Part shown: piece after piece, positions 1-64,000 of the stretch
How positions within the stretch are numbered: the first letter of the stretch is position 1
Layout of the letters: the number at the start of each line of letters is the position of its first letter
Assembly: GCF_022482905.1 (NCBI RefSeq)
Contig: NZ_JAKVOI010000001.1
Span: 1,799,958-1,863,957 of the forward strand
From: Clostridium sp.
GTDB taxonomy: Bacteria; Bacillota; Clostridia; Clostridiales; Clostridiaceae
Length of the DNA stretch: 64,000 nt
Direction of reading: 5' to 3'
Made by a program: the position numbers and the translations under genes
The notes under the pieces: model-generated
Database searches by the model: none
What the model was told of the DNA's origin: nothing
The model's input: the letters and a program-made list of their open reading frames with translations, nothing else

Positions 1-729
1 CGGTTTTTTCCCGAGGTTTGATATTATTTCTTTGGATGACCCTATTGCCGTCTTCAATTTACTTTTCTCAATCCTGCTGCCATATACAAAAGCGATTCTG
101 CAGTCGATCATACTCCTGTCATAAATTTCACCTATATCGTCCCCAGCCTTTTCTATGGAGAACAGTTCCAGAAGGTTGCAGGTTTCTCCAACAAGCTTTT
201 CCATATTTTCCGAGAAAGCTGCACCAACACACAATATGGAGGCTTCTGTAACTTCCGGCGAGGCAAATGTCTTTCTTGACAATGCCCCGTCTATGATTGC
301 CAGTTCACATCCGTATTCCAGAAATCTGTCCATTAAATACCTCATCTGTTCTTTAGTAGACGGCCCCGCAATTTCAATAAATCCGGGATATATGCTTTTT
401 CCAACTACTATATTTCCCAGAGGAGTGGACATGTTAAACTCATCCAGTATATCCAAAGTTGCATCACTTTTAAGCAGGCATGACTTCGATGTAGCAACAA
501 AAATATTTTCACCTATATAGATTCTCGGTTTCTCCGTAGAGGTTACAATATCCTTTCCTTCACCGTCCCTGCCTATTGAAGTTATTCCAACTTTCTTCTT
601 TTCAAGCTGACGGAGCAAAAACTTCAGGGTAGTTGTTTTTCCCGTATTCTTTTCAATTCCTATAAGTGATATGCTCCTGTATCTGTTCAGACCATCCAGG
701 AGATTTTCAAAATCATCCGATCTTTTCAT
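1..729 (-). CDS. kamB: KamB-like P-loop nucleotide-binding protein, partial (3' end outside window)
   Basis: The ATG is at 729, two bases after the kamA stop, and the frame stays open for all 243 codons to the left edge, so the C-terminus is missing. Near the N-terminus, GIEKNTGKTTTLKFLL reads as a Walker A P-loop. Later segments such as ELAIIDGALSRKTFASPEV resemble the core of a small P-loop NTPase. In lysine-fermenting clostridia and fusobacteria, kamA is followed by kamB (P-loop), kamC (MutS-related), kamD and kamE. Position and motif fit KamB; its biochemical role is unsettled, possibly aminomutase reactivation. The name rests mainly on context. Confidence 0.75.
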   Translation of the reverse strand, partial: MKRSDDFENLLDGLNRYRSISLIGIEKNTGKTTTLKFLLRQLEKKKVGITSIGRDGEGKDIVTSTEKPRIYIGENIFVATSKSCLLKSDATLDILDEFNMSTPLGNIVVGKSIYPGFIEIAGPSTKEQMRYLMDRFLEYGCELAIIDGALSRKTFASPEVTEASILCVGAAFSENMEKLVGETCNLLELFSIEKAGDDIGEIYDRSMIDCRIAFVYGSRIEKSKLKTAIGSSKEIISNLGKKP

Positions 730-731
730 GT

Positions 732-2018
732 CTATATGCTTTTAGACTCAGGGTCATTTCTGCCGGTGAATTTTTTCATTCTCATCTTTCTCTCGGAGTC
801 CCCGCATTCTATTGTCATCTTTTCTCCATTGAGCAAGCCCGAAATTCCTATCCTGTGGACTTTCTTATTCCCCCTGCACACCTCGCAATGACAGTCCGGT
901 CTGTAATTTTCAGGCTCCTGGTAGGTTGTTATAACTCCCTCGAAATTTCTCATTATGACCTTGTCATTGCTCTGGCTTATCACATAATTTGGCATTATAG
1001 GTATCTTGCCTCCGCCTCCGGGTGCGTCAACTACAAAGGTAGGCACACAGTATCCGGATGTATGTCCCCGGAGTCCCTCTATTATCTCCACCCCTTTTGA
1101 AACAGACGTCCTGAAATGGCTGAGTCCCATGGAAAGATCACATTGATAAATGTAATACGGTCTTACCCTTATCTTCACAAGTTCATTTACAAGCTTCTTC
1201 ATTACATGGACGCAGTCATTCACCCCTCTAAGCAGAACGGACTGGTTTCCGAGCGGAATACCGGCATCCGCCAGCATTTCACATGCCCTTTTTGACTCTT
1301 CCGTAATTTCATTCGGGTGGTTGAAATGTGTATTGAGCCATATAGGATGGTACTTTTTGAGCATATTTACAAGATCTTCAGTTATCCTCTGGGGCATGAC
1401 CACGGGAACTCTCGAACCTATTCTTATTATTTCCACATGGGGAATTTCCCTCAATTTTTTTATTATATATTCCAGTTTATCATCGCTTATGAGCAGGGCA
1501 TCTCCACCTGACAGGAGCACATCTCTTACAGCCGGATTCGAGGCCACATATTCTATGCACTTTTCTATTTGAGCCATTGGAAGAAGATGATCACTGTGTC
1601 CTGCAAATCTTCTCCTTGTACAGTGTCTGCAGTACATGGCACATTGATCCGTTATGAGCATCAGAACCCTGTCAGGATACCTATGGGTAAGCCCGGGTAC
1701 AGGTGAATCTCCATCTTCATGAAGAGGATCCATGAGATCCTCACTTGAAATATGAGTTTCCTCTACAGTAGGAACTGCCTGCCTCCTTATGGGATCAAAC
1801 CTGTCATTCATATCTATCAGCGACAAATAATAAGGTGTTATAGCCATTCTGAACCTTTCAAGACACTTTTTTACTCCATATTCCTCCTCAGGTGTAAGTT
1901 CCATATATTTTTTCAGCTCATCCACTGTCTCGATTCTGTTTTGAACCTGCCACTTCCAGTCATTCCACTTATAATCTTCAACATCCTTGAAAAGCTCCCG
2001 CCCTCTAATTGTTACCAT
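732..2018 (-). CDS. kamA: L-lysine 2,3-aminomutase
   Basis: A 428-residue radical SAM enzyme that converts L-lysine to L-beta-lysine, the first step of lysine fermentation to acetate and butyrate. The CX3CX2C cluster motif reads CAMYCRHC (C126, C130, C133). The PLP lysine is K338 in DAPGGGGKIPIMPNY, and the C-terminal CHCEVC looks like the zinc-binding cysteine set of the family. Length is close to the clostridial enzyme (about 416 residues). It follows kdd by 23 bp and precedes the kamB-like gene by 2 bp, so it is in the middle of an operon. Function is confident from motifs and context together. Confidence 0.97.
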   Translation of the reverse strand: MVTIRGRELFKDVEDYKWNDWKWQVQNRIETVDELKKYMELTPEEEYGVKKCLERFRMAITPYYLSLIDMNDRFDPIRRQAVPTVEETHISSEDLMDPLHEDGDSPVPGLTHRYPDRVLMLITDQCAMYCRHCTRRRFAGHSDHLLPMAQIEKCIEYVASNPAVRDVLLSGGDALLISDDKLEYIIKKLREIPHVEIIRIGSRVPVVMPQRITEDLVNMLKKYHPIWLNTHFNHPNEITEESKRACEMLADAGIPLGNQSVLLRGVNDCVHVMKKLVNELVKIRVRPYYIYQCDLSMGLSHFRTSVSKGVEIIEGLRGHTSGYCVPTFVVDAPGGGGKIPIMPNYVISQSNDKVIMRNFEGVITTYQEPENYRPDCHCEVCRGNKKVHRIGISGLLNGEKMTIECGDSERKMRMKKFTGRNDPESKSI

Positions 2019-2041
2019 ATTAAAATCTCCTTTATTTCAAA

Positions 2042-3076
2042 TTAGGAATACCTTTCTTCAAAAATTTTTCTCAAAACCTCAGATTCCTTCAATTCATTGA
2101 GAGCCATTTCTGCATGTCCTCTTGTATATCCGTTGCCAATATACAGCTTCACATCTTTTGCGGCTCCTTCGGCACCAAGTGCAGCTTTTGTAAAGCTTGT
2201 AGCCATGGAAAAGAAATATGCCATGCCTCCATCCTTCACCGGAAGTATTGTAGACATCTCCGTATTTTGAACATTCACACAATTAATTGCAATATCAAAT
2301 TCCCTTCCATCATTTGCATTGACTGCCTTTTCCAGAACCTCCATTGGATTTGCTGCATCTGCAACAACAACTTCATCACAAAATCCCGTTTTTATAAGAT
2401 ATTCCCTATCCTTCTGAAATGCTACTAATCCAACTACTTTTCCTTTAGATCCAGCTCTCTTTTTTGCCTCATAACAGCACAATACCCCGGACTTTCCAAA
2501 TCCGCCCAGTACAAGTACACTGTCTCCTTCCTCCACCATTTTCGATGTCTGGGCTGGGGCTCCGGCAACATCAAGTACTGCAAGCGCCAGATTCTCACTC
2601 ATATCCTCCGGAAGTTTTACATACAACCCACTTTCAAAAAGCACTGCCTTTCCGTCTATTTCAACTCTGTCTATATTGCTGTATATATTTTTTATCTCAT
2701 ATATTTTAAGAGGGGTCAGTGAAAGTGAAACCAAAGTTGCAATCCTGTCTCCAACCTCAAGATCCGTCTCCGGCAGAATATCCTTTCCTATCCTTTCCAC
2801 TGTTCCTATAAGCATTCCTCCTGATCCCGTAACAGGATTCTGCATTTTCCCCCTTTCTTCAACTATTTTCATAATGCTTTCCTTTATCTTTTCAACGTCA
2901 TCCTCCTGGGATTTCTCTATCTGCGTAAAGCTTGCAGAATCTATATTCAAGGCCTGAACATCTATAAGTATTTCATCATCGGATATTTCAGTATCATTCG
3001 ATATTTTAAGGGCCGCCTGAGGCAATACTCCCTCAGGATCTATAACCCTGTGAATTCCATATTTACGACCTATCAT
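2042..3076 (-). CDS. kdd: L-erythro-3,5-diaminohexanoate dehydrogenase
   Basis: A 344-residue protein with a Rossmann-type dinucleotide motif, VLVLGGFGKSGVLCCYEAK, near residue 165. The N-terminal half looks like a divergent medium-chain dehydrogenase (alcohol dehydrogenase-like) fold. In lysine fermentation Kdd oxidatively deaminates 3,5-diaminohexanoate to 3-keto-5-aminohexanoate with NAD+. It sits between kce and kamA in the usual family order, 32 bp after kce and 23 bp before kamA. The family is narrow and the neighbours are diagnostic, so the assignment is strong. Confidence 0.95.
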   Translation of the reverse strand: MIGRKYGIHRVIDPEGVLPQAALKISNDTEISDDEILIDVQALNIDSASFTQIEKSQEDDVEKIKESIMKIVEERGKMQNPVTGSGGMLIGTVERIGKDILPETDLEVGDRIATLVSLSLTPLKIYEIKNIYSNIDRVEIDGKAVLFESGLYVKLPEDMSENLALAVLDVAGAPAQTSKMVEEGDSVLVLGGFGKSGVLCCYEAKKRAGSKGKVVGLVAFQKDREYLIKTGFCDEVVVADAANPMEVLEKAVNANDGREFDIAINCVNVQNTEMSTILPVKDGGMAYFFSMATSFTKAALGAEGAAKDVKLYIGNGYTRGHAEMALNELKESEVLRKIFEERYS

Positions 3077-3108
3077 TTTATTTACCCTCCTGAATTTTCC
3101 CGCAGTTT

Positions 3109-3927
3109 TTATAAAATATGGAGAATTCTCCTGGCTTCCTGGGGCGCGGCAATTTCTCTTCCTATTTCTCCTGCCAGTCTGACTACCTTCTCCACCATCT
3201 CTCCATTTGATTTTGCGGGCACACCCTTCTCAATATATACATTGTCTTCAAATCCAACTCTTACATTTCCACCTGCTGCAATTGCCATGGCTGCCAGAGG
3301 AAACTGATATCTGCCCACACCTGTTACAGTATAGGTTGATCCATAGGGTATACTTCCCGCCATAAAAGCCAGGTCCCTCAAGGTTGCACCTATACCGCCC
3401 CTTACACCCATCACAAGATTGAAATGAAGGGGGCATTTGAAATATCCCATGCCCTGAAGCCTCAGTGCAGTATCTATCATTCCCCTGTCAAAAACTTCTA
3501 TTTCCGGTTTTACATCCATTTCATTCATCTTTTCTGCGAAATACTTTATAGTATCTTCCCTGTTTACAAATATGTCATTATCTCCAAAATTCATGGTACC
3601 GCAATCAAGGCTTGCCATTTCGGGTTTGAGATAGACAGGGCCCAGTCTTTCATCATTATCCATGCCGACAGCGCCGCCTGTAGAAGGCTGTATTATGACA
3701 TCACTGCATCTGCCCCTTATGGCATCAATACATTCTTTAAAGATGTCACGGTCCTGTGTCGGCGTACCGTCCTCCTTCCTGACATGAAGATGTATTATAC
3801 TCGCCCCTGCCCTGTATGCACTTTCCGCTTCACCTGCAATTTCCTCCACCGAATACGGAACGCCGGGATTTTGCTCCTTTGTTACTTCTGCACCGCATAT
3901 GGCCGCAGTAATAATCAACTTATCCAT
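3109..3927 (-). CDS. kce: 3-keto-5-aminohexanoate cleavage enzyme (BKACE family)
   Basis: A 272-residue TIM-barrel protein of the beta-keto acid cleavage enzyme family (formerly DUF849). It starts MDKLIITAAICGAEVTKEQN, the typical N-terminus. The SIIHLHVRKEDG stretch carries the paired histidines expected to bind the divalent metal. Kce condenses 3-keto-5-aminohexanoate with acetyl-CoA and releases acetoacetate and 3-aminobutyryl-CoA, which feeds the next gene, kal. It begins 19 bp after the kal stop and ends 32 bp before kdd, as part of one operon. Confidence 0.96.
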   Translation of the reverse strand: MDKLIITAAICGAEVTKEQNPGVPYSVEEIAGEAESAYRAGASIIHLHVRKEDGTPTQDRDIFKECIDAIRGRCSDVIIQPSTGGAVGMDNDERLGPVYLKPEMASLDCGTMNFGDNDIFVNREDTIKYFAEKMNEMDVKPEIEVFDRGMIDTALRLQGMGYFKCPLHFNLVMGVRGGIGATLRDLAFMAGSIPYGSTYTVTGVGRYQFPLAAMAIAAGGNVRVGFEDNVYIEKGVPAKSNGEMVEKVVRLAGEIGREIAAPQEARRILHIL

Positions 3928-3946
3928 ACTTTATTCTCCTAATAAT

Positions 3947-4336
3947 TTATCTTTTTATCCTTTGCTTGTCTTTTGTAACAACACATGTACCTGTAGCCCT
4001 GCACACTATGATGGCTTCATTTAGAAAGTCCGCCGCAGAGTCATTTATATCAGTTCTTGGACATACTACTTTCCTTGCCTCAAATTCCATTTTGCGCGAA
4101 GTATTTCCAGCTTCTATTATCTTCCCGTATACTTCTATATAATCGCCGGCATATACCGGTGAAATAAACTCCACATTTTCATATGCCTTGAACAGCCCTT
4201 CATCTCCATCGTATTTTATTAAAAGCTCCGTTGCCACATCTCCAAAAAGTCCAAGCAACCTGGCCCCATCTACAAGATTTCCTCCATAATGTGCATCACT
4301 GCAGTTCATTCTGAGTCTTATAATTGATTCATACAA
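3947..4336 (-). CDS. kal: 3-aminobutyryl-CoA ammonia-lyase
   Basis: A 129-residue single-domain hotdog-fold protein. The segment [19 protein letters not shown] near the N-terminus and [14 protein letters not shown] in the middle match the Kal family, and the length is normal. Kal removes ammonia from L-3-aminobutyryl-CoA to give crotonyl-CoA, linking lysine degradation to butyrate formation. It is the first gene of the minus-strand operon kal-kce-kdd-kamA-kamB seen here. The lysine 5,6-aminomutase genes kamDE, needed for the second step, would be expected beyond the left edge. Confidence 0.95.
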
Positions 4337-4418
4337 TTAAAATCCCTCCCAATTTATATAAAAATGTTAAAAATACAGAGCGTATATTGTTAAATCATTA
4401 ATATATTTCAATATATTT

Positions 4419-4447
4419 ATTATAATTTATTCTGGTGCTTCAAACAA
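4419..4447 (-). promoter_or_regulatory. Putative promoter of the lysine-fermentation operon
   Basis: On the minus strand TTGTTT (4447-4442) and TATAAT (4424-4419) are separated by exactly 17 bp, a sigma-A-like layout. This places transcription start near 4412 and gives kal a leader of about 75 nt. The nearby TTATGTA dyads (4454-4499) lie just upstream of this -35, so the regulator encoded divergently could also affect this operon. Assignment is by inspection only. Confidence 0.5.
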
Positions 4448-4453
4448 TTAACG

Positions 4454-4499
4454 TTATGTATGTAATTGACGGCGGCAAATATACATTATGTACATAATT
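4454..4499. promoter_or_regulatory. Two repeated operator-like elements in the regulator promoter
   Basis: Two 14-bp elements, TTATGTATGTAATT (4454-4467) and TTATGTACATAATT (4486-4499), match at 12 of 14 bases and start 32 bp apart, about three helical turns. The second contains the perfect palindrome ATTATGTACATAAT (4485-4498). They sit between the divergent kal operon and the MntR-like gene, about where that gene's -10 would lie (a TTGACG -35 candidate is at 4466-4471). Autoregulation is the simplest reading; control of the lysine operon is also possible. Confidence 0.55.
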
Positions 4500-4556
4500 A
4501 CAACGAATTCAACATATAATCTATTAATGATTCTAGAGAGCAAGGTGGATAGGCTT

Positions 4557-5027
4557 ATGAATGACGACCAGTTTTTTACATTCAGTGAATACATGAAGAA
4601 GGATGAAAATCTTCTTACAGCATCAATGGAAGACTATGTTGAAATGATCTACAGATTATCAGCGGCTGCAGGATTTACACGAGTACATGAGCTGTCGGAA
4701 TCATTAAATGTACAACCTCCTTCAGTTACAAAGATGATACAAAAGTTATCCAGACTGAAAATATTGAAATATGAAAAATATGGTGTCATAATGCTTGAGA
4801 AAAAAGGAATAGAAGTAGCAAAGAATCTTATAAACAGACACAATACAATATCAGATTTTCTGTCGCTTCTTGGTGTTGAACGTGAAATGATTCTGGAGGA
4901 AACGGAAAAAATGGAACACACCATAAACAAACAGACCGTAAGATGTTTCAGCAACTATGTTAAATTTATGAAAAATAATCCTGATATATGCCTGAAATTT
5001 ACAAATTATATAAAATCGCTTCATTGA
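4557..5027 (+). CDS. MntR/DtxR-family metal-dependent transcriptional regulator
   Basis: The protein starts with an N-terminal winged helix, ASMEDYVEMIYRL then VQPPSVTKMIQKLSRL, followed by a metal-binding and dimerisation region. Ligand positions known from MntR (Asp and Glu in the SMEDY..E helix, His in NRHNTI, Glu, Glu and His in EETEKMEHT) are all present, so it should sense Mn(II) or Fe(II). There is no C-terminal SH3-like domain. An ATG at 4488 is in frame but lies inside a palindromic operator and lacks a ribosome site. The ATG at 4557 follows AAGGTGG by 8 nt, giving 156 residues. It probably represses a metal uptake system and itself; whether it acts on the adjacent lysine genes is unknown. 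Confidence 0.85.
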   Translation: MNDDQFFTFSEYMKKDENLLTASMEDYVEMIYRLSAAAGFTRVHELSESLNVQPPSVTKMIQKLSRLKILKYEKYGVIMLEKKGIEVAKNLINRHNTISDFLSLLGVEREMILEETEKMEHTINKQTVRCFSNYVKFMKNNPDICLKFTNYIKSLH

Positions 5028-5094
5028 GTATTCTATGATATAATTATAATTAACCGATAAACAATTATAACTTCACAAAAATTGGAGGGTTATT

Positions 5095-5910
5095 ATGGAT
5101 AATAAACTGGAAGCATTAAAGAAAAATATCAGGAATCTCGGAAGTGCTGCTGTTGCATTTTCAGGAGGGGTTGACAGCACTTTTCTCCTGAAAGTTGCCC
5201 ATGATGTCCTGGGTGACAATGTAATTGCAGTTACCGCCACATCCTCAACATATCCAAAACGGGAACTCAATGAAGCCAAAAGATATGCAAAGAGTATAGG
5301 TGCACGCCATATAATCATAGAATCGGAGGAACTTGACATAAAGGGATATGCACAGAATCCTGTAAACAGGTGCTATTATTGTAAAAAGGAATTATTTTCA
5401 AAACTAAAAAATGTTGCACGAGAAAATGAAATCGATTATGTACTTGACGGATCCAATCTTGATGATACAGGAGATTACAGGCCTGGAATGGAAGCCGCAA
5501 AAGAACTTGGAGTAGTCAGTCCCCTTAAAGAAGCAGAACTTACCAAGGATGATATAAGAAAGTTTTCAAAAGAGCTTGGACTTCCAACCTGGAACAAGCC
5601 ATCCTTCGCATGTCTGTCCTCCAGATTTCCATATGGAAACGAAATCAACAGCAGAAAACTAAAAATGGTGGAGGATGCGGAGCAGTTCCTTCTGGATCTT
5701 GGTTTCAGACAGGTAAGAGTAAGACATCATGGTCAGATAGCAAGAATTGAAGTATCGCCGGAGGAGAGAAGCAGATTCTTCGATTTGGATCTTATGGATA
5801 AAGTTGGAAACAGATTGAAGGAAATTGGCTTTACCTACGTAACTCTTGACATATTAGGCTACAAGACAGGCAGCATGAATGCAGTACTTGATTCAATACA
5901 AAATTCATAG
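5095..5910 (+). CDS. larE: LarE-type ATP-dependent sulfur transferase (PP-loop)
   Basis: A 271-residue PP-loop ATP pyrophosphatase with the signature AFSGGVDSTFLLKVA (residues 21-35). LarE thiolates pyridinium-3,5-bisdicarboxylate mononucleotide for the nickel-pincer cofactor of lactate racemase. C173 in PSFACLSSRFPYG aligns with the sacrificial cysteine of the Lactobacillus enzyme. C93 and C96 in NRCYYCKKEL would supply two more cysteines, as in LarE types that bind a 4Fe-4S cluster and act catalytically. No larA, larB or larC is nearby, and many genomes carry LarE paralogues, so the final acceptor is uncertain. AGGAGGG-type ribosome site precedes the ATG. Confidence 0.88.
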   Translation: MDNKLEALKKNIRNLGSAAVAFSGGVDSTFLLKVAHDVLGDNVIAVTATSSTYPKRELNEAKRYAKSIGARHIIIESEELDIKGYAQNPVNRCYYCKKELFSKLKNVARENEIDYVLDGSNLDDTGDYRPGMEAAKELGVVSPLKEAELTKDDIRKFSKELGLPTWNKPSFACLSSRFPYGNEINSRKLKMVEDAEQFLLDLGFRQVRVRHHGQIARIEVSPEERSRFFDLDLMDKVGNRLKEIGFTYVTLDILGYKTGSMNAVLDSIQNS

Positions 5911-5921
5911 TTTACAATTTT

Positions 5922-5964
5922 AATAATACCCGGCAGATATAAGTTATCTTCCGGGTATTATTTT
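5922..5964 (+). terminator. Intrinsic terminator after larE
   Basis: AATAATACCCGG (5922-5933) pairs perfectly with CCGGGTATTATT (5951-5962) to form a 12-bp stem, followed by a short T run. The 17-nt loop can form an inner AGATA/TATCT stem. It lies between two convergent genes. Confidence 0.85.
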
Positions 5965-6001
5965 ACTACATACAATCCTTAAATTTACCTATCGATCTGT
6001 C

Positions 6002-7186
6002 CTATAAATATTTTTTAGCCAGCTTGTCAAAGCTGTCAAGGGATTTCTCTATCTTGTCATATGATATACAGTAAGCAAGTCTGAAATATCCCGGACATTT
6101 GAAAGAGGAACCCGGCACTATGAGCAGATTGAATTTCTTGGCCTCGGCTGCAAACTCCACATCATCCGGAATAAGTGCCTTCGGGAAAAGATAAAATGCT
6201 CCTTCCGGCTTGATACAGGAAAATCCTATGCCGACAAGATGATTGTACAGGAGATCCCTGTTCTTCTTATATATGTTTACATCAACCTTTGAATCAATAC
6301 ATTTTCCTATTACCCTCTGAAACAATGACGGGGCATTTACAAATCCAAGAATTCTGTTGGCCACGTTAAGGGCGGACATGGTATCCTCAAAATCATCCAT
6401 TTCACTGCTGCAGACTACATACCCTATTCTTTCACCAGGAAGGGAAAGGGATTTGCTGTAGGAATATCCCACAAAAGAATTTCTGTAGTATTTCAACATA
6501 TATGGTACTTCTACACCATCATATGCAATTTCCCTGTAGGGCTCATCTGAAATCAGATATATGCTGCTGTTCAATTCCTCCTGTTTCCTGTTCAATACAT
6601 CCGCCATATCACTTATCAGCTTCTCGGAATAAACAACTCCTGTTGGATTGTTTGGTGAATTTATTATTACAGCCTTAGTCCTCTCATTTATTTTATCTTC
6701 AAGTACATTCAAATCAGGTTCGAAAGTTTCCAGATTCGAAGGGACAATTACAAGTTTTCCATCAAAATTATCCACGTAGTTCTCATATTCTCCAAAAAAA
6801 GGCGAAAAGGCAATAACCTCGTCTCCCGGGTTGATGATTGTCTTCAGGATTATGTTCAGTCCCCCTGCGGCCCCGCAGGTCATCACAAGATTATCCCTGC
6901 TGATTTTCAGATTATACTTTTTATTTATATTTTCTGCGACAACCGATCTTACGTCCTCATAACCCGAATTGCTCATGTATCCGTGGACCAGATTTGGGGA
7001 TTCATTTTCGAGGATTTCAACTGCTGACTTCTTTATATCCTCCGGAGGCTTTACATTTGGATTTCCAAGGCTGAAATCAAAGACATTTTCCTCTCCGTAG
7101 ATGGACGCCAGCCTTTTCCCTTCCTCAAACATCGCCCTTACTACAGAGCTTCTGGATACATACTGCTTCATTTTTTCAGATATCAT
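6002..7186 (-). CDS. PLP-dependent aminotransferase, class I/II
   Basis: A 394-residue fold-type I aminotransferase. Visible family marks are FDFSLGNPNVKPPEDIK near the N-terminus, NSPNNPTGVVYS, ISDEPYREIAYDG, the PLP lysine in GYSYSKSLSLPGERIGY, and RLAYCIS near the C-terminus with the carboxylate-binding Arg. Substrate cannot be read from sequence; aspartate, alanine or aromatic amino acids are all possible. Its ATG overlaps the stop of the upstream DUF815 ATPase gene by 4 bp (7183-7186), so the two are probably translationally coupled. Confidence 0.9.
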   Translation of the reverse strand: MISEKMKQYVSRSSVVRAMFEEGKRLASIYGEENVFDFSLGNPNVKPPEDIKKSAVEILENESPNLVHGYMSNSGYEDVRSVVAENINKKYNLKISRDNLVMTCGAAGGLNIILKTIINPGDEVIAFSPFFGEYENYVDNFDGKLVIVPSNLETFEPDLNVLEDKINERTKAVIINSPNNPTGVVYSEKLISDMADVLNRKQEELNSSIYLISDEPYREIAYDGVEVPYMLKYYRNSFVGYSYSKSLSLPGERIGYVVCSSEMDDFEDTMSALNVANRILGFVNAPSLFQRVIGKCIDSKVDVNIYKKNRDLLYNHLVGIGFSCIKPEGAFYLFPKALIPDDVEFAAEAKKFNLLIVPGSSFKCPGYFRLAYCISYDKIEKSLDSFDKLAKKYL

Positions 7187-8535
7187 AATTTTTCACTCCC
7201 AACTATTGATTTATGTCCTTCTATCCAGTCTACAAACTGCACGGCCGTCCTTGGAGAACGCCCATTATACCACATTTCCCATTTTACAGCTTCCCTGTGA
7301 AGTGTCTCCCTGTCTATATTCAACTTTCTCTTTTTTGCAATTCCTTCTACGATTTCAAGGTATTTTTTCTTGTCCGGAGATATGAAAACTACATTTATTC
7401 CAAATCTGTCCGCAAGGGAAAGCTTTTCCTGTCTGCTGTCACCGGAATGTATTTCTTCCTCGTTGTTTCTGTCCTGAGATCCGAGTCTGTCACTGAAATA
7501 CTCCTTTACAAGATGTCTCCTGTTTGAAGTCGCATATATGAGTATGTTCCTGGATCTTTGTTCCAGTCCACCTTCAAGTACGGACTTGAGTGCCGTATAA
7601 CTCTCTTCATTGTCACCGAACACAAGATCATCTATAAAGATAATAAATTTCTGGGGCTTATCCCTTAAAATTCTTATTATGTCCGGGAAATCCGCAATAT
7701 AGGATTTTGGAAGTTCTATCATACGCAGTCCCTGTTTATAATATTTATTCAGTATTGCCTTTACCGTAGAAGATTTTCCGGTACCCCTGTCACCATGGAG
7801 CAATACGTTGTTTGCAGGAAATCCATTTAGAAACTGAAGTGTATTTTCTATTACAACCGACCGCTCATCCTTATAACCTATGAGGTCGGAAAGCTGAATT
7901 GGATCAGGATCACTTATGCTTTTCAATTTTCCTTTTCCCGACTCGTGTTCCCATACAAAGGCCCTGTACCTTGCAAAGATGCCATATCCATAATCATGAT
8001 GGAATTTTTCGAGTAAAACAGCACATTCCCTCCAGTCATCACTTGAATAGAATTTTTTCTCCATGTGTTTTATGTAATCCACTGAATTTTCATATGCTGA
8101 ATTTTCAGTATTATCCCAATCCGGCAGTTCTTCTACCACATAACCGTATTCACTATCCCCAATACTTTCTGCAAGTGCACTTTTTATATCCGCACTGCTG
8201 AACCTTGAAACAAGCTGAAGATTTTTCAGGTCAGTTGAAACAACCTTTCCAATATTAAAGCCGTCTCTGGAAAATGGATTTTCATCGAATATAATCTTAT
8301 CTACTATATATCCCTCCAGAGAAGCTGCCCCACTTTGCAATAATTCAAAAAAGAAGCTATTATACAGATCTATAATTTTCTCAAGGCTCACTTTGTCCCC
8401 GTCTGCATAATCCAGCAGCAAATACAACTTTTTTATGACAGGATCCCTGAGCAAATTTCTGTATATTAAAATAGATTCCAGTGCAAGCCTTGTACTTCTT
8501 ATTTTGAAGTTTGATTGAAATTCTATGTACTGCAT
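7183..8535 (-). CDS. DUF815-family AAA+ ATPase
   Basis: The protein has a C-terminal AAA+ module: Walker A in LLHGDRGTGKSSTVKAIL, Walker B in FIIFIDDLVFG and a sensor-like IYATSNRRHLVKEYF. The N-terminal ~200 residues are family-specific. DUF815 proteins are uncharacterised ATPases distantly related to the DnaA/DnaC type. The ATG at 8535 follows a GGGGG ribosome site by 7 nt; a longer in-frame extension to 8601 lacks one, so I take 450 residues. It overlaps the aminotransferase start by 4 bp. The specific substrate is unknown. Confidence 0.85.
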   Translation of the reverse strand: MQYIEFQSNFKIRSTRLALESILIYRNLLRDPVIKKLYLLLDYADGDKVSLEKIIDLYNSFFFELLQSGAASLEGYIVDKIIFDENPFSRDGFNIGKVVSTDLKNLQLVSRFSSADIKSALAESIGDSEYGYVVEELPDWDNTENSAYENSVDYIKHMEKKFYSSDDWRECAVLLEKFHHDYGYGIFARYRAFVWEHESGKGKLKSISDPDPIQLSDLIGYKDERSVVIENTLQFLNGFPANNVLLHGDRGTGKSSTVKAILNKYYKQGLRMIELPKSYIADFPDIIRILRDKPQKFIIFIDDLVFGDNEESYTALKSVLEGGLEQRSRNILIYATSNRRHLVKEYFSDRLGSQDRNNEEEIHSGDSRQEKLSLADRFGINVVFISPDKKKYLEIVEGIAKKRKLNIDRETLHREAVKWEMWYNGRSPRTAVQFVDWIEGHKSIVGSEKL

Positions 8536-8584
8536 AAAAAACCCCCTAGGTATAAAAATATAATCCACATCTATTTTAACATAA

Positions 8585-8623
8585 TAAAATAAGAAAGGCA
8601 CTTTCCATATTCAAAAAGTGCCT
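8585..8623 (-). terminator. Intrinsic terminator after the nitroreductase gene
   Basis: AGGCACTTT (8596-8604) pairs with AAAGTGCCT (8615-8623) around a 10-nt loop. Read on the minus strand the stem is followed by a T-rich stretch (8595-8585). It lies directly downstream of the nitroreductase stop, separating it from the DUF815 gene. Confidence 0.8.
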
Positions 8624-8632
8624 CCGCAAGTA

Positions 8633-9232
8633 CTACTTAAATACCTTTATTCTATCTTCAAGTGGAAGAAATTCCTTCTTGTCTGCCGGTGCACCGGGTT
8701 TTCCAAATGGCATCTGAGCGATTAACTTCCAATTTGAAGGAATGTCATAAGTTTTATTTACCTCATCGTCTATAATAGGATTATAATGTTGAACAGATGC
8801 CCCAAAACCCTCGACTTCAAGTGACGTCCATACTATAAACTGAAGTATTCCCGAAGCCTGCTGGGACCACACCGGGAAATTGTCCTTGTAGAGAGCAAAA
8901 TCTTTCTGAAGTTTTTCTACAACATCCTGATCTTCAAAAAACAGGACAGTTCCATATCCGCTTTTAAAAGAATCTATCTTGGCTTCAGTCGGCGAAAATT
9001 TTTCATGGGGAACTATTTTACCGAGCTCCGACTTTGTTATATCCCACAGCTTATCGTGATATTTTCCCAAAAGCACTGCCACTCTTGAACTTTGTGAATT
9101 AAATGCCGAGGGCGCATTTTTTACCGCCCTGTCTATTATCTCCAGTATCCTTTCATCAGAAACTACACTTCCCCTGCCTATAGAATATATACTGCGCCTT
9201 TCTTCAACAGCCTTATAGAAATCCTTACCCAT
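8633..9232 (-). CDS. Nitroreductase-family protein (Frm2/Hbn1-like)
   Basis: A 199-residue FMN-dependent oxidoreductase. FYKAVEERRSIYSIGRGS is the typical N-terminal RRS motif, followed by NAPSAFNSQSSRVAVLLG. The later part (WSQQASGILQFIVWTSLEVEGFG in shortened form WTSLEVEGFGASVQHY) resembles the Frm2-like branch seen in bacteria and fungi. The ATG at 9232 is 8 nt after GGAGG. The in-frame ATG at 9247 overlaps that ribosome site and is rejected. Members reduce nitro compounds or quinones and often respond to redox stress; the physiological substrate is unknown. Confidence 0.9.
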   Translation of the reverse strand: MGKDFYKAVEERRSIYSIGRGSVVSDERILEIIDRAVKNAPSAFNSQSSRVAVLLGKYHDKLWDITKSELGKIVPHEKFSPTEAKIDSFKSGYGTVLFFEDQDVVEKLQKDFALYKDNFPVWSQQASGILQFIVWTSLEVEGFGASVQHYNPIIDDEVNKTYDIPSNWKLIAQMPFGKPGAPADKKEFLPLEDRIKVFK

Positions 9233-9288
9233 CTGCTGCACCTCCATTTAAAATATATTTATCTATATTTTATCATACAAATTTATAA

Positions 9289-10137
9289 CTATAAACTCCT
9301 ATAACATATGCCGACAGTCCCGGGTCCCGAATATACTCCGACTATGGGGCTTATCTGGCCTATCATATATACATTTCCAACATTTTTCAACTTTAAAATC
9401 ATGTTCCTGACCTTTTCCGCATCTTCCTCTGCATTGCCATGGACAATATATACGTCACACCGGGATTTTTCAAGAAGACTTTTCCCTATCTCAACAATTT
9501 TGCTCAAGGAACGTTTTCTTCCCCTCACTTTGTCATAGGAATGACATATGCCCTCATTATCATCAAAATACACGATAGGTTTTATATCCAGCAGTTCCCC
9601 GATTATCCCGGACAGCCTGCCTATACGCCCGCCTTTTTTCGCATATTCAAGGGTTCCAAATACGAAGAAAAAATGCATGCTCTTTTTAATTTCCGGTATT
9701 TTATTTACAATCTCTTCAAAGCTTTCACCATTTTCAATAAGTTTGCCGCATTCCTTTAAAATCACACCTTCACCAACAGAAGTTGATTTTGAATCATATA
9801 CATATGTTATTAATTTTTTGTGTCTTTCACTTACAATTTTAAGCGCATTATATGTACCTGAAAGTCCGCTTGAAATAACTACTGCTATAACGTGGGTATA
9901 GCCCCCGTCTTCAAGTTTTTTATAGGTGTTCTCCATATAGTCCATTGAAGGAAGAGATGAGTGTGGTATCTCCCTTTTCATATTGTCATAAACTTCCCCG
10001 GGTGTAATTTCAATTTTATCTATATATTCTCCATTATTATATATAATCCTAAAGGGAAGTACATTTATATTGTAATTTTCAATACTTTCTTCATCTATAT
10101 CACATGCCGAGTCCGTCAGCAGTGCAATTTTATCCAT
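9289..10137 (-). CDS. DegV-family fatty-acid-binding protein
   Basis: A 282-residue DegV protein. It starts MDKIALLTDSACDID, the hallmark TDS motif, and includes SQP-like PSMDYMENTYKKLEDGG, VISSGLSGTYNALKI and GRIGRLSGIIG, all standard for the fold. DegV proteins (FakB type) bind a fatty acid and present it to the FakA kinase. No FakA is nearby. A TTAGTTTAAACTAA palindrome sits in the divergent region upstream (10181-10194). The lipid specificity is unknown. Confidence 0.93.
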   Translation of the reverse strand: MDKIALLTDSACDIDEESIENYNINVLPFRIIYNNGEYIDKIEITPGEVYDNMKREIPHSSLPSMDYMENTYKKLEDGGYTHVIAVVISSGLSGTYNALKIVSERHKKLITYVYDSKSTSVGEGVILKECGKLIENGESFEEIVNKIPEIKKSMHFFFVFGTLEYAKKGGRIGRLSGIIGELLDIKPIVYFDDNEGICHSYDKVRGRKRSLSKIVEIGKSLLEKSRCDVYIVHGNAEEDAEKVRNMILKLKNVGNVYMIGQISPIVGVYSGPGTVGICYRSL

Positions 10138-10180
10138 AAATCAAACCTCCTCATTGTTATATTATACAGTACATCCATTA

Positions 10181-10194
10181 TTAGTTTAAACTAA
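10181..10194. promoter_or_regulatory. Perfect 14-bp palindrome between DegV and glycosyltransferase genes
   Basis: TTAGTTTAAACTAA reads the same on both strands. It lies about 45 bp upstream of the DegV start and 87 bp upstream of the divergent gene, where an operator would be expected. I cannot name the regulator; lipid-responsive repressors of the FapR and FabT type use palindromes of similar composition but not this exact sequence. Confidence 0.4.
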
Positions 10195-10280
10195 ATTAAC
10201 AAATTTACAGCCACTTTTTAAGTATTTTTTAAGCTTTTTCCATCAGAATATATTTATAGAAAACGGAAAGGAGATACAAC

Positions 10281-11831
10281 ATGGCAACTGTTTCTATGAA
10301 AAAAAATCCAACTAAAGCAATTTTAATCTTATTGATTATATTTTTCTTCGCATCATGTATTTTTGCACTGAAAAATTACAAACCTACGGGAACTTCCCAT
10401 TTTCAAAATGGAGCTGTTCAATTTCAACCTGGAAGCAAAAAAACTCCCATACAAGGACAGGAAAGGCACAGTATATCTCAAAATGGCGGTGGAAATATGA
10501 GATTTGGTGCAGCAGACAGCAAATACTCCCCTTTTCTTACGGTATACCTTATGGTATTCATGGGTATGATATTTTTTCTTCTGTACTCTATAAAGCGCAA
10601 AAAAATTATTGTAGAAAACGGCAATAGAAAAATAGTCATTTTTTCAATACTTATTATAGGACTGCTGTTGAGACTCATACTGTCCACAGTTGTGGAAGGA
10701 TACAGCGGTGATATAAGTCTGTTCAGAAACTGGGCCTCCAATGCCGCCAATAATTTTCCCCAGTTTTATGAAAATTCCCGGTCAAGCGACTATCCTCCAC
10801 TTTATATCTATATATTGTTTATAATCGGGAAAATCTGCAGTATAGGATCATTGAGCACCTACTATACATTGATATTGAAAGTTCCTTCTATAGCGGCAGA
10901 TATACTTACTGCTTATTTAATATACAGACTGGCTAAAAAACATCTTCCTTTTGAAATGAGCTTACTGATGATTCTGCTCTATACTTTCAATCCCGCTGTA
11001 TTTATCGACTCTGCACTTTGGGGACAGGTGGATTCATTTTTCACACTGCTTGTTGTACTTTCAATATACATGATATGCAGTGGAAAACCGGTATTTTCAT
11101 CCATGCTCTTTACATGCTCCATACTTATGAAGCCTCAGGGAATTATATTTTTACCCGTGCTTTTCTTCGAGCTTGTAAGGAGAAAAAAGCCAGTACTTTT
11201 CATAAAGTCGGTGATCTCCGCCCTGGCAACAGCTGCGGTTATCGTACTTCCATTTTCTTATAACAAAGGTTTCCTATGGATTCTGAACTTGTATTCCAAA
11301 GCTATATCCGAGTATCCATATGCATCTGTCAACGGATTCAACTTTTTCAATCTGATTGGTGGAAATTACAAGCAGAGTTCAAATACATTTTTCCTGTTGA
11401 GCTATGGAACCTGGGGAATGATTGCCATTATAGCCGTCACCCTGTTTTCCTGGTTTGTATATGTAAAGAGCAGGAATAAAATTTTCGCCCTTGCTGCAGC
11501 TCTCATTCAGATTGCAGGTGTCTTTACATTTTCAACAGGCATGCATGAAAGATATCTGTTCCCAGCCCTGGCACTTTCAATTTTATGCTGTGCATGTTTG
11601 AAGGATAGACGTTTTTTTATACTGTGCATGGGGTACACCATTACAATCTACGCGAATGTCTATTCCGTTCTTTTCGGCGGATCCGGCGGCATGAACATGA
11701 CTTCGGGTACCCACAGTATATTGTCGGACGGAATTTCCCTGATAAATATAATACTTTTCATATATTTGATAAAGATATCAGTTGACATGGTCAAAAGCAA
11801 CAAACTAACAAATAATAGAAATTACATGTAG
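10281..11831 (+). CDS. Polytopic GT-C-type membrane glycosyltransferase
   Basis: A 516-residue membrane protein with about ten or more hydrophobic segments. An N-terminal helix (13-30) is followed by a polar Gly/Gln/Ser-rich segment (about 31-80) before the next helix. GYSGDISLFRNWA (acidic first-loop motif) and SSDYPPLYIYILF resemble the GT-C family of polyprenyl-phosphate-sugar transferases (mannosyltransferase, Alg6/8-like). AGGAG precedes the ATG. The gene is followed at 15 bp by galU, so UDP-glucose-derived glycans or glycolipids of the envelope are the likely context. Donor and acceptor cannot be read from the sequence. Confidence 0.75.
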   Translation: MATVSMKKNPTKAILILLIIFFFASCIFALKNYKPTGTSHFQNGAVQFQPGSKKTPIQGQERHSISQNGGGNMRFGAADSKYSPFLTVYLMVFMGMIFFLLYSIKRKKIIVENGNRKIVIFSILIIGLLLRLILSTVVEGYSGDISLFRNWASNAANNFPQFYENSRSSDYPPLYIYILFIIGKICSIGSLSTYYTLILKVPSIAADILTAYLIYRLAKKHLPFEMSLLMILLYTFNPAVFIDSALWGQVDSFFTLLVVLSIYMICSGKPVFSSMLFTCSILMKPQGIIFLPVLFFELVRRKKPVLFIKSVISALATAAVIVLPFSYNKGFLWILNLYSKAISEYPYASVNGFNFFNLIGGNYKQSSNTFFLLSYGTWGMIAIIAVTLFSWFVYVKSRNKIFALAAALIQIAGVFTFSTGMHERYLFPALALSILCCACLKDRRFFILCMGYTITIYANVYSVLFGGSGGMNMTSGTHSILSDGISLINIILFIYLIKISVDMVKSNKLTNNRNYM

Positions 11832-11846
11832 AAAGGATGAGTCATT

Positions 11847-12722
11847 ATGAATATAAAAAAAGCTATAATTCCTGCTGCCGGCCTTGGCACAAGATTTCTT
11901 CCCGCAACAAAAGCCCAGCCTAAAGAAATGCTGCCGATAGTTGATAAACCCATAATTCAGTATATAGTGGAAGAAGCCGTTGCCTCCGGGATTGAAGAAA
12001 TACTCATAATCACCGGAAGAAACAAAAAATCAATAGAGGATCATTTTGACAAGTCGGTAGAATTGGAAAATGAATTGAGACTCAGCAACAAGAATTCCCT
12101 TTTAAAACTGGTTCAGGATATATCAAGCATGGTGGATATCTACTACATAAGGCAGAAAGAACCTAGAGGCCTCGGTGATGCAGTAAGTATGGCAAAAAAC
12201 TTTATAGATGATGAACCTTTTGCCATCATGCTCGGGGATGATATAGTTGATTCCAGAATTCCCTGTCTAAAACAGCTCATGGACTGCTATGAAAAATACA
12301 AGACTTCAATTTTGGGAGTACAGCCAGTCAAAAAAGATGTATTGTTCAAATACGGTATCATAGACGGCATAAAGGTTGAAAATGCAATTTACAGGATCAA
12401 GGACATGATAGAAAAGCCTGAAATTGAACAGGCTCCTTCGAACATTGCGATACTCGGAAGATATATAGTAACTCCACGTATATTTCAAATGCTTGACAGG
12501 ACTTTGCCCGACAAAAACGGTGAAATTCAATTGACGGACGCACTGAGGAAATTATCCGGAACAGAACCTATGTACGCCTGTTGTTTTGACGGCAGCAGAT
12601 TTGACGCCGGAGACAAATTAGGGTTTCTGAAAGCCAATATACATTATGCCTTGAAGCAGGAAAATCTAAAGAAGGATCTGCTTGATTACATGTCATATAC
12701 AGCTATAAATACAAAAGTTTGA
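11847..12722 (+). CDS. galU: UTP-glucose-1-phosphate uridylyltransferase
   Basis: A 291-residue nucleotidyltransferase of the GalU/GtaB family. The N-terminus carries the nucleotide-binding signature AAGLGTRFLPATKAQPKE, followed by PIVDKPIIQYIVEEAV, KEPRGLGDAV and the GDD metal-binding site in FAIMLGDDIV. It makes UDP-glucose from glucose-1-phosphate and UTP for glycolipids, teichoic acid and polysaccharide. It lies 15 bp after the GT-C gene, with GAAAGGATGAG as ribosome site, and very likely shares its transcript. Confidence 0.97.
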   Translation: MNIKKAIIPAAGLGTRFLPATKAQPKEMLPIVDKPIIQYIVEEAVASGIEEILIITGRNKKSIEDHFDKSVELENELRLSNKNSLLKLVQDISSMVDIYYIRQKEPRGLGDAVSMAKNFIDDEPFAIMLGDDIVDSRIPCLKQLMDCYEKYKTSILGVQPVKKDVLFKYGIIDGIKVENAIYRIKDMIEKPEIEQAPSNIAILGRYIVTPRIFQMLDRTLPDKNGEIQLTDALRKLSGTEPMYACCFDGSRFDAGDKLGFLKANIHYALKQENLKKDLLDYMSYTAINTKV

Positions 12723-12734
12723 AATAATTGAAAA

Positions 12735-12763
12735 GGGCCTGTATAAAAATATAATACAGGCTC
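12735..12763 (-). terminator. Intrinsic terminator between galU and the kinase-like gene
   Basis: GCCTGTAT (12737-12744) pairs with ATACAGGC (12754-12761), extended by two further pairs. Read on the minus strand it is followed by CCCTTTTCAATTATTT, so it works best for the minus-strand kinase-like gene, which ends at 12777. It may also stop galU transcription. Confidence 0.6.
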
Positions 12764-12776
12764 CCTGAATATTGAT

Positions 12777-13316
12777 CTACTCGTGTTCCCAATTCAAATC
12801 GGGTCTTTCCTTCTTCAGTATTTTCATGAATTTGTCATACAGTCCCATGCTCTTAAGCTTTTTTAAAAATGCTCTTGGATAAGGTATACTTTCTTCGTAG
12901 CTCCTCCTAGGATCTATAAGCATGAGTGTACCATCATATTCAATGAACAAATGTGGAAATCTAAGCTCCAGCTTTTTGAATCCAAGCATTTTCATGTGAT
13001 CCACAAGATCCGCCACATCTATTACAAAGGATTTCCTTATTCCATAAGCCAATAGATAGTCATATACATTTGTTCCACCTACATATTCTCTTATCATATA
13101 ATTTTTCCCCAGTTTATAAGCTCTTGGAAAATGAGGACTTCCTTCTACTGATTTCAATATATCAAATTCAGCTCTGCAGCTGTCTGAACTTCTGAATATT
13201 TTTATAACTCTGCCATCAGGCATCAAATAAACTTCTCCGCTGTGACCTTTCCCCAAAAAAGTAAATTGTTTCAAGTCAATTGGAAGCAATTTGCTGTCCG
13301 TATTTTTTTCACTCAA
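12777..13316 (-). CDS. Small protein-kinase-fold protein (RIO/Kae1-like)
   Basis: A 179-residue protein with a reduced protein-kinase-like fold. FLGKGHSGEVYLMPDGRVIK has the Gly-rich loop and the ATP-binding Lys. MIREYVGGTNVYDYLL looks like a hinge, HLFIEYDGTLMLIDPRRSY the catalytic and metal-binding part (IDP in place of DFG). The usual HRD motif is not evident. The TTG at 13316 follows AAGGAGGTG by 5 nt and is preferred. The in-frame ATG at 13364 would read through the ribosome site. A perfect 13-bp hairpin overlaps that site, suggesting translational control. Substrate unknown. Confidence 0.75.
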   Translation of the reverse strand: MSEKNTDSKLLPIDLKQFTFLGKGHSGEVYLMPDGRVIKIFRSSDSCRAEFDILKSVEGSPHFPRAYKLGKNYMIREYVGGTNVYDYLLAYGIRKSFVIDVADLVDHMKMLGFKKLELRFPHLFIEYDGTLMLIDPRRSYEESIPYPRAFLKKLKSMGLYDKFMKILKKERPDLNWEHE

Positions 13317-13326
13317 TTTAGCACCT

Positions 13327-13357
13327 CCTTTGTTTTTATGTAGTATAAAAACAAAGG
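13327..13357 (-). promoter_or_regulatory. Hairpin overlapping the ribosome site of the kinase-like gene
   Basis: Plus-strand bases 13327-13339 and 13345-13357 are perfectly complementary (13 bp, 5-nt loop). On the minus-strand transcript the 3' arm ends in ACAAAGG, which is the first part of the AAGGAGGTG ribosome site for the TTG start at 13316. The stem is AT-rich and has no U tract, so it is not a good terminator. It could limit ribosome access, for example by temperature or by a bound factor. Confidence 0.6.
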
Positions 13358-13416
13358 ATTTCATGACAGATCAAAAAACCTGTCTTATATTATAGTACTG
13401 GCTTAACTCAATTTTG

Positions 13417-14139
13417 TTACCCTTTAATTCTATCAACAACATATTTCTGGAATTCAAGTGCCTTTGTCCTGTCCATGGGTTTGATTCCCTTTAATCTGTA
13501 TTTTATGCCAAGTTTGTCATATTTGCCTTCCCCCATTGTATGATAGGGCAGAATTTCGAATTTATCCAGTTTATCCGGATTGACATATTCTTTTATCATA
13601 TGGGCCATTCTATCCATGCACTCACAGCTGTCAGTCATACCGGGAACCATAACGTGCCTTATCCAGAGTCTTGAACTGGATTTATTCACCGCTTCAACAA
13701 ATCTGTAAAATTCTTCAATATTTCCACCGGTCAGCTTTTTATAACCAGCTCCATCAATATGCTTTATATCCAGTATCACAAGATCCGTATACTTTAAAAT
13801 TTCTCCATAATCTCCCTTTCCAAAGCCTGATGTATCCACTGCAGTATTTATACCTCTTTCTCTGCACAGCTTCAGAAATTCAAGAAGAAATTCCGGCTGC
13901 ATGAGAGGCTCTCCTCCGGAACAGGTGACCCCGCCGCCGGACTTGTCAAAGTATATTCTGAACTTCTCCACCTTTTTTAAAAGCTGTTCGGCATCCATGT
14001 CCTCTCCGCCATTGAATTCCCATGTATCCGGATTGTGGCAGAAAGCACATCTCAGTCTGCAGCCCTGGAAAAAGACAACCATTCTTATTCCCGGGCCATC
14101 TACAAGTCCCATAGTTTCAATGGAATGAATTTTCCCCAT
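13417..14139 (-). CDS. pflA: Pyruvate formate-lyase-activating enzyme
   Basis: A 240-residue radical SAM protein of the PflA family. The cluster motif is GCRLRCAFCHNPDTW (C27, C31, C34), and the N-terminus IHSIETMGLVDGPGIRMVVF is characteristic. It generates the glycyl radical on PflB using S-adenosylmethionine and a 4Fe-4S cluster. It starts 3 bp after the pflB stop, so the two are cotranscribed and probably coupled. Only the single radical-SAM cluster motif is present, without the extra ferredoxin domain found in some activases of other glycyl radical enzymes. Confidence 0.97.
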   Translation of the reverse strand: MGKIHSIETMGLVDGPGIRMVVFFQGCRLRCAFCHNPDTWEFNGGEDMDAEQLLKKVEKFRIYFDKSGGGVTCSGGEPLMQPEFLLEFLKLCRERGINTAVDTSGFGKGDYGEILKYTDLVILDIKHIDGAGYKKLTGGNIEEFYRFVEAVNKSSSRLWIRHVMVPGMTDSCECMDRMAHMIKEYVNPDKLDKFEILPYHTMGEGKYDKLGIKYRLKGIKPMDRTKALEFQKYVVDRIKG

Positions 14140-14142
14140 ACA

Positions 14143-16374
14143 CTATACCCGTGCATGGAAGGTTCTGTGTATTACTTCCATCTGCTGTTCTCTCGTAAGC
14201 TTTACAAAATGAACTGCATATCCTGAAACCCTTATGGTAAGTGTAGGATATTTTTCCGGATTATCCACTGCATCCAGAAGTGTCTCCCTGTTCATTACAT
14301 TTACATTCAGATGATGTGCTCCCTTGTAAAAATATCCGTCCAGAATGGAAACAAGATTATTTATCCTGTTGTTTTCATCCTTTCCAAGGGCATCTGGAAT
14401 TATTGAAAATGTATTTGACACACCATCCTGACATACGGATCTGTACGGTATCTTGGCTACAGAATTCAGGGATGCAAGTGCACCTTCCCTGTCCCTGCCA
14501 TGCATAGGATTTGCACCTGGAGCAAGTGGTTCTCCTGCTTTTCTTCCATCAGGCGTGGTGCCGGTTTTCTTGCCATACATTACATTGGAGGTTATTGTAA
14601 GAGCAGACAACGTATGTTCTGCATCTCTGTAGGTCTTTGTTTTTCGGAGTTCACCTATAAACCTGTTTACTATTTCAACTGCCATGTCATCCACCCTGTC
14701 ATCGTCATTCCCGTATTTGGGAAAATCGCCTTCTACCTCGAAGTCCACGGCTATTCCATGCTCGTCCCTTACAGGTCTTACCTTTGCATATTTTATTGCA
14801 CTGAGTGAATCTGCAGCCACGGAAAGTCCTGCTATTCCGCAGGCAAGAAATCTGTGCACCTCCGTATCGTGAAGTGCCATGAGCCCTGCCTCGTAGGCAT
14901 ATTTGTCATGCATGTAGTGAATCAGATTCAAAGTATTTACGTACAATTTGGCTACATATGCCATTACCTTGAAGTAATTTTTCTTCACCTTTTCGTAGTC
15001 AAGTATTTCATCCTCCATCTTTTCTATATGCGGAACCACCTTCTGGAATTTCTTTTCATCAACACCGCCGTTTATAGCATAGAGAAGTGATTTTGCAAGA
15101 TTGCACCTTGCACCGAAGAACTGCATCTGTTTTCCTACAGCCATGGCCGACACACAGCATGCTATGGCATAATCGTCTCCGTATACGGGCCTCATTATAT
15201 CATCATTTTCATACTGCAGGGCATCTGTCTCTATTGACATCCTGCTACAGTACTTCTTAAATGAATTCGGGAGGTCCTGGGACCACAATACCGTCATGTT
15301 CGGCTCGGGAGCAGGTCCAAGATTTGTAAGGGTGTTCAGGAACCTGTAGGAATTTTTTGTGACCAGAGTTCTTCCGTCTATTCCCATACCGCCTATTGAT
15401 TCTGTAACCCAGTTTGGATCTCCTGCAAAGATCTCATTGTATTCAGGAGTCCTGAGATGCCTTTCAAGTCTGAGCTTGATTATAAACTGGTCTATAAGCT
15501 CCTGTGTGCCCTGTTCATCTATAATACCCTTTTTCAAATCTCTTTCAATATATATGTCCAGGAATGTGGAAACTCTTCCAAGAGACATTGCCGCACCGTT
15601 ATTTTCCTTTATACCTGCAAGATATCCAAAATAGGTGAATTGAACAGCTTCTGCTGCGTTTGCCGCAGGATTTGAAATATCAATTCCATAACGCGATGCC
15701 ATACTTTTCATCTTCTTGAGTGCCTTTATCTGCTCTGCAACTTCTTCCCTCTGTCTTATAATGCTCTCGGTCATATCTCCCTTCAGGTCCTTCAGATCAT
15801 CTTTCTTCTGTTCTATCAGGTAATCGATGCCATACAATGCTATCCTTCTAAAATCTCCTATTATTCTTCCTCTTCCATAGGCATCTGGAAGCCCTGTCAG
15901 AAGTCCCACATGTCTCGCTGTCCTCATCTCTTCATTGTATGCATCAAATACCGCTTCATTATGTGTCTTTCTGTACTTTGTAAATATATGCTGCATTTTA
16001 TCATCGACTTTGTATCCATAGGCATCAAGAGCCTGCTGTGCCATTCTTATACCTCCGAAAGGGTTGACCATTCTCTTGAGGGGTGCATCAGTCTGGAGTC
16101 CGAAGATAACCTCGTTTGGCCTGTCTATATATCCCGGTTCAAAGCTGTCAATGCCGGATACGGTTTTTGTATCCACATCAAGCACTCCGCCTTTTTTAAT
16201 TTCCTCAAGAATGAGCTTTTCCGACTTTTCCCAGACTCTTTTTGTCCTCCCGGTAGGAGCTGTTAAAAAACCTTCATCTCCAGTATAAGGTGTGTAGTTT
16301 TTCTGTATAAAATTTCTGACGTCGATACCTTCTGTCCATTTTCCAGTCTTAAAATTTTCCCACTGATTTCGCAT
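14143..16374 (-). CDS. pflB: Formate C-acetyltransferase (pyruvate formate-lyase)
   Basis: A 743-residue glycyl radical enzyme converting pyruvate and CoA to acetyl-CoA and formate. The adjacent catalytic cysteines are C406-C407 in [16 protein letters not shown]. The radical glycine is G718 in [14 protein letters not shown]. Length is close to the usual ~740-760 residues. A ZTP riboswitch lies about 90 nt upstream, which suggests that PFL here supplies formate for 10-formyl-tetrahydrofolate and purine synthesis as much as energy. Other members such as choline lyase or glycerol dehydratase lack the double Cys. pflA follows at 3 bp. Confidence 0.98.
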
Positions 16375-16462
16375 AAAAATTCTCTCCTTTAAAAATATTT
16401 TTACTATTCTAACAATTATTATGTCAGCATTTCAGTAAAATAATATATTATCCATTCAACTA

Positions 16463-16558
16463 AAAATGACCGCCTGGACACTTTAATTGCCCAGGCGGTC
16501 GGCTTTCAAAAATCGTACTCCCTGTGGTTATATCCACTTCCGCCGGTTATACGACCTG
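16463..16558 (-). ncRNA. ZTP (pfl-motif) riboswitch controlling pflBA
   Basis: Read on the minus strand, the 5' domain begins AGGTCGTATAACCGGCGG and continues with the GTGGATATAACCAC hairpin and GGGAGTACGA. The conserved 3' element is CCGCCTGGGCAA. These match the ZTP/ZMP-sensing pfl motif. The last helix doubles as an intrinsic terminator: GACCGCCTGG (16477-16468 as read on plus) pairs with CCAGGCGGTC (16491-16500) and is followed by ATTTTTAG. Binding of ZMP/ZTP, which builds up when 10-formyl-THF is short, would allow read-through into pflB at 16374. Confidence 0.93.
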
Positions 16559-16585
16559 TTTAAAATCAATTTTCCTTGTACATTT

Positions 16586-16614
16586 AAAATATCATATTAT
16601 CACAGATGTGTCAA
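16586..16614 (-). promoter_or_regulatory. Putative promoter for the riboswitch-pflBA transcript
   Basis: On the minus strand a perfect TTGACA (16614-16609) is followed after 17 bp by TATTTT (16591-16586). This places the start near 16579, about 20 nt before the riboswitch. The -35 overlaps the stop codon of the upstream adhesin gene. The same stretch can form an ATCATATT/AATATGAT hairpin, so a weak terminator is the alternative. Confidence 0.5.
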
Positions 16615-19600
16615 TATGATTTTTTTCTCTTAAACACGAGTACAGCTCCTGAAAGAACAAGCAATATTCCCAATACAGCCAATACCGACGTGTCTATGAT
16701 ACTTCCCGTTTTAGGAAGTTTTGAATCCATGCCATTTTCCAGAGATGAATTTTTCTGCCCGTTTTGTATGCCATTGTTTCCACCCTGTTTACCTGGCTGT
16801 GAAGACCCCTTTGCCGGATTTTTACTTTCTCCTGAGTTGTTACCCGGCTGATTTGGCTGATCCGGTTTATTACCTTCATCCGGATTCTCTCCTGGCTGTT
16901 CCGGTTCTTCTGGTGTAGGCTGTACAGGTGGTACAACAGGTGTACTTCCTTCTTCTTTAGCATCCTGTACAGTTCCAAGGTCATAAACCTTGCTCTGGTT
17001 TATCTCTACAGATAATATTTTATCTGAGATGGAATAACCAGAAGGTGCTTTGGTCTCCTTGACAGTATATTTACCTGGATTTACCTTGGTAAATTCTGCC
17101 AGCCCATTTTCATCTGTCACAGCAGTCTTCACTGAATTTCCCTTGGAATTGATCAGCGTGAACTCCGCACCTTTAAGCGGATTTCCGCTTTTATCCGTCT
17201 TATTTACATTCACCGTGCCCTGGATGCTTGCACTTCCGCCTCCGCCTGCACCTCCTGAAGAAATAGGAGTCATTGGTATGTCATGCCTTACTATAGCATC
17301 ATTTACAGAAATGGTCTCTGTTGTTTTGGTTTCATATCCAGGTTTTGTTGCAACAATGTAGTAATCGGTATTCGGATAAACCATGAAAGCATAGTTTCCA
17401 TCTTCGTCACTGGACTGCGGGTTTGCATTGTCTGCAGGAGGGAATCCCTCCAGTCCCGGAAGCTGTACAAGTGTATCGGGAGTTTTGCCTGATTCCCTGT
17501 TTCTCTCGGTATCTGCATAGTACAATTTTATATCCGCATCAGGTATTTTATCACTACTAACACTGTCAGTGACTAAACCATATGGATCTATCAGGGTAGG
17601 TTCCGGATCAATCCTCATCTGTCCGTCAGAATCCATTTTCACATGAATTGTTCCGATAATAATCTCTTCACCATTATCGAAGTTGTATACGATATTGAAG
17701 TTGTATTCCCTGTCCTTTTCAAGGCCACCTACTTGGAAGGTACCGTCACTTCCGATATCAACCTGCTGTCCAATTTCTGGAACATCAATGGTTATATTGC
17801 CATAGTCCTTGAAATATCCCGCAGTTTCTCCATCAGGATTTTTCAAAAGTACAATACCTGCTGCAGTTTTTTCAGAGTCATAGGAATTTCCTGCAATTTC
17901 ACCAGGATTTGATTTCTGTATGAACGTTTTATCTTCTGTCTTTCCATTTATCTGTACAGGTACTGTTATCTCGACATCATACTCTACATCTCCCTTTGGA
18001 ACGGCAATTTCATATTTGCCGTCAGATGATGTAGTTACTTCACTTTTGAAGTCTATTGTTCCATCACCATCAAAGTCCTTCTTAACTACAACCGTAGCTC
18101 CAGCTATAGGATTTCCTGTTTCATTGTCCACAACTGCTCCCTTTATGCTGCCCGGTTCAAATGTAATATCTATTTGATCCTTGGAATTCAGTCCGTGTTC
18201 CGGGTCATTGACAACTGCGGTAACAGGTATCTTCTTTTCTTCAATTCCTTCAATTTTATCGGACTTGAATACTACGCATGCTTCACCATTTTCATCGGTG
18301 ACTGCAGAACTGCCCTCAGGGAAACTTCCGTTCGGTGCTGAAAAATCAACAGTAACACCAGGTACAGGCTTATTGTCCGCATCAACTACTTTCGCTGTAA
18401 GAGTCGATGTTGATTTACCGTCACCTGTAATGGACTTCGGATCTGCTGTTAACTCAATGTTAAAGCTGTTGTCAGATATCTTCTCGTCAGTAATACTGTC
18501 CTTGACATTTTTTGCATTCTCAGATATATCAAATTCATGTACATCTGTGTTGAGCTTATAGCCTTCAGGCGCCCCTGTCTCCTTGAAATAATAATGTCCA
18601 TATGGAAGGCCGTCAAATACTACTTTTCCATCCGCCCCGGTTATTTTGCTGTCTACAACATCGGTGAGCGCACTGTCCCTGTATATTGTAATAGTTGCCC
18701 CTGGTACAGTTCCCTGTGTAGAAAAATCGGATTTTGATATCTCTATACTACCGGTAATTCTTGTATCCGTCAGGCTGTCCCTCAGGATAACTCCGTTTTC
18801 TTTTATATTGAATGGATGTTTGTCTTGATTCAGCAGGTATCCTTCCGGTGCATTTGTCTCCACAAAATAGTATTCTCCATAAGTAAGATTCTCAAATACT
18901 ACTTTTCCATCTTCTCCGGTTGTTCCTTCTACTCCACTCCCTACTGGCTGTCCATCACTTGTGTACACTGTAATTGTTGCTCCAGGTACTGGTGCCGAAG
19001 TCGAAATGTCTGTCTTTGATATCTCTATGCCGCCTGTGATCCTTGTATTTTCTATGCTTCCAAGATCATAGGTTTTTCCATCTTCAGATACATTTACAGA
19101 AATTGCTTCCTCAGAGGAAAGATTGTATCCTGCTGGAGCTTTTATTTCTTTTACAGAATACTGTCCATACACTACATTTGTAAATACTGCTGTTCCGTCA
19201 TCTCCACTTACTGCTTCACCTGTTTTATATCCGGTGCTGTCATAGAGCACAAATACTGCTCCTGATAATGAATTTCCATTTGCATCTGTTTTCTTGATAG
19301 TTACTGTTCCTTTTTTCTTCACATTAGTATATGGATCTAAGGTTATAGTCTCTCCATTGTCATTATCTCCTATAGTTGCACTTAATGTTTTAGTAGAGAG
19401 TACATAACTTTCATCTGATGCTGCTGTCTCTTTTATGACATATGAACCATACTCTACATCAGTAAACTGTACAAATCCATTTACATCACTTGCTGCAGTC
19501 TTGATAGGAGTTTCAAATGCTGTATCATCAGCTTTGTAAAGTTTAAACTCTACTCCAGACAGAGGATTGCCGCCTTCATCAGTTTTAGTGAATACTATAC

Positions 19601-22600
19601 TTCCCCTTATCTTCGTATCTGTTAAAGTATCCTTCACAATAACTCCATTTTCACTGATACTGAATGGATGTTGATCTGGATTCAGCAGGTATCCTTCCGG
19701 TGCATTTGTCTCCACAAAATAGTATTCTCCATAAGTAAGATTCTCAAATACTACTTTTCCATCTTCTCCGGTTGTTCCTTCTACTCCACTCCCTACTGGC
19801 TGTCCATCACTTGTGTACACTGTAATGGTCGCTCCAGGTACCGGTGCTGAAGTTGAAGCATCTGTCTTTGTTATTTCCATTCCACCCTTTATTTTCTGGT
19901 TTTCAAAAGTTATTTTCTGAGGCGATTCTTGAGTAGTTTCAGTTTCTACGCTAAAAGGATGATAAGTACTATCTAATACATAGTTATCTGGTGCACTGAT
20001 TTCTTTATAGAAGTAGTTTCCATAAACCAAGTTATCAAACTGTACTGTTCCATCTTCTCCAGTGATTTTTGGATTTCCTGTCTGCTGCTTATTGCTGTCA
20101 AAAATTGCCATAGTAACCCCCGGTATTGCTATTCTGGTTGATGCATCTATTTTCGTTATCTTAATTGATCCTTTAAGCTTTGAGTCAGGGAAAATAAATA
20201 TATCAGTATTTACAGTTTGTCCATTTGCTATTATAACAGTTAAATCAGCCTTTAAAACTTGATTAGAAATACTGTAACCAGCTGGTGCTTTTGTTTCTTT
20301 AATGATATATTTTCCATATGGTATATCACTAAACTGTACAAGTCCATCACTTTCACTCGTTGCTGTAACTATTGGATTTGAAAAATCAGTATCAGTGTTT
20401 TTGTAAAGTTTGAATTCTGCTCCTTGAATAGCTCCGTCAGTACCTGTTTTATAGAACTGTATATTGCCTTTCAGTATTTCATCTACATAATTATAAGTGA
20501 TATTCTTCTGATCATCGTCACCATCATTAACCTTAAAAGTATGAATATCACTGCTTAAATTGTATCCTATAGGGGCAGTTATCTCCTTGATGCTGTAGTT
20601 TATATCGTATTTCAAGTTGTCAAAAATGGCTGAGCCATCATCTCCTGTAGGAGCAGAAGTCTCCTTCACATTTCCATACTGATCCAGAAGCTGAAATACT
20701 GCTCCCGAAAGTGGTGTAGTATCATCATCTCCAACTTTTACAACGGTAATACTCCCTATTTCTCCTGTGGCACCGCCGCCGCCGGTTGAAAACCATACAC
20801 CATTTTGAGTAGCACTTGAACTTTGATTTATATTGCTTCCACTAAATGTAACTGAATTTGTAAAGTTCCCTGTCTTGGTTGTATATGTCCTGAAATTCAG
20901 AATGAAAGCTTCATTACCTGCATTCTCAGGGAAAGTAAATGTGAACAATCTAGTATCAGGATTGTATGCCACGTTAGAAGAATCAAGTAGAATTTCAGAT
21001 CCTTGTGTAAGAGTTCCATCAGAATTCACAGTGGCACTATACAATTTTACAGTATCTGTATCCAGTGAAAGCCCATTCTGCAACGTATCGGTTATAGTTG
21101 CACCAGATAGTGGAATACTCCAGTTAGCATTGGTCTTTACTGTCCAGTCAATGTAGTTATTTCCATTATTATAACTGGATGTCTTGCTAATTACTGAATT
21201 TTTAACAGTCTGTATTCCTTTGCTTTCTACATCACCATCTGAAGGTATTTCATTACCGGTAATAGCTGCAGTATTTTCCAATATTTTATCTCCACTTGTA
21301 TTGAAAATATTCAGGTTTGTAAGCTTTGTCCTAAAAGTTATAGTATAGGTATCAGTAATAGTACCAGCAAAACTATATTTAAACAATCTTGTTGTCTGTG
21401 GATTATTTACTGCACTATCGTCAATGGGATTGTCATTAAGATTTGCAGAATCTGCAACATACTCCTGTCCTTCCGGAATAACGTCGGTAACTACTGTATT
21501 GGTTATTGGTATTTCATTCTTGTTTATTACGATCTTCCAGGTAGTTTCTCTTGTTGCATAATTATAGTCTTCACCTGTCTTTGTAATTACATTACTGGTT
21601 ACCTGCTGAGTTCCAGTATCATCTTGATTTATAGCACCAGCTTTCAAATTAACAGTATTGCTGTAAGTACCACTGTAATTTGCCTTGTAATGTGTTGGAT
21701 CAGTCACCTGCGTCTGAAGTGTTATAGTATGTGTGTCAGAAAACGCATCGGCAAAAGTATATACAAAAGTTCCTGTCTTGTTCGTATCTCCACCTGGTGC
21801 TGCTGTATATCCACTATCACCTATGGAAATTCCATCAAGTTTGGCAGAACCAGATAAATAAGTTTGACCTACAGGAATATCATCTGTAACCACTGCACCA
21901 GCAGCAACATTTGTCTTATTACCATTTACAGTAATTGTCCAAGTAATTATACCATTGGAAGCATCATAACCAGAACCTTGTTTATGAACGATAGTTGATG
22001 AAACTCCAACACCATGACCTGATGTTCCAAGTGTAAAGCCATTTCCTGTAAAAGTAGCATTATTTGTATATGTCTGACTACCATTGGAATTATAGACACT
22101 TGTATCTACATTTGTTGAATAAGTGATTGTCACTTTTCCTGTAATATTACCTAAATTGAAGGTAATATTACCTGAATAGTCAGGTGTCAAAGGTATATCA
22201 TTTTCATTTTTAACTGAAATACTACCCGGAGTTACAGTAAGTCCTTCAGGAACAACATCAGTAACTACTGCATTGTTGATTGTCTTACTATCTTCATTTA
22301 CTGTAATTGTCCAATTTATTCTCTTACTGGCTGAATCATAGCTTCCAGTTTTGCTGATATATGTGACTGTTACTGAAACAGTACCAGCGTTTACGTTTTT
22401 GGTATGCGGAGCTCCCTTATAATCATCATAGCTAAAATCAGCTGTATTGTTAAAATTATAGGTACCTTGTAACTGGGAAGCCAGAAAATCTTTTACACTA
22501 GTTTTATAGGTTATAGTTTGCTCATCAGTGATATTTCCAAGATTGAAAATCAGTGCTTTAGTATCATCGTAATAATAGGTATCACCAACACCTGAATTAT

Positions 22601-24212
22601 TGATTGTAATAGAACCGGGAATAAATACCTGGCCTTCCTCACTTTTTATAGTATCCGTAATAGTAGCATTATCTGCCTGTATTTTTTCACTGTTGGCTGT
22701 TATCGTCCATGTAATTTCATCTGTACTTTTATTGTAATGCTCACTTTTGGTAAAAGATGCATCCGTTGGCTGTACAAAGTTTACACTGACTGGAACTGCT
22801 GCTATACCCGGAATTGTAAAGTTAATATTCTCAGGGTTTAAGTTGCCTATTGCACTTTCTTTAAAGTGACAATCCACATAGAAATATCCGTTTACATTGG
22901 AATGTGTACTTGGATAATCTGTGAACGTGAGTGTTACAAGCCCACTTGTATCCACATGCATATCCGCCACTTTTGCTCCATCATTATCAGTTATCGGCTG
23001 ATTAATAGGTGCTACAATATGAATCTGCTCCGGCAGCTGCATGGTGTAATAATCACCTGGATTAACAGCTACTGTATTTGGAATACTCCAGGTATAATTA
23101 GCATGAATTTCTGAAGTTTTGTCTACATCATTACCCAGATCGTTGCCATTGGCATCTTTTATACTAACACCTGTAATAAACGGAAATGATTCTGTAATAT
23201 CCTTAGGCTCAGCCTGAGGTGCAATCACAGCATCAGCTGCCTTATCACCTGGTTTTGCCTGCACTTCCTCATCCGGCTTTTCAGCAGAATTTTGCTGTTC
23301 TGCTTCTTCCTGTTTGAAATTAACATTTACTGAAGTCTTTCCAATACTGACGGATACAGGATTGCTGTTTCCTATCTTGTCCTTGTTAAACTGCCCACTT
23401 ATGGACAATTTACCTGATGTACCGCTCTTCACTTCAGCAGTAAAAGTGACAGTTACCTTGTTTGAAGCCGGATCTGCACTTATTGAACCTATTACAGCAT
23501 CCTTGGAATCTTTGACTTCACCACTGACATCTTTAAGCTTGATCTGGTCTGTGAGCTGAATACTGTAGGAAGTACCTTTAGCTACATCTTCCGAAATCGA
23601 AAAATCATAATTGATGTTGACATCAGAACTCTTGTCCACATCTGTTTCAGCACTGATATCTTTACCTGTCCCGTCTGTAAGAATACCTCCTATTATAAAT
23701 GGAAATTCTATTACAGTAGGAGTGGCTGCCGGATCAGAATCGGCCGGTTCTTTCGGTGCCGGAGTTTCAGTTTGTCCAACAGTTGTACCTGAGTCCTGAG
23801 TTGTACTGTTCTGTTCAGGCTCTTTGGTAGTATTGCCTTCTGATTGGGATGTATTGGAATCCTGGTCGGCGTTCTGCTGGCTGCCTGTTTCTTCCTGCTG
23901 TGCTCCATTTTCAGAACCTCCATTTGTTCCTTCAGTTTCCTGCTCAGTACCCTGCTGTGCAGTATTGTCCGAATCACCTGGAACTGCCGGTGTACTTTCT
24001 TCCTGTGTCACTGACCCATCTTGATCAGTAGCAGTTTCGTTGGAAATTTCAGTACCACCTCCATTCTCACCCTGTGACGTTGAAGTATTTTCTGTTACAA
24101 GTGGAAATGTGGAAGTATCTGCCTTTACACTTTTTAAAGGCGCAGAAGAAATAAAAATCTGCAGCACAAACAGAAGTGATACCGCAATTGATAAAAATTT
24201 TTTCTTTCTCAC
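16611..24212 (-). CDS. Giant LPXTG-anchored multidomain surface adhesin
   Basis: About 2533 residues from a GTG at 24212, 6 nt after AAAGGAGGTG; an in-frame GTG at 24230 lies ahead of that site. Order: signal peptide (1-~35); Thr/Glu/Gln-rich linker (to ~165); two related FPFI-domains (~170-305, ~345-485); five ~125-residue beta-sandwich repeats resembling Cna/DUF11 adhesin modules (from ~490, 622, 742, 877, 1009); eight SpaA/Cna-B-like domains (~1150-1915); an invasin-like Big_1 domain (~1917-2020); carboxypeptidase-regulatory-like modules (~2021-2320); a ninth SpaA domain (~2326-2415); a Pro-rich wall segment; and the sorting signal LPKTGS (from 2499), hydrophobic helix and KRKK tail. All nine SpaA domains keep the strand-A Lys and the E in the KE/VET/IKE motif, as needed for isopeptide bonds. 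Sortase-anchored; ligand unknown. Confidence 0.9.
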   Translation of the reverse strand: MRKKKFLSIAVSLLFVLQIFISSAPLKSVKADTSTFPLVTENTSTSQGENGGGTEISNETATDQDGSVTQEESTPAVPGDSDNTAQQGTEQETEGTNGGSENGAQQEETGSQQNADQDSNTSQSEGNTTKEPEQNSTTQDSGTTVGQTETPAPKEPADSDPAATPTVIEFPFIIGGILTDGTGKDISAETDVDKSSDVNINYDFSISEDVAKGTSYSIQLTDQIKLKDVSGEVKDSKDAVIGSISADPASNKVTVTFTAEVKSGTSGKLSISGQFNKDKIGNSNPVSVSIGKTSVNVNFKQEEAEQQNSAEKPDEEVQAKPGDKAADAVIAPQAEPKDITESFPFITGVSIKDANGNDLGNDVDKTSEIHANYTWSIPNTVAVNPGDYYTMQLPEQIHIVAPINQPITDNDGAKVADMHVDTSGLVTLTFTDYPSTHSNVNGYFYVDCHFKESAIGNLNPENINFTIPGIAAVPVSVNFVQPTDASFTKSEHYNKSTDEITWTITANSEKIQADNATITDTIKSEEGQVFIPGSITINNSGVGDTYYYDDTKALIFNLGNITDEQTITYKTSVKDFLASQLQGTYNFNNTADFSYDDYKGAPHTKNVNAGTVSVTVTYISKTGSYDSASKRINWTITVNEDSKTINNAVVTDVVPEGLTVTPGSISVKNENDIPLTPDYSGNITFNLGNITGKVTITYSTNVDTSVYNSNGSQTYTNNATFTGNGFTLGTSGHGVGVSSTIVHKQGSGYDASNGIITWTITVNGNKTNVAAGAVVTDDIPVGQTYLSGSAKLDGISIGDSGYTAAPGGDTNKTGTFVYTFADAFSDTHTITLQTQVTDPTHYKANYSGTYSNTVNLKAGAINQDDTGTQQVTSNVITKTGEDYNYATRETTWKIVINKNEIPITNTVVTDVIPEGQEYVADSANLNDNPIDDSAVNNPQTTRLFKYSFAGTITDTYTITFRTKLTNLNIFNTSGDKILENTAAITGNEIPSDGDVESKGIQTVKNSVISKTSSYNNGNNYIDWTVKTNANWSIPLSGATITDTLQNGLSLDTDTVKLYSATVNSDGTLTQGSEILLDSSNVAYNPDTRLFTFTFPENAGNEAFILNFRTYTTKTGNFTNSVTFSGSNINQSSSATQNGVWFSTGGGGATGEIGSITVVKVGDDDTTPLSGAVFQLLDQYGNVKETSAPTGDDGSAIFDNLKYDINYSIKEITAPIGYNLSSDIHTFKVNDGDDDQKNITYNYVDEILKGNIQFYKTGTDGAIQGAEFKLYKNTDTDFSNPIVTATSESDGLVQFSDIPYGKYIIKETKAPAGYSISNQVLKADLTVIIANGQTVNTDIFIFPDSKLKGSIKITKIDASTRIAIPGVTMAIFDSNKQQTGNPKITGEDGTVQFDNLVYGNYFYKEISAPDNYVLDSTYHPFSVETETTQESPQKITFENQKIKGGMEITKTDASTSAPVPGATITVYTSDGQPVGSGVEGTTGEDGKVVFENLTYGEYYFVETNAPEGYLLNPDQHPFSISENGVIVKDTLTDTKIRGSIVFTKTDEGGNPLSGVEFKLYKADDTAFETPIKTAASDVNGFVQFTDVEYGSYVIKETAASDESYVLSTKTLSATIGDNDNGETITLDPYTNVKKKGTVTIKKTDANGNSLSGAVFVLYDSTGYKTGEAVSGDDGTAVFTNVVYGQYSVKEIKAPAGYNLSSEEAISVNVSEDGKTYDLGSIENTRITGGIEISKTDISTSAPVPGATITVYTSDGQPVGSGVEGTTGEDGKVVFENLTYGEYYFVETNAPEGYLLNQDKHPFNIKENGVILRDSLTDTRITGSIEISKSDFSTQGTVPGATITIYRDSALTDVVDSKITGADGKVVFDGLPYGHYYFKETGAPEGYKLNTDVHEFDISENAKNVKDSITDEKISDNSFNIELTADPKSITGDGKSTSTLTAKVVDADNKPVPGVTVDFSAPNGSFPEGSSAVTDENGEACVVFKSDKIEGIEEKKIPVTAVVNDPEHGLNSKDQIDITFEPGSIKGAVVDNETGNPIAGATVVVKKDFDGDGTIDFKSEVTTSSDGKYEIAVPKGDVEYDVEITVPVQINGKTEDKTFIQKSNPGEIAGNSYDSEKTAAGIVLLKNPDGETAGYFKDYGNITIDVPEIGQQVDIGSDGTFQVGGLEKDREYNFNIVYNFDNGEEIIIGTIHVKMDSDGQMRIDPEPTLIDPYGLVTDSVSSDKIPDADIKLYYADTERNRESGKTPDTLVQLPGLEGFPPADNANPQSSDEDGNYAFMVYPNTDYYIVATKPGYETKTTETISVNDAIVRHDIPMTPISSGGAGGGGSASIQGTVNVNKTDKSGNPLKGAEFTLINSKGNSVKTAVTDENGLAEFTKVNPGKYTVKETKAPSGYSISDKILSVEINQSKVYDLGTVQDAKEEGSTPVVPPVQPTPEEPEQPGENPDEGNKPDQPNQPGNNSGESKNPAKGSSQPGKQGGNNGIQNGQKNSSLENGMDSKLPKTGSIIDTSVLAVLGILLVLSGAVLVFKRKKSY
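18827..18974 (-). repeat. 148-bp perfect direct repeat, copy 1 (adhesin SpaA domain 7)
   Basis: Bases 18827-18974 are identical to 19679-19826, a spacing of exactly 852 bp (284 codons). The two copies encode matching parts of two SpaA domains, from TITVYTSDGQPVGSGVEG to FVETNAPEGYLLN. Identity extends imperfectly on both sides. Synonymous positions are identical too, so the duplication or gene conversion is recent. Confidence 0.97.
19679..19826 (-). repeat. 148-bp perfect direct repeat, copy 2 (adhesin SpaA domain 4)
   Basis: The second copy of the 148-bp repeat within the adhesin gene. Recombination between copies would delete or add 284 residues in frame, that is, three SpaA domains, and so could vary the length of the surface protein. 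Confidence 0.97.
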
Positions 24213-24284
24213 TTTTCCACCTCCTTTCACAATATAATTTTATAAAGTTAATTATTTATTAATAATAATTTAACTTTGACCTAT

Positions 24285-24341
24285 ATTATATGATATTTTA
24301 CTCACAAACTGATCACAAATTATTTACAGATTATTTACAAA
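24285..24341 (-). promoter_or_regulatory. Adhesin promoter with four 11-bp-phased heptads
   Basis: On the minus strand four heptads follow each other at exactly 11 bp: TTTGTAA (24341-24335), TCTGTAA (24330-24324), TTTGTGA (24319-24313) and TTTGTGA (24308-24302). After an 11-bp gap comes TATAAT (24290-24285). There is no good -35; the heptads cover that region, so the promoter probably needs an activator. SARP-type regulators with OmpR-like winged helices bind heptad direct repeats with 11-bp phasing next to the -10. The nearest gene on the other side encodes such a regulator. Confidence 0.65.
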
Positions 24342-24343
24342 AA

Positions 24344-24368
24344 AACAGGGAAGTTGAACTCTCCTGTT
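24344..24368 (-). terminator. Intrinsic terminator after the response regulator gene
   Basis: AACAGG (24344-24349) pairs with CCTGTT (24363-24368), with a short inner AGTT/AACT stem. On the minus strand it runs into TTTTTTTG. It directly follows the response-regulator stop and isolates the adhesin promoter from the kinase operon. Confidence 0.75.
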
Positions 24369-25490
24369 CTATAATTTCATAAGCAAAGCTTTGTAAAGCC
24401 TTTCTGTTGCTTCCTTCGGCTCTATATGCAGTTCATCTTTAAACATGGCATTCAGTTCATCATAACATTTCATCAATGCAACCTTGTCACCACGATAAAA
24501 ATAAACTTTCATCATCAGCTCATAAGCTTCTTCATCAAAAGGATTTTTTGAAATTGCCTTCTTCAGATATTCCTCCGATTTGTTGTAGCTTTTTTCCTTC
24601 ATATAGTATCGTGCTATATTTTTAACTTCAAGCAGATAATATCTCAAAAGCTTTTCATTCAATTCATTGTTCCAGACATAATCTTCATTTCCAAATAAAA
24701 TACCCTTATACAAATTTACAGCATCAACATAATCACCTATATTTTTGCTGTCAGCTTCAATATGGATTTCAATAAAGTCTTCAAAATCCCAGGCATCGCA
24801 TCTGAATTCTGTAAAATCCACACTGTAATTTCCACTTTTATAGTAGATCACATTATATATGCCGACATTTTTCAAGACATTCTTCAGTCTGTATATTGTA
24901 CTGTACAGATTGTGTTCTGCATTTTTGGGCGGAGAATCCGGCCAGAGCATATCACAGAGATTCCATCTGTCGGTCTCTTCTCCTCTGTTGCATATGAAAT
25001 ATGCAAATAGCTCCTGGACTTTTGAAGTTGACCACCTGACAATTTCATTTCCAGAACTTCCATATACTTTAAAACCTCCAAGGCAGAGTATTTCATTTTT
25101 TCTGATTTTAGCTGAAATGTTTTTTCTCCTGCCGTAATTTTTCAAAAGTCTTTTTACCGTCGTATTGATATCCTCTTCCGTAATTGGCTTCAGGATATAG
25201 TTCACAGCATCGACTTCAAAGGCCTGCAGGGCATATCTTTCATAGGCAGTAACAAATACTATCTGTATATCTTCATCAAAATTTTTCACCTGTTTTGCAA
25301 GTTCCACACCATTTATATACGGCATCTCTATATCCACAAAGACAACATCCGGCGAAAGCTTGAATATACCGTCAAGTGCTTCTCTTGAGTCAGTATATCC
25401 ACCTATTACCTCCAGATATTTATTCCTGTTGATAAACATTTCCATCAATTTCAGAATAGGCTTTTCATCTTCTACAACTACAGCTTTCAT
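24369..25490 (-). CDS. Response regulator with winged helix and BTAD (SARP-like) output
   Basis: A 373-residue regulator. The N-terminal receiver domain (1-~125) has the acidic pair in VVEDEKP, phosphoacceptor D53 in VVFVDIEMPY, Thr in FVTAYE and Lys in YILKPITEE. Residues ~140-235 look like an OmpR-type winged helix (LGGFKVYGSSG, then ELFAYFICNRGEETDRW and YSTIYRLKNVLK). Residues ~240-373 are an all-helical bacterial transcriptional activator domain with TPR character. The start overlaps the kinase stop by 4 bp (25487-25490). It probably activates the adhesin gene downstream through the heptad promoter at 24285-24341. Confidence 0.9.
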   Translation of the reverse strand: MKAVVVEDEKPILKLMEMFINRNKYLEVIGGYTDSREALDGIFKLSPDVVFVDIEMPYINGVELAKQVKNFDEDIQIVFVTAYERYALQAFEVDAVNYILKPITEEDINTTVKRLLKNYGRRKNISAKIRKNEILCLGGFKVYGSSGNEIVRWSTSKVQELFAYFICNRGEETDRWNLCDMLWPDSPPKNAEHNLYSTIYRLKNVLKNVGIYNVIYYKSGNYSVDFTEFRCDAWDFEDFIEIHIEADSKNIGDYVDAVNLYKGILFGNEDYVWNNELNEKLLRYYLLEVKNIARYYMKEKSYNKSEEYLKKAISKNPFDEEAYELMMKVYFYRGDKVALMKCYDELNAMFKDELHIEPKEATERLYKALLMKL

Positions 25491-28400
25491 AAACCATTCC
25501 CCCTACAATATAGAGACATCGTTACAGTTGTCCCTTTCCCTTCAACACTGCGTATGTCCATATTACCCTTTCCAAGCTGTCTGATTCGCCTGTCCACATT
25601 CAAAATACCTACCCCGCAGCCGCTTCTGTCACCATTTTTCAATGTCTCAATTTTATCCCGGGACATACCTATGCCATTATCCTTTACCTCAATATACATG
25701 CACCCATTTTTCTTTACGGCGGAAACACATACCCTTCCGCCCTCACTTTTTCCAAGCAGGCCGTGCCTTATTGAATTTTCCACAATGGGCTGTATGCACA
25801 GTGATGGAATCTGCTCGTTCATAACCCCCTGTTCGATGTCATATTCAATATTTATTCTGTTTTCAAATCGTGTCTTCAATATTTCAACGTAGGCATCAAC
25901 CATCTCCAGTTCACGCCTGAGTGATACCATCATGAGTTTGTTGTCTATGTCAAAGGTAAATCTCAGATATTTGCTTAAACTTGTAAGAAGTCCCGCCGCT
26001 TTCTCCCCATCGGTATAGCAGAAGGAAACTATTGTACTTATGGTATTATATAAAAAATGGGGTTTTATCTGTGAATGAAGGAAAGCCAACTCATTTTTCA
26101 CTGCATCTTCCATGTACTTTTTAAGCAATATCAAATTCGTCACTCTGGCAGACATCTCTTTTGCCTCAAAGGGTTTGGCTATAAAGTCATTTGCCCCTGC
26201 TTCAAATATCTGGAAGACTTCATAATTTATATCCTTCAGCATGGATATAAGTATGGGAAGTTCAATGAGGGAATACTTTTCTCTTATTTTTCTGCACACC
26301 TCTATGCCTGAAATTCCTGGAAGCATTAAATCAAGAAGAACAAGGTCTATTTTATTTTTCTCCAGTTTTTCCAGTGCATCTTTACCGGACAGAGCCGTAA
26401 TTACATTGTAACCTTCTCCACATAATACATTGAGTGCTATTTTAATATTCAATATTTCATCGTCAATTAGCAGAATGCTTCCTTTATAATTCTCCTTTTG
26501 TATCGTTTCAGAGTACTTTATAGGATAAAACCTGCCGATATAACCTGCATCCTTCAATTTTGTCCGTCTATACTCTGCAGTATTTTCTTCACAGCCCTGC
26601 AGTGAAAATACGAAACGGCTTCCCTGCCCGATCTCGGACCACTCTAAAAATATTTTTCCGTGCATCAGCTCAACAAGCTGACGTGTTATATACAGTCCAA
26701 GGCCAATTCTTTCAAAATTCAGGGACTCATAGGGTTCAAAAATCTCTTCCCTTTTACACCAGGGTACTCCAAACCCTGTATCTTCCACGGATATGGAAAT
26801 CATCCCTCCATCCTTCCTGCCGTCTATGCTTATCAAACCTCCATACATATTGTGAACTGCATTGGTTATGAGATTGAACAGAACCTGCCTTATTCTGCCT
26901 TCATCAGCTTTCACAAACATGGATTCTCCTATATTGCTGACTATGTCTATACCTGTTCCCTGTATTATATGTTTATGGGTTTCCACTACTATATCCACAC
27001 ATACCTTGATATCCACAACCGACATCTTCACATTAAGTTGTCCATTTTTCAGCAGTGCTACATCAAGTATATCATTTACAATGCCGGACAATTTCAGCGC
27101 CATGTTCTTCATTGTCATAACCTTTTTCATGTTCTCATCCTCTGGATGATTCATATTGTCCTTAATTAATATATCGGCAATGTCAATCATTCCATATAGC
27201 GGAGCCTTCAATTCATAGGACGTCTTTGTAACAAATTCATCCTTTATCCTGTCTTTTTTTATGAGTTCTCCCGACATCCTCTCCATATATTTATAATTTG
27301 TAAGGAATTTGTCACTGTGGATCATATATGAAAACATTACAAAACCACAGAATGATACGGCGCCTATGAACTCATCGGATACAATATCCAGAGAATAAAG
27401 GAAACTGTTTATAAGAAAAATACTTATACATATCATGGCTCCCAGAAAATTACCCGCTTCATTATCTCCAATAACCCTCATTCCTTTTCCAAACATGAAC
27501 AGAAGTCTTAAAACAACTGCTACAATGAACATACTTATAAATATATACTTCAGCAGGCTTAAATCCATGTAAACAGAATAATCTGCATTCCATACTACGG
27601 CCGTATAGAACAGTGCCAGGGAAACACCCATTTTCAATGCGGCATCCGGAAGTATTTCAATATCCTTTTCCACTGTTATTCCAATCAGAGATGTTACAGT
27701 TATAATTGCTGATATCTGCTGAATTTTGCAGTATATTTCGAAGGGTATAAAGGGAAACAGCTGAATCAGTATTCTTTCCCCACCTAAAAGCATATCAACT
27801 GCAAGGGACAAGAAGGCAGCAGCATAGTACAGATATATTTTTTTCCTCTGCAGTTTTACATAAACTCTTAAAATATACATGGAAATCATGAACATCACTA
27901 TACTGCCCGACAATTCAATGGAGGTTTTACCAACATTCATAAAGTTTATATCCTTCTGATGACCAAAGTATATTTCATACATGGTTCCCCTGAAAGGATA
28001 TCCGAAACCGGCAGATTGAAGTATTATTTCAATTGTATACCCTTTGACGTTGAAGTATGTACAATATGGAACCATGCCGGCATTATATCCATTGTCCTTC
28101 TCCGCAGGATTTCCACTTGAACCCATTATTTCACCATTTATGTACAATCTATTGCTCATTCTGATATTTCCCACATTCATCCCGAATACGTTATTTGAAG
28201 GTTTTACTTTTGCAATGAGCCTGAAAGTCCTTGCACCTTCCGGTTTCACAAGCATATAACTATCTTTGTCCATTATTGTGGATGTAATTTTTACATATCC
28301 TGTAGGTTTGGGTTTTTGAGCGCTTTTTTCCTCAAAATCTTCCGGTGTAAGAAGCTGTCCATCATAAAACTCCCACTGTCCGTCAAGCTTTACTGCACCA

Positions 28401-28546
28401 TCTTTTGAAAAATCCCACTTTGAAAGATCCATCTTTCCATACTGTGCCGGCAGCGGTTTTTTAGGGGACATTACATCTGAAAAAAGTATAAAAGCTGAAA
28501 TCACAAACATTCCCAGAACTATTATAATTCTAGTCACAATTTTCAT
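25487..28546 (-). CDS. Hybrid sensor kinase with 7TMR-DISM input and two kinase modules
   Basis: 1019 residues. An N-terminal helix is followed by an extracytoplasmic beta-rich domain (about 40-190, 7TMR-DISM-like), then about seven transmembrane helices (about 200-400). The first kinase module has an H-box reading KTSYELKAPLYGM: the phosphoacceptor His is Tyr444, while its ATPase domain keeps the N box (FNLITNAVH) and G boxes (DTGFGVP, GLGLYI). A receiver follows with D739 in VLLDLMLPG. The C-terminal module is LytS-like, with H830 in QIKPHFLYNT and its own ATPase domain (IVENSIRHG, DNGIGM). So only the second module can autophosphorylate in the usual way. It overlaps the response regulator by 4 bp and is divergent from the sortase. 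Confidence 0.9.
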   Translation of the reverse strand: MKIVTRIIIVLGMFVISAFILFSDVMSPKKPLPAQYGKMDLSKWDFSKDGAVKLDGQWEFYDGQLLTPEDFEEKSAQKPKPTGYVKITSTIMDKDSYMLVKPEGARTFRLIAKVKPSNNVFGMNVGNIRMSNRLYINGEIMGSSGNPAEKDNGYNAGMVPYCTYFNVKGYTIEIILQSAGFGYPFRGTMYEIYFGHQKDINFMNVGKTSIELSGSIVMFMISMYILRVYVKLQRKKIYLYYAAAFLSLAVDMLLGGERILIQLFPFIPFEIYCKIQQISAIITVTSLIGITVEKDIEILPDAALKMGVSLALFYTAVVWNADYSVYMDLSLLKYIFISMFIVAVVLRLLFMFGKGMRVIGDNEAGNFLGAMICISIFLINSFLYSLDIVSDEFIGAVSFCGFVMFSYMIHSDKFLTNYKYMERMSGELIKKDRIKDEFVTKTSYELKAPLYGMIDIADILIKDNMNHPEDENMKKVMTMKNMALKLSGIVNDILDVALLKNGQLNVKMSVVDIKVCVDIVVETHKHIIQGTGIDIVSNIGESMFVKADEGRIRQVLFNLITNAVHNMYGGLISIDGRKDGGMISISVEDTGFGVPWCKREEIFEPYESLNFERIGLGLYITRQLVELMHGKIFLEWSEIGQGSRFVFSLQGCEENTAEYRRTKLKDAGYIGRFYPIKYSETIQKENYKGSILLIDDEILNIKIALNVLCGEGYNVITALSGKDALEKLEKNKIDLVLLDLMLPGISGIEVCRKIREKYSLIELPILISMLKDINYEVFQIFEAGANDFIAKPFEAKEMSARVTNLILLKKYMEDAVKNELAFLHSQIKPHFLYNTISTIVSFCYTDGEKAAGLLTSLSKYLRFTFDIDNKLMMVSLRRELEMVDAYVEILKTRFENRINIEYDIEQGVMNEQIPSLCIQPIVENSIRHGLLGKSEGGRVCVSAVKKNGCMYIEVKDNGIGMSRDKIETLKNGDRSGCGVGILNVDRRIRQLGKGNMDIRSVEGKGTTVTMSLYCRGNGL

Positions 28547-28580
28547 ATAATTAAATTGCTCCTTGAAGATAAAATTTAAA

Positions 28581-28611
28581 AATTTGTTTTATGATCATTT
28601 TCTCACAAATA
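28581..28611. promoter_or_regulatory. Dyad between sensor kinase and sortase genes
   Basis: AATTTGT (28581-28587) and ACAAATA (28605-28611) flank the palindrome ATGATCAT (28591-28598). On the minus strand the element TTTGTGAG followed by ATCATA resembles the last heptad and -10 region of the adhesin promoter (TTTGTGAG, then ATCATATAAT). This suggests that the same regulator acts on the kinase operon, that is, autoregulation. Confidence 0.4.
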
Positions 28612-28632
28612 TTTACCTAATGCAAAAAATAT

Positions 28633-28661
28633 TTGACTAATCTCTGGATTATTACTAAAAT
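28633..28661 (+). promoter_or_regulatory. Putative sortase promoter
   Basis: TTGACT (28633-28638) and TAAAAT (28656-28661) are 17 bp apart, pointing to the sortase TTG start at 28706, with a leader of about 35-40 nt. The good sigma-A-like layout suggests basal expression independent of the heptad activator. Confidence 0.55.
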
Positions 28662-28705
28662 AAATCTGCACAATTACAATTATAATTAGGAAAGAGGAGC
28701 TTCAA

Positions 28706-29278
28706 TTGAAAAAATCGAAAATCATTGGTGGAGTTCTTATATTTGCAGGCATTCTGATACTTTTATATGCTTTTGGTGCCAGATACCTGACAGCATACAG
28801 GCAGAACAATATGGTAAAAAATTATGAACAGAGAATTAAAAAGCACAAGAAAAATGCTGAAAATTCATCTGATCCTGCTGTAAATTACGGTACAATAGGA
28901 CTCCTGGTTATTTCCAAAATAAATTTGAAGGTTGCAATAGGAGAGGGTACAGATATGGACACGCTCAGATATGCTGTAGGTCATTTCAAAGGTACGGCCC
29001 TGCCGGGACAGAAGGGTAATTTTGCCATGGCAGGTCATAGAAGTTATACTTATGGACAGTACTTCAACAGACTTGACGAGCTTAAAATTGGAGATGAAAT
29101 AATAGTAGAAACTATTAAAGGAAAATATAAATACAAAATATACAATAAAAAGGTTGTCCTCCCAGAACAGGTGGAGGTATTAAATCCAACTAATGATGCA
29201 ACTATGACACTGGTTACCTGTACACCTATCAGAGTTGCCACCCACAGGCTTATAGTAAGTGCACGATTGGAAAATTAG
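28706..29278 (+). CDS. Class D-like sortase
   Basis: A 190-residue transpeptidase with an N-terminal membrane anchor (about 6-28) and a sortase barrel. The catalytic residues are H111 in AMAGHRSYTYGQ, C172 in TLVTCTPIRV and R181 in THRLIVSA. Start is TTG after GAGGAG. Small size, the single N-terminal anchor and the AGHR...TLVTC pattern point to class D. The clostridial class D enzyme studied earlier prefers LPQTGS-type signals, and the neighbouring adhesin ends with LPKTGS, so this enzyme is the natural candidate for anchoring it. Divergent from the sensor kinase gene. Confidence 0.88.
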   Translation: MKKSKIIGGVLIFAGILILLYAFGARYLTAYRQNNMVKNYEQRIKKHKKNAENSSDPAVNYGTIGLLVISKINLKVAIGEGTDMDTLRYAVGHFKGTALPGQKGNFAMAGHRSYTYGQYFNRLDELKIGDEIIVETIKGKYKYKIYNKKVVLPEQVEVLNPTNDATMTLVTCTPIRVATHRLIVSARLEN

Positions 29279-29285
29279 TACCATA

Positions 29286-29846
29286 CTATTTAAATATTTC
29301 TTTTAGATTTACATTCAAATTATTAAATATACTGGATTTAGCTATATCATCTTTATAATATACAATGGGTTCATCATAAAAATTTTCTTCATTTAAATTA
29401 AATATTTGTACATTACTATTTTTAGGTGAAATAATCCAGTATTCCTTAACGCCAAAGCTCTGGTATAATTCCAGTTTTTTGCTTATATCAATCCATGCCG
29501 TGGAGGGAGAAAGTATTTCTACAATTAAAGTCGGAACTCCTGAATAATTTTTTTCATTTATTCCTGATTCATCGCATATTACCGAAAGATCCGGTATAAC
29601 TTTATTTTTTGATGTTTTTTTGTCACTTTTTAATATTATATCGTAGGGTGCAGTGAACGGTTCGCATTTTTTATCACTAAAATAAACATCAAAAATCGTA
29701 GATATTTTTCGTGAAATTCTTTGATGGGAAGTATTTGGACTTGCTTGAAGGTATATTCCTCCATCGATAAATTCTATTGATTTATCACTTTTGCTTTCTA
29801 TATCTAGAAATTCTTCAAAAGACACTCTATCCTTTTTGGGCAACAT
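29286..29846 (-). CDS. Uma2-family protein (DUF820, PD-(D/E)XK nuclease fold)
   Basis: 186 residues. MLPKKDRVSFEEFLDIE and FIDGGIYLQASPNTSHQRIS are the typical N-terminal region; VIPDLSVICDE and TLIVEILSPSTAWIDISKK hold the D and E/K positions of the restriction-endonuclease-like fold. Uma2 proteins are common in cyanobacteria and scattered in Firmicutes, often in many copies, and their role is unclear. It ends 8 bp after the sortase stop, convergent with it. Base composition looks more AT-rich than the adjacent adhesin genes, which could reflect transfer, but I have not measured it. Confidence 0.88.
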   Translation of the reverse strand: MLPKKDRVSFEEFLDIESKSDKSIEFIDGGIYLQASPNTSHQRISRKISTIFDVYFSDKKCEPFTAPYDIILKSDKKTSKNKVIPDLSVICDESGINEKNYSGVPTLIVEILSPSTAWIDISKKLELYQSFGVKEYWIISPKNSNVQIFNLNEENFYDEPIVYYKDDIAKSSIFNNLNVNLKEIFK

Positions 29847-30018
29847 ATTTATACACCTACTTATAATTTTATTAATTTCATTATATCATAAAAATATAAA
29901 CTCAACTCTTACTTAATACATACTTCAAATCAAAGTATACGCAATATTGCGAATTTTATTTATCAGGTATTATAAATCTCTTCCATCCAGATTTAATGTA
30001 TATCCTCATAAGCATCTC

Positions 30019-30708
30019 CTATTCTATTACCACTTCGACTATATCATCATTTGCACTCTTCACATCCACTATCTTTCCAGAGAGTCCATTGTCTATAGCT
30101 TCTGATATAAGATTCAAATCAATATTTTCCATTCCCTTTACACTATCGCTTATAGGAATCTTACCAACTGTCTTAAGTATTGTCTTTATAAATTTAACTG
30201 GAAGATTTACATTTACATTATCACCATCATGAGAATTAACTCTTATCTTAAGCATCTTATCCATAATATCATCATCTGAAACTATCTGAATATCTGTATT
30301 TTCGTCATTAAGTGCTTGAATAAGCTCCTGAGCTTTATCAGATGTAATTTTACCTTCTTCTACCATTTTTAAAATTTTTGTTATCTCTCCTCTGTCCAGC
30401 ATATCCACTATTTTCACTTTATCAACTTTTGAACCTTGAGACACATTATAGCCAAGAGCCGATATTACCTCATCAAGTTTTGATCTTACAGTTGGATAGG
30501 ATATACCCAATTCCTTTTCCACATCCTTTATGTTTCCCCTGTTTTTTAGAAACACCTCTATAAATCTAAGCTGTTCCTTTGTAAGATATTCAAATTTTGA
30601 CATCTCAAAATCATTTTCAATTACAGTACTGCATTTAGAACATTTTAATTTTGAAATCAAAAGTTTTGATCCACATACGGGACATTTATTTATTACTTTA
30701 TATACCAA
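30019..30708 (-). CDS. DUF2089-type zinc-ribbon helix-turn-helix regulator
   Basis: 229 residues from a TTG at 30708, 8 nt after GGGAGGAGG; an ATG at 30744 lies upstream of that site. The N-terminus is a zinc ribbon, KCPVCGSKL...CSKCSTVI. It is followed by a DUF2089-like helix-turn-helix (LRFIEVFLKNRGNIKDVEKE then GISYPTVRSKLDEV), a short SHOCT-like helical segment (ILKMVEEGKITSDKAQEL), and a C-terminal part (about 140-229) with VNVNLPVKFIKTILK repeats as seen in cell-envelope stress proteins. It is likely a transcription factor linked to envelope stress; target unknown. Confidence 0.82.
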   Translation of the reverse strand: MVYKVINKCPVCGSKLLISKLKCSKCSTVIENDFEMSKFEYLTKEQLRFIEVFLKNRGNIKDVEKELGISYPTVRSKLDEVISALGYNVSQGSKVDKVKIVDMLDRGEITKILKMVEEGKITSDKAQELIQALNDENTDIQIVSDDDIMDKMLKIRVNSHDGDNVNVNLPVKFIKTILKTVGKIPISDSVKGMENIDLNLISEAIDNGLSGKIVDVKSANDDIVEVVIE

Positions 30709-30844
30709 ACTATTATCCTCCTCCCTGTAAGTATAATATATCATTTCTAATTAAATAAATCAATATAAGCATTAATTATTTTTGATATTATCCATTTCTA
30801 TATTAATTATTGTTATTTATATATTAATTATTTTAAATTATGCA

Positions 30845-30930
30845 ATTAAAAAATCATAGCAATTTTAGAAAGGCACTGAAAAAGCTATAGCTTTTTCAGT
30901 GCCCTCCAATTTTAACTATGATTTTTTAAT
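30845..30930. terminator. Nested inverted repeats after feoB, including a 16-bp terminator hairpin
   Basis: The inner element is a 32-bp perfect palindrome (30872-30903; GGCACTGAAAAAGCTA in its left arm). Around it, ATTAAAAAATCATAG (30845-30859) and CTATGATTTTTTAAT (30916-30930) are perfectly complementary. The right outer arm includes the feoB stop codon. On the minus strand the inner stem is followed by TTCTAAAATTGC and an AT-rich stretch. A strong terminator for feoB is likely, but the double nesting is unusual. Confidence 0.8.
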
Positions 30931-33046
30931 ACAATCCCAGTATCCTGGCAATTGACGTAGTAATAAAACAAATTATAATTGCAATTCCCGTTGGAATTGC
31001 CGCAGAGAGCAGGGTCCATCTGGTGCTTCCCGTCTCCTTACGTATGGTTAAAAGTGCTGTGGCACATGGCCAGTGCAGCAGACAGAACAGCATTGAATTC
31101 AGTGCAGTAAGATCTGTCCATCCATTGGATACAAGTATGTGTCTCAATGAATCTATACTCTGGTAATCGGTCATTGAACCTGTAGAAAGATAGGCCATAA
31201 TAAGTATCGGAACAACTATTTCGTTGGCAGGTATTCCCAGTATAAATGCCATGAGTATATATCCGTCAAGGCCTATCAGATGTGCAAAGGGCTGAAGAAA
31301 TGCAGCTGCATGACCCAATATGCTCAAATTTCCAATGTAGGTATTGGCAAGTACCCAGGTAATTATTCCTGCAGGAGCTGCAACAACCACCGCCCTTGCC
31401 AGAACAAATATTGTCCTGTCAATGATCGAAGTATATATGACCCTTCCTATCTGCGGTTTTCTGTAAGGTGGAAGTTCCAGGGTAAAACTTGATGGATACC
31501 CTTTTAGAATTGTTTTGGACAATACATAGGAAACCAGCAATGTTATAACAACTCCGAGAACCACTATGCCTGTGATGGACAGTGCAGGCAGAAAATTGAA
31601 GATGCCCTTTCCAGATGCGGCAACAAGAAATACGGACGAGATTGCAATAAGCGTCGGAAATCTCCCATTGCAGGGCATAAAATTATTTGTAAGTATCGCT
31701 ATAAGCCTTTCCCTTGGCGATTCAATAATCCTGCAGCCTATTACCCCCGCCGAATTGCAGCCGAGTCCCATGCACATACTCAAGCACTGTTTCCCATGGG
31801 CGCATGCCTTCTTGAACAGATGATCCAGATTCAGTGCAACTCTCGGTAAATATCCAAGGTCCTCAAGCAGTGTGAAAAGCGGGAAAAATATTGCCATTGG
31901 AGGAAGCATGACCGAGACCACCCATGCCATTGTCCTGTACAATCCCAGTACAAGAATTCCATACAGCCATTTTGGTGCACCAATATTTGTAAACCACACC
32001 GTGAGCTTATCCTGAAATTTGAAAAACAGCTCTGCAAGCATGTCGGAGGGTACATTGGCACCTTCAATAGTTATCCATAAAACCAGGGCGAGCATCCCCA
32101 CCATTATTGGAATTCCGAAAATTCTGGATGTAATATAGTCGTCTATCTTCATATCCCGTTCTGATTTACGGGTATCAACATCCATGCATTTATTTTTTGT
32201 CTCCTCAGCCTTTTCGTATATACTGCAGGTGACATCATCTCTTATACGGTTTCTATCATAGTTCATCCTTATTTTGTTTATCTGTTTTAAAAGTATACCG
32301 GAATCTTCTTCTCCAATCATTTCAAGTAGGGCATCTGTAATTTTTTCATCCCCGTCAATCAGTCTGAGTGCAATCCAGCGTGAATTCAATTTCCCAACTT
32401 TTTCTTTCAGCAGAATCTGCAATCGCGAGATCATAACTTCTATATAATCCTGATAGATCACTTTCCTGGGAGAAGGTTTTATCTCACCTGAACTTACCCT
32501 GTATGCAGTTTTTCTCAATTCATCCATCCCAATTCCACTTCTGGCTGCTGTCAGCACAACCGGAATGCCAAGTTCATTTTCCACTCTTTCCCTGTATATG
32601 TGTATGTTTTTCCTCTCTGCTTCATCTATAAGATTAATGCACAGTATAACCTTGTCTGTAACTTCCATGACCTGATATACCAGATTCAGGTTTCTCTCAA
32701 GGCATGTAGCATCAGCAACCACAATTACCGCATCAGTATTTCCAAAACAGATGAAGTCCCTTGCTATCTCCTCCTCTACAGAAGAGGAAAAGAGTGAATA
32801 GGTACCGGGAAGATCCACAAGTATGAACTCACTGTCTTCTACCCTGAACTCTCCCCTTGCATTGGTAACCGTCTTGCCGGGCCAGTTTCCAGTATGCTGT
32901 TTCAATCCCGTCAGTGCGTTGAAGACAGTGCTCTTGCCTGTATTTGGATTTCCTGCAAGTGCAAAAACATACTGGTCATCTTTTTTTGACACTTTATATG
33001 AATCCACCATGGAATCAAATCCTGTGGATTGATAGGTAAGTCCCAT
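30926..33046 (-). CDS. feoB: Ferrous iron transporter FeoB
   Basis: 706 residues. The N-terminal G domain has Walker A AGNPNTGKSTVFNAL (31-45), the G2 Thr in TGNWPGKTVTNA, G3 VDLPGTYSL and G4 NLID. After a linker, the C-terminal membrane domain carries the two Gate motifs, the first around GLGCNSAGVIGCRII and the second around LFCLLHWPCATAL. It imports Fe(II) across the cytoplasmic membrane. The start overlaps the feoA stop by one base. No FeoC is seen. A nested inverted repeat follows the stop. Confidence 0.97.
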   Translation of the reverse strand: MGLTYQSTGFDSMVDSYKVSKKDDQYVFALAGNPNTGKSTVFNALTGLKQHTGNWPGKTVTNARGEFRVEDSEFILVDLPGTYSLFSSSVEEEIARDFICFGNTDAVIVVADATCLERNLNLVYQVMEVTDKVILCINLIDEAERKNIHIYRERVENELGIPVVLTAARSGIGMDELRKTAYRVSSGEIKPSPRKVIYQDYIEVMISRLQILLKEKVGKLNSRWIALRLIDGDEKITDALLEMIGEEDSGILLKQINKIRMNYDRNRIRDDVTCSIYEKAEETKNKCMDVDTRKSERDMKIDDYITSRIFGIPIMVGMLALVLWITIEGANVPSDMLAELFFKFQDKLTVWFTNIGAPKWLYGILVLGLYRTMAWVVSVMLPPMAIFFPLFTLLEDLGYLPRVALNLDHLFKKACAHGKQCLSMCMGLGCNSAGVIGCRIIESPRERLIAILTNNFMPCNGRFPTLIAISSVFLVAASGKGIFNFLPALSITGIVVLGVVITLLVSYVLSKTILKGYPSSFTLELPPYRKPQIGRVIYTSIIDRTIFVLARAVVVAAPAGIITWVLANTYIGNLSILGHAAAFLQPFAHLIGLDGYILMAFILGIPANEIVVPILIMAYLSTGSMTDYQSIDSLRHILVSNGWTDLTALNSMLFCLLHWPCATALLTIRKETGSTRWTLLSAAIPTGIAIIICFITTSIARILGLY

Positions 33047-33312
33047 TATTTACCCCCCACAGACATTGATAATCCTTCTGTAAAGTTATCCTGGGAAACA
33101 TGTACCAGTGAGGCCTCATCTTCTCTAAGTGCAATCATTGCTCCCCTGATGTTATATACAGTAGGGTCTCCCCATGGTCCTCTGCGCACAGCCTCTACTT
33201 CCGCTCCTTTTGTAAGTCCTATTGCAAGCATTCTCTCCCTCATCAGCCCGCTTGCAGTAATATTTTCAACCCTCGCGGATTTTCCTATTTCGACATTATT
33301 CAATACTTTCAT
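33046..33312 (-). CDS. feoA: FeoA domain protein
   Basis: 88 residues with an SH3-like beta-barrel fold: KVLNNVEIGKSARVENITAS, then MLAIGLTKGAEVEAV and a C-terminal IALREDEASLVHV. It supports FeoB-mediated iron uptake. The ATG at 33312 follows AGAGGGGA by about 6 nt; an upstream in-frame ATG at 33369 has no ribosome site. Translationally coupled to feoB. Confidence 0.95.
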   Translation of the reverse strand: MKVLNNVEIGKSARVENITASGLMRERMLAIGLTKGAEVEAVRRGPWGDPTVYNIRGAMIALREDEASLVHVSQDNFTEGLSMSVGGK

Positions 33313-33357
33313 AAGTATCCCCTCTTTCAACCTGTATTTGTTTGCCGGGTTTAACAG

Positions 33358-33409
33358 AGTTAACCTCAACTAACTTTTTATAGTACTACATTATGCAAAT
33401 ACAGGTCAA
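33358..33409 (-). promoter_or_regulatory. feoA: Putative feoAB promoter with hyphenated dyad
   Basis: On the minus strand TTGACC (33409-33404) and TACTAT (33385-33380) are 18 bp apart. Immediately downstream is an AGTTA-N8-TAACT dyad (33375-33358) where an iron-responsive repressor could sit. It does not clearly match a Fur box; a DtxR/IdeR-type protein is possible. The repressor identity is a guess. Confidence 0.4.
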
Positions 33410-33422
33410 AATGTGAAACTAC

Positions 33423-34694
33423 TTATATTTCAAATGTTTCAAAGGCATTCAGGAATTCATCTATATCCGATTCACTGTGCTTTACATTCAAAAATACGGA
33501 TTCAAACTGTGACGGTGCTATGTAGATTCCATTTTCAAGCATGTGTTTGAAATACTTTGCAAAGAGCCCGGTATTACATCTTTTGGCATCTTCATAATTT
33601 CTCACTTCCTCATCCTCAGTAAAAAACACTGTAAACATGGACCCGCATCTGTTTACTACAACAGGAAGATTTTTTCTTTTGGCCGCATCTTCTATTCCGC
33701 TCTGAAGTTTCTGCCCCAATTTTTCAAGATATTCATAGTATCCGGGATTTTCATGGAGCTTTTTCAGTGTTGCAAGTCCCGCCGCCATTACTATTGGATT
33801 TCCCGACATGGTCCCTGCCTGATATACAGGACCCATCGGTGAAAGTTTCTCCATTATCTTCCTCTTTCCACCGTAGGCACCACATGGAAGCCCCCCGCCC
33901 ATTATTTTGGCAAAAGTCGTTATATCAGGCTTTATTCCATATATGCTCTGTGCTCCTTTATAGGCGACCCTGAATCCGCTCATAACCTCATCAAATATAA
34001 GAAGGCTTCCATTTTCATCACACAGTTTTCTCAAGCCTTCAAGGAAATCCCTGTTTCCTGGTATTACTCCCATGTTTCCTGCCACAGGCTCTACAATGAC
34101 GGCTGCAATATCACCATATTTTTCAAATATCTTCTCTACACTTTTGATATTGTTGTATTCCGCTATTATCGTATTTTTTACACTGTCCTCCGTCACCCCC
34201 GCACTTCCCGGAGTTCCTGCCGTCATAAGTCCCGAGCCTGCATCAACAAGAAAATCGTCATAATGTCCATGATAACATCCTGCAAATTTTATTATCCTGT
34301 CTCTTCCTGTGTATCCCCTTGCAAGTTTCACGGCACTCATTGTAGCTTCAGTACCTGAATTGACCATTCTTATCATTTCAACATTGTCCACAGTAGTACA
34401 TATGTACTTTGCAAGCTCCAGTTCAATTTTAGTTGGAGCTCCGAAGGAAATAGCCTCTTCACCTGTTCTCTTTACGGCATCAACTACATAATCATCACAA
34501 TGCCCCAGAATCATGGGACCCCAGGCACATACAAAATCTATATATTCATTGCCGTCTTCATCATATATATGAGCCTCCTTTCCCCTTTTTATTACAGGAG
34601 GATCCAAAGGGACGTCCCTAAAGGCCCTTACAGGACTGTTTACTCCACCCGGCATATAAATTTCCGATTCCTTGAATATATCATTACTTTTCAT
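33423..34694 (-). CDS. hemL: Glutamate-1-semialdehyde 2,1-aminomutase
   Basis: 423 residues, fold-type I PLP enzyme. [17 protein letters not shown] is the family N-terminus; [17 protein letters not shown] and [12 protein letters not shown] precede the PLP lysine K263 in [14 protein letters not shown]. It makes 5-aminolaevulinate from glutamate-1-semialdehyde. It follows hemA by 18 bp. Only hemA and hemL of the tetrapyrrole pathway lie here; the later genes must be elsewhere, serving haem, sirohaem or cobalamin. Confidence 0.97.
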
Positions 34695-34712
34695 TAGTAC
34701 ATTCCTCCTATA

Positions 34713-35939
34713 TCATATGTAATTTTTATTGCAGAATATCCTGTTTATAATATCAATGCATTCATTTTCCCTGCCCTTCAGCTTTTCTTCCTTTAAAACC
34801 TCTATTGCCCTGTCGACATATAATCTGGCAGTACTTTCCACCATTGCACGTACAAGTTTTTCATTGTCTTTCGTGTGTTTCTTGTTTACATAGGTATTTA
34901 CCCTTCTTCTGCATATGGCATCCGCCTGCCTTTTTATTTTCTGTATTTCCGGTGAAAGCTCTGCCGTGGACTGCCACCTCACAAATTCATCTATATAGCT
35001 GCAGATTATATATCTGTGCTCAAGCATCTTTTTCCTTCTTGTGTTTTTATTTTTCTCGTCTATCCTGCTTATGCTGTCTATATCATACAATTCTATATTC
35101 GGCAGTTCCATGACGTTCCTGTTTACATCCCTTGGTACCGCCAGATCAAATACAACTATATTTTCAGAGGGCAGCTCCTCTTTTCCTATTATGGCATGAG
35201 GTGCGGAAGTACAGCTGATTATACAGTCCACATCCTCATAATAATTTTTTCTTTCCCTGAAGGTTATAAATTGAACACCCTTGTATTCTCCTGCTCCTGA
35301 AGGAATTTTGTTTATATTGCGGACCACAACATATATCTTTTCTACAGAAGCAGATAAAATATATTTCAGTACAAGCTGTCCAATCTGTCCAAACCCAAGT
35401 ATCATGTATCTTTTCAAATTTCTGTCTCTGGCTTCTTTTACAGTTATAGACGGAACTGAAACTGGTATTTCATACATCCTGCAGGTGTTTTTAAATTTCT
35501 TTCCACATGTTATCGTGCTCTGAAACAGTCTGTGAAGTCTGCCTTTTACAGTTCCGGCTTCAATTGCTGCCTGATAGGCGGACTTTATCTGCCCGAGTAT
35601 CTGGTCCTCTCCAAGAATCCTGGAATGAAAACCGGAGCCGACTTCCATAAGATGCTTTACTGCATCCCTGTCTTCTACATAAAAAACATTTTCCATCAGG
35701 TTATCATCCCATCCCAGTACTTCAAACACACCATGAACAAGCTCACTTCTTTCGAGCTTTGAATCCACATATACCTCCGTTCTATTGCAGGTACTCAATA
35801 TGACGGCATCACCTATATCTCTTTTTATATGCTTCAGATTGTTTTCCAGTCTTGAAGGTACAATGGAAAATTTCTGCCTCGTTTCAATATCACAATCACT
35901 TTTTATTCCTATAAGTTGTATCAATTCTATCAGCTCCAA
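34713..35939 (-). CDS. hemA: Glutamyl-tRNA reductase
   Basis: 408 residues. The catalytic Cys51 lies in ILSTCNRTEVYVDS. SGFHSRILGEDQILGQIK is the classic substrate-binding motif, followed by a Rossmann segment YMILGFGQIGQLVLKYI. It reduces glutamyl-tRNA(Glu) to glutamate-1-semialdehyde, the committed step to tetrapyrroles. It starts 12 bp after the rarA stop, so the three genes rarA-hemA-hemL probably share a transcript. Confidence 0.96.
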   Translation of the reverse strand: MELIELIQLIGIKSDCDIETRQKFSIVPSRLENNLKHIKRDIGDAVILSTCNRTEVYVDSKLERSELVHGVFEVLGWDDNLMENVFYVEDRDAVKHLMEVGSGFHSRILGEDQILGQIKSAYQAAIEAGTVKGRLHRLFQSTITCGKKFKNTCRMYEIPVSVPSITVKEARDRNLKRYMILGFGQIGQLVLKYILSASVEKIYVVVRNINKIPSGAGEYKGVQFITFRERKNYYEDVDCIISCTSAPHAIIGKEELPSENIVVFDLAVPRDVNRNVMELPNIELYDIDSISRIDEKNKNTRRKKMLEHRYIICSYIDEFVRWQSTAELSPEIQKIKRQADAICRRRVNTYVNKKHTKDNEKLVRAMVESTARLYVDRAIEVLKEEKLKGRENECIDIINRIFCNKNYI

Positions 35940-35951
35940 TAAATTATGGTA

Positions 35952-37271
35952 TCAGTGTTTTTTCTTCAATTTTTCTATATTTGACAGTCTTTCCCCGACG
36001 TGTTTTTCAAAGCCTTCATCAGAGGGAATATAGTATCTGGCATCTTTCAAATTATCCGGAAGGCACTGCATATCGGCAGTTTTTTCCTTGAAGTCATGTG
36101 CATACTTGTAACCTTTTCCATAGCCAAGATCACCCATCAATTTTGTAGGAGCATTTCTAAGATGAAGCGGTACACCTTCGGAAATAGTATCCATTGCATC
36201 CTTCTTAGCCTTTTTATAAGCCATATACAGGGAATTCGATTTTGGTGCACAGGCCATATAAACTACCGCCTGTGTCAGATTCACACTGCACTCGGGCATT
36301 CCTATGAATCTGACAGAATTATATGCCGCAACTGCAATCCCCATTGCATCCGGATCTGCGATTCCAATATCTTCAGAAGAAAAACGAACTATTCTTCTTG
36401 CCACATACAGGGGATCTTCTCCTGATTCCAGCATTCTTGCAAGCCAGTATACGGCAGCATCAGGGTCACTGTTTCTCATTGATTTGTGAAGTGCGGAAAT
36501 CAGATTGTAATGCTGCTCCCCGCCCTTGTCATAGAGAAGCATCTTCTTTCCTATGCACTGTCTTACTGTATCCCTAGTTATGCTTGCAGAACTGCTTCCA
36601 TTCACGGAGCTCATAACTGAAAGTTCAAGTATGTTGAGTGCAGTTCTTGCATCACCGTTGGAATACACCGCTATCATATTCAATATATCATCCGATACAT
36701 CTATATCCATGTATCCAAATCCCCTTTTATGGCTGACGGCCTTCTTCAGGAGTTCTACAATATCTGACGTATCAAGAGGATGAAGTACAAAAACCCTGCA
36801 CCTTGAAAGCAGTGCCGAATTAACTTCAAAAGAAGGATTTTCCGTAGTTGCCCCTATCAATATTATATTGCCTTTCTCAACATGCGGGAGGAAGGCATCC
36901 TGTTGTGCTTTGTTGAATCTGTGGATCTCATCCACGAAAACAATTGTCCGTATACCCATTCTTCTGTCCCTTTCGGCTTTTCCCATTACCTCCTTTATCT
37001 CCTTTATCCCGGATGTAGTCGCACTGAAGGTAATGAAATTTGCCTTTGTGACAGATGCTATTATCATGGCAAGCGTTGTCTTCCCCACCCCCGGAGGTCC
37101 CCAGAGTATCATGGAGCTTATATTGTCGGAATATATGAGGTTGCGCAGTATCTTCCCCTTTCCGAGTATGTGCTTCTGACCTATGTAATCCTCCAGGCTG
37201 GATGGCCTGAGCCTCTCTGCAAGTGGTTGATTCACCTTTTTATCAAACATAGAATTCTGTATATAATCCAT
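35952..37271 (-). CDS. rarA: Replication-associated recombination ATPase RarA/MgsA
   Basis: 439 residues. N-terminal AAA+ module with Walker A WGPPGVGKTTLAMI, Walker B IVFVDEIHRFNK and sensor GATTENPSFEVN; the C-terminal half holds LHKSMRNSDPDAAVYWLARM and the MgsA tetramerisation region. It acts at stalled replication forks. Start ATG 37271 follows AGGAG by 6 nt. First in the cluster with hemA and hemL. Confidence 0.95.
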   Translation of the reverse strand: MDYIQNSMFDKKVNQPLAERLRPSSLEDYIGQKHILGKGKILRNLIYSDNISSMILWGPPGVGKTTLAMIIASVTKANFITFSATTSGIKEIKEVMGKAERDRRMGIRTIVFVDEIHRFNKAQQDAFLPHVEKGNIILIGATTENPSFEVNSALLSRCRVFVLHPLDTSDIVELLKKAVSHKRGFGYMDIDVSDDILNMIAVYSNGDARTALNILELSVMSSVNGSSSASITRDTVRQCIGKKMLLYDKGGEQHYNLISALHKSMRNSDPDAAVYWLARMLESGEDPLYVARRIVRFSSEDIGIADPDAMGIAVAAYNSVRFIGMPECSVNLTQAVVYMACAPKSNSLYMAYKKAKKDAMDTISEGVPLHLRNAPTKLMGDLGYGKGYKYAHDFKEKTADMQCLPDNLKDARYYIPSDEGFEKHVGERLSNIEKLKKKH

Positions 37272-37340
37272 GGCAAACTCCTAAGCAATAAATTTTCTTT
37301 AACTATTATAATATCATAACTATAATACTATAAAAGTACA

Positions 37341-37365
37341 ATATTTATCAATTATCACACATAAT
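37341..37365 (+). promoter_or_regulatory. prkA: Possible sporulation-type promoter of prkA
   Basis: ATA (37341-37343) and CATAAT (37360-37365) are separated by 16 bp, loosely matching the sigma-E type ATA-N16-CATA. prkA is a sigma-E gene in Bacillus subtilis. The match downstream of CATA is imperfect, so this is tentative. Confidence 0.3.
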
Positions 37366-37417
37366 AGATATTCCTCCTGCGTAGTATTTAATAAGCGAAA
37401 TAAATAGGAGGTAACAT

Positions 37418-39340
37418 ATGGATTTTAAGGATATAATTCAAAAAGATAGAGAGGTCCGAAAGCGTGAAAGATTTGAAGGAACCTTTTTGGAATACCTTCA
37501 AATTATAAAACAGAATCCGGAAATAGTTAAACTGTCTCACAAAAGAATGTATGACATTATAATGGACAGGGGCTATGAAGTACTCAAGCCGGAGGACAAC
37601 CCGAGGATCAAGAAATTATATGGGAATGAACCTATCAGAAAATATAACTTTTTCAAAGAGGATTTCTTTGGAATAGACAAAGTAATAATGAAAATTGTAA
37701 ACTACTTTCACTCTGCAGCCATGAAGGGTGAAGAATCAAGACAGGTACTCTACCTTGTAGGGCCTGTGGGTGCCGGCAAGTCCTCCCTTGTGGATTCCAT
37801 AAAGAAAGCACTGGAAACTTCCGAACCTATTTATGCACTCAAAGGCTGCCCCATGAGAGAAGAACCTCTCCACCTGATACCAAAACATCTGAGAAAGGAC
37901 TTTGAAAAAGTTCTCGGCATTGAAATTGAAGGCGACCTGTGCCCTGTATGCAAATACAGGCTGAAGCATGAATTCAACGGGGAGTATGAAAAATTTCCCG
38001 TAATTGCCACGGATTTTTCAATACGCTCAAGAAAGGGAATAGGAGTAGTACCCCCAGTTGATCCCAACAACCAGGATACATCTGTCCTTACAGGCTCCAT
38101 AGACATATCAAAAATGGATATGTACCCTGAAGACGATCCAAGGATATTTTCCTTGAACGGCGCTTTCAATGTTGGAAACAGGGGACTTGTGGAATTCATA
38201 GAGGTATTCAAGAATGATGTTGAATATCTCCATACGATAATTACAGCTACACAGGAAAAATCTGTACCTTCTCCCGGGAAAGGTTCAATGATATATTTTG
38301 ACGGGATAATACTTGCGCACTCCAACGAATCAGAGTGGAACAAATTCAAGTCAGATCACACGAATGAAGCGATACTGGACAGAATTGTAAAAGTGGAAGT
38401 CCCTTACTGCATGGAATTAAATGAAGAAGTCAAGATATACAAAAAGATACTTGGAAAGAGCAGGTTCAGTGCACACATAGCACCTCACACTATTGAAGTT
38501 GCTGCAATGTTTGCAATTCTTTCACGACTGGCACCTTCAAACAAGGTTGACCCCATGACAAAACTCAGAATCTACAACGGTGAAGATATAGTGGAAAAAG
38601 GCACCACCAAGAAAATAGACTTCTCCGAACTAAAAGAGGAGGCGGGAATGAGAGAAGGAATGACAGGAATATCTACAAGATTCATAGTAAAGGCCCTGGA
38701 CAATGCCCTGTCAAATTCCGAGTACAACTGCATAAATCCGTTGAGTGTAATTGAAAGTATCACAAAGTCAGTCAAGGAGCTTGATATAGCCGATGACGAC
38801 AAAAAAAGATACATGACATTTTTAAAGGATACAATAAGGAAAGAGTATAACAAGTTACTAGAAAAGGAGGTAACAAGGGCCTTCATACACAGCTTCAAGG
38901 AACAGGCGGAAAGTCTCTTTGACAACTACCTTGACCATGCTGAAGCCTATGTAAACAAGAACAAGATCAAGGATCACTCCACAGGTGAGGAGCTGGAACC
39001 TGATGAAACTTTTATGAGATCCATAGAGGAGCATATAGGAATTTCGGAAAGCTCCGCCAAGGGCTTCAGGACGGATGTTACATCCTACATGTTCTATGTC
39101 ATAAGAAATGGCGGAAAAATCGATTATACCTCCTATGAACCACTTAAAGAAGCTATAGAAAAAAAGCTTACTACCTCCGTAAAAGAACTTTCAAGAATTA
39201 TAACAAGATCAAAGGTCAGGAACAAAGAACAGGATGAAAAATATAATTCCATGGTGGAAGAAATGAAGGAAAACGGCTATTGTGACCACTGCTGTGATGT
39301 TGTACTGAAGTATGCAGCCAACAATTTATGGAAGGATTGA
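37418..39340 (+). CDS. prkA: PrkA-family serine protein kinase/AAA+ protein
   Basis: 640 residues. The N-terminal PrkA AAA domain has Walker [18 protein letters not shown] near 115, a Cys pair near [12 protein letters not shown], and [17 protein letters not shown]. The C-terminal PrkA domain (from about 400) is the kinase-like part. Related to E. coli YeaG and B. subtilis PrkA, acting in stationary phase or sporulation. TAGGAGGT precedes the ATG. It is followed at 4 bp by yhbH and then spoVR: the conserved trio yeaG-yeaH-ycgB of many bacteria. Confidence 0.95.
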
Positions 39341-39344
39341 TCCC

Positions 39345-40523
39345 ATGGCTATTTTCAGAGAATTTGATTCAAATGAAGATCATGACAGGTCACTGGAAGA
39401 CAGGCGGCGTCACAGACAGCTGGTTGAGAAATCCATAAAGGACAATCTTGCGGATATAATATCCGAAGAAAGTATCATAGGTCAGAGTAAAAACAGGAAA
39501 ATAAAGATTCCAATAAAAGGCATAAAGGAATACAGGTTCATATACGGAGAAAATGGTTCCGGTGTTGGAAGCGGTGACGGTTCCCAGAAAAAAGGCGATA
39601 AAATAGGCAGGGCATCCGGAAGTTCAGGGGGAAAAGGCAGCAAGGGCGCAGGAAATGGAGAAGGAGAAGATATGTATGAGACTGAAATAACCATAGAGGA
39701 ACTTATAAATTATCTTCTTGAGGATCTTGAACTTCCTTTAATGGACAAGAAAAGATTTTCAGAAATCATGTCTAAAAACTCCCTGAAGAAAAGCGGCTAT
39801 CAGAAAAACGGAATAAACCCAAGACTTGCCAGGAAAAGGAGTGTAGTTGAAAAATTGAAGAGAAAACAGTCCTTGAAGAGGGATCTTGCTGAAGCAGATG
39901 AAAATGAGGATATTGAGGATTCACGCTTCCCCTTCAGGCAGGATGATTTAAGATATTTCAGGGTGAAAAAAAAGCCCAGACGTGAATTGAACGCCGCAGT
40001 CATATGTGTCATGGATACATCGGGTTCCATGGACAACACAAAAAAATTTCTGGCGAGGTCATTTTTCTTCATATTGTATGAATTCGTGAGAATGAAATAC
40101 AACAACGTGGAAGTCAAATTTATAGCCCACTCCACTACTGCAAAGCTGGTTACCGAAGGAGAATTTTTCCACAAGGTTGAATCCGGTGGTACCTATATTT
40201 CCAGTGGATTGAAAAAAGCCCTTGAGGTAATTGAAGAAAATTACAATCCCTCATACTGGAACTTATACACCTTTTGTGTAAGTGATGGAGACAACTGGAA
40301 CGAAGATAACGATCTTGCCCTGAAATATGCTGAAAAATTAAGTGAAATCTGCAATCTTTTCAGTTATGCAGAGATTATTCCAAGTCCTTACAGCAGCAAT
40401 ATAAAGGAGTTGTTCCGAAGGGGAATTGACAGGAACAACTTCGCCGCTGTCACTATAAACAAAAAACAGGATTTGTGGGAATCCCTGAAAAAAATATTGA
40501 AAAAAGAATTCGAAACGGGGTGA
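39345..40523 (+). CDS. yhbH: DUF444/YhbH family von Willebrand A-like protein
   Basis: 392 residues. N-terminal basic part ([20 protein letters not shown]), a Gly/Ser/Lys-rich linker (about 80-115) and a C-terminal VWA-like domain with the MIDAS-like [17 protein letters not shown]. The ATG at 39345 follows GGAAGG by 9 nt and lies 4 bp after the prkA stop; an earlier in-frame start at 39312 would overlap prkA without a ribosome site. Partner of PrkA and SpoVR; molecular role unclear. Confidence 0.93.
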
Positions 40524-40528
40524 TTTCC

Positions 40529-41803
40529 TTGGAGTATTCAACTTCAGATTTAGAAAAATGGTGTAAAATCATAGAGGAAACTGCAAAAAAATCCAGACTT
40601 GATTTTTATCCTCAGGAATTTGAAATCGTAAGTTACAGGGACATGATAGGTTATGAAGCATATGTAGGCATGCCCTCCAGATACCCCCACTGGAGCTTCG
40701 GTAAAGCTTATGACCGTTCGGAATCACTTTACAAGTACAATCTTACCGGCCTTCCCTATGAAATGGTCATAAACTCCAATCCATGCCTCGCTTATTTGAT
40801 GAAGGACAATACACTGCTTCTGCAGATTCTTACCATGGCCCACGTATACGGCCATAATGACTTTTTTAAAAACAACCGGCTGTTCAAGGAAGGAACCCGG
40901 GCCTCCTACACTTTGGAGATGTTTAAAAATGATGCAGATATGATAAGGGAGTATGTAAATGATCCAAGTATAGGATATGAAGAAGTGGAAAAAATTTTGG
41001 ATGCCGCCCACTCCATAAGATTTCAGACAAGCAGGGCCATCGGTATAAAAAAATCAAAGGAGGATGATTCAAAGGACGATCTTGTAAAATTTATAATGAA
41101 TCATGGAGATCTGGAGGAGTGGCAGAGAAATATTCTCAATGTAGTACACAAGGAAACTGCCTATTTCATACCCCAGGTGGAAACTAAAATAATGAATGAG
41201 GGCTGGGCAAGCTACTGGCACTATAAAATACTTCATCTTCTTGACCTCCCGGATTCCCTTTATATTGAATTTATCAAAAGACACAATGATGTAATTACTC
41301 CCCTCACGGGAAACATCAATCCCTATCATCTTGGATTCAAGATGTTTGAAGACCTTGAAAAAAGATTTGGAACGGATAAAATATTTGAGGTGAGGATGCT
41401 TGAAAGAGATGAATCTTTTATTAGACGATATCTTACCAAAGACCTGTGTTATGAACTGAATTTATTCCAATATTCCAAAGAAGGCGGCAATTATGTAGTT
41501 GAAAATATTTCAGATGATACGGGGTGGCTTCAAATCAGGGATACACTTTGCAGCGGCTGTGGAATGGGTTCAATTCCCAATATAGTGGTGGATGATATCT
41601 CAAAAAAAGATGGGAGCTTGATATTGAAACAGATTTATGACGGAAGGGACCTGAATCTTTCATATATGGAAGCCACCTTGAAACAGGTATTCAACCTGTG
41701 GGGCAAACCTGTACAGCTCAATACGAGTATAAAGGGCAGGAGCACACATGTATACTGTAATGAAGATAAAAAAATATCCTATACTTCCTCATTGGAAGAT
41801 TGA
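40529..41803 (+). CDS. spoVR: SpoVR family protein
   Basis: 424 residues. EFEIVSYRDMIGYEAYVGMP, LMKDNTLLLQILTMAHVYGH and KIMNEGWASYWHYKI are SpoVR hallmarks; the His/Glu residues in AHVYGHNDFF and MNEGWASYWH could hold a metal. In Bacillus it is needed for spore cortex formation. The TTG at 40529 is 6 bp past the yhbH stop and preceded by GGGGTGA; an in-frame ATG at 40475 overlaps yhbH and has no ribosome site. Third gene of the prkA operon. Confidence 0.93.
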   Translation: MEYSTSDLEKWCKIIEETAKKSRLDFYPQEFEIVSYRDMIGYEAYVGMPSRYPHWSFGKAYDRSESLYKYNLTGLPYEMVINSNPCLAYLMKDNTLLLQILTMAHVYGHNDFFKNNRLFKEGTRASYTLEMFKNDADMIREYVNDPSIGYEEVEKILDAAHSIRFQTSRAIGIKKSKEDDSKDDLVKFIMNHGDLEEWQRNILNVVHKETAYFIPQVETKIMNEGWASYWHYKILHLLDLPDSLYIEFIKRHNDVITPLTGNINPYHLGFKMFEDLEKRFGTDKIFEVRMLERDESFIRRYLTKDLCYELNLFQYSKEGGNYVVENISDDTGWLQIRDTLCSGCGMGSIPNIVVDDISKKDGSLILKQIYDGRDLNLSYMEATLKQVFNLWGKPVQLNTSIKGRSTHVYCNEDKKISYTSSLED

Positions 41804-41822
41804 TTTCTATAAAAAATCTGAC

Positions 41823-41871
41823 GGCAGCAGTATTGCACTGGAAATTTCCAGCAAATGCTGCCCATTTTTTT
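41823..41871 (+). terminator. Intrinsic terminator shared by spoVR and the dehydrogenase gene
   Basis: GGCAGCA (41823-41829) pairs with TGCTGCC (41856-41862), with the palindrome CTGGAAATTTCCAG inside. On the plus strand it runs into CATTTTTTTC; the minus strand has a later T run, so it can act in both directions between the convergent genes. Confidence 0.8.
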
Positions 41872-42821
41872 CAATAGCTTCCGGTTACAGGCCAGGAAGG
41901 TTTTTTGCCACTCAATACCTCATGTATTCCAATTGCAGGATGAAGTGACATTCTCTTCAATGCTTCGGCTGTATGTGCTGCTGTATGAGGTGTTACAATT
42001 ACATTGTCCAGTTTAAAAAGAGAATTGTCCTTTGAAGGTACCTCTCCTTCAAAAACATCAACTGCAGCTCCCGCTATTCTCCTTTTTGCAAGAACATCTG
42101 CAAGTGCCTCACTGTCCACTACTTCGCCCCGTGCCGTATTTATGAGAAATGCACTTGATTTCATGAGAGACAGTTCCCTCCTGCCTATAAGTTTTTTCGT
42201 CTCAGCTGTAAGAGGAACGTGAAGGCTCACAAAATCAGAATTCTCAAGCAGATAGTCGAAATCATCCGTAAGTTCAATATTTTCTATGGTTCCTGAAGAA
42301 GTATGACGTTTAAGTCCTATAACCTTCATTTGGAACCCATTTATTGCTTTAGAAGCAACAAGTTGTCCTATGGCCCCCATTCCAACAATTCCAAGCACCT
42401 TTCCCTGAATATCAACTCCGAAATCATTTCTTATATCAAAATTTCCTTTTCTAAGCTCCCTGTCATATACGAAAATTTTTTTTGCAAGTGCCATGACAAG
42501 TCCCATAGTATATTCAGCTACGGTATTTTTGTTTGATTCCGGTGAATTGGTAAGCTGTATTCCAAGTTCCAGTGCTTCACGGACATCTATATTGTCCATC
42601 CCAACACCAAACTTCGATATTACTTTTAATTTTGTTCCGGCTCTCATAATTCTCTTCGTAATACATGCCATGCGGACTAAAATGGCATCACAGTCTTCAA
42701 CTTCTTTTGCCAGAATGTCCTCCGATACTCCAGATGCCATCTTTATTTTATATCCATTTTTTTCAAGATATTCTTTTCCTTCCCCGTCTATGTCCTCAGT
42801 AATCAAAACCTTGTATGCCAC
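41871..42821 (-). CDS. D-2-hydroxyacid dehydrogenase (phosphoglycerate dehydrogenase-like)
   Basis: 316 residues. Split substrate domain, then NAD-binding GIVGMGAIGQLVASKA. Catalytic residues appear as Arg in INTARGEVVD, Glu in VFEGEVPSKD and His in VTPHTAAHT. There is no ACT domain, unlike long SerA. It could be phosphoglycerate, hydroxypyruvate or another 2-hydroxyacid dehydrogenase. It follows an MFS carrier (25 bp) and a DAACS symporter in one operon, which suggests a role in using an imported organic or amino acid rather than serine synthesis. Confidence 0.9.
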   Translation of the reverse strand: MAYKVLITEDIDGEGKEYLEKNGYKIKMASGVSEDILAKEVEDCDAILVRMACITKRIMRAGTKLKVISKFGVGMDNIDVREALELGIQLTNSPESNKNTVAEYTMGLVMALAKKIFVYDRELRKGNFDIRNDFGVDIQGKVLGIVGMGAIGQLVASKAINGFQMKVIGLKRHTSSGTIENIELTDDFDYLLENSDFVSLHVPLTAETKKLIGRRELSLMKSSAFLINTARGEVVDSEALADVLAKRRIAGAAVDVFEGEVPSKDNSLFKLDNVIVTPHTAAHTAEALKRMSLHPAIGIHEVLSGKKPSWPVTGSY

Positions 42822-42845
42822 AGTATCCCCTCCATTTTCATAATA

Positions 42846-44000
42846 TCAATCCCTGCAAAACTTTTTATTTCTAATCAAATAGTACAAGGCTGTAAATGAT
42901 ATGTAAATATAAAATACTATCTGAATTACAAATACATAAATGACATTTCTGCCGCCTGCAAAACCTATAATATAGGTTAAAAATGCAGCGCCAAAATTAT
43001 TAAAAATAACTGTAATAGAAGAAACAGCAGGTATATTCCCCCTATCTACATGCTGTACCATATACCCCTGAAGTGCAGGGTATATAATAGATATGGATAT
43101 CCCTATAATTGAAATGCCTATCAAAGCCTGAATCCTGCTTGTGCCAGACAACACAACAAATATTCCCGCAACCGATACTAATGGTGCTGCAAACAAAAAT
43201 CTCAATTGCCCAACCATCTCCAGCAATTTATCTCCAAGTGCCCTTCCAAGAGTAAATAGCAGCCAGAAACTTGAAAGAATAACCGGAACTTCACTTCTGT
43301 CAAGCCCATAGTACTTCTCAAGAAAACTTCCTGTCCAATTTGTCGTGGATATCTCTGCACCTACGTAAAAAAATACGGAAATAGAAAGCAGAAGGATCAT
43401 AGGGTCTTTCAGAATATGAATCGAACCTTTATTCTTTTCAATTTTTTTCACGGATGAAGTAATATTCATATTCCCTACCAGAATGAGAAGAAAAAGCATA
43501 AGCACTATATGAATAATATAAGTATAATTGAAGTTTATACTGCTTTTCAATACAAATCTGGCTATTGGTAAAATCAAAATTCCCCCAAGTCCAAAACAGG
43601 CATTGGCAAAACTGAATTTCTGATATTTTTTAGGCAGAAGTGAAATGGCCGTTCCCAAGAATAAGCCTCCCATCCCTACTGCCAGTCCCGATATGAAATA
43701 CCCAATCAAAATGGTACAGAAGGAATTTGAAAATAAAATTACAATACTTGATAAAATTGCAAGTATAAATCCCGTGACCAGTCCCATTTTAATTCCCAGT
43801 ATATGCATGATTCTGGAACCAACTATGCTCATGACAAAAGAGGAACAATATACTATCGATGGAAGTATTGCAATAGTATCGTCCGATACGCCATAGACAT
43901 TTTTTATCGTAGTTATAAAAGGAGCCAATGTATTGGAAAATAGCGACAGAAAAAAGAAACCGAAAAATATAATTATCATATTTTTAAAATTTGTATTCAC
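42846..44000 (-). CDS. MFS transporter
   Basis: 384 residues with about twelve hydrophobic helices. Family cues include FFFLSLFSNTLAPFITTIKN in TM1 and ISGLAVGMGGLFLGTAISLL in TM4-5. It starts in a 4-bp overlap with the upstream symporter gene and is followed by the 2-hydroxyacid dehydrogenase. The substrate is not readable; given its neighbours it may export or import the same organic acid. Confidence 0.85.
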   Translation of the reverse strand: MNTNFKNMIIIFFGFFFLSLFSNTLAPFITTIKNVYGVSDDTIAILPSIVYCSSFVMSIVGSRIMHILGIKMGLVTGFILAILSSIVILFSNSFCTILIGYFISGLAVGMGGLFLGTAISLLPKKYQKFSFANACFGLGGILILPIARFVLKSSINFNYTYIIHIVLMLFLLILVGNMNITSSVKKIEKNKGSIHILKDPMILLLSISVFFYVGAEISTTNWTGSFLEKYYGLDRSEVPVILSSFWLLFTLGRALGDKLLEMVGQLRFLFAAPLVSVAGIFVVLSGTSRIQALIGISIIGISISIIYPALQGYMVQHVDRGNIPAVSSITVIFNNFGAAFLTYIIGFAGGRNVIYVFVIQIVFYIYISFTALYYLIRNKKFCRD

Positions 44001-45226
44001 TGTTTTCCCTCTACAATTCGTGATATGAGCATGGCAGACACTGTATTCCCGGTGGAATTCAATACGGTGGCCGGTGCATCTATTATAACACTTATAACTG
44101 CAATTATAGGAAGAAGTTCTGATGGAAATCCATATACGCTTAATATAAGCATCTCGCCAATCATTCCCCCGCTCGGTATGGCCGCCATGACAGCGCCAAC
44201 CAGAAATGATACCAGAACTATGGAAACAAGTGATGAAACATCAGTCATATTCCTTCCAAACAGTCCGAACAGAAAAGTAATCTTCATTACTCCTCCTATT
44301 ACAGATCCATCTTTATGGATATTTGCCCCAAGTGGAATTACAGTTTCCAATATATCCTTCGGCACTCCCATTTTCCTGGTAAATTCAAGATTTACTGGAA
44401 TACTTGCCGCACTTGAACATGTAGCAAGAGCTGTTACTGTAGGTGTCACAGCATTTTTCCAGAATACTGCAGTACCCTTTCTGCCGCCGGACAGGAAGGC
44501 ATAGAAAGTAAAAAATACAAAATAATACAAAACAGCTATAATTATATAAAGCACGAATACTCTCAAGTACCCATGCAGTATCTGAGGTCCGAGTTCCCCT
44601 ATTACTGCGGCAAAATAACATCCAAGACCTATGGGAGCATAGTACATGATTATTTTCACCATTTTCATCATTACCTGTGATGCTGATTCCATAAATCTAG
44701 TTATCGGTGCAGCCTTTTCTCCGAGAAGTGCTGCCGATATACCGAAAAATACGGAAAACACAATGAGCTGAAGCATATTGTTCTTGGAAAAAAGCAGTGC
44801 AAAATCCGGAACGGTCACGGTATTTACAAGCTGCTGGAGAACACCAAGATATTCAACTTTTTGTGCAGCAGTATCAGCCGGTATGATTTTTTTCAATGTC
44901 ATATAATCTATTCCTTTTGCAGGATCTACTATAACAGCACCTACAACCCCTATTACGGAAGCTATAAATGAAGTAAATAAAAATACTGCAATTGTACCAA
45001 GCATTATTTTCCCAAGTCTTTTCATACCTTTCATGCCGGCTATTGCAGAGACAATGCTGAAAAATACAAGAGGCGTTATTATCATGAACATCAAATTCAG
45101 AAACAAGTCTCCAAATGGCTTGAGTACAACTGCCCTGCTTCCAAAAAAAATGCCAATAATTGCACCGGCAATTATTGATCCAAGCAATATAATGGAAAAT
45201 CTATAATTCTTAAAAAAACTTTTCAT
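43997..45226 (-). CDS. Dicarboxylate/amino acid:cation symporter (DAACS)
   Basis: 409 residues with about eight transmembrane helices and two re-entrant loops. The DAACS signatures are present: ALATCSSAASIPVNLEFTRK (Ser-rich hairpin) and PLGANIHKDGSVIGGVMKI, then VDAP-like VIIDAPATVLNSTGNT near the C-terminus. The ATG at 45226 is 7 nt after GGAGG; a longer start at 45280 is rejected. Likely substrates are glutamate, aspartate, serine/threonine or C4-dicarboxylates. First gene of a three-gene operon. Confidence 0.93.
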   Translation of the reverse strand: MKSFFKNYRFSIILLGSIIAGAIIGIFFGSRAVVLKPFGDLFLNLMFMIITPLVFFSIVSAIAGMKGMKRLGKIMLGTIAVFLFTSFIASVIGVVGAVIVDPAKGIDYMTLKKIIPADTAAQKVEYLGVLQQLVNTVTVPDFALLFSKNNMLQLIVFSVFFGISAALLGEKAAPITRFMESASQVMMKMVKIIMYYAPIGLGCYFAAVIGELGPQILHGYLRVFVLYIIIAVLYYFVFFTFYAFLSGGRKGTAVFWKNAVTPTVTALATCSSAASIPVNLEFTRKMGVPKDILETVIPLGANIHKDGSVIGGVMKITFLFGLFGRNMTDVSSLVSIVLVSFLVGAVMAAIPSGGMIGEMLILSVYGFPSELLPIIAVISVIIDAPATVLNSTGNTVSAMLISRIVEGKQ

Positions 45227-45320
45227 TGTAAAACCTCCAGATACATTATTTATAATTAGTTCATATACATTATATAACAACTTTCAGGAAGTTTTATCAT
45301 TAAAAATACTTCAAATCCAA

Positions 45321-45626
45321 CTAAATCATAATTTTAAACTGTTGATAGTTTTCAATCAAAACCTGAAGCCCTGCCATCCCCATTGCAAAAAACGTTAAAA
45401 TTATTATAAGAAATATTGCCCCCCTGTCATATTTTATTTTTTCCTCTTTATTGACAACGTAAGCTGCAATAACCTCAATACCAAGTAAAATCAGAATAAC
45501 CGGCCATAATGACAATATTACATTATACCCTATTTTCCCAAACATAGTATTGATCAAAAACATCACCCCGAATACAACAAGAACTATACCTGCCGTAAGT
45601 GTCCCAACTCTTCTTCCTCCTATCAT
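45321..45626 (-). CDS. Small membrane protein, LiaI/LiaF-like TM domain
   Basis: 101 residues. It has three hydrophobic segments (about 10-25, 35-55, 70-90), with GIVLVVFGVMFLINTMFGKI and LSLWPVILILLGIEVI, the pattern of DUF5668/LiaI-like TM domains. The start overlaps the upstream gene by 4 bp. Last gene of the ECF-sigma operon; probably part of envelope-stress sensing. Confidence 0.78.
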   Translation of the reverse strand: MIGGRRVGTLTAGIVLVVFGVMFLINTMFGKIGYNVILSLWPVILILLGIEVIAAYVVNKEEKIKYDRGAIFLIIILTFFAMGMAGLQVLIENYQQFKIMI

Positions 45627-46144
45627 TCTAAATTGTCCTCCTTTTTCCTGCCTATGATGAGTTTTATCCCGATTACAGTTATAACAGCACCAACAACAAC
45701 CTGGGGAACTATTGTTCCAAGACCACAGATGAAATCATATACTCTGCTGTCCATATATGGTGCCAGTGCATATTTGAGATTATCCCATACGAGATATATT
45801 CCGAGGAGGATTAGGAGTACTCCAAAAAACAGCCTTCTCTTTTTAAATAAATTCCCGTCAAATTTCAATATTTTATCCATTGAAAACATGTATTCGTCCT
45901 GAAGCATATTGAACTTTTCCTCGGGCATATATTGTTTGTTTATACAGTCAAAGAAAGAATAGAACCATATAAGCGGAAGTACAAATAGAAGAGGTCCTAT
46001 ATGAAGCCATGAGGAAAGAAATATTATAAAGAAGAACAATGACATGAATGACAAGCCCATCTTCATAAATCCCATGTACATGTGTCCTGCTCCCGGCAGG
46101 AAAGAGAAAACTACAGTTAAGAAATTACCTTTTTTCATTTTCAT
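45623..46144 (-). CDS. Membrane protein of the ECF-sigma operon
   Basis: 173 residues with about four to five hydrophobic helices. The N-terminal LTVVFSFLPGAGHMYMGFMK resembles the TM2/DUF5668-type proteins with G-HxYLG-like motif; later LLLILLGIYLVWDNLKYAL repeats the LiaI-like pattern. Ribosome site GGAGG lies within the end of the anti-sigma gene, which it overlaps by about 20 bp. Function unknown; likely a sensor partner. Confidence 0.75.
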   Translation of the reverse strand: MKMKKGNFLTVVFSFLPGAGHMYMGFMKMGLSFMSLFFFIIFLSSWLHIGPLLFVLPLIWFYSFFDCINKQYMPEEKFNMLQDEYMFSMDKILKFDGNLFKKRRLFFGVLLILLGIYLVWDNLKYALAPYMDSRVYDFICGLGTIVPQVVVGAVITVIGIKLIIGRKKEDNLE

Positions 46145-46583
46145 TGTTGAATACCTCCGTATTGATTATTTTATCGGTAAAATTTCCAAGTTCCATATTG
46201 ATTGAATTTACCATTTTAAAGCTCGGTGCATTGATCTGCATAGTCTTTATTCTGTTATTCGCCATAAAATTCAACACATTTGAGAATACAAGCATAAGGG
46301 AGAAACACACTGCAATAGAGACTCTGAATGAATACAGGAAAAATTGAGTATTGTTTTTTACTTTTCCAGCAACTTTTCTTTTAACTTCTTCTTGAAATCC
46401 GGAAGGTACTTCCAAAAGTTCACTGTCATCAAAACTTTCCGCAATAAGTTCGGCACATTCTTCACAATTTTCCATGTGTTCGGCTATACTGGCAAGTTCT
46501 TCGTCACTCAAGCATCCATCTTTGAATTTTTGTATGGATATCACCGTCAGATGCCCATAATCATCAAATAAATCATTTCTCAA
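46125..46583 (-). CDS. Zinc-binding anti-sigma factor
   Basis: 152 residues from a TTG at 46583, 6 nt after GGAGGGAGG. The N-terminal zinc-finger domain includes SDEELASIAEHMENCEECAE (HxxxCxxC), as in ZAS proteins. A single transmembrane helix lies about 88-108 (VSIAVCFSLMLVFSNVLNFM), with a short extracytoplasmic tail. It should hold the cotranscribed sigma factor until an envelope signal. The start overlaps the sigma stop (TTGA). Confidence 0.88.
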   Translation of the reverse strand: MRNDLFDDYGHLTVISIQKFKDGCLSDEELASIAEHMENCEECAELIAESFDDSELLEVPSGFQEEVKRKVAGKVKNNTQFFLYSFRVSIAVCFSLMLVFSNVLNFMANNRIKTMQINAPSFKMVNSINMELGNFTDKIINTEVFNNENEKR

Positions 46584-47092
46584 ATTGATTCCTCCCTCCA
46601 TAAAACTGCAAGTAATTTCTTTGACCTGTACAGACGTGTTTGAAGTGTCTTTAAATTTTCACCTGTATTTTTTGCCATATCAGAAAGCTTCACATCCCTG
46701 CAGAAATAATTTACTGCCACGGTTTTATAGGGTTCTTTCAACTGGCTGCACAGATTGTATATTCTCTGATTCATATAATTGTTCAACATAACTTCTTCAG
46801 GTGAATTCCCACTTCTGTCATCCAGGAGTTCATAGTCCTCACAGGAAAGATTCTCCACCTTTCTGTGGGGGCTTTTAATATAGTCTCTGCATTTATTTGC
46901 CGCAATTTTTGTAATCCATGCTCTGAAGTTTTTTCCGTCAAATCTGTCCAAATTTTTATAGGCTGTCAAAAAAGTCTGCTGGGCCATATCTTCTGCATCA
47001 AAATAATTTTTGGTAAATGAAAAGCAGACGGTAATGACTAGACGTTCATATTGTCTTATGTATTTTTCAAACTGTTCTTTTTGAATAATCAT
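46580..47092 (-). CDS. ECF-type RNA polymerase sigma factor
   Basis: 170 residues with region 2 (SFTKNYFDAEDMAQQTFLTA, KNFRAWITKIAANKCRDYI) and region 4 (QLKEPYKTVAVNYFCRDVK and ENLKTLQTRLYRSKKLL). The ATG at 47092 is 6 nt after AAGG; one at 47098 is adjacent to it and unlikely. Followed by its zinc anti-sigma factor. A TTGAAGTG...TCGTTAT stretch upstream (47123-47150) could be an autoregulated ECF promoter. Confidence 0.92.
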   Translation of the reverse strand: MIIQKEQFEKYIRQYERLVITVCFSFTKNYFDAEDMAQQTFLTAYKNLDRFDGKNFRAWITKIAANKCRDYIKSPHRKVENLSCEDYELLDDRSGNSPEEVMLNNYMNQRIYNLCSQLKEPYKTVAVNYFCRDVKLSDMAKNTGENLKTLQTRLYRSKKLLAVLWREESI

Positions 47093-47151
47093 CACCATCC
47101 TTATTTGTCTCTACACTAATATAACGATTCAAAAATAAAAAACACTTCAAT

Positions 47152-47179
47152 TTGTAAAAATATATATTAGTATTATAAT
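47152..47179 (+). promoter_or_regulatory. Putative promoter of the DbpA-type helicase gene
   Basis: TTGTAA (47152-47157) and TATAAT (47174-47179) are separated by 16 bp, upstream of the plus-strand helicase start at 47209. The same region holds the divergent ECF sigma promoter. Confidence 0.5.
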
Positions 47180-47208
47180 GATATTAAAAACATGTGAGGT
47201 CAAATATT

Positions 47209-48654
47209 ATGAATAATCTAAGCTTTAATGATTTTGGACTCGATATGGATATACTCAAGTCCATAAAAATACTTGGATATAAAAATCCATCTGAAGTCCA
47301 GGAAAAAGTCATACCTCTCATTCTTAAAAAGAATGACATCATAGTGAAATCCCAGACCGGGAGCGGAAAGACTGCCGCCTTTTCCATACCAATCTGCAGC
47401 CAGATACATATTGATGAAAATCTGCCGCAGGTACTTGTAATCTCTCCGACAAGAGAACTTGCCATTCAGATAAAGGAGGATTTCTCAAACATAGGAAAAT
47501 TCAAAAGAATAAACTGCATGGCTGTCTTTGGCAAAGAACCTATAACAGTACAGACAAGAAAGCTCAATCAAAGAGTTCATGTGGTAGTTGGAACACCTGG
47601 AAGAATACTTGACCATATAAAACGAAAAACATTCAATGTCAAAAACATAAGGTATCTCGTCATAGACGAGGCAGATGAAATGCTGAACATGGGATTTATA
47701 GACCAGGTTCGATCAATAATAAACAAACTTCCGAAAAATAGATCAACGCTTCTCTTTTCTGCAACTATATCCTCAGAAATACTAAAACTGTGCAGCAGTT
47801 ACATGACCAATCCAACAAGTATAGATATCAAATCCAGAGATTCCGTTCTGGAGAGGATAAAACAAACATACTATGAAGTTGAGGCAGCTAAAAAATTCGA
47901 TCTGTTAGCCAAATTGATATATATTGAAAAACCTGACAGTGCCATGATATTTTGCAGGACAAAGAAAAATGTTGAGGATTTATTGTGTAAAATGAAGGAT
48001 AAGGGCTTCCCCTGCAGCGCTCTCCATGGTGGATTTCTTCAAAGTGAGCGAATTGATGCAATAAGACAATTCAGGGAGGGTAAATTCATCTTCCTGATAT
48101 GTACGGATGTAGCAGCACGAGGCATAGACGTGGAGGACGTTACCCATGTAATAAACTATGATATTCCCATGGAAAAAGAAAGCTACATACATAGAATTGG
48201 AAGAACAGGCCGTGCGGGAAATACCGGAACTGCGATAACCTTCGTTACCCGCAAGGAATTGAGATTTCTGGAACAGACAGCAGAAACATTTAATCTGAAC
48301 ATAGAAAAAGGCAGAATTCCTACAAAAGAAAAAGCTGCATCAGGCAAAAAATTATTTAATGAAAAATTGGAATCCGCTCCGAAGCTAAAAAAAGACAGAT
48401 CGAAGCATATCGACAAGGATGTGACAAAGGTATATATAAGTGCCGGTAAAAAGAAAAAGATAGGCCCCGGGGACATAGCAGGAACCATATCAAGCATAGC
48501 TGGAGTAAATCCTGAAGACGTAGGCGTAATAGATATAAATGATACCTTTTCTTACGTAGATATACTCTCCGGAAAGGGCAACATGGTCATCAACGGACTT
48601 GAAGGGAAAACCATAAAAGGGAGAAAAATACGTGCGGAAAAGGCACAGAAATAA
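47209..48654 (+). CDS. dbpA: DEAD-box ATP-dependent RNA helicase, DbpA/YxiN type
   Basis: 481 residues. Motifs in order: Q motif region, I KSQTGSGKTAAF, Ia ISPTRELAIQ, Ib VGTPGRILD, II VIDEADEML, III LFSATIS, V CTDVAARGIDVEDV, VI YIHRIGRTGRAG. The C-terminal ~75 residues (from VTKVYISAGKKKKIGPGDI) fit the DbpA RNA-binding domain, which targets 23S rRNA hairpin 92 in large-subunit assembly. ATG at 47209 has GAGG at 9 nt; a GTG at 47194 is inside that site. Confidence 0.9.
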   Translation: MNNLSFNDFGLDMDILKSIKILGYKNPSEVQEKVIPLILKKNDIIVKSQTGSGKTAAFSIPICSQIHIDENLPQVLVISPTRELAIQIKEDFSNIGKFKRINCMAVFGKEPITVQTRKLNQRVHVVVGTPGRILDHIKRKTFNVKNIRYLVIDEADEMLNMGFIDQVRSIINKLPKNRSTLLFSATISSEILKLCSSYMTNPTSIDIKSRDSVLERIKQTYYEVEAAKKFDLLAKLIYIEKPDSAMIFCRTKKNVEDLLCKMKDKGFPCSALHGGFLQSERIDAIRQFREGKFIFLICTDVAARGIDVEDVTHVINYDIPMEKESYIHRIGRTGRAGNTGTAITFVTRKELRFLEQTAETFNLNIEKGRIPTKEKAASGKKLFNEKLESAPKLKKDRSKHIDKDVTKVYISAGKKKKIGPGDIAGTISSIAGVNPEDVGVIDINDTFSYVDILSGKGNMVINGLEGKTIKGRKIRAEKAQK

Positions 48655-48663
48655 CATTTTATC

Positions 48664-49500
48664 TTAAATTCTATTTGAATTCAGTTTTAAAAATTCTGCC
48701 ACTCCGTCTTCATTGTTGGAATCTATGACTCCTGTTGCCAGCTTCTTCAGCTGTGCATATGCATTTTTAACTGCATATTTTACATCTGCCGCTCTAAAAA
48801 GAGGTGCATCATTTAGATTGTCTCCAAAGCAGATAAGTCTGTCAGCCTTCAAACACTTTTTAAGATATAGCGCTGCACAGCTCTTGTTTGCATTGATATT
48901 TGTAGTCTCAAGCCAGAAAAACCCCTTTGAATATATTTCCTCGGTATAATGACAGCTTACATTGAGTTTATCTTTAAACAATTTGTATTCATAATCCAGC
49001 CTGCCGCTTTCTTCTATTGAAAAAATGTTTATAATATTGAAGTGCCCGATTATTGAGAAGTCGCTTACTCTTTGAAGTCTCCTGTCTTTATTCTTCCTCC
49101 TTGAATTTATATATATCTCCTGTCCTCTGTTAAATACACCCTTGTAAAATATTTTTTTATTTCCTGCTGAATCCACTGCGGATACAAAGGGAGAAATATT
49201 TCTATAAAGGTAGCTGTCCAGTATAAAGTCAACATCTTCATGGGAGAGATAGTTTTCAACAATATTTTTACCTGAAAAAGGGCTGTAAATAAAGGCACCA
49301 TTATTTAAAATAACAGGCAGTTTCAAATGAAGTGGTTCAAGTATATTTTTAGAAGCTTCATAGGACCTTGCCGTAGCAATTGTAAAATTTAATCCAGCTT
49401 CTATCAATCCATTTATTATGCCGGCCGACCTGTCACTTACAACCTGCTCTGAATTCAGCAGTGTTCCATCTAAATCCGAAATATATAAGTCCAAATTCAT
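48664..49500 (-). CDS. Cof-type HAD-superfamily phosphatase
   Basis: 278 residues. N-terminal DxD nucleophile motif DLYISDLDGTLLNSEQV, then ATARSYEA; the C-terminal motif IV CFGDNLNDAPLFRAADV. The C2B-type cap lies in the middle. Probable sugar-phosphate or flavin phosphatase. Stop is 10 bp from the helicase stop, convergent; upstream gene is a GNAT protein 12 bp away. Confidence 0.92.
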   Translation of the reverse strand: MNLDLYISDLDGTLLNSEQVVSDRSAGIINGLIEAGLNFTIATARSYEASKNILEPLHLKLPVILNNGAFIYSPFSGKNIVENYLSHEDVDFILDSYLYRNISPFVSAVDSAGNKKIFYKGVFNRGQEIYINSRRKNKDRRLQRVSDFSIIGHFNIINIFSIEESGRLDYEYKLFKDKLNVSCHYTEEIYSKGFFWLETTNINANKSCAALYLKKCLKADRLICFGDNLNDAPLFRAADVKYAVKNAYAQLKKLATGVIDSNNEDGVAEFLKLNSNRI

Positions 49501-49511
49501 TACCTCTTTCG

Positions 49512-49931
49512 CTATTGTTTATACGGCCTGTTGAATAGATAGCTGTACTGCTTTTCCTCCTTGAAGCCGCATTTTGAATAAAAGCCATCTGCATATGTTG
49601 TCCAGAGAAATTTACTGGTGTTCTCTATTGGTGGATAATTCACTATAAAATCAATCAGTCCTTTTCCGATTCCCCTGCCCCTGTATTTTTCATCCACAAT
49701 TACATCCATAATCAGGGTATAAACTGCATAGTCACTTATAAATCTTGCAAACCCAATCTGAACTCCTTCATGATAAACTCCAAAGCAGGTGCTGTTGTTG
49801 ATTGTATTCTCTATTACCTTTTCCGGGCGATTTTTCGCCCAATGGGACTGTTTCAGCAGTCTGCATACATCTTTGAGATTACTGCCGCCAATATCATCGG
49901 TAAATATATACCCTCCGTTATCTATTTCCAT
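49512..49931 (-). CDS. GNAT family N-acetyltransferase
   Basis: 139 residues. The acetyl-CoA loop reads KYRGRGIGKGLIDFIV; VDVIVDE-like IMDVIVDEKYR precedes it and YADGFYSKCGF follows. Substrate unknown. It is 12 bp upstream of the HAD gene and probably cotranscribed. Confidence 0.9.
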   Translation of the reverse strand: MEIDNGGYIFTDDIGGSNLKDVCRLLKQSHWAKNRPEKVIENTINNSTCFGVYHEGVQIGFARFISDYAVYTLIMDVIVDEKYRGRGIGKGLIDFIVNYPPIENTSKFLWTTYADGFYSKCGFKEEKQYSYLFNRPYKQ

Positions 49932-49968
49932 ATCAAAACTCTCCTATACAAAATATATTAAACTTTAG

Positions 49969-51084
49969 TTATCTGTTGAAATACTGATAGTAATAGCACT
50001 TCAGTCTTCCATTATAAAGTTTCCTGTTTTTATCAGATTTTTTACCAAAATATTTTTCAAATTTATCATGGGCCGTTATTATAAAATAACTCCACCCTTC
50101 AAGTCCTGAAAAAACTCTTCCCATGTCTCCATACAGTTTTTCAACTTCCTCAAGCTCACCGAGCCTTTCTCCATATGGAGGATTGCTTATTATGAATCCA
50201 CGTCTTTTCTTTGAGCTGAAATTCTGTACCGGCATTTTTTGAAATGCTATGCAGTCCCCGATCCCCGCCTTCTCAGCATTATTCATTGCAGTTCTAATTA
50301 CCCTGCCATCTATATCGGAGGCAAGAATTCTGAACTGTCTATTATTTATGGAGTTTAAAGCATGCCTTCTCAGATCACTCCACAAGTTCTGAGGGATTAT
50401 GCCCCATTTTTCGGAGGCAAAACTTCTATTCAATCCCGGTGCAATATTTTTTCCTATCAATGCAGCTTCAATCGCAATTGTTCCGGAACCGCACATAGGA
50501 TCAGCAAGTGTTATGGACGGCTCCCATGTACTCAGCAGTACAAGAGCTGCTGCCAGTGTTTCCTTGATAGGCGCCTCCCCTGAATTCTTCCTGTATCCCC
50601 TTTTATGGAGTCCCTCGCCTGAAGTATCCACTGTAAGGGTAACCATATCCTTTAAAATTCCCACTTCTATTCTGTACTCGGCTCCGGTTTCATCAAATTT
50701 TTCCAGCCTGTATTTATTTTTCATGGACTCGACTACTGCTTTTTTTACTATGGACTGGCAGTCCGGGACACTGTGCAGCTGGGATTTCACGGACTTGCCG
50801 GTCACATGCATAAATGCATCTTCCGGCATCAAATCCCCCCAATCCACAGAAAGTGTTCCCTGAAAGAGTTCCTCAAAGCTCTGTGCCCTGAATTCTGCCA
50901 TTCTTATAAGTACCCTGTCTGCAGTTCTAAGCCACAGATTGCAGGTAACTATATCCATTTCATCACCATGAAAGATAACTCTCCCATTTTCAATTTTCAA
51001 GTTTTCATATCCAAGTTCTCTGAGTTCTCCTGCAACTACTGATTCCAACCCGAAGGTTGAAGTTGCAATTAAAGTATAGCCCAT
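49969..51084 (-). CDS. THUMP-domain class I rRNA/tRNA methyltransferase
   Basis: 371 residues. The N-terminal THUMP domain (about 1-160) is followed by a Rossmann methyltransferase with LADPMCGSGTIAIEAALIG (SAM binding) and the catalytic FIISNPPYGERLGEL. It resembles the B. subtilis YpsC / RlmL N-terminal half, an N2-guanine methyltransferase of 23S rRNA. The N-terminal 4FxxC-type domain is not separately visible. Monocistronic or with the DUF362 gene 27 bp upstream. Confidence 0.93.
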   Translation of the reverse strand: MGYTLIATSTFGLESVVAGELRELGYENLKIENGRVIFHGDEMDIVTCNLWLRTADRVLIRMAEFRAQSFEELFQGTLSVDWGDLMPEDAFMHVTGKSVKSQLHSVPDCQSIVKKAVVESMKNKYRLEKFDETGAEYRIEVGILKDMVTLTVDTSGEGLHKRGYRKNSGEAPIKETLAAALVLLSTWEPSITLADPMCGSGTIAIEAALIGKNIAPGLNRSFASEKWGIIPQNLWSDLRRHALNSINNRQFRILASDIDGRVIRTAMNNAEKAGIGDCIAFQKMPVQNFSSKKRRGFIISNPPYGERLGELEEVEKLYGDMGRVFSGLEGWSYFIITAHDKFEKYFGKKSDKNRKLYNGRLKCYYYQYFNR

Positions 51085-51111
51085 TATCTTCCTCCATATA
51101 ATGTAATACAG

Positions 51112-52224
51112 TTAAATTTCTATTAGATTGTAATTCCTGGTTCCCAGTCCTATTTCTTCCCCATAACTAAGCTGGACGTATCCATAGGTATTACCTCTTA
51201 GATTTTTAAATTTATCGCTGCAGTCTTCATGATCATGCCCATCACAGAGCATTGTATTTGCCAGGGCTGCCGCATTGTTTACAAGGTCATAGCAGGCTGT
51301 ATCCAGTGCAACAGGATCTTTGGATGCCAATATGCCTATATCAGGTACTATGGGTGTATCACTCCATGGAACACAATCACAATCCGGAGTAACATTTATA
51401 ACAAAATTGATATATCCTACTTTATCCTCTTTTCCCATGACAGCACCATAGGCATACTCCGTAAGTTTTTCCGTAAATATTTTAGACTCCATTTCACCTC
51501 CGGATTCAATTGCCTTTACAGGACAGACTGTCATGCATTCTCCACAGCCTACACATTTCATTTTGTCTATAGATGATTTTTTATCTTCCATGGCAATGGC
51601 CGCCTTAGGACAGACCTCACTGCATTTTCCGCAGCCAATACACTTGTCTGTATTTACACCCGGTCTCACCGAGTGCTGATCCTTTTTTCCACGAGGATTT
51701 GCACATCCCATGGCGAGATTTTTGATTGCTCCGCCGAAGCCGGCCATTTCATGGCCCTTAAAATGAGACATGACAATCATACTGTCAGCTTCTGCTATGG
51801 CACCTGCAATCCTCGTATTCTTGAAATGTTTCTTGCCTATGTGGACTTCTTTTACATTTTCACCCTTCAATCCGTCAGCTATTATTACGGGGGCATCCAC
51901 CACCGAGTGATTGAACCCGTGAAGTGCTGCAGTATTTGCATGATCGACTGCATTTGCCCTGCTTCCCGAGTACAATGTATTTGAATCGGTCAAGAATGGT
52001 TTTGCATTCGACTCCTTTATTTTATCCACAACCTGCCTTACAAAAACAGGATTTATGTATCCATCACTTCCAAGTTCCCCAAAGTGGATTTTTACAGCTG
52101 TTAGATCTCCCCTGTTTAAGAGCCCCTTGAACCCTGCCCTTTCAAACAGTTTCCTGATCTTGTTAACCTTGTTTTGTTTCTTGCTTCTTGCCCTCAAGTT
52201 TGCAAAATAAACATCACTTTTCAT
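51112..52224 (-). CDS. DUF362-family protein with two 4Fe-4S sites
   Basis: 370 residues. The N-terminal and C-terminal parts are DUF362; between them is a bis-4Fe-4S ferredoxin segment, CIGCGKCSEVCPKAAIA and CVGCGECMTVCPVKAIE. VMSHFKGHEMAGFGGAIKN and SVRPGVNTDKCIGCG are typical. Function unknown; widespread in anaerobes. It may transfer electrons. No obvious operon partner except the THUMP gene. Confidence 0.92.
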   Translation of the reverse strand: MKSDVYFANLRARSKKQNKVNKIRKLFERAGFKGLLNRGDLTAVKIHFGELGSDGYINPVFVRQVVDKIKESNAKPFLTDSNTLYSGSRANAVDHANTAALHGFNHSVVDAPVIIADGLKGENVKEVHIGKKHFKNTRIAGAIAEADSMIVMSHFKGHEMAGFGGAIKNLAMGCANPRGKKDQHSVRPGVNTDKCIGCGKCSEVCPKAAIAMEDKKSSIDKMKCVGCGECMTVCPVKAIESGGEMESKIFTEKLTEYAYGAVMGKEDKVGYINFVINVTPDCDCVPWSDTPIVPDIGILASKDPVALDTACYDLVNNAAALANTMLCDGHDHEDCSDKFKNLRGNTYGYVQLSYGEEIGLGTRNYNLIEI

Positions 52225-52253
52225 TATGATCCCCCTTTACTATAGTTGTAAAC

Positions 52254-53027
52254 TTATTTCAATTCTCCCTCCAGAAATCCTATGCTATAGTCAAGCACTT
52301 CTTCCTCCCAGCTCTTCTTATTGAATGTATGATCTGCTCCCTGAACAGCATGTAAAACAGCCTTTATCCCATAAATTTCAAGATATTTTTCCGATACGTC
52401 AAATGGGACAGTTTCATCATTATCACCATGTATAAGCATGACATTTTTATCATAAGGAGATGCCTTTTCCAAAATATCCAGATCCTTGAGATCATCCAAA
52501 AATCCTGTACCCAGAGACAGTCCTTCCACATCCCAAAAACCCTGTTTGCGCATTTCAATTATATCATCTTCCATTTTGCCATTTATAACAATTTCTCTTA
52601 TGTTCCCAGCAGGCGCCCACAGACAGAGACAGCTTACATCATCCCTGCAGTCTCCTGCAAGCATGCTTGAAACCGCCCCTCCAAGGCTGAGACCTAAAAC
52701 TCCTATTTTACCTGTATCAATAAACTTCAGTGATTTTACATATTCAAGAACAGTTTTTGCATCATCAAGCTCCCTGGAAACAGTCATATCAATAAAATCT
52801 CCATCACTTTCCCCGCTTCCGGCAAAATCAAATCTCACACTGGCTATTCCCCTGTCCGCCAGCATCCTGGACAACTTTACAAATATAAAATGCGGTCCCA
52901 TCTTATGTCCCGTAAATCCGTGAAAAATGCAAACTACAGGAACCTTCCCGGTAATCTTCTCAGGTGTATGAAGCATTCCCCTAAGCATCTTGCCTTCCGT
53001 ATTTTTAATCTCGACTGATTTTTGCAT
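52254..53027 (-). CDS. Alpha/beta hydrolase
   Basis: 257 residues. The nucleophile elbow is VLGLSLGGAVSSM, the oxyanion-side motif is FHGFTGHKMGPHF, and the catalytic Asp and His lie in GDNDETVPF and VQGADHTFNK. It resembles acyl-peptide-hydrolase/BAAT-like serine esterases (feruloyl esterase-like). Substrate unknown. 30 bp upstream of the DUF362 gene stop-to-start, perhaps one transcript. Confidence 0.9.
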   Translation of the reverse strand: MQKSVEIKNTEGKMLRGMLHTPEKITGKVPVVCIFHGFTGHKMGPHFIFVKLSRMLADRGIASVRFDFAGSGESDGDFIDMTVSRELDDAKTVLEYVKSLKFIDTGKIGVLGLSLGGAVSSMLAGDCRDDVSCLCLWAPAGNIREIVINGKMEDDIIEMRKQGFWDVEGLSLGTGFLDDLKDLDILEKASPYDKNVMLIHGDNDETVPFDVSEKYLEIYGIKAVLHAVQGADHTFNKKSWEEEVLDYSIGFLEGELK

Positions 53028-53164
53028 TAAAATTCGCCTCCAAATAATATCAATAACTTATTATATCCAATATTGCAGACACTTTTCAACTGAACGTCCT
53101 CTTGTATATAATAAAAAAACAGCAGGATAATTATATTATCACTGCCATTTAAGCACACCATTTT

Positions 53165-53473
53165 TCATATTTGAAGTCTCTTTACTATTTCGCCGCCTTC
53201 AATATGCTTGTCCATAATTTCTTCAACATCATCTGGAGTAACTCCACCATACCATACTCCATCTGGATACACAACTACAATCGGGCCCCTGTCACAAAGT
53301 GAAAAGCATCCAGTATTGGTTACCAGTACTTCTCCATCCAGTTCCCTGTCATCTATTTCCTCCATAAACTTCCCCACTATGTCCACAGAATTTTTGGAAT
53401 AACATGCACCCTGCTGTTTTCCATTAATTCTGCAGCTTGTACAGACAAAAATATGATACTTGGGATTAACCAT
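53165..53473 (-). CDS. Thioredoxin-like [2Fe-2S] ferredoxin
   Basis: 102 residues. Cluster cysteines in FVCTSCRINGKQQGAC and VTNTGCFSLCDRGPIVVVYP, the pattern of the C. pasteurianum/Shethna-type thioredoxin-like ferredoxin. Soluble electron carrier; partner unknown. Stands alone between the hydrolase and the ferritin-like gene. Confidence 0.94.
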   Translation of the reverse strand: MVNPKYHIFVCTSCRINGKQQGACYSKNSVDIVGKFMEEIDDRELDGEVLVTNTGCFSLCDRGPIVVVYPDGVWYGGVTPDDVEEIMDKHIEGGEIVKRLQI

Positions 53474-53595
53474 ATAAATACCCCCTTAATAACTTTTAGA
53501 TTATATAAAATAATCTATCACAATTTGTTATCAATTTCAATATAAAAATATCAATTTATCACAACTCGGGCATTATATTAAAAATTTGATTATAT

Positions 53596-54078
53596 CTACA
53601 CTATTTCTTTGAGCAGTTTTGAAAAATATGCAGCATGTCCTTTTTCTTCTTCTATTATGAGCGACAAAATGTCTTTAACTTCTTTTTTGGAAATACCCTT
53701 ATATAATTGAGAATAAACATCGACTGTAAGTTCTTCTGTCTTTACTGCATGCTCTATTGCAGTTTTCAAATCTGCAAATGCATCTTCAGGCTGCTCTTTT
53801 TGATTAAAGACTTTATTTTCGATTAAATTTTTGAGATGTGCAGTTACTTCTTCGTCAAAAAGATAGTCGGAATCAGTATCTTTTTTATTTGACACTTCAT
53901 CAAAAAGCTTTCTGAACTTTTCCTTGTGAACAAATTCCTGTCCTGCTGCAGATATTAAAAATTGCTTAATCTTACCTTTAGTATAATTTGCACCATTTGT
54001 ATAAAATTTATATCCTTCATCTTCCATAAGTATTGCAACTTTAAGCATCTCAGCTGCATTAAAATTATTGTTGGCCAT
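53596..54078 (-). CDS. Ferritin-like (rubrerythrin-type) diiron protein
   Basis: 160 residues of four-helix bundle. Diiron ligands fit Glu/His in MEDEGYKFY, GQEFVHKEKF, AVKTEELTVDVY and IEEEKGHAAYF. No C-terminal rubredoxin domain, so it is an erythrin/ferritin-like protein rather than classical rubrerythrin. Peroxide or oxygen defence is likely in this anaerobe. A good sigma-A-like promoter lies upstream (54119-54147). Confidence 0.88.
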   Translation of the reverse strand: MANNNFNAAEMLKVAILMEDEGYKFYTNGANYTKGKIKQFLISAAGQEFVHKEKFRKLFDEVSNKKDTDSDYLFDEEVTAHLKNLIENKVFNQKEQPEDAFADLKTAIEHAVKTEELTVDVYSQLYKGISKKEVKDILSLIIEEEKGHAAYFSKLLKEIV

Positions 54079-54118
54079 TAATATCCCTTCCCTTCTGATG
54101 ATTGATTCATATAGTTAA

Positions 54119-54147
54119 ATAATACACTCTCAAGAAACATTTATCAA
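54119..54147 (-). promoter_or_regulatory. Putative promoter of the ferritin-like gene
   Basis: On the minus strand TTGATA (54147-54142) and TATTAT (54124-54119) are separated by exactly 17 bp. No PerR-like box is evident nearby. Confidence 0.6.
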
Positions 54148-54406
54148 TACCGTGAATTCTGACATTTATTTAATGGAATATTTATTTTAAGCATGCAGAA
54201 ACAAGAAATAAACTATCAAAATACCGGATTAAATACAAACTTAATCCTATATTTCTATAATTTTCTGTAAATTCTGTTAAATATTTTAATTTCATTAACA
54301 AATTAGAGACACTATATTCATATTTATTATTTATACTTTAAAACAAGTTTTGCAATTACAGCAAAATTTATTGTACAACAAATAAAACTTTAGGAGGTTT
54401 CTCTTT
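54148..54406. other. AT-rich intergenic region upstream of the CAP-domain gene
   Basis: Together with 54079-54147 this is the only gap over 300 bp. It is very AT-rich and holds no convincing open frame. A small GGATTAA/TTAATCC hairpin (54226-54232 with 54241-54247) is the only clear structure. The promoter and the AGGAGG ribosome site (54392-54398) of the CAP gene lie at the right end. Confidence 0.6.
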
Positions 54407-55075
54407 ATGAGTAAACGAATCAATTTGATAATTGCAGCATTGGTTATAGCAGGAACTTTGCCGGCTTTTACACCTAATACAGCAAAAGCAGCAGGAACAG
54501 CCTGCCCTACTTCAGTAAATCAGCAAAATCTGTTAAAAGACATTCTAAATAAATATCCTCAACTGAAAAATTGTAAAATTACTAATTCAAAAAATACAAC
54601 TACCCAAAATTCAGGTTCAAACACTTCTACGCAGCCTAAAAGCAATGCAAATACAGCAGGAAATAGTGGACAAGCCTCCTCTATAAGTGCAGAAGCAAAT
54701 GAAGTAATCAGGTTAGTGAACGTTGAAAGAAATAAAAATGGACTAGCGTCTCTCAAGGCTAACGCTGAATTATCCAAAGTAGCATCAGTTAAAGCCCAGG
54801 ACATGATTGACAAAAACTATTTCAGTCATACTTCACCTACATACGGATCTCCTTTTGACATGATGCAAAAATTCGGTATAAAGTATACAGCTGCAGGTGA
54901 AAATATTGCATATGGCCAGAAAACTCCTGCAGAAGTAATGAATGGATGGATGAATTCTTCAGGACACAGGGCAAATATATTGAATTCCAATTTTACTGAA
55001 ATTGGAGTCGGAGTTGCCAAGGACAAAAATGGGACTCCATACTGGGTTCAGATGTTTATAAACCCTGGAAAATAA
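54407..55075 (+). CDS. Secreted CAP-domain (SCP/YkwD-like) protein
   Basis: 222 residues. N-terminal signal peptide (1-~29, cleaved near KAAG), a Ser/Thr/Asn/Gln-rich linker (about 55-95), and a C-terminal CAP domain (about 100-222). CAP signatures: VNVERNKNGLASLKANAEL, NYFSHTSPTYGSPFDMM, AGENIAYGQKTPAEVMNGWM, SSGHRANILNSNFTEIGVG. Similar proteins occur in spores (YkwD) and as secreted proteins. Ligand unknown. A strong terminator follows. Confidence 0.93.
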   Translation: MSKRINLIIAALVIAGTLPAFTPNTAKAAGTACPTSVNQQNLLKDILNKYPQLKNCKITNSKNTTTQNSGSNTSTQPKSNANTAGNSGQASSISAEANEVIRLVNVERNKNGLASLKANAELSKVASVKAQDMIDKNYFSHTSPTYGSPFDMMQKFGIKYTAAGENIAYGQKTPAEVMNGWMNSSGHRANILNSNFTEIGVGVAKDKNGTPYWVQMFINPGK

Positions 55076-55089
55076 AAACTATTTATTTC

Positions 55090-55127
55090 AAGGACTGTTG
55101 ATAAAATGTACTTTATCAACAGTCCTT
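55090..55127 (+). terminator. Intrinsic terminator after the CAP-domain gene
   Basis: AAGGACTGTTGATAAA (from 55090) pairs with TTTATCAACAGTCCTT (to 55127), a perfect 16-bp stem with a 6-nt loop, followed by TCATC. No long T tract, but the stem is strong. Placed between convergent genes. Confidence 0.8.
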
Positions 55128-55340
55128 TCATCTACATAAGACTTTTTGCAGTTAAAAAAGTAATGTTAAAATATTTTATTTTAAATTTTACATGAATGCT
55201 CTTTTTCTAAATCACATCCTGTATTAAAATTAATTTGAATAGACTATTTACAATTACTACGGTCAGTCCTACTTCTATTTCTACTTTTAAAATTTTCGTC
55301 TTATTATCAGTAAATTTTCCTTTAAATATAGCTCTATGAC

Positions 55341-55868
55341 TTATCTGTTTATTACTTTTATCTGCATTCCGCTCATGACATCCAGGGCCTTTTCATTCAA
55401 GCTCTCGTCATTGCTTGCAGTGCAGAGTGCATCTACTATGATCTCTGCTTCCGGAAGTGCAGCCTTTGCCAAAACAGCATTTGATATTACACAGATATTG
55501 GATACCACACCTACCAATTCAACACTTTGAAATCCACCTTTTGACAGATAATTTGCCAGTTCCATTGATCCAAAGGTTACCTTTTCGAAACCTTTTGTAT
55601 CATCATCAAACATGTGATAAATTTTTCCGTACAGATTCCATCCTTCTGTATTCTTTATACAATGCCTTACAGGTAGATTTTTCCCTTCCTGAGTACTCAG
55701 ATAATCCTCACCATGAGTATCGAATGTAAATACTACTTCATACCCATTGTTTTTGTACTGCTCAATTTTTTCTGCAATTCTGTCCTCCAGTTCAACTGCC
55801 TTGTCAAATCCAAGACTTCCCTTCACAAAGTCATTTTGATAGTCCACTACAAGCAATATCCTTTTCAT
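55341..55868 (-). CDS. Isochorismatase-family cysteine hydrolase
   Basis: 175 residues from the ATG at 55868, 7 nt after GGGGGG; the ATG at 55874 is too close to that site. Catalytic triad: Asp in LLVVDYQNDFV, Lys in FEKVTFGSME and Cys in VGVVSNICVISNAVLAK. FDTHGEDY fits the metal-binding part of nicotinamidases. The substrate may be nicotinamide, but this is not certain. It follows the HD gene directly and is probably cotranscribed with it. Confidence 0.88.
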   Translation of the reverse strand: MKRILLVVDYQNDFVKGSLGFDKAVELEDRIAEKIEQYKNNGYEVVFTFDTHGEDYLSTQEGKNLPVRHCIKNTEGWNLYGKIYHMFDDDTKGFEKVTFGSMELANYLSKGGFQSVELVGVVSNICVISNAVLAKAALPEAEIIVDALCTASNDESLNEKALDVMSGMQIKVINR

Positions 55869-55870
55869 TA

Positions 55871-56494
55871 TCATTCCCCCCTAGCTATATTTTTAAGAAA
55901 CTGCATTATATTTTTCCATTCTTCCTGCCTGCTGCTGTTCAATCTTCCCATCCTGTCACAAAAGCCAAGCAGGGCCACTTCCATGACATCCGTATGCTGT
56001 TTCATTCCATCTATATCTGCAAAGGGCAAATTTTTTGTTACAAAGAGTATATTCATATGATATCTTACTAGCCAGGAGACCTTGTCAATGAAAATTATAT
56101 CATCTGTAAAACACGACAGAAATTCATTGACCAGCCTGGCACCAACCTTGTCGTGGTCATATGAAGTTATTTTCCCCTTTCTGTTCCTCGTGGTGGAAGA
56201 TTTCCCTATGTCATGAAGAAGTGCCGCCCACATAAACACCCTTTGGTCTCTACTTTTTATTTTGACATTTGCTGCTTCATCCACCACAAGCATAGTATGG
56301 TTCCACACGTTTCCTTCAGGATGATATTTAGGAGACTGCTCTGTAATTTTCAATTTATACAGCATGTCAAATGGATATTTATCAAAGGATGAATCATTGC
56401 ATATTTGTTCTAAATAAAAGGATGGTTGGGAATCCTCCAATAAATGGCGCTCAATATTAAAATACAATTTATCAAATATCTTAGAGTTCTTCAT
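55871..56494 (-). CDS. HD-domain phosphohydrolase
   Basis: 207 residues if the ATG at 56494 (AGGA 11 nt upstream) is used; a GTG at 56533 would add 13 residues without a ribosome site. The HD motif is WAALLHDIGKSSTTRNRKG, with H before it in PEGNVWNHTMLVVDE and later DHDKVGARLV. It resembles the C-terminal HD part of tRNA nucleotidyltransferase-related phosphohydrolases. The start lies inside the 3' end of the aldo-keto reductase gene (14 bp overlap). Confidence 0.85.
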   Translation of the reverse strand: MKNSKIFDKLYFNIERHLLEDSQPSFYLEQICNDSSFDKYPFDMLYKLKITEQSPKYHPEGNVWNHTMLVVDEAANVKIKSRDQRVFMWAALLHDIGKSSTTRNRKGKITSYDHDKVGARLVNEFLSCFTDDIIFIDKVSWLVRYHMNILFVTKNLPFADIDGMKQHTDVMEVALLGFCDRMGRLNSSRQEEWKNIMQFLKNIARGE

Positions 56495-57323
56495 ATACTG
56501 CCGGGTCCTGATTTTTATTTCTTCCCGATTCACGTGTCAATTCACAAATGCTCTCCATTTCTCTCTCGGACAATTCAAAATCAAATATATTCAGATTCTC
56601 AACCTGATGCTGCTTTGATACAGCTTTGGGGATTGGAACCGCTCCAAGCTGCACATGCCAGCGTAAGACCACCTGTGAAGCTGTTTTATTATGCGCCCTT
56701 GCTATTTCACAAATTCTTTCCTCTTTAAGTAAGCCATTCGACCTCCCGAGAGGACTCCATGATTCCGTTACAATATTGTGTTCCCTATTCCACTTGCGCT
56801 GATTTTCCTGGTTGAAATACGGGTGGAGCTCAATCTGGTTTACACTGGGTGTTACACCTGTTTCTTCTATCAGTTTGCCTATGTGCTCAGGAAGAAAATT
56901 GCAGACTCCTATGGACCTTATCAGCCCCCGCTTTTTGGATTCTATCAATGCCTGCCACGCTTCAACATATAAATCAATTCTCGGATTCGGCCAATGAATC
57001 AAGTACAGATCATAATAATCAAGCTGTGCCCTTAACAGTGATTCCTGAACAGTTTCAATTGCCTCTCCATATGAATGGTGACGGCCTGGCAATTTTGAAG
57101 TAATCAAAAGTTTATCTCTCGATACGGAACTTTGTTTAACAGCTTCTCCAACTGCCCCTTCATTTTCATAGTTGAATGCAGAATCAATCAGTCTGTATCC
57201 AATATCAATTGCATCTTTTATGGCATCCACTCCATACAGTCCATTTAACTTATAGGTTCCAAATCCAACAGCCGGTATTTTAAGTCCATCGTTCAATTTA
57301 ATTTCAGCAACCTTGTTCTGCAT
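56481..57323 (-). CDS. Aldo/keto reductase
   Basis: 280 residues, TIM barrel. The tetrad: Asp in GYRLIDSAFNYENEGAVG, Tyr in the same, Lys in LLITSKLPGRHH and His in YLIHWPNPR. C-terminal PKAVSKQHQVENLNIFDFEL is the cofactor-binding end. NADPH-dependent reductase of the AKR5-like bacterial type (2,5-diketogluconate/methylglyoxal reductase-like). ATG at 57323 follows AGGAG by 9 nt. Substrate unknown. Confidence 0.92.
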   Translation of the reverse strand: MQNKVAEIKLNDGLKIPAVGFGTYKLNGLYGVDAIKDAIDIGYRLIDSAFNYENEGAVGEAVKQSSVSRDKLLITSKLPGRHHSYGEAIETVQESLLRAQLDYYDLYLIHWPNPRIDLYVEAWQALIESKKRGLIRSIGVCNFLPEHIGKLIEETGVTPSVNQIELHPYFNQENQRKWNREHNIVTESWSPLGRSNGLLKEERICEIARAHNKTASQVVLRWHVQLGAVPIPKAVSKQHQVENLNIFDFELSEREMESICELTRESGRNKNQDPAVYEEL

Positions 57324-57355
57324 AAAAAACATCTCCTCTAAATTCTAAATAAATC

Positions 57356-58750
57356 TCAATTATTATCCAGATCAATTGTGAATTTACTATCTTCAAGTAA
57401 TTTTATATCACTCATATCAGTCGTTCCAACATATATTTCGCCCTTATCTCTATCCTTAAATACTTTCGTAATTATATCCCTGTTACTGGATACATTTTTA
57501 TAATCTCCTCCTGAATCTTCATCATCCAGCATTTTTTTATTGCTATCATATAAATACAATCTGCCAAGTTGTATGTCCAATCCCAAATTTCCTTCACATC
57601 TGTACTTTGCATATACCTTTCCATCTCTCCTGGTTATACCATATACAATCAATCTGTTGTCCTCATCCTGTTTTAATACAATAGGAAAATTTCCAGTAAC
57701 TTTTAATGGCTCCAGATACCTTGGATTGTGAGTTGCATAATATGGAGTTATATACATTTTCTTTGAATCTTTAGGCATTCCAGAAAACAGTTCAAAACTC
57801 ATATCATCTTTATCAGCATAGTTTACAGTATTTTTATTGGGCATTAACTCTGAACCTTTCCATCTAAGATAATTTCCTCTATTATCCGTAATTATAAAAT
57901 CCAGTGGATTAGTATACTTGCGATTGGGTGAAATATTATAAGTGTAGTCAAATAGAATTTTTGTACTGAGTGGTGTTACATTAATCTGTTTGATTTCCGT
58001 ATCTATATTATACCATTTGATACGTTTATTTATTTTAACAATTTTTGTACTGTTCATAATTTTTTTCTTTGATACAGTAAAATTAAAATCCCATGGTCCC
58101 TTTATTACTCTACTTTTTTTTGAATCTGGCGAAACGGCATTAAAATCTGCATAGGATATTTTTACATGCATATTGTCCGGTATATTCATATTGTCCGGTA
58201 TATCTATAGTATCTACAGTCGTATAGGTAGTATAAGCAGCATTATTAACAATTTTACTGTCCTTTCCACCACTTCCATTTAACCATTTTCCATTAACGGT
58301 TATGGTAGGATTCACTGTAGGAAAAGATTTTTCGTAAAATTTATATCCGGTTTTAAATGTTGCAGCAATTATAAATCTATTATCATCAATGGCAACCTCG
58401 TTTAAAGTAACTTTAATACCGTTTTTTTCTATTGATTTATTTATTACAGATGTATAAGTGTCGAATTCACCATTATCTCTATCTTCAAAATTCTTTATTA
58501 TATTTCCCAACAGAGGTATTTCTCTGGCAAAAGTAGGCTTCACATTAAATATTATTATACATGCTAAAAACAATACTGCAAAAGATATGCATGCATTTTT
58601 CACAAATTTTTTCAAATTATATATATTTTTTTCAGTATAACGATGTAATCTCTTTTTTATCTTTTTTTTATCTATATCATTCAAATCAGTTTTATCATAT
58701 TCTTTTAAATCAATTTCTACATAATTGAGGAACTCGTATATATCCTTCAT
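57356..58750 (-). CDS. DUF4179-domain membrane protein, putative anti-sigma factor
   Basis: 464 residues. Cytoplasmic N-terminus (1-46), one transmembrane helix (about 47-66, ISFAVLFLACIIIF) and a large extracytoplasmic part starting with the DUF4179 region (FAREIPLLGNIIKNFEDRDNGE). The start overlaps the sigma stop by 4 bp, typical of an anti-sigma/sigma pair. A tandem IPDNMNIPDNM repeat lies near residue 190. Signal unknown. Confidence 0.85.
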   Translation of the reverse strand: MKDIYEFLNYVEIDLKEYDKTDLNDIDKKKIKKRLHRYTEKNIYNLKKFVKNACISFAVLFLACIIIFNVKPTFAREIPLLGNIIKNFEDRDNGEFDTYTSVINKSIEKNGIKVTLNEVAIDDNRFIIAATFKTGYKFYEKSFPTVNPTITVNGKWLNGSGGKDSKIVNNAAYTTYTTVDTIDIPDNMNIPDNMHVKISYADFNAVSPDSKKSRVIKGPWDFNFTVSKKKIMNSTKIVKINKRIKWYNIDTEIKQINVTPLSTKILFDYTYNISPNRKYTNPLDFIITDNRGNYLRWKGSELMPNKNTVNYADKDDMSFELFSGMPKDSKKMYITPYYATHNPRYLEPLKVTGNFPIVLKQDEDNRLIVYGITRRDGKVYAKYRCEGNLGLDIQLGRLYLYDSNKKMLDDEDSGGDYKNVSSNRDIITKVFKDRDKGEIYVGTTDMSDIKLLEDSKFTIDLDNN

Positions 58751-59304
58751 AATTTGTCAACCTCCCTGAAAATAATTTTTCTCAGCTTTTTTCTACCTCT
58801 ACTAAGTCTATTATTTACAACTTCTCTATTAACATTTAATTTTTCTGCTATATGCCCAGAAGTTTCATTATTAAAATACTTGAGAATAAATATTTCCCTG
58901 TCCTGTGGTTTTAAGTTGGATAATAATTTCATTATTTCATTATAATTTTCTTTTTGCAAAATATCTTCATCTACGGTGTTCATGCTTTTTATTTCCATTT
59001 TATCTATATTTTCATTTTTCAACTCTTTAATTAATTTTCTCTGATAGTCTATTGATTTGTATTTTGATATTGCAGCTATCCAGCTCTTGAAACTACTGTT
59101 TCCATTATACTTATCTATATTATTCCAAACCGCCAGCAAAATATCATTTATACATTCTTCCACACCACCATTATTTTCGAAATTAAACAGTATTTTTTTC
59201 ACTATGGAATGTATAAGTCCGCCATAAGTATCTACAACAAAATCCAATGCTCTTGGATTTCTCTTTTTGAGTTGCGAAATTACATTGTCTTTATTAATTT
59301 TCAC
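58747..59304 (-). CDS. ECF-type sigma factor paired with DUF4179 protein
   Basis: 185 residues from the GTG at 59304, 7 nt after AAGGAG; an ATG at 59322 precedes that site. Region 2: RALDFVVDTYGGLIHSIV and SFKSWIAAISKYKSIDYQRK; region 4: LKPQDREIFILKYFNNETSG and LNVNREVVNNRLSRGRKKL. A CATAAATTATG palindrome (59334-59344) is just upstream. Second ECF system in this window, with a different anti-sigma type from the first. Confidence 0.92.
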   Translation of the reverse strand: MKINKDNVISQLKKRNPRALDFVVDTYGGLIHSIVKKILFNFENNGGVEECINDILLAVWNNIDKYNGNSSFKSWIAAISKYKSIDYQRKLIKELKNENIDKMEIKSMNTVDEDILQKENYNEIMKLLSNLKPQDREIFILKYFNNETSGHIAEKLNVNREVVNNRLSRGRKKLRKIIFREVDKL

Positions 59305-59439
59305 TATTTCTCTCCTTTCCATAAAACCTACTTCATAAATTATGTCGTAACAATTATGAAAATAATATCAATAAACAACAAATACATATTTAACCGCTAT
59401 ATAAAATTTTTACAAGCTCTTGACTTTTAAATATATTTA

Positions 59440-59473
59440 TATAATAATTAATACATAAAGATAATGATTATTA
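59440..59473 (+). promoter_or_regulatory. ahpC: ahpCF promoter with PerR-like box
   Basis: TATAAT lies at 59440-59445. Downstream, AGATAATGATTATTA (59459-59473) matches the PerR box TTATAATNATTATAA at 11 of 14 fixed positions; the core ATAATGATTAT is a perfect palindrome. It covers the expected transcription start, as fits a peroxide-responsive repressor. A TTGACT is at 59420-59425, with awkward spacing. Confidence 0.6.
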
Positions 59474-59529
59474 TTTACATTCAAATAAAAGAGTAAAATA
59501 TTATTCCAAATTTCAAGGAGGTAGTTATT

Positions 59530-60093
59530 ATGTCATTAATTGGAACTGAAGTAAAGCCATTCAAGGCCACTGCTTATCAAAATGGAAAATTTACAGATAT
59601 TACAGAAGCGGATTTCAAAGGAAGATGGAGTGTAGTACTTTTCTATCCAGCTGATTTCAGCTTTGTATGTCCAACTGAACTTGAAGATTTGCAAAACAAT
59701 TATGAAACATTGAAAGAACTTGGCGCTGAAGTATATTCTGTTTCAACAGATACTCATTATACACACAAGGCATGGCACGATAGTTCAGAAGCTATAAATA
59801 AAATTACTTATACTATGATTGGAGACCCTTCCCAGACATTGTCAAGAAACTTTGATGTACTTATTGAAGACAAAGGTCTTGCTGACCGTGGTACTTTCCT
59901 CATTGATCCAGACGGCATAATTCAGGCTATTGAAATCAATGCCAGAAATATAGGCAGAGATGCCGCCACTGTCGTAAACAAATTAAAAGCAGCACAATAT
60001 GTCAGAAACAACCCAGGTGAAGTTTGCCCCGCTAAATGGAAGGAAGGCTCTTCAACCCTAAAACCTAGCCTTGATCTTGTAGGGAAAATTTAA
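59530..60093 (+). CDS. ahpC: Alkyl hydroperoxide reductase subunit C (peroxiredoxin)
   Basis: 187 residues. Peroxidatic C47 in [14 protein letters not shown] and resolving C166 in [13 protein letters not shown], typical 2-Cys AhpC. Reduces peroxides with electrons from AhpF, encoded 13 bp downstream. AAGGAGG precedes the ATG. A PerR-like box lies in the promoter. Confidence 0.98.
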
Positions 60094-60106
60094 AGAGGTG
60101 ATATAA

Positions 60107-61636
60107 ATGATTCTGGATGCAGATATAAGATCACAATTAGTCCAATATCTCGATCTTATGGAAGGTGATGTACTGCTTAAAGTCAGTGCTGGATCAGACA
60201 AGATATCCGGTGACATGCTGACTTTTATAGATGAACTTGCAAGCATGTCACCTAAAATCAAGGTAGAAAACGCCTCACTTCAAAGGACTCCAAGCTTTAG
60301 TGTTGACCATCCACATGAAGATACCGGTATAGTTTTTGCAGGTATTCCTCTAGGACATGAATTTACTTCATTTGTACTTGCACTTTTGCAGGTCAGTGGA
60401 AAATCTCCAAAGATCGACAGTGAGACACGCGAACAAATAGAAAACATCAAAGGCGATTATTCTTTTGAAACTTACGTAAGCTTAAGCTGCAACAACTGTC
60501 CGGATGTTGTCCAGGCACTTAACATTATGAGTATTATAAATCCCAATATTACACATACCATGATTGACGGTGCGGTTTTCAAAAAAGAAGTGGAGAGAAA
60601 AAACATCAGGGCTGTACCTTCTATCTATCTTAATGATTCCCACTTTGACACTGGTCGTATGACACTTGAAGATATTCTTTCAAAAATCAACGGCAATACC
60701 ATACCATCAGGAAATTTCAGCAAAGATCCATACGATGTTCTCGTTGTTGGGGGAGGACCTGCCGGTGCAAGTGCAGCAATATACGCAGCTCGAAAGGGAA
60801 TACGAACTGGAATTGTTGCTGAACGCTTCGGTGGTCAGGTTATGGATACTGTTGGTATTGAGAATCTCATAGGTATAAAATACATCGAAGGTTCAAAGTT
60901 ATCTGCAAATCTTGAGGAACACGTTAAAGAATACAACGTCGATATAATCAGCTCCCGGCGTGCCGCAAATTTAAAAAAGAAAGAATCAATAGAAGTTCAG
61001 CTTGAAAATGGAATCATACTAAAAAGCAAAACTGTAATTCTTGCCACAGGTGCCCGATGGCGGGATATTGGCGTACCCGGTGAAAAAGCACTGAAAAACA
61101 AGGGTGTAACCTACTGTCCGCATTGTGACGGCCCTTTGTTTAAGGGAAAAGCTGTAGCAGTCATAGGCGGCGGTAATTCCGGTATCGAGGCAGCCATTGA
61201 TCTGGCCGGAATTGTAAATCATGTAACTGTCATTGAATTTATGCCTGAGCTGAGATCTGATGATGTGCTCCAAAAACGCCTTGGCAGTTTGTCTAATGTA
61301 ACTGTTATAAAAAATGCCGAAACAAAAGAAATTACCGGAAAGGACAATGTAGACGGCATTACCTATGTTGACCGTTCCACAGGTGAGAAACATCATATTG
61401 ACATACAGGGTGTATTTGTCCAGATTGGTCTAGTTCCAAATACCAATTGGCTGGGTGAAACCGTAGCTCGTAATTCAAAAGGAGAAATCGTCACAGATAA
61501 TCACGGCGCAACAAGCATACCCGGAGTGTTTGCAGCAGGTGACTGCACAAATAGTCCATACAAACAAATTATTATTTCTATGGGATCGGGTGCAACTGCA
61601 GCTTTAAGTGCATTTGACTACCTAATCCGAAATTAA
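60107..61636 (+). CDS. ahpF: Alkyl hydroperoxide reductase subunit F
   Basis: 509 residues. The N-terminal double thioredoxin fold has C128-C131 in LSCNNCPDVVQ. The FAD site is VVGGGPAGASAAIYAARKG (near 212), followed by the NAD site IGGGNSGIEAAIDLAG and the redox-active C337-C340 in YCPHCDGPLF. It passes electrons from NADH to AhpC. Cotranscribed with ahpC; a terminator follows. Confidence 0.98.
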   Translation: MILDADIRSQLVQYLDLMEGDVLLKVSAGSDKISGDMLTFIDELASMSPKIKVENASLQRTPSFSVDHPHEDTGIVFAGIPLGHEFTSFVLALLQVSGKSPKIDSETREQIENIKGDYSFETYVSLSCNNCPDVVQALNIMSIINPNITHTMIDGAVFKKEVERKNIRAVPSIYLNDSHFDTGRMTLEDILSKINGNTIPSGNFSKDPYDVLVVGGGPAGASAAIYAARKGIRTGIVAERFGGQVMDTVGIENLIGIKYIEGSKLSANLEEHVKEYNVDIISSRRAANLKKKESIEVQLENGIILKSKTVILATGARWRDIGVPGEKALKNKGVTYCPHCDGPLFKGKAVAVIGGGNSGIEAAIDLAGIVNHVTVIEFMPELRSDDVLQKRLGSLSNVTVIKNAETKEITGKDNVDGITYVDRSTGEKHHIDIQGVFVQIGLVPNTNWLGETVARNSKGEIVTDNHGATSIPGVFAAGDCTNSPYKQIIISMGSGATAALSAFDYLIRN

Positions 61637-61640
61637 TTTG

Positions 61641-61684
61641 AAAAGAGGCTGTAGTACAATCAAATTTGTGCAACAGCCTCTTTT
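61641..61684 (+). terminator. Intrinsic terminator after ahpF
   Basis: AAAAGAGGCTGT (61641-61652) pairs perfectly with ACAGCCTCTTTT (61673-61684), followed by ATTTTA. The stem is symmetrical and may also stop the convergent AEC transporter transcript. Confidence 0.9.
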
Positions 61685-61699
61685 ATTTTACCCTAAACA

Positions 61700-62620
61700 T
61701 CAAAATAATTTTATAGCTACGGATAACACAATAGGCAATGTAAGTACCATAAAAGTCATGGTTTCAACAACTGTTCTGGCTGCATATTCAGGATTGCAAT
61801 TATATTGCTGAGCCAATATGACATTTAATGATCCTGAGGGTAAACTGCTCAAAATAGCAATAACTATTGCAACTTCTCCTCTAACACCTAATAGCTGCAA
61901 TAATAAAATTACAACCGCTGGAAATAAAATCAACCTTATAAAAGTTACAAAATGAGCATATTTATCCTTTAATATTTCCATTGGTTTCATGTCAACTAAT
62001 GTACATCCGATTATTATCATAGATAATGGCACTATCATTCCACCAACTGCAGACATTGATTCACTTATAAATTTGGGGAATCTATACGGAGATAAATATA
62101 TTGCAATAGTTACAAAAGATGCTAAGGAAATCGGGCTTTTAAATATTGAAATTAAGTTAGTTTTCTTATCATCACTTAATAAATTGATGCCGTAAGTAAA
62201 AAGAAATATTTGATAAAACATATTGTAAACTACAGTATACAGCAATCCGTTATTTCCATATAATTGCTCCGCCAGAGGAAATCCTATAAAACCTACATTG
62301 GCAAATACGGACATTGTAATGAATATTTTATTATGTGAATTATTTATCCTGAATAATTTTGTAATAACATGAGCCAGTATTAATGTAAGAATATAGTATA
62401 TCAAACACACCACTGCAGTAGTTGCAAGACCTTTTGACAACTGTGGTGAAAATAGATTAGAAGATGATGACAAGATGCTTACTGGCAGTACTGCTTTTAA
62501 TAAAAAATTAGATAGTTCCTTCTGAAATTCATTGTTTATTATATTAGTCTTTTTCAAAATGAATCCGAACAAAACTATCAAGACTACCTTGGCAAAGATT
62601 ACAATCAATGAATTTTGCAT
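61700..62620 (-). CDS. AEC family transporter (auxin efflux carrier-like)
   Basis: 306 residues with about ten hydrophobic helices; MFVNVGFIGFPL-like SVFANVGFIGFPLAEQLYG and GGMIVPLSMIIIGCTLVDMK are AEC hallmarks. Bacterial members carry malate, malonate or amino acids. It starts 2 bp after the racemase-family gene stop and is likely cotranscribed with it and with the oxidase gene. Confidence 0.9.
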   Translation of the reverse strand: MQNSLIVIFAKVVLIVLFGFILKKTNIINNEFQKELSNFLLKAVLPVSILSSSSNLFSPQLSKGLATTAVVCLIYYILTLILAHVITKLFRINNSHNKIFITMSVFANVGFIGFPLAEQLYGNNGLLYTVVYNMFYQIFLFTYGINLLSDDKKTNLISIFKSPISLASFVTIAIYLSPYRFPKFISESMSAVGGMIVPLSMIIIGCTLVDMKPMEILKDKYAHFVTFIRLILFPAVVILLLQLLGVRGEVAIVIAILSSLPSGSLNVILAQQYNCNPEYAARTVVETMTFMVLTLPIVLSVAIKLF

Positions 62621-62622
62621 AA

Positions 62623-63402
62623 TTATATAAAACCATCATAAGGTTTTTGAGTAACACTATTATGCAGCCATTTTATCAATGTAGTAAAATCAAACACCGG
62701 CAATTTTACTTCTCTCTGAATTGCTGCGGCGTAAGGCGGCATGTCACTGCATTCCAGCAAAACAGCTCCAATATCTGAATCTTCTTCTACCATCTCTAAT
62801 GCTCTTGAAATTATCTCCTGTTTTACGATTCTATTGTCAAATTCTCCTCTTCCCTCTAAAATACACGAAAACTCAGGTTCATTTCTCATATCTTTGACAA
62901 CCAATTGTCCTTTATTCGTAACCCCACAATTTTCAAGAAGTTTATCTGTCAATGATGATTTATCAGCAGTTAAAATTCCTATTTTCTGGCTTGGCTTTAT
63001 AATAGTAGAAATCCAGGGTATCTGTATCAAACTTGAAAGACCTACAGGTACATCAAGGGACTCCACCAGATCCCTTTGAAAATTCCCAAAAAATCCACAA
63101 GCTGCAGTAATAGCTCTTACCCCTTCTTTTTCCAACTCCCTTCCCGCCTTTATAAGATCTTCCAGAACATCTTTTTCCGCCCTGAAAAGTTTGGGAACAT
63201 TCAAACCTTTTACAGCCTTCAATCTAACAGGGAAATCAAAGGTGTAGCCATTTACGATATTTCCAGGTATCATAGGATACCATACATCTTCAATATACAA
63301 TATTCCAATAGGATAGCCCGATATATTCTGTCCTTTTAACATTTTAACCTTGTGGCACGGATTTGATGGAGATAAATATCCATATACTCTTCCTTTATTC
63401 AC
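62623..63402 (-). CDS. Aspartate/glutamate/hydantoin racemase-family protein
   Basis: 259 residues. Two candidate catalytic cysteines: ITAACGFFGNFQRDLV and GAVLLECSDMPPYAAAI, as in the Asp/Glu racemase fold. The N-terminus (MLKGQNISGYPIGILYIEDV) is unlike MurI or AspR, so the substrate is uncertain. Placed between a DadA-like oxidase gene and an AEC transporter, it may racemise or act on an imported amino acid. Confidence 0.85.
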   Translation of the reverse strand: MNKGRVYGYLSPSNPCHKVKMLKGQNISGYPIGILYIEDVWYPMIPGNIVNGYTFDFPVRLKAVKGLNVPKLFRAEKDVLEDLIKAGRELEKEGVRAITAACGFFGNFQRDLVESLDVPVGLSSLIQIPWISTIIKPSQKIGILTADKSSLTDKLLENCGVTNKGQLVVKDMRNEPEFSCILEGRGEFDNRIVKQEIISRALEMVEEDSDIGAVLLECSDMPPYAAAIQREVKLPVFDFTTLIKWLHNSVTQKPYDGFI

Positions 63403-63435
63403 TAATATCCCTCCATTCTAAAGTATTTATATGAA

Positions 63436-64000
63436 CTATTTGGACACCATCTCACTTTTGAACCTCTTAAAATTCAATTGACCTATATCGAAGTCTGTAT
63501 CCTCACCAGCTACCACCTGAGCCATCAATTTTCCTGTAATAGGTGATAGACAAATCCCGTCTCCTTCATGGCCTGCGGCTATATAGAAACCGGGGACCTC
63601 ATCTACAGCTGATACTATAGGCAGATGGTCCTCTACAAAAGGTCTTACACCAGCATAACTTCTTATACAATTTACCTCCTCCATGCATGGGAAAAATCTC
63701 AGTCCCCTTTCAGCTATAGCTTTCATTGCCTCTATTTCAGAACGATTATCAAATCCCCTGAATCCTCTGTACCCTCCAAGCAATATGTTATCAGCATGTG
63801 TATACTCAATATTGAATGCAACATTATATTCTTCAACAATAGGGCTCACATTTCTCTTAAAATTTATATCCTCAAATTTGCTCATCATGTAACCGAACTC
63901 CAATATTTTATGATAAACAATCTTCTTGGTCTGCTCTGATACCAAATTCATACCCTTCCTTGGCTGTATTGGAATATCAATTCCTACCATGCTTCCGATT
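63436..64000 (-). CDS. FAD-dependent D-amino-acid/glycine oxidase-like protein, partial
   Basis: The frame stays open to the right edge, so the N-terminal FAD-binding part is missing; about 188 codons are seen. The visible part has PIQPRKGMNLVSEQ, SYAGVRPFVEDHLPIV and the C-terminal FAD motif GFYIAAGHEGDGICLSPITGK, as in DadA/ThiO/sarcosine oxidase-type enzymes. Likely partner of the racemase-family gene 33 bp downstream. The first Met in the window (63990) is internal. Confidence 0.88.
   Translation of the reverse strand, partial: IGSMVGIDIPIQPRKGMNLVSEQTKKIVYHKILEFGYMMSKFEDINFKRNVSPIVEEYNVAFNIEYTHADNILLGGYRGFRGFDNRSEIEAMKAIAERGLRFFPCMEEVNCIRSYAGVRPFVEDHLPIVSAVDEVPGFYIAAGHEGDGICLSPITGKLMAQVVAGEDTDFDIGQLNFKRFKSEMVSK

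Follow-up and report, generated by a model that had tools for sequence, protein, structure and literature searches.

Genes of the Locus

The window, by which we mean the whole analysed stretch of 64,000 nucleotides from Clostridium sp., holds a module in which a histidine kinase, a response regulator and a giant cell-wall adhesin follow one another on one strand, with a sortase gene diverging from the kinase (Table 1). The adhesin is likely to start at the GTG at 24212, which follows AAAGGAGGT; the longest frame begins at 24230. Further genes and elements have been recognized nearby, namely a Uma2-family gene beside the sortase (29286-29846) and a ZMP/ZTP riboswitch (16482-16560) that precedes genes for a PFL-like glycyl radical enzyme and a radical SAM protein (13417-16374).

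The regulator had been described, in a sequence-only reading of the window, as a response regulator with an OmpR-type winged helix and a BTAD, and domain searches have confirmed this, with strong matches for Response_reg (79.4 bits) and BTAD (43.7 bits, cut-off 22.1) and a weak one for Trans_reg_C (18.0 bits, under the Pfam cut-off of 26.2). The domain order of a SARP, an OmpR-type DNA-binding domain followed by a BTAD, is found in this protein with the former below its cut-off. It is the sole BTAD match in the genome at E ≤ 0.001. Its receiver carries the phospho-acceptor Asp and the kinase gene lies directly upstream, as in a two-component system, so that phosphotransfer between the two is predicted. 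A single-sequence structure model of the regulator has reached a mean pLDDT of 41.4 and a pTM of 0.36, which is too poor for use; the recognition-helix segment has been taken as residues 189-207.

The kinase is built of two kinase modules around a receiver, in the order HisKA-like, HATPase, receiver, LytS-type His_kinase and HATPase. Its HisKA box reads SYELKAPL, with Tyr444 where the phospho-acceptor His is expected. Among 12 full-length kinases this position is occupied by Tyr in five (window, L093, L094, L097, L098), by Ser in one (L096) and by His in six (L099, L100, L103, L104, L105, L107), and each of the 12 has an intact C-terminal LytS-type QI(K/R)PHF box. The first kinase module may have become a pseudo-acceptor in the lineage of the window.

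Table 1. Features of the adhesin module, with positions in the window.
Feature	Position	Strand	Basis
Giant LPXTG cell-wall adhesin with SpaA, Collagen_bind and Big_8 (Ig-type) domains	16611..24212	-	domain matches
-10 hexamer TATAAT, perfect	24285..24290	-	sequence reading
Gap between heptad 4 and -10, GTAAAATATCA, 11 bp	24291..24301	-	sequence reading
Heptad 4, TTTGTGA	24302..24308	-	sequence reading
Heptad 3, TTTGTGA	24313..24319	-	sequence reading
Heptad 2, TCTGTAA	24324..24330	-	sequence reading
Heptad 1, TTTGTAA	24335..24341	-	sequence reading
Hairpin and U-tract after the regulator stop, abutting heptad 1	24342..24370	-	fold -11 kcal/mol, z -3.4
Response regulator: receiver (D53), OmpR-like winged helix, BTAD	24369..25490	-	domain matches
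Tandem hybrid histidine kinase, 1019 aa	25487..28546	-	domain matches
Candidate autoregulatory site before the kinase: TTTGTGA, 11 bp, TAAAAC	28586..28609	-	sequence reading
Sortase gene, divergent from the kinase	28706..29278	+	homologues beside the module in L093, L094, L095 and L097

The Phased Array and Its Promoter

Upstream of the adhesin the sequence-only reading had placed four heptads at an exact 11-bp phase that end 11 bp before TATAAT, and the array has been found again with the same positions and letters, the spacers on the minus strand being ATAA, ATAA and TCAG in order. With TATAAT placed at -12 to -7, the array spans -63 to -24 and the last heptad covers -30 to -24. The same reading had noted the lack of a -35 box, and indeed no TTGACA-like hexamer has been observed 16-18 bp upstream of TATAAT, since the hexamers at 16, 17 and 18 bp (TCAGTT, ATCAGT and GATCAG) match TTGACA at no more than two of six positions. 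An overlapping, weaker promoter pair on the same strand, TTGTGA-17 bp-TATCAT, matches at 9 of 12 positions; it is one of four promoter-like matches on both strands of 24150-24420, for which shuffled sequence gives a mean of 1.7.

Single TTTGTRA heptads are common in the window (56 vs 37 expected), and the signal is consequently carried by the phased array, which has been found at this place only in the 3,567,184-bp genome when up to three mismatches are allowed (reversed-pattern control, 0). Two-heptad matches with at most one mismatch number 33 genome-wide, vs 14 for the reversed control, and three of them fall inside the array. Thirty of the 33 have been read individually, and outside the array TANNNT at 11 bp has been seen at L175 and L196 only. 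The former (L175:1501-1566; G000:C1:180785) reads TATGTGA GGAA TTTGTGA, 11 bp, TATATT (5/6) before a ZapA-like ORF, and the latter (G000:C1:2356471) has two heptads 11 bp before TAGGAT (4/6). Both are possible further sites, and chance may account for them.

The hairpin behind the regulator gene is likely the terminator of the regulator operon; a separate scan of 24150-24420 for terminator patterns has listed none at its position. As the hairpin ends directly before heptad 1, terminator and operator are likely to abut.

Orthologous Loci

The check proposed along with the sequence-only reading, a search for the heptads in relatives, has been carried out, and phase and gap have proved to be kept, both at the orthologous loci and, with changed heptad letters, beside distant BTAD regulators across Clostridia. 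A large secreted adhesin also follows each of six regulator orthologues (54-62% identity). Four heptads with an 11-bp gap lie before the adhesin at L005/L094 and L010/L095, all of TTTGTGA/TATGTGA type, and at L006/L093, where they read TTTGTGA, TATGTGA, TTTGTTA and CTTGTTA; an array identical to that of L010 in the metagenome-assembled locus L003 has been treated as the same place. L096 and L098 have two TTTGTGA heptads before the adhesin, and in L097 the heptads are degenerate. An 8-bp gap to the -10 had been considered for L096 and L098 and has been dropped: both also have TATNAT at 11 bp, and two spacings are consequently not claimed.

The order sortase-kinase-regulator-adhesin has been kept in L093, L094 and L097, a sortase homologue adjoins the module in these and in L095, and L096 and L098 contain kinase, regulator and adhesin in the stretch examined. 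At L095 (G007) no kinase has been found, the regulator frame is short and the adhesin is split into two frames, with all four heptads intact; this looks to be a module in decay or an assembly fault.

The kinase gene is preceded by heptads in part of these modules. Besides the candidate site in the window, the kinase leader of L093 contains three perfect TTTGTGA heptads 11 bp before TGATAC, and that of L097 ATTGTCA/TTTGTGA 11 bp before TATATT. Such sites, plain in these 3 of 12 kinase leaders, suggest autoregulation in some modules.

A further layer has been found in the adhesin leaders. In L096 (6825-6907) and in L101 (6799-6881) a c-di-GMP-II riboswitch separates the box promoter from the start of the adhesin, and another precedes the adhesin in L105 (7802-7883), where no box has been found after the regulator. 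The scan covered stretches of ten relatives and the window, in whose adhesin leader it detected no c-di-GMP-II riboswitch. Where these riboswitches lie beside BTAD regulators, the adhesins appear to be under dual control by transcription and riboswitch.

Period 11 Behind Clostridial BTAD Regulators

The arrangement had been thought unusual for a clostridial adhesin. This view has not been upheld: a profile of winged helix plus BTAD (alignment A1), which has been used at family, order and class level, matches in 53 of 206 genomes of the family at E ≤ 1e-20, some of the matches being other BTAD proteins. At E ≤ 1e-30 it matches in 44 of 225 genomes of the order and in 32 of 391 of the class, the latter being an evenly drawn sample; the three genome sets overlap. 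The loci counted comprise the E ≤ 1e-30 matches in the family and the order, together with most of those that the class search added. These 80 loci and the window (81 sources) have yielded 85 regulators, 64 of which are followed by a gene on the same strand across an intergenic region of 60-700 bp; 61 regions have been retained after removal of near-duplicates, all resting on crude gene calls, and 21 of the 85 regulators have no countable downstream region.

Of the 61 regions, 35 contain a heptad repeat that is exact, non-trivial and of period 11, and each of the other periods between 8 and 22 accounts for 0-4. Markov resampling has given an expectation of 1.8 for period 11 and a maximum of 5 in 200 resamplings. 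Anchoring the repeat to a TANNNT -10 (at least 4/6) at a set gap sharpens the picture: the combination of period 11 and gap 11 has been found in 37 of 61 regions, and the other periods from 8 to 14 in at most 2 of 61 at any gap from 6 to 16, so that some rows of the 37 are probably chance matches. The anchored pattern is absent from the remaining 24 of the 61. With the register fixed by the TGTNA core, a -10-like TANNNT lies exactly 11 bp away in 19 of 23 comparable regions, window included. Heptad direct repeats of 11-bp period in the target promoter, and a 3' repeat at a fixed short distance (11 bp) from the -10 where the -35 is absent or poor, are both features of SARP promoters and have both been found here.

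Among the other intergenic regions of these loci, 37 of 414 contain the exact period-11 repeat (Fisher p 4e-17 vs the test regions). Six of the 414 largely duplicate a test region; without them period 11 is found in 35 of 408 and each of the other periods (8-14) in 10-21. The anchored pattern with gap 11 occurs in 26 of the 414 at period 11 and in 3-10 at other periods. Several of the control hits, for instance in L093, L103, L104, L113, L117, L118 and L170, resemble additional boxes of this type, and among the control regions that could be registered by TGTNA the -10 is placed at exactly 11 bp in 6 of 9, over a background of 3.6% per position. Other regulator classes have been sampled at 30 loci each, with all intergenic regions within 1.5-kb flanks. 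At OmpR-type loci the exact period-11 heptad occurs in 1 of 32 regions and the anchored period-11 pattern in 3 of 32 (0-1 at other periods), which is low yet nonzero, as expected if some such regulators use PHO-like boxes. LytTR loci have given 0 of 27 for both the exact repeat and the anchored pattern.

The genes behind the boxes are mostly large. Targets with an anchored box have a median length of 1480 aa vs 483 aa for those without one, and 24 of 37 vs 8 of 24 appear to be secreted under a crude hydrophobicity rule. Within the first 420 residues at most of the 37 boxed targets, Big_8 has been matched in 11 and Collagen_bind in 10; a few are other things, including two with GGDEF domains. 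Judged from the sequences, the period-11 layout is widespread rather than a one-off.

Box Letters and the Recognition Helix

The letters of the boxes vary with the lineage of the regulator (TTTGTGA, TTTGTCA, TTTGTAA, TTGTTTA, TCTTTTA and others). Across the 37 anchored pairs, in which the box register is ambiguous in some rows (A stands at the expected end in 28 of 37), box similarity correlates with recognition-helix identity at r 0.40 (0/1000 permutations). Since correlations with the box exist for the receiver (r 0.30, 5/1000) and the BTAD (r 0.31, 1/1000) as well when all comparisons are taken, shared descent contributes to these values. In the divergent comparisons, with receivers less than 40% identical (456 of 666), the helix has kept its correlation (r 0.27, 0/500), and receiver (r 0.08) and BTAD (r 0.06) have shown none; relatedness is in this way controlled in part. 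A 19-residue window moved along the full protein six residues at a time has located the peak of co-variation at residues 181-205, which comprise the turn of the HTH and the recognition helix. A minor peak in the BTAD (residues 295-325, r 0.20-0.22) might reflect contacts between protomers.

Different boxes also coexist within one genome. In G221 (L121), where about 7 kb separate two BTAD regulators, one precedes two copies of TTTGTGA and the other two copies of TTGTTTA, and in G219 two loci (L101, L162) carry different boxes.

Relation to Known Systems

The heptads had been likened to the DNA pattern of SARP activators. The relatives have lent this support, but repeats of seven conserved and four further bases are also the format of PHO boxes (PMC4415409), so that the format alone did not point to a SARP. 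The closest likeness is to AfsR and other SARPs of Streptomyces, with which the clostridial system shares the OmpR-type winged helix followed by a BTAD and the direct repeats of 11 bp that lie close before the -10, where the -35 is poor. Two SARP protomers occupy neighbouring 11-bp repeats between -40 and -19 in the AfsR complex; they overlap the weak -35, and sigma region 4 rests on them (PMC10936776). The core of the AfsR consensus, GTT(T/C)A (PMC10972967), is placed at -28 to -24 if the afsS -10 is assumed at -12 to -7, and there it shares its register with the clostridial boxes TTGTTTA and ATGTTCA. SARP repeats are generally given as 8 bp from the -10 (PMC10936776) vs 11 bp here, which may be a choice of register only. 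Differences exist in the clostridial activator, a response regulator paired with a histidine kinase and without the NOD/TPR part, in its target, a surface adhesin instead of antibiotic genes, and in the heptad letters, TTTGTRA in the window. With the A1 profile, EmbR is matched at E 1.6e-9 and AfsR at 1.2e-8, the latter over two stretches and best in the BTAD; engineered TPR proteins rank first in that search because the BTAD is TPR-like. Cluster-situated control of antibiotic genes in actinomycetes, also part of the SARP definition, has not been found, the host belonging to Clostridia. As this concerns habitat and function and not architecture, we call the regulator SARP-type and not a Streptomyces antibiotic regulator.

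Other systems share single elements. PhoB and PhoP, OmpR-family response regulators, bind head-to-tail to the tandem 7+4 direct repeats of the PHO box (PMC4415409). The clostridial boxes differ in that their letters track the adjacent BTAD regulator and vary within one genome. PhoB and PhoP are not known to carry a BTAD. EmbR of Mycobacterium tuberculosis (PDB 2FEZ) combines winged helix and BTAD, A1 matching its winged-helix part, but has an FHA domain where the regulator of the window has its receiver (PMC10936776). BrpL of Streptococcus sanguinis (SSA_0427) is a Firmicutes BTAD protein that affects biofilm and has been annotated as SARP-like; it differs in that it consists of BTAD and TPR parts and is placed with LuxR-family proteins, the excerpted text of that paper describing neither a receiver nor a repeat operator (PMC5987052). 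CD2831 of Clostridioides difficile (PMC6447587) compares with those relatives in which a c-di-GMP-II riboswitch lies in the adhesin leader. The adhesin leader of the window lacks this element, and control by the BTAD response regulator is proposed instead. Atypical Streptomyces response regulators without phosphorylation residues form a family apart from the SARPs according to the excerpted source (PMC8910723). In a survey of BGC-linked regulators, BTAD accounts for 0.6% of response regulators (PMC10663231), and receiver-BTAD fusions as such have consequently been counted before. A search of the open-access literature has found no paper on clostridial BTAD response regulators among the matches listed.

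Proposed Mechanism and Alternatives

We consider it highly probable that the array is the operator-promoter of the adhesin and is read by the adjacent regulator, which would bind head-to-tail in its phosphorylated form and replace the -35. From gene order and domains, the tandem kinase would sense a signal and phosphorylate D53. Protomers of the regulator would then line up head-to-tail on the four repeats, one winged helix per heptad and all on one face of the DNA, an arrangement supported by the phase and by the co-variation of helix and box. A good TATAAT, the missing -35 match and the last repeat fixed at 11 bp suggest that the bound regulator would supply the -35 function, by contacts with sigma region 4 and core RNA polymerase in the manner of AfsR. 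The four copies here, where many relatives have two, suggest that the regulator binds as two dimers or loads cooperatively. The sortase of the module would anchor the LPXTG adhesin, and the kinase-regulator operon may be autoregulated through its similar, weaker site.

The opposite strand of the array reads TTTACA/TCACAA at 11-bp phase, which we take to be close to the PhoP motif of B. subtilis, and in principle PhoP, or some other ordinary regulator of the OmpR family, could read the heptads as a PHO-type box. A PHO box consists of two direct repeats of 11 nt, each with seven conserved and four less conserved bases (PMC4415409), the afsS promoter is contested by PhoP and AfsR (PMC10972967, PMC4415409), and OmpR-type loci do show the anchored period-11 pattern in 3 of their 32 intergenic regions. 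Exact period-11 repeats are, however, limited to one of these 32, and the box letters follow the recognition helix of the neighbouring gene; the boxes of G221 and of G219 differ from one BTAD regulator to the next, which speaks against one genome-wide consensus read by a single PhoP-like protein. We regard a PHO-type box as improbable.

Slightly less probable still is a regulator that binds the array but represses, or that covers the DNA cooperatively without touching RNA polymerase. The extent of the array, -63 to -24 with TATAAT at -12 to -7, and its four copies, more than the two of the afs box, would suit such a role. Yet a promoter without a matching -35 should be weak in the absence of an activator, the gap of 11 bp to the -10 is fixed across species as expected for contact with RNA polymerase, and SARPs are described as activators in the excerpted sources (PMC10936776, PMC10972967). 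An ordinary sigma-70 promoter behind a T-rich, low-complexity stretch, with the phase accidental, could draw on the 9/12 score of TTGTGA-17-TATCAT, on the frequency of single heptads and on the first T-tract being part of the hairpin; it is nevertheless very unlikely, as the array is unique in the genome and conserved at orthologous loci, and 35 of 61 regions carry the repeat where 1.8 are expected.

Implications

What is new in the favoured reading, in which the adjacent regulator takes the place of the -35, is a two-component SARP-type activator of surface proteins in Clostridia, whose activating role is predicted from the promoter layout. For such a two-component class in Clostridia we have found no description in the papers retrieved. 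That it forms a large class, with giant surface proteins as targets, promoters without -35, the sigma-adaptation geometry of AfsR, a helix that predicts the heptad and, in some species, a second check by c-di-GMP-II riboswitches, appears to us somewhat better than an even chance. A mode of control studied mainly in antibiotic-producing actinomycetes would then extend to Clostridia, another phylum, and to the cell surface, and large clostridial adhesins are apparently switched by a SARP-type mechanism. The dozens of regulator-box pairs provide a basis for learning the recognition code and for predicting target genes from sequence.
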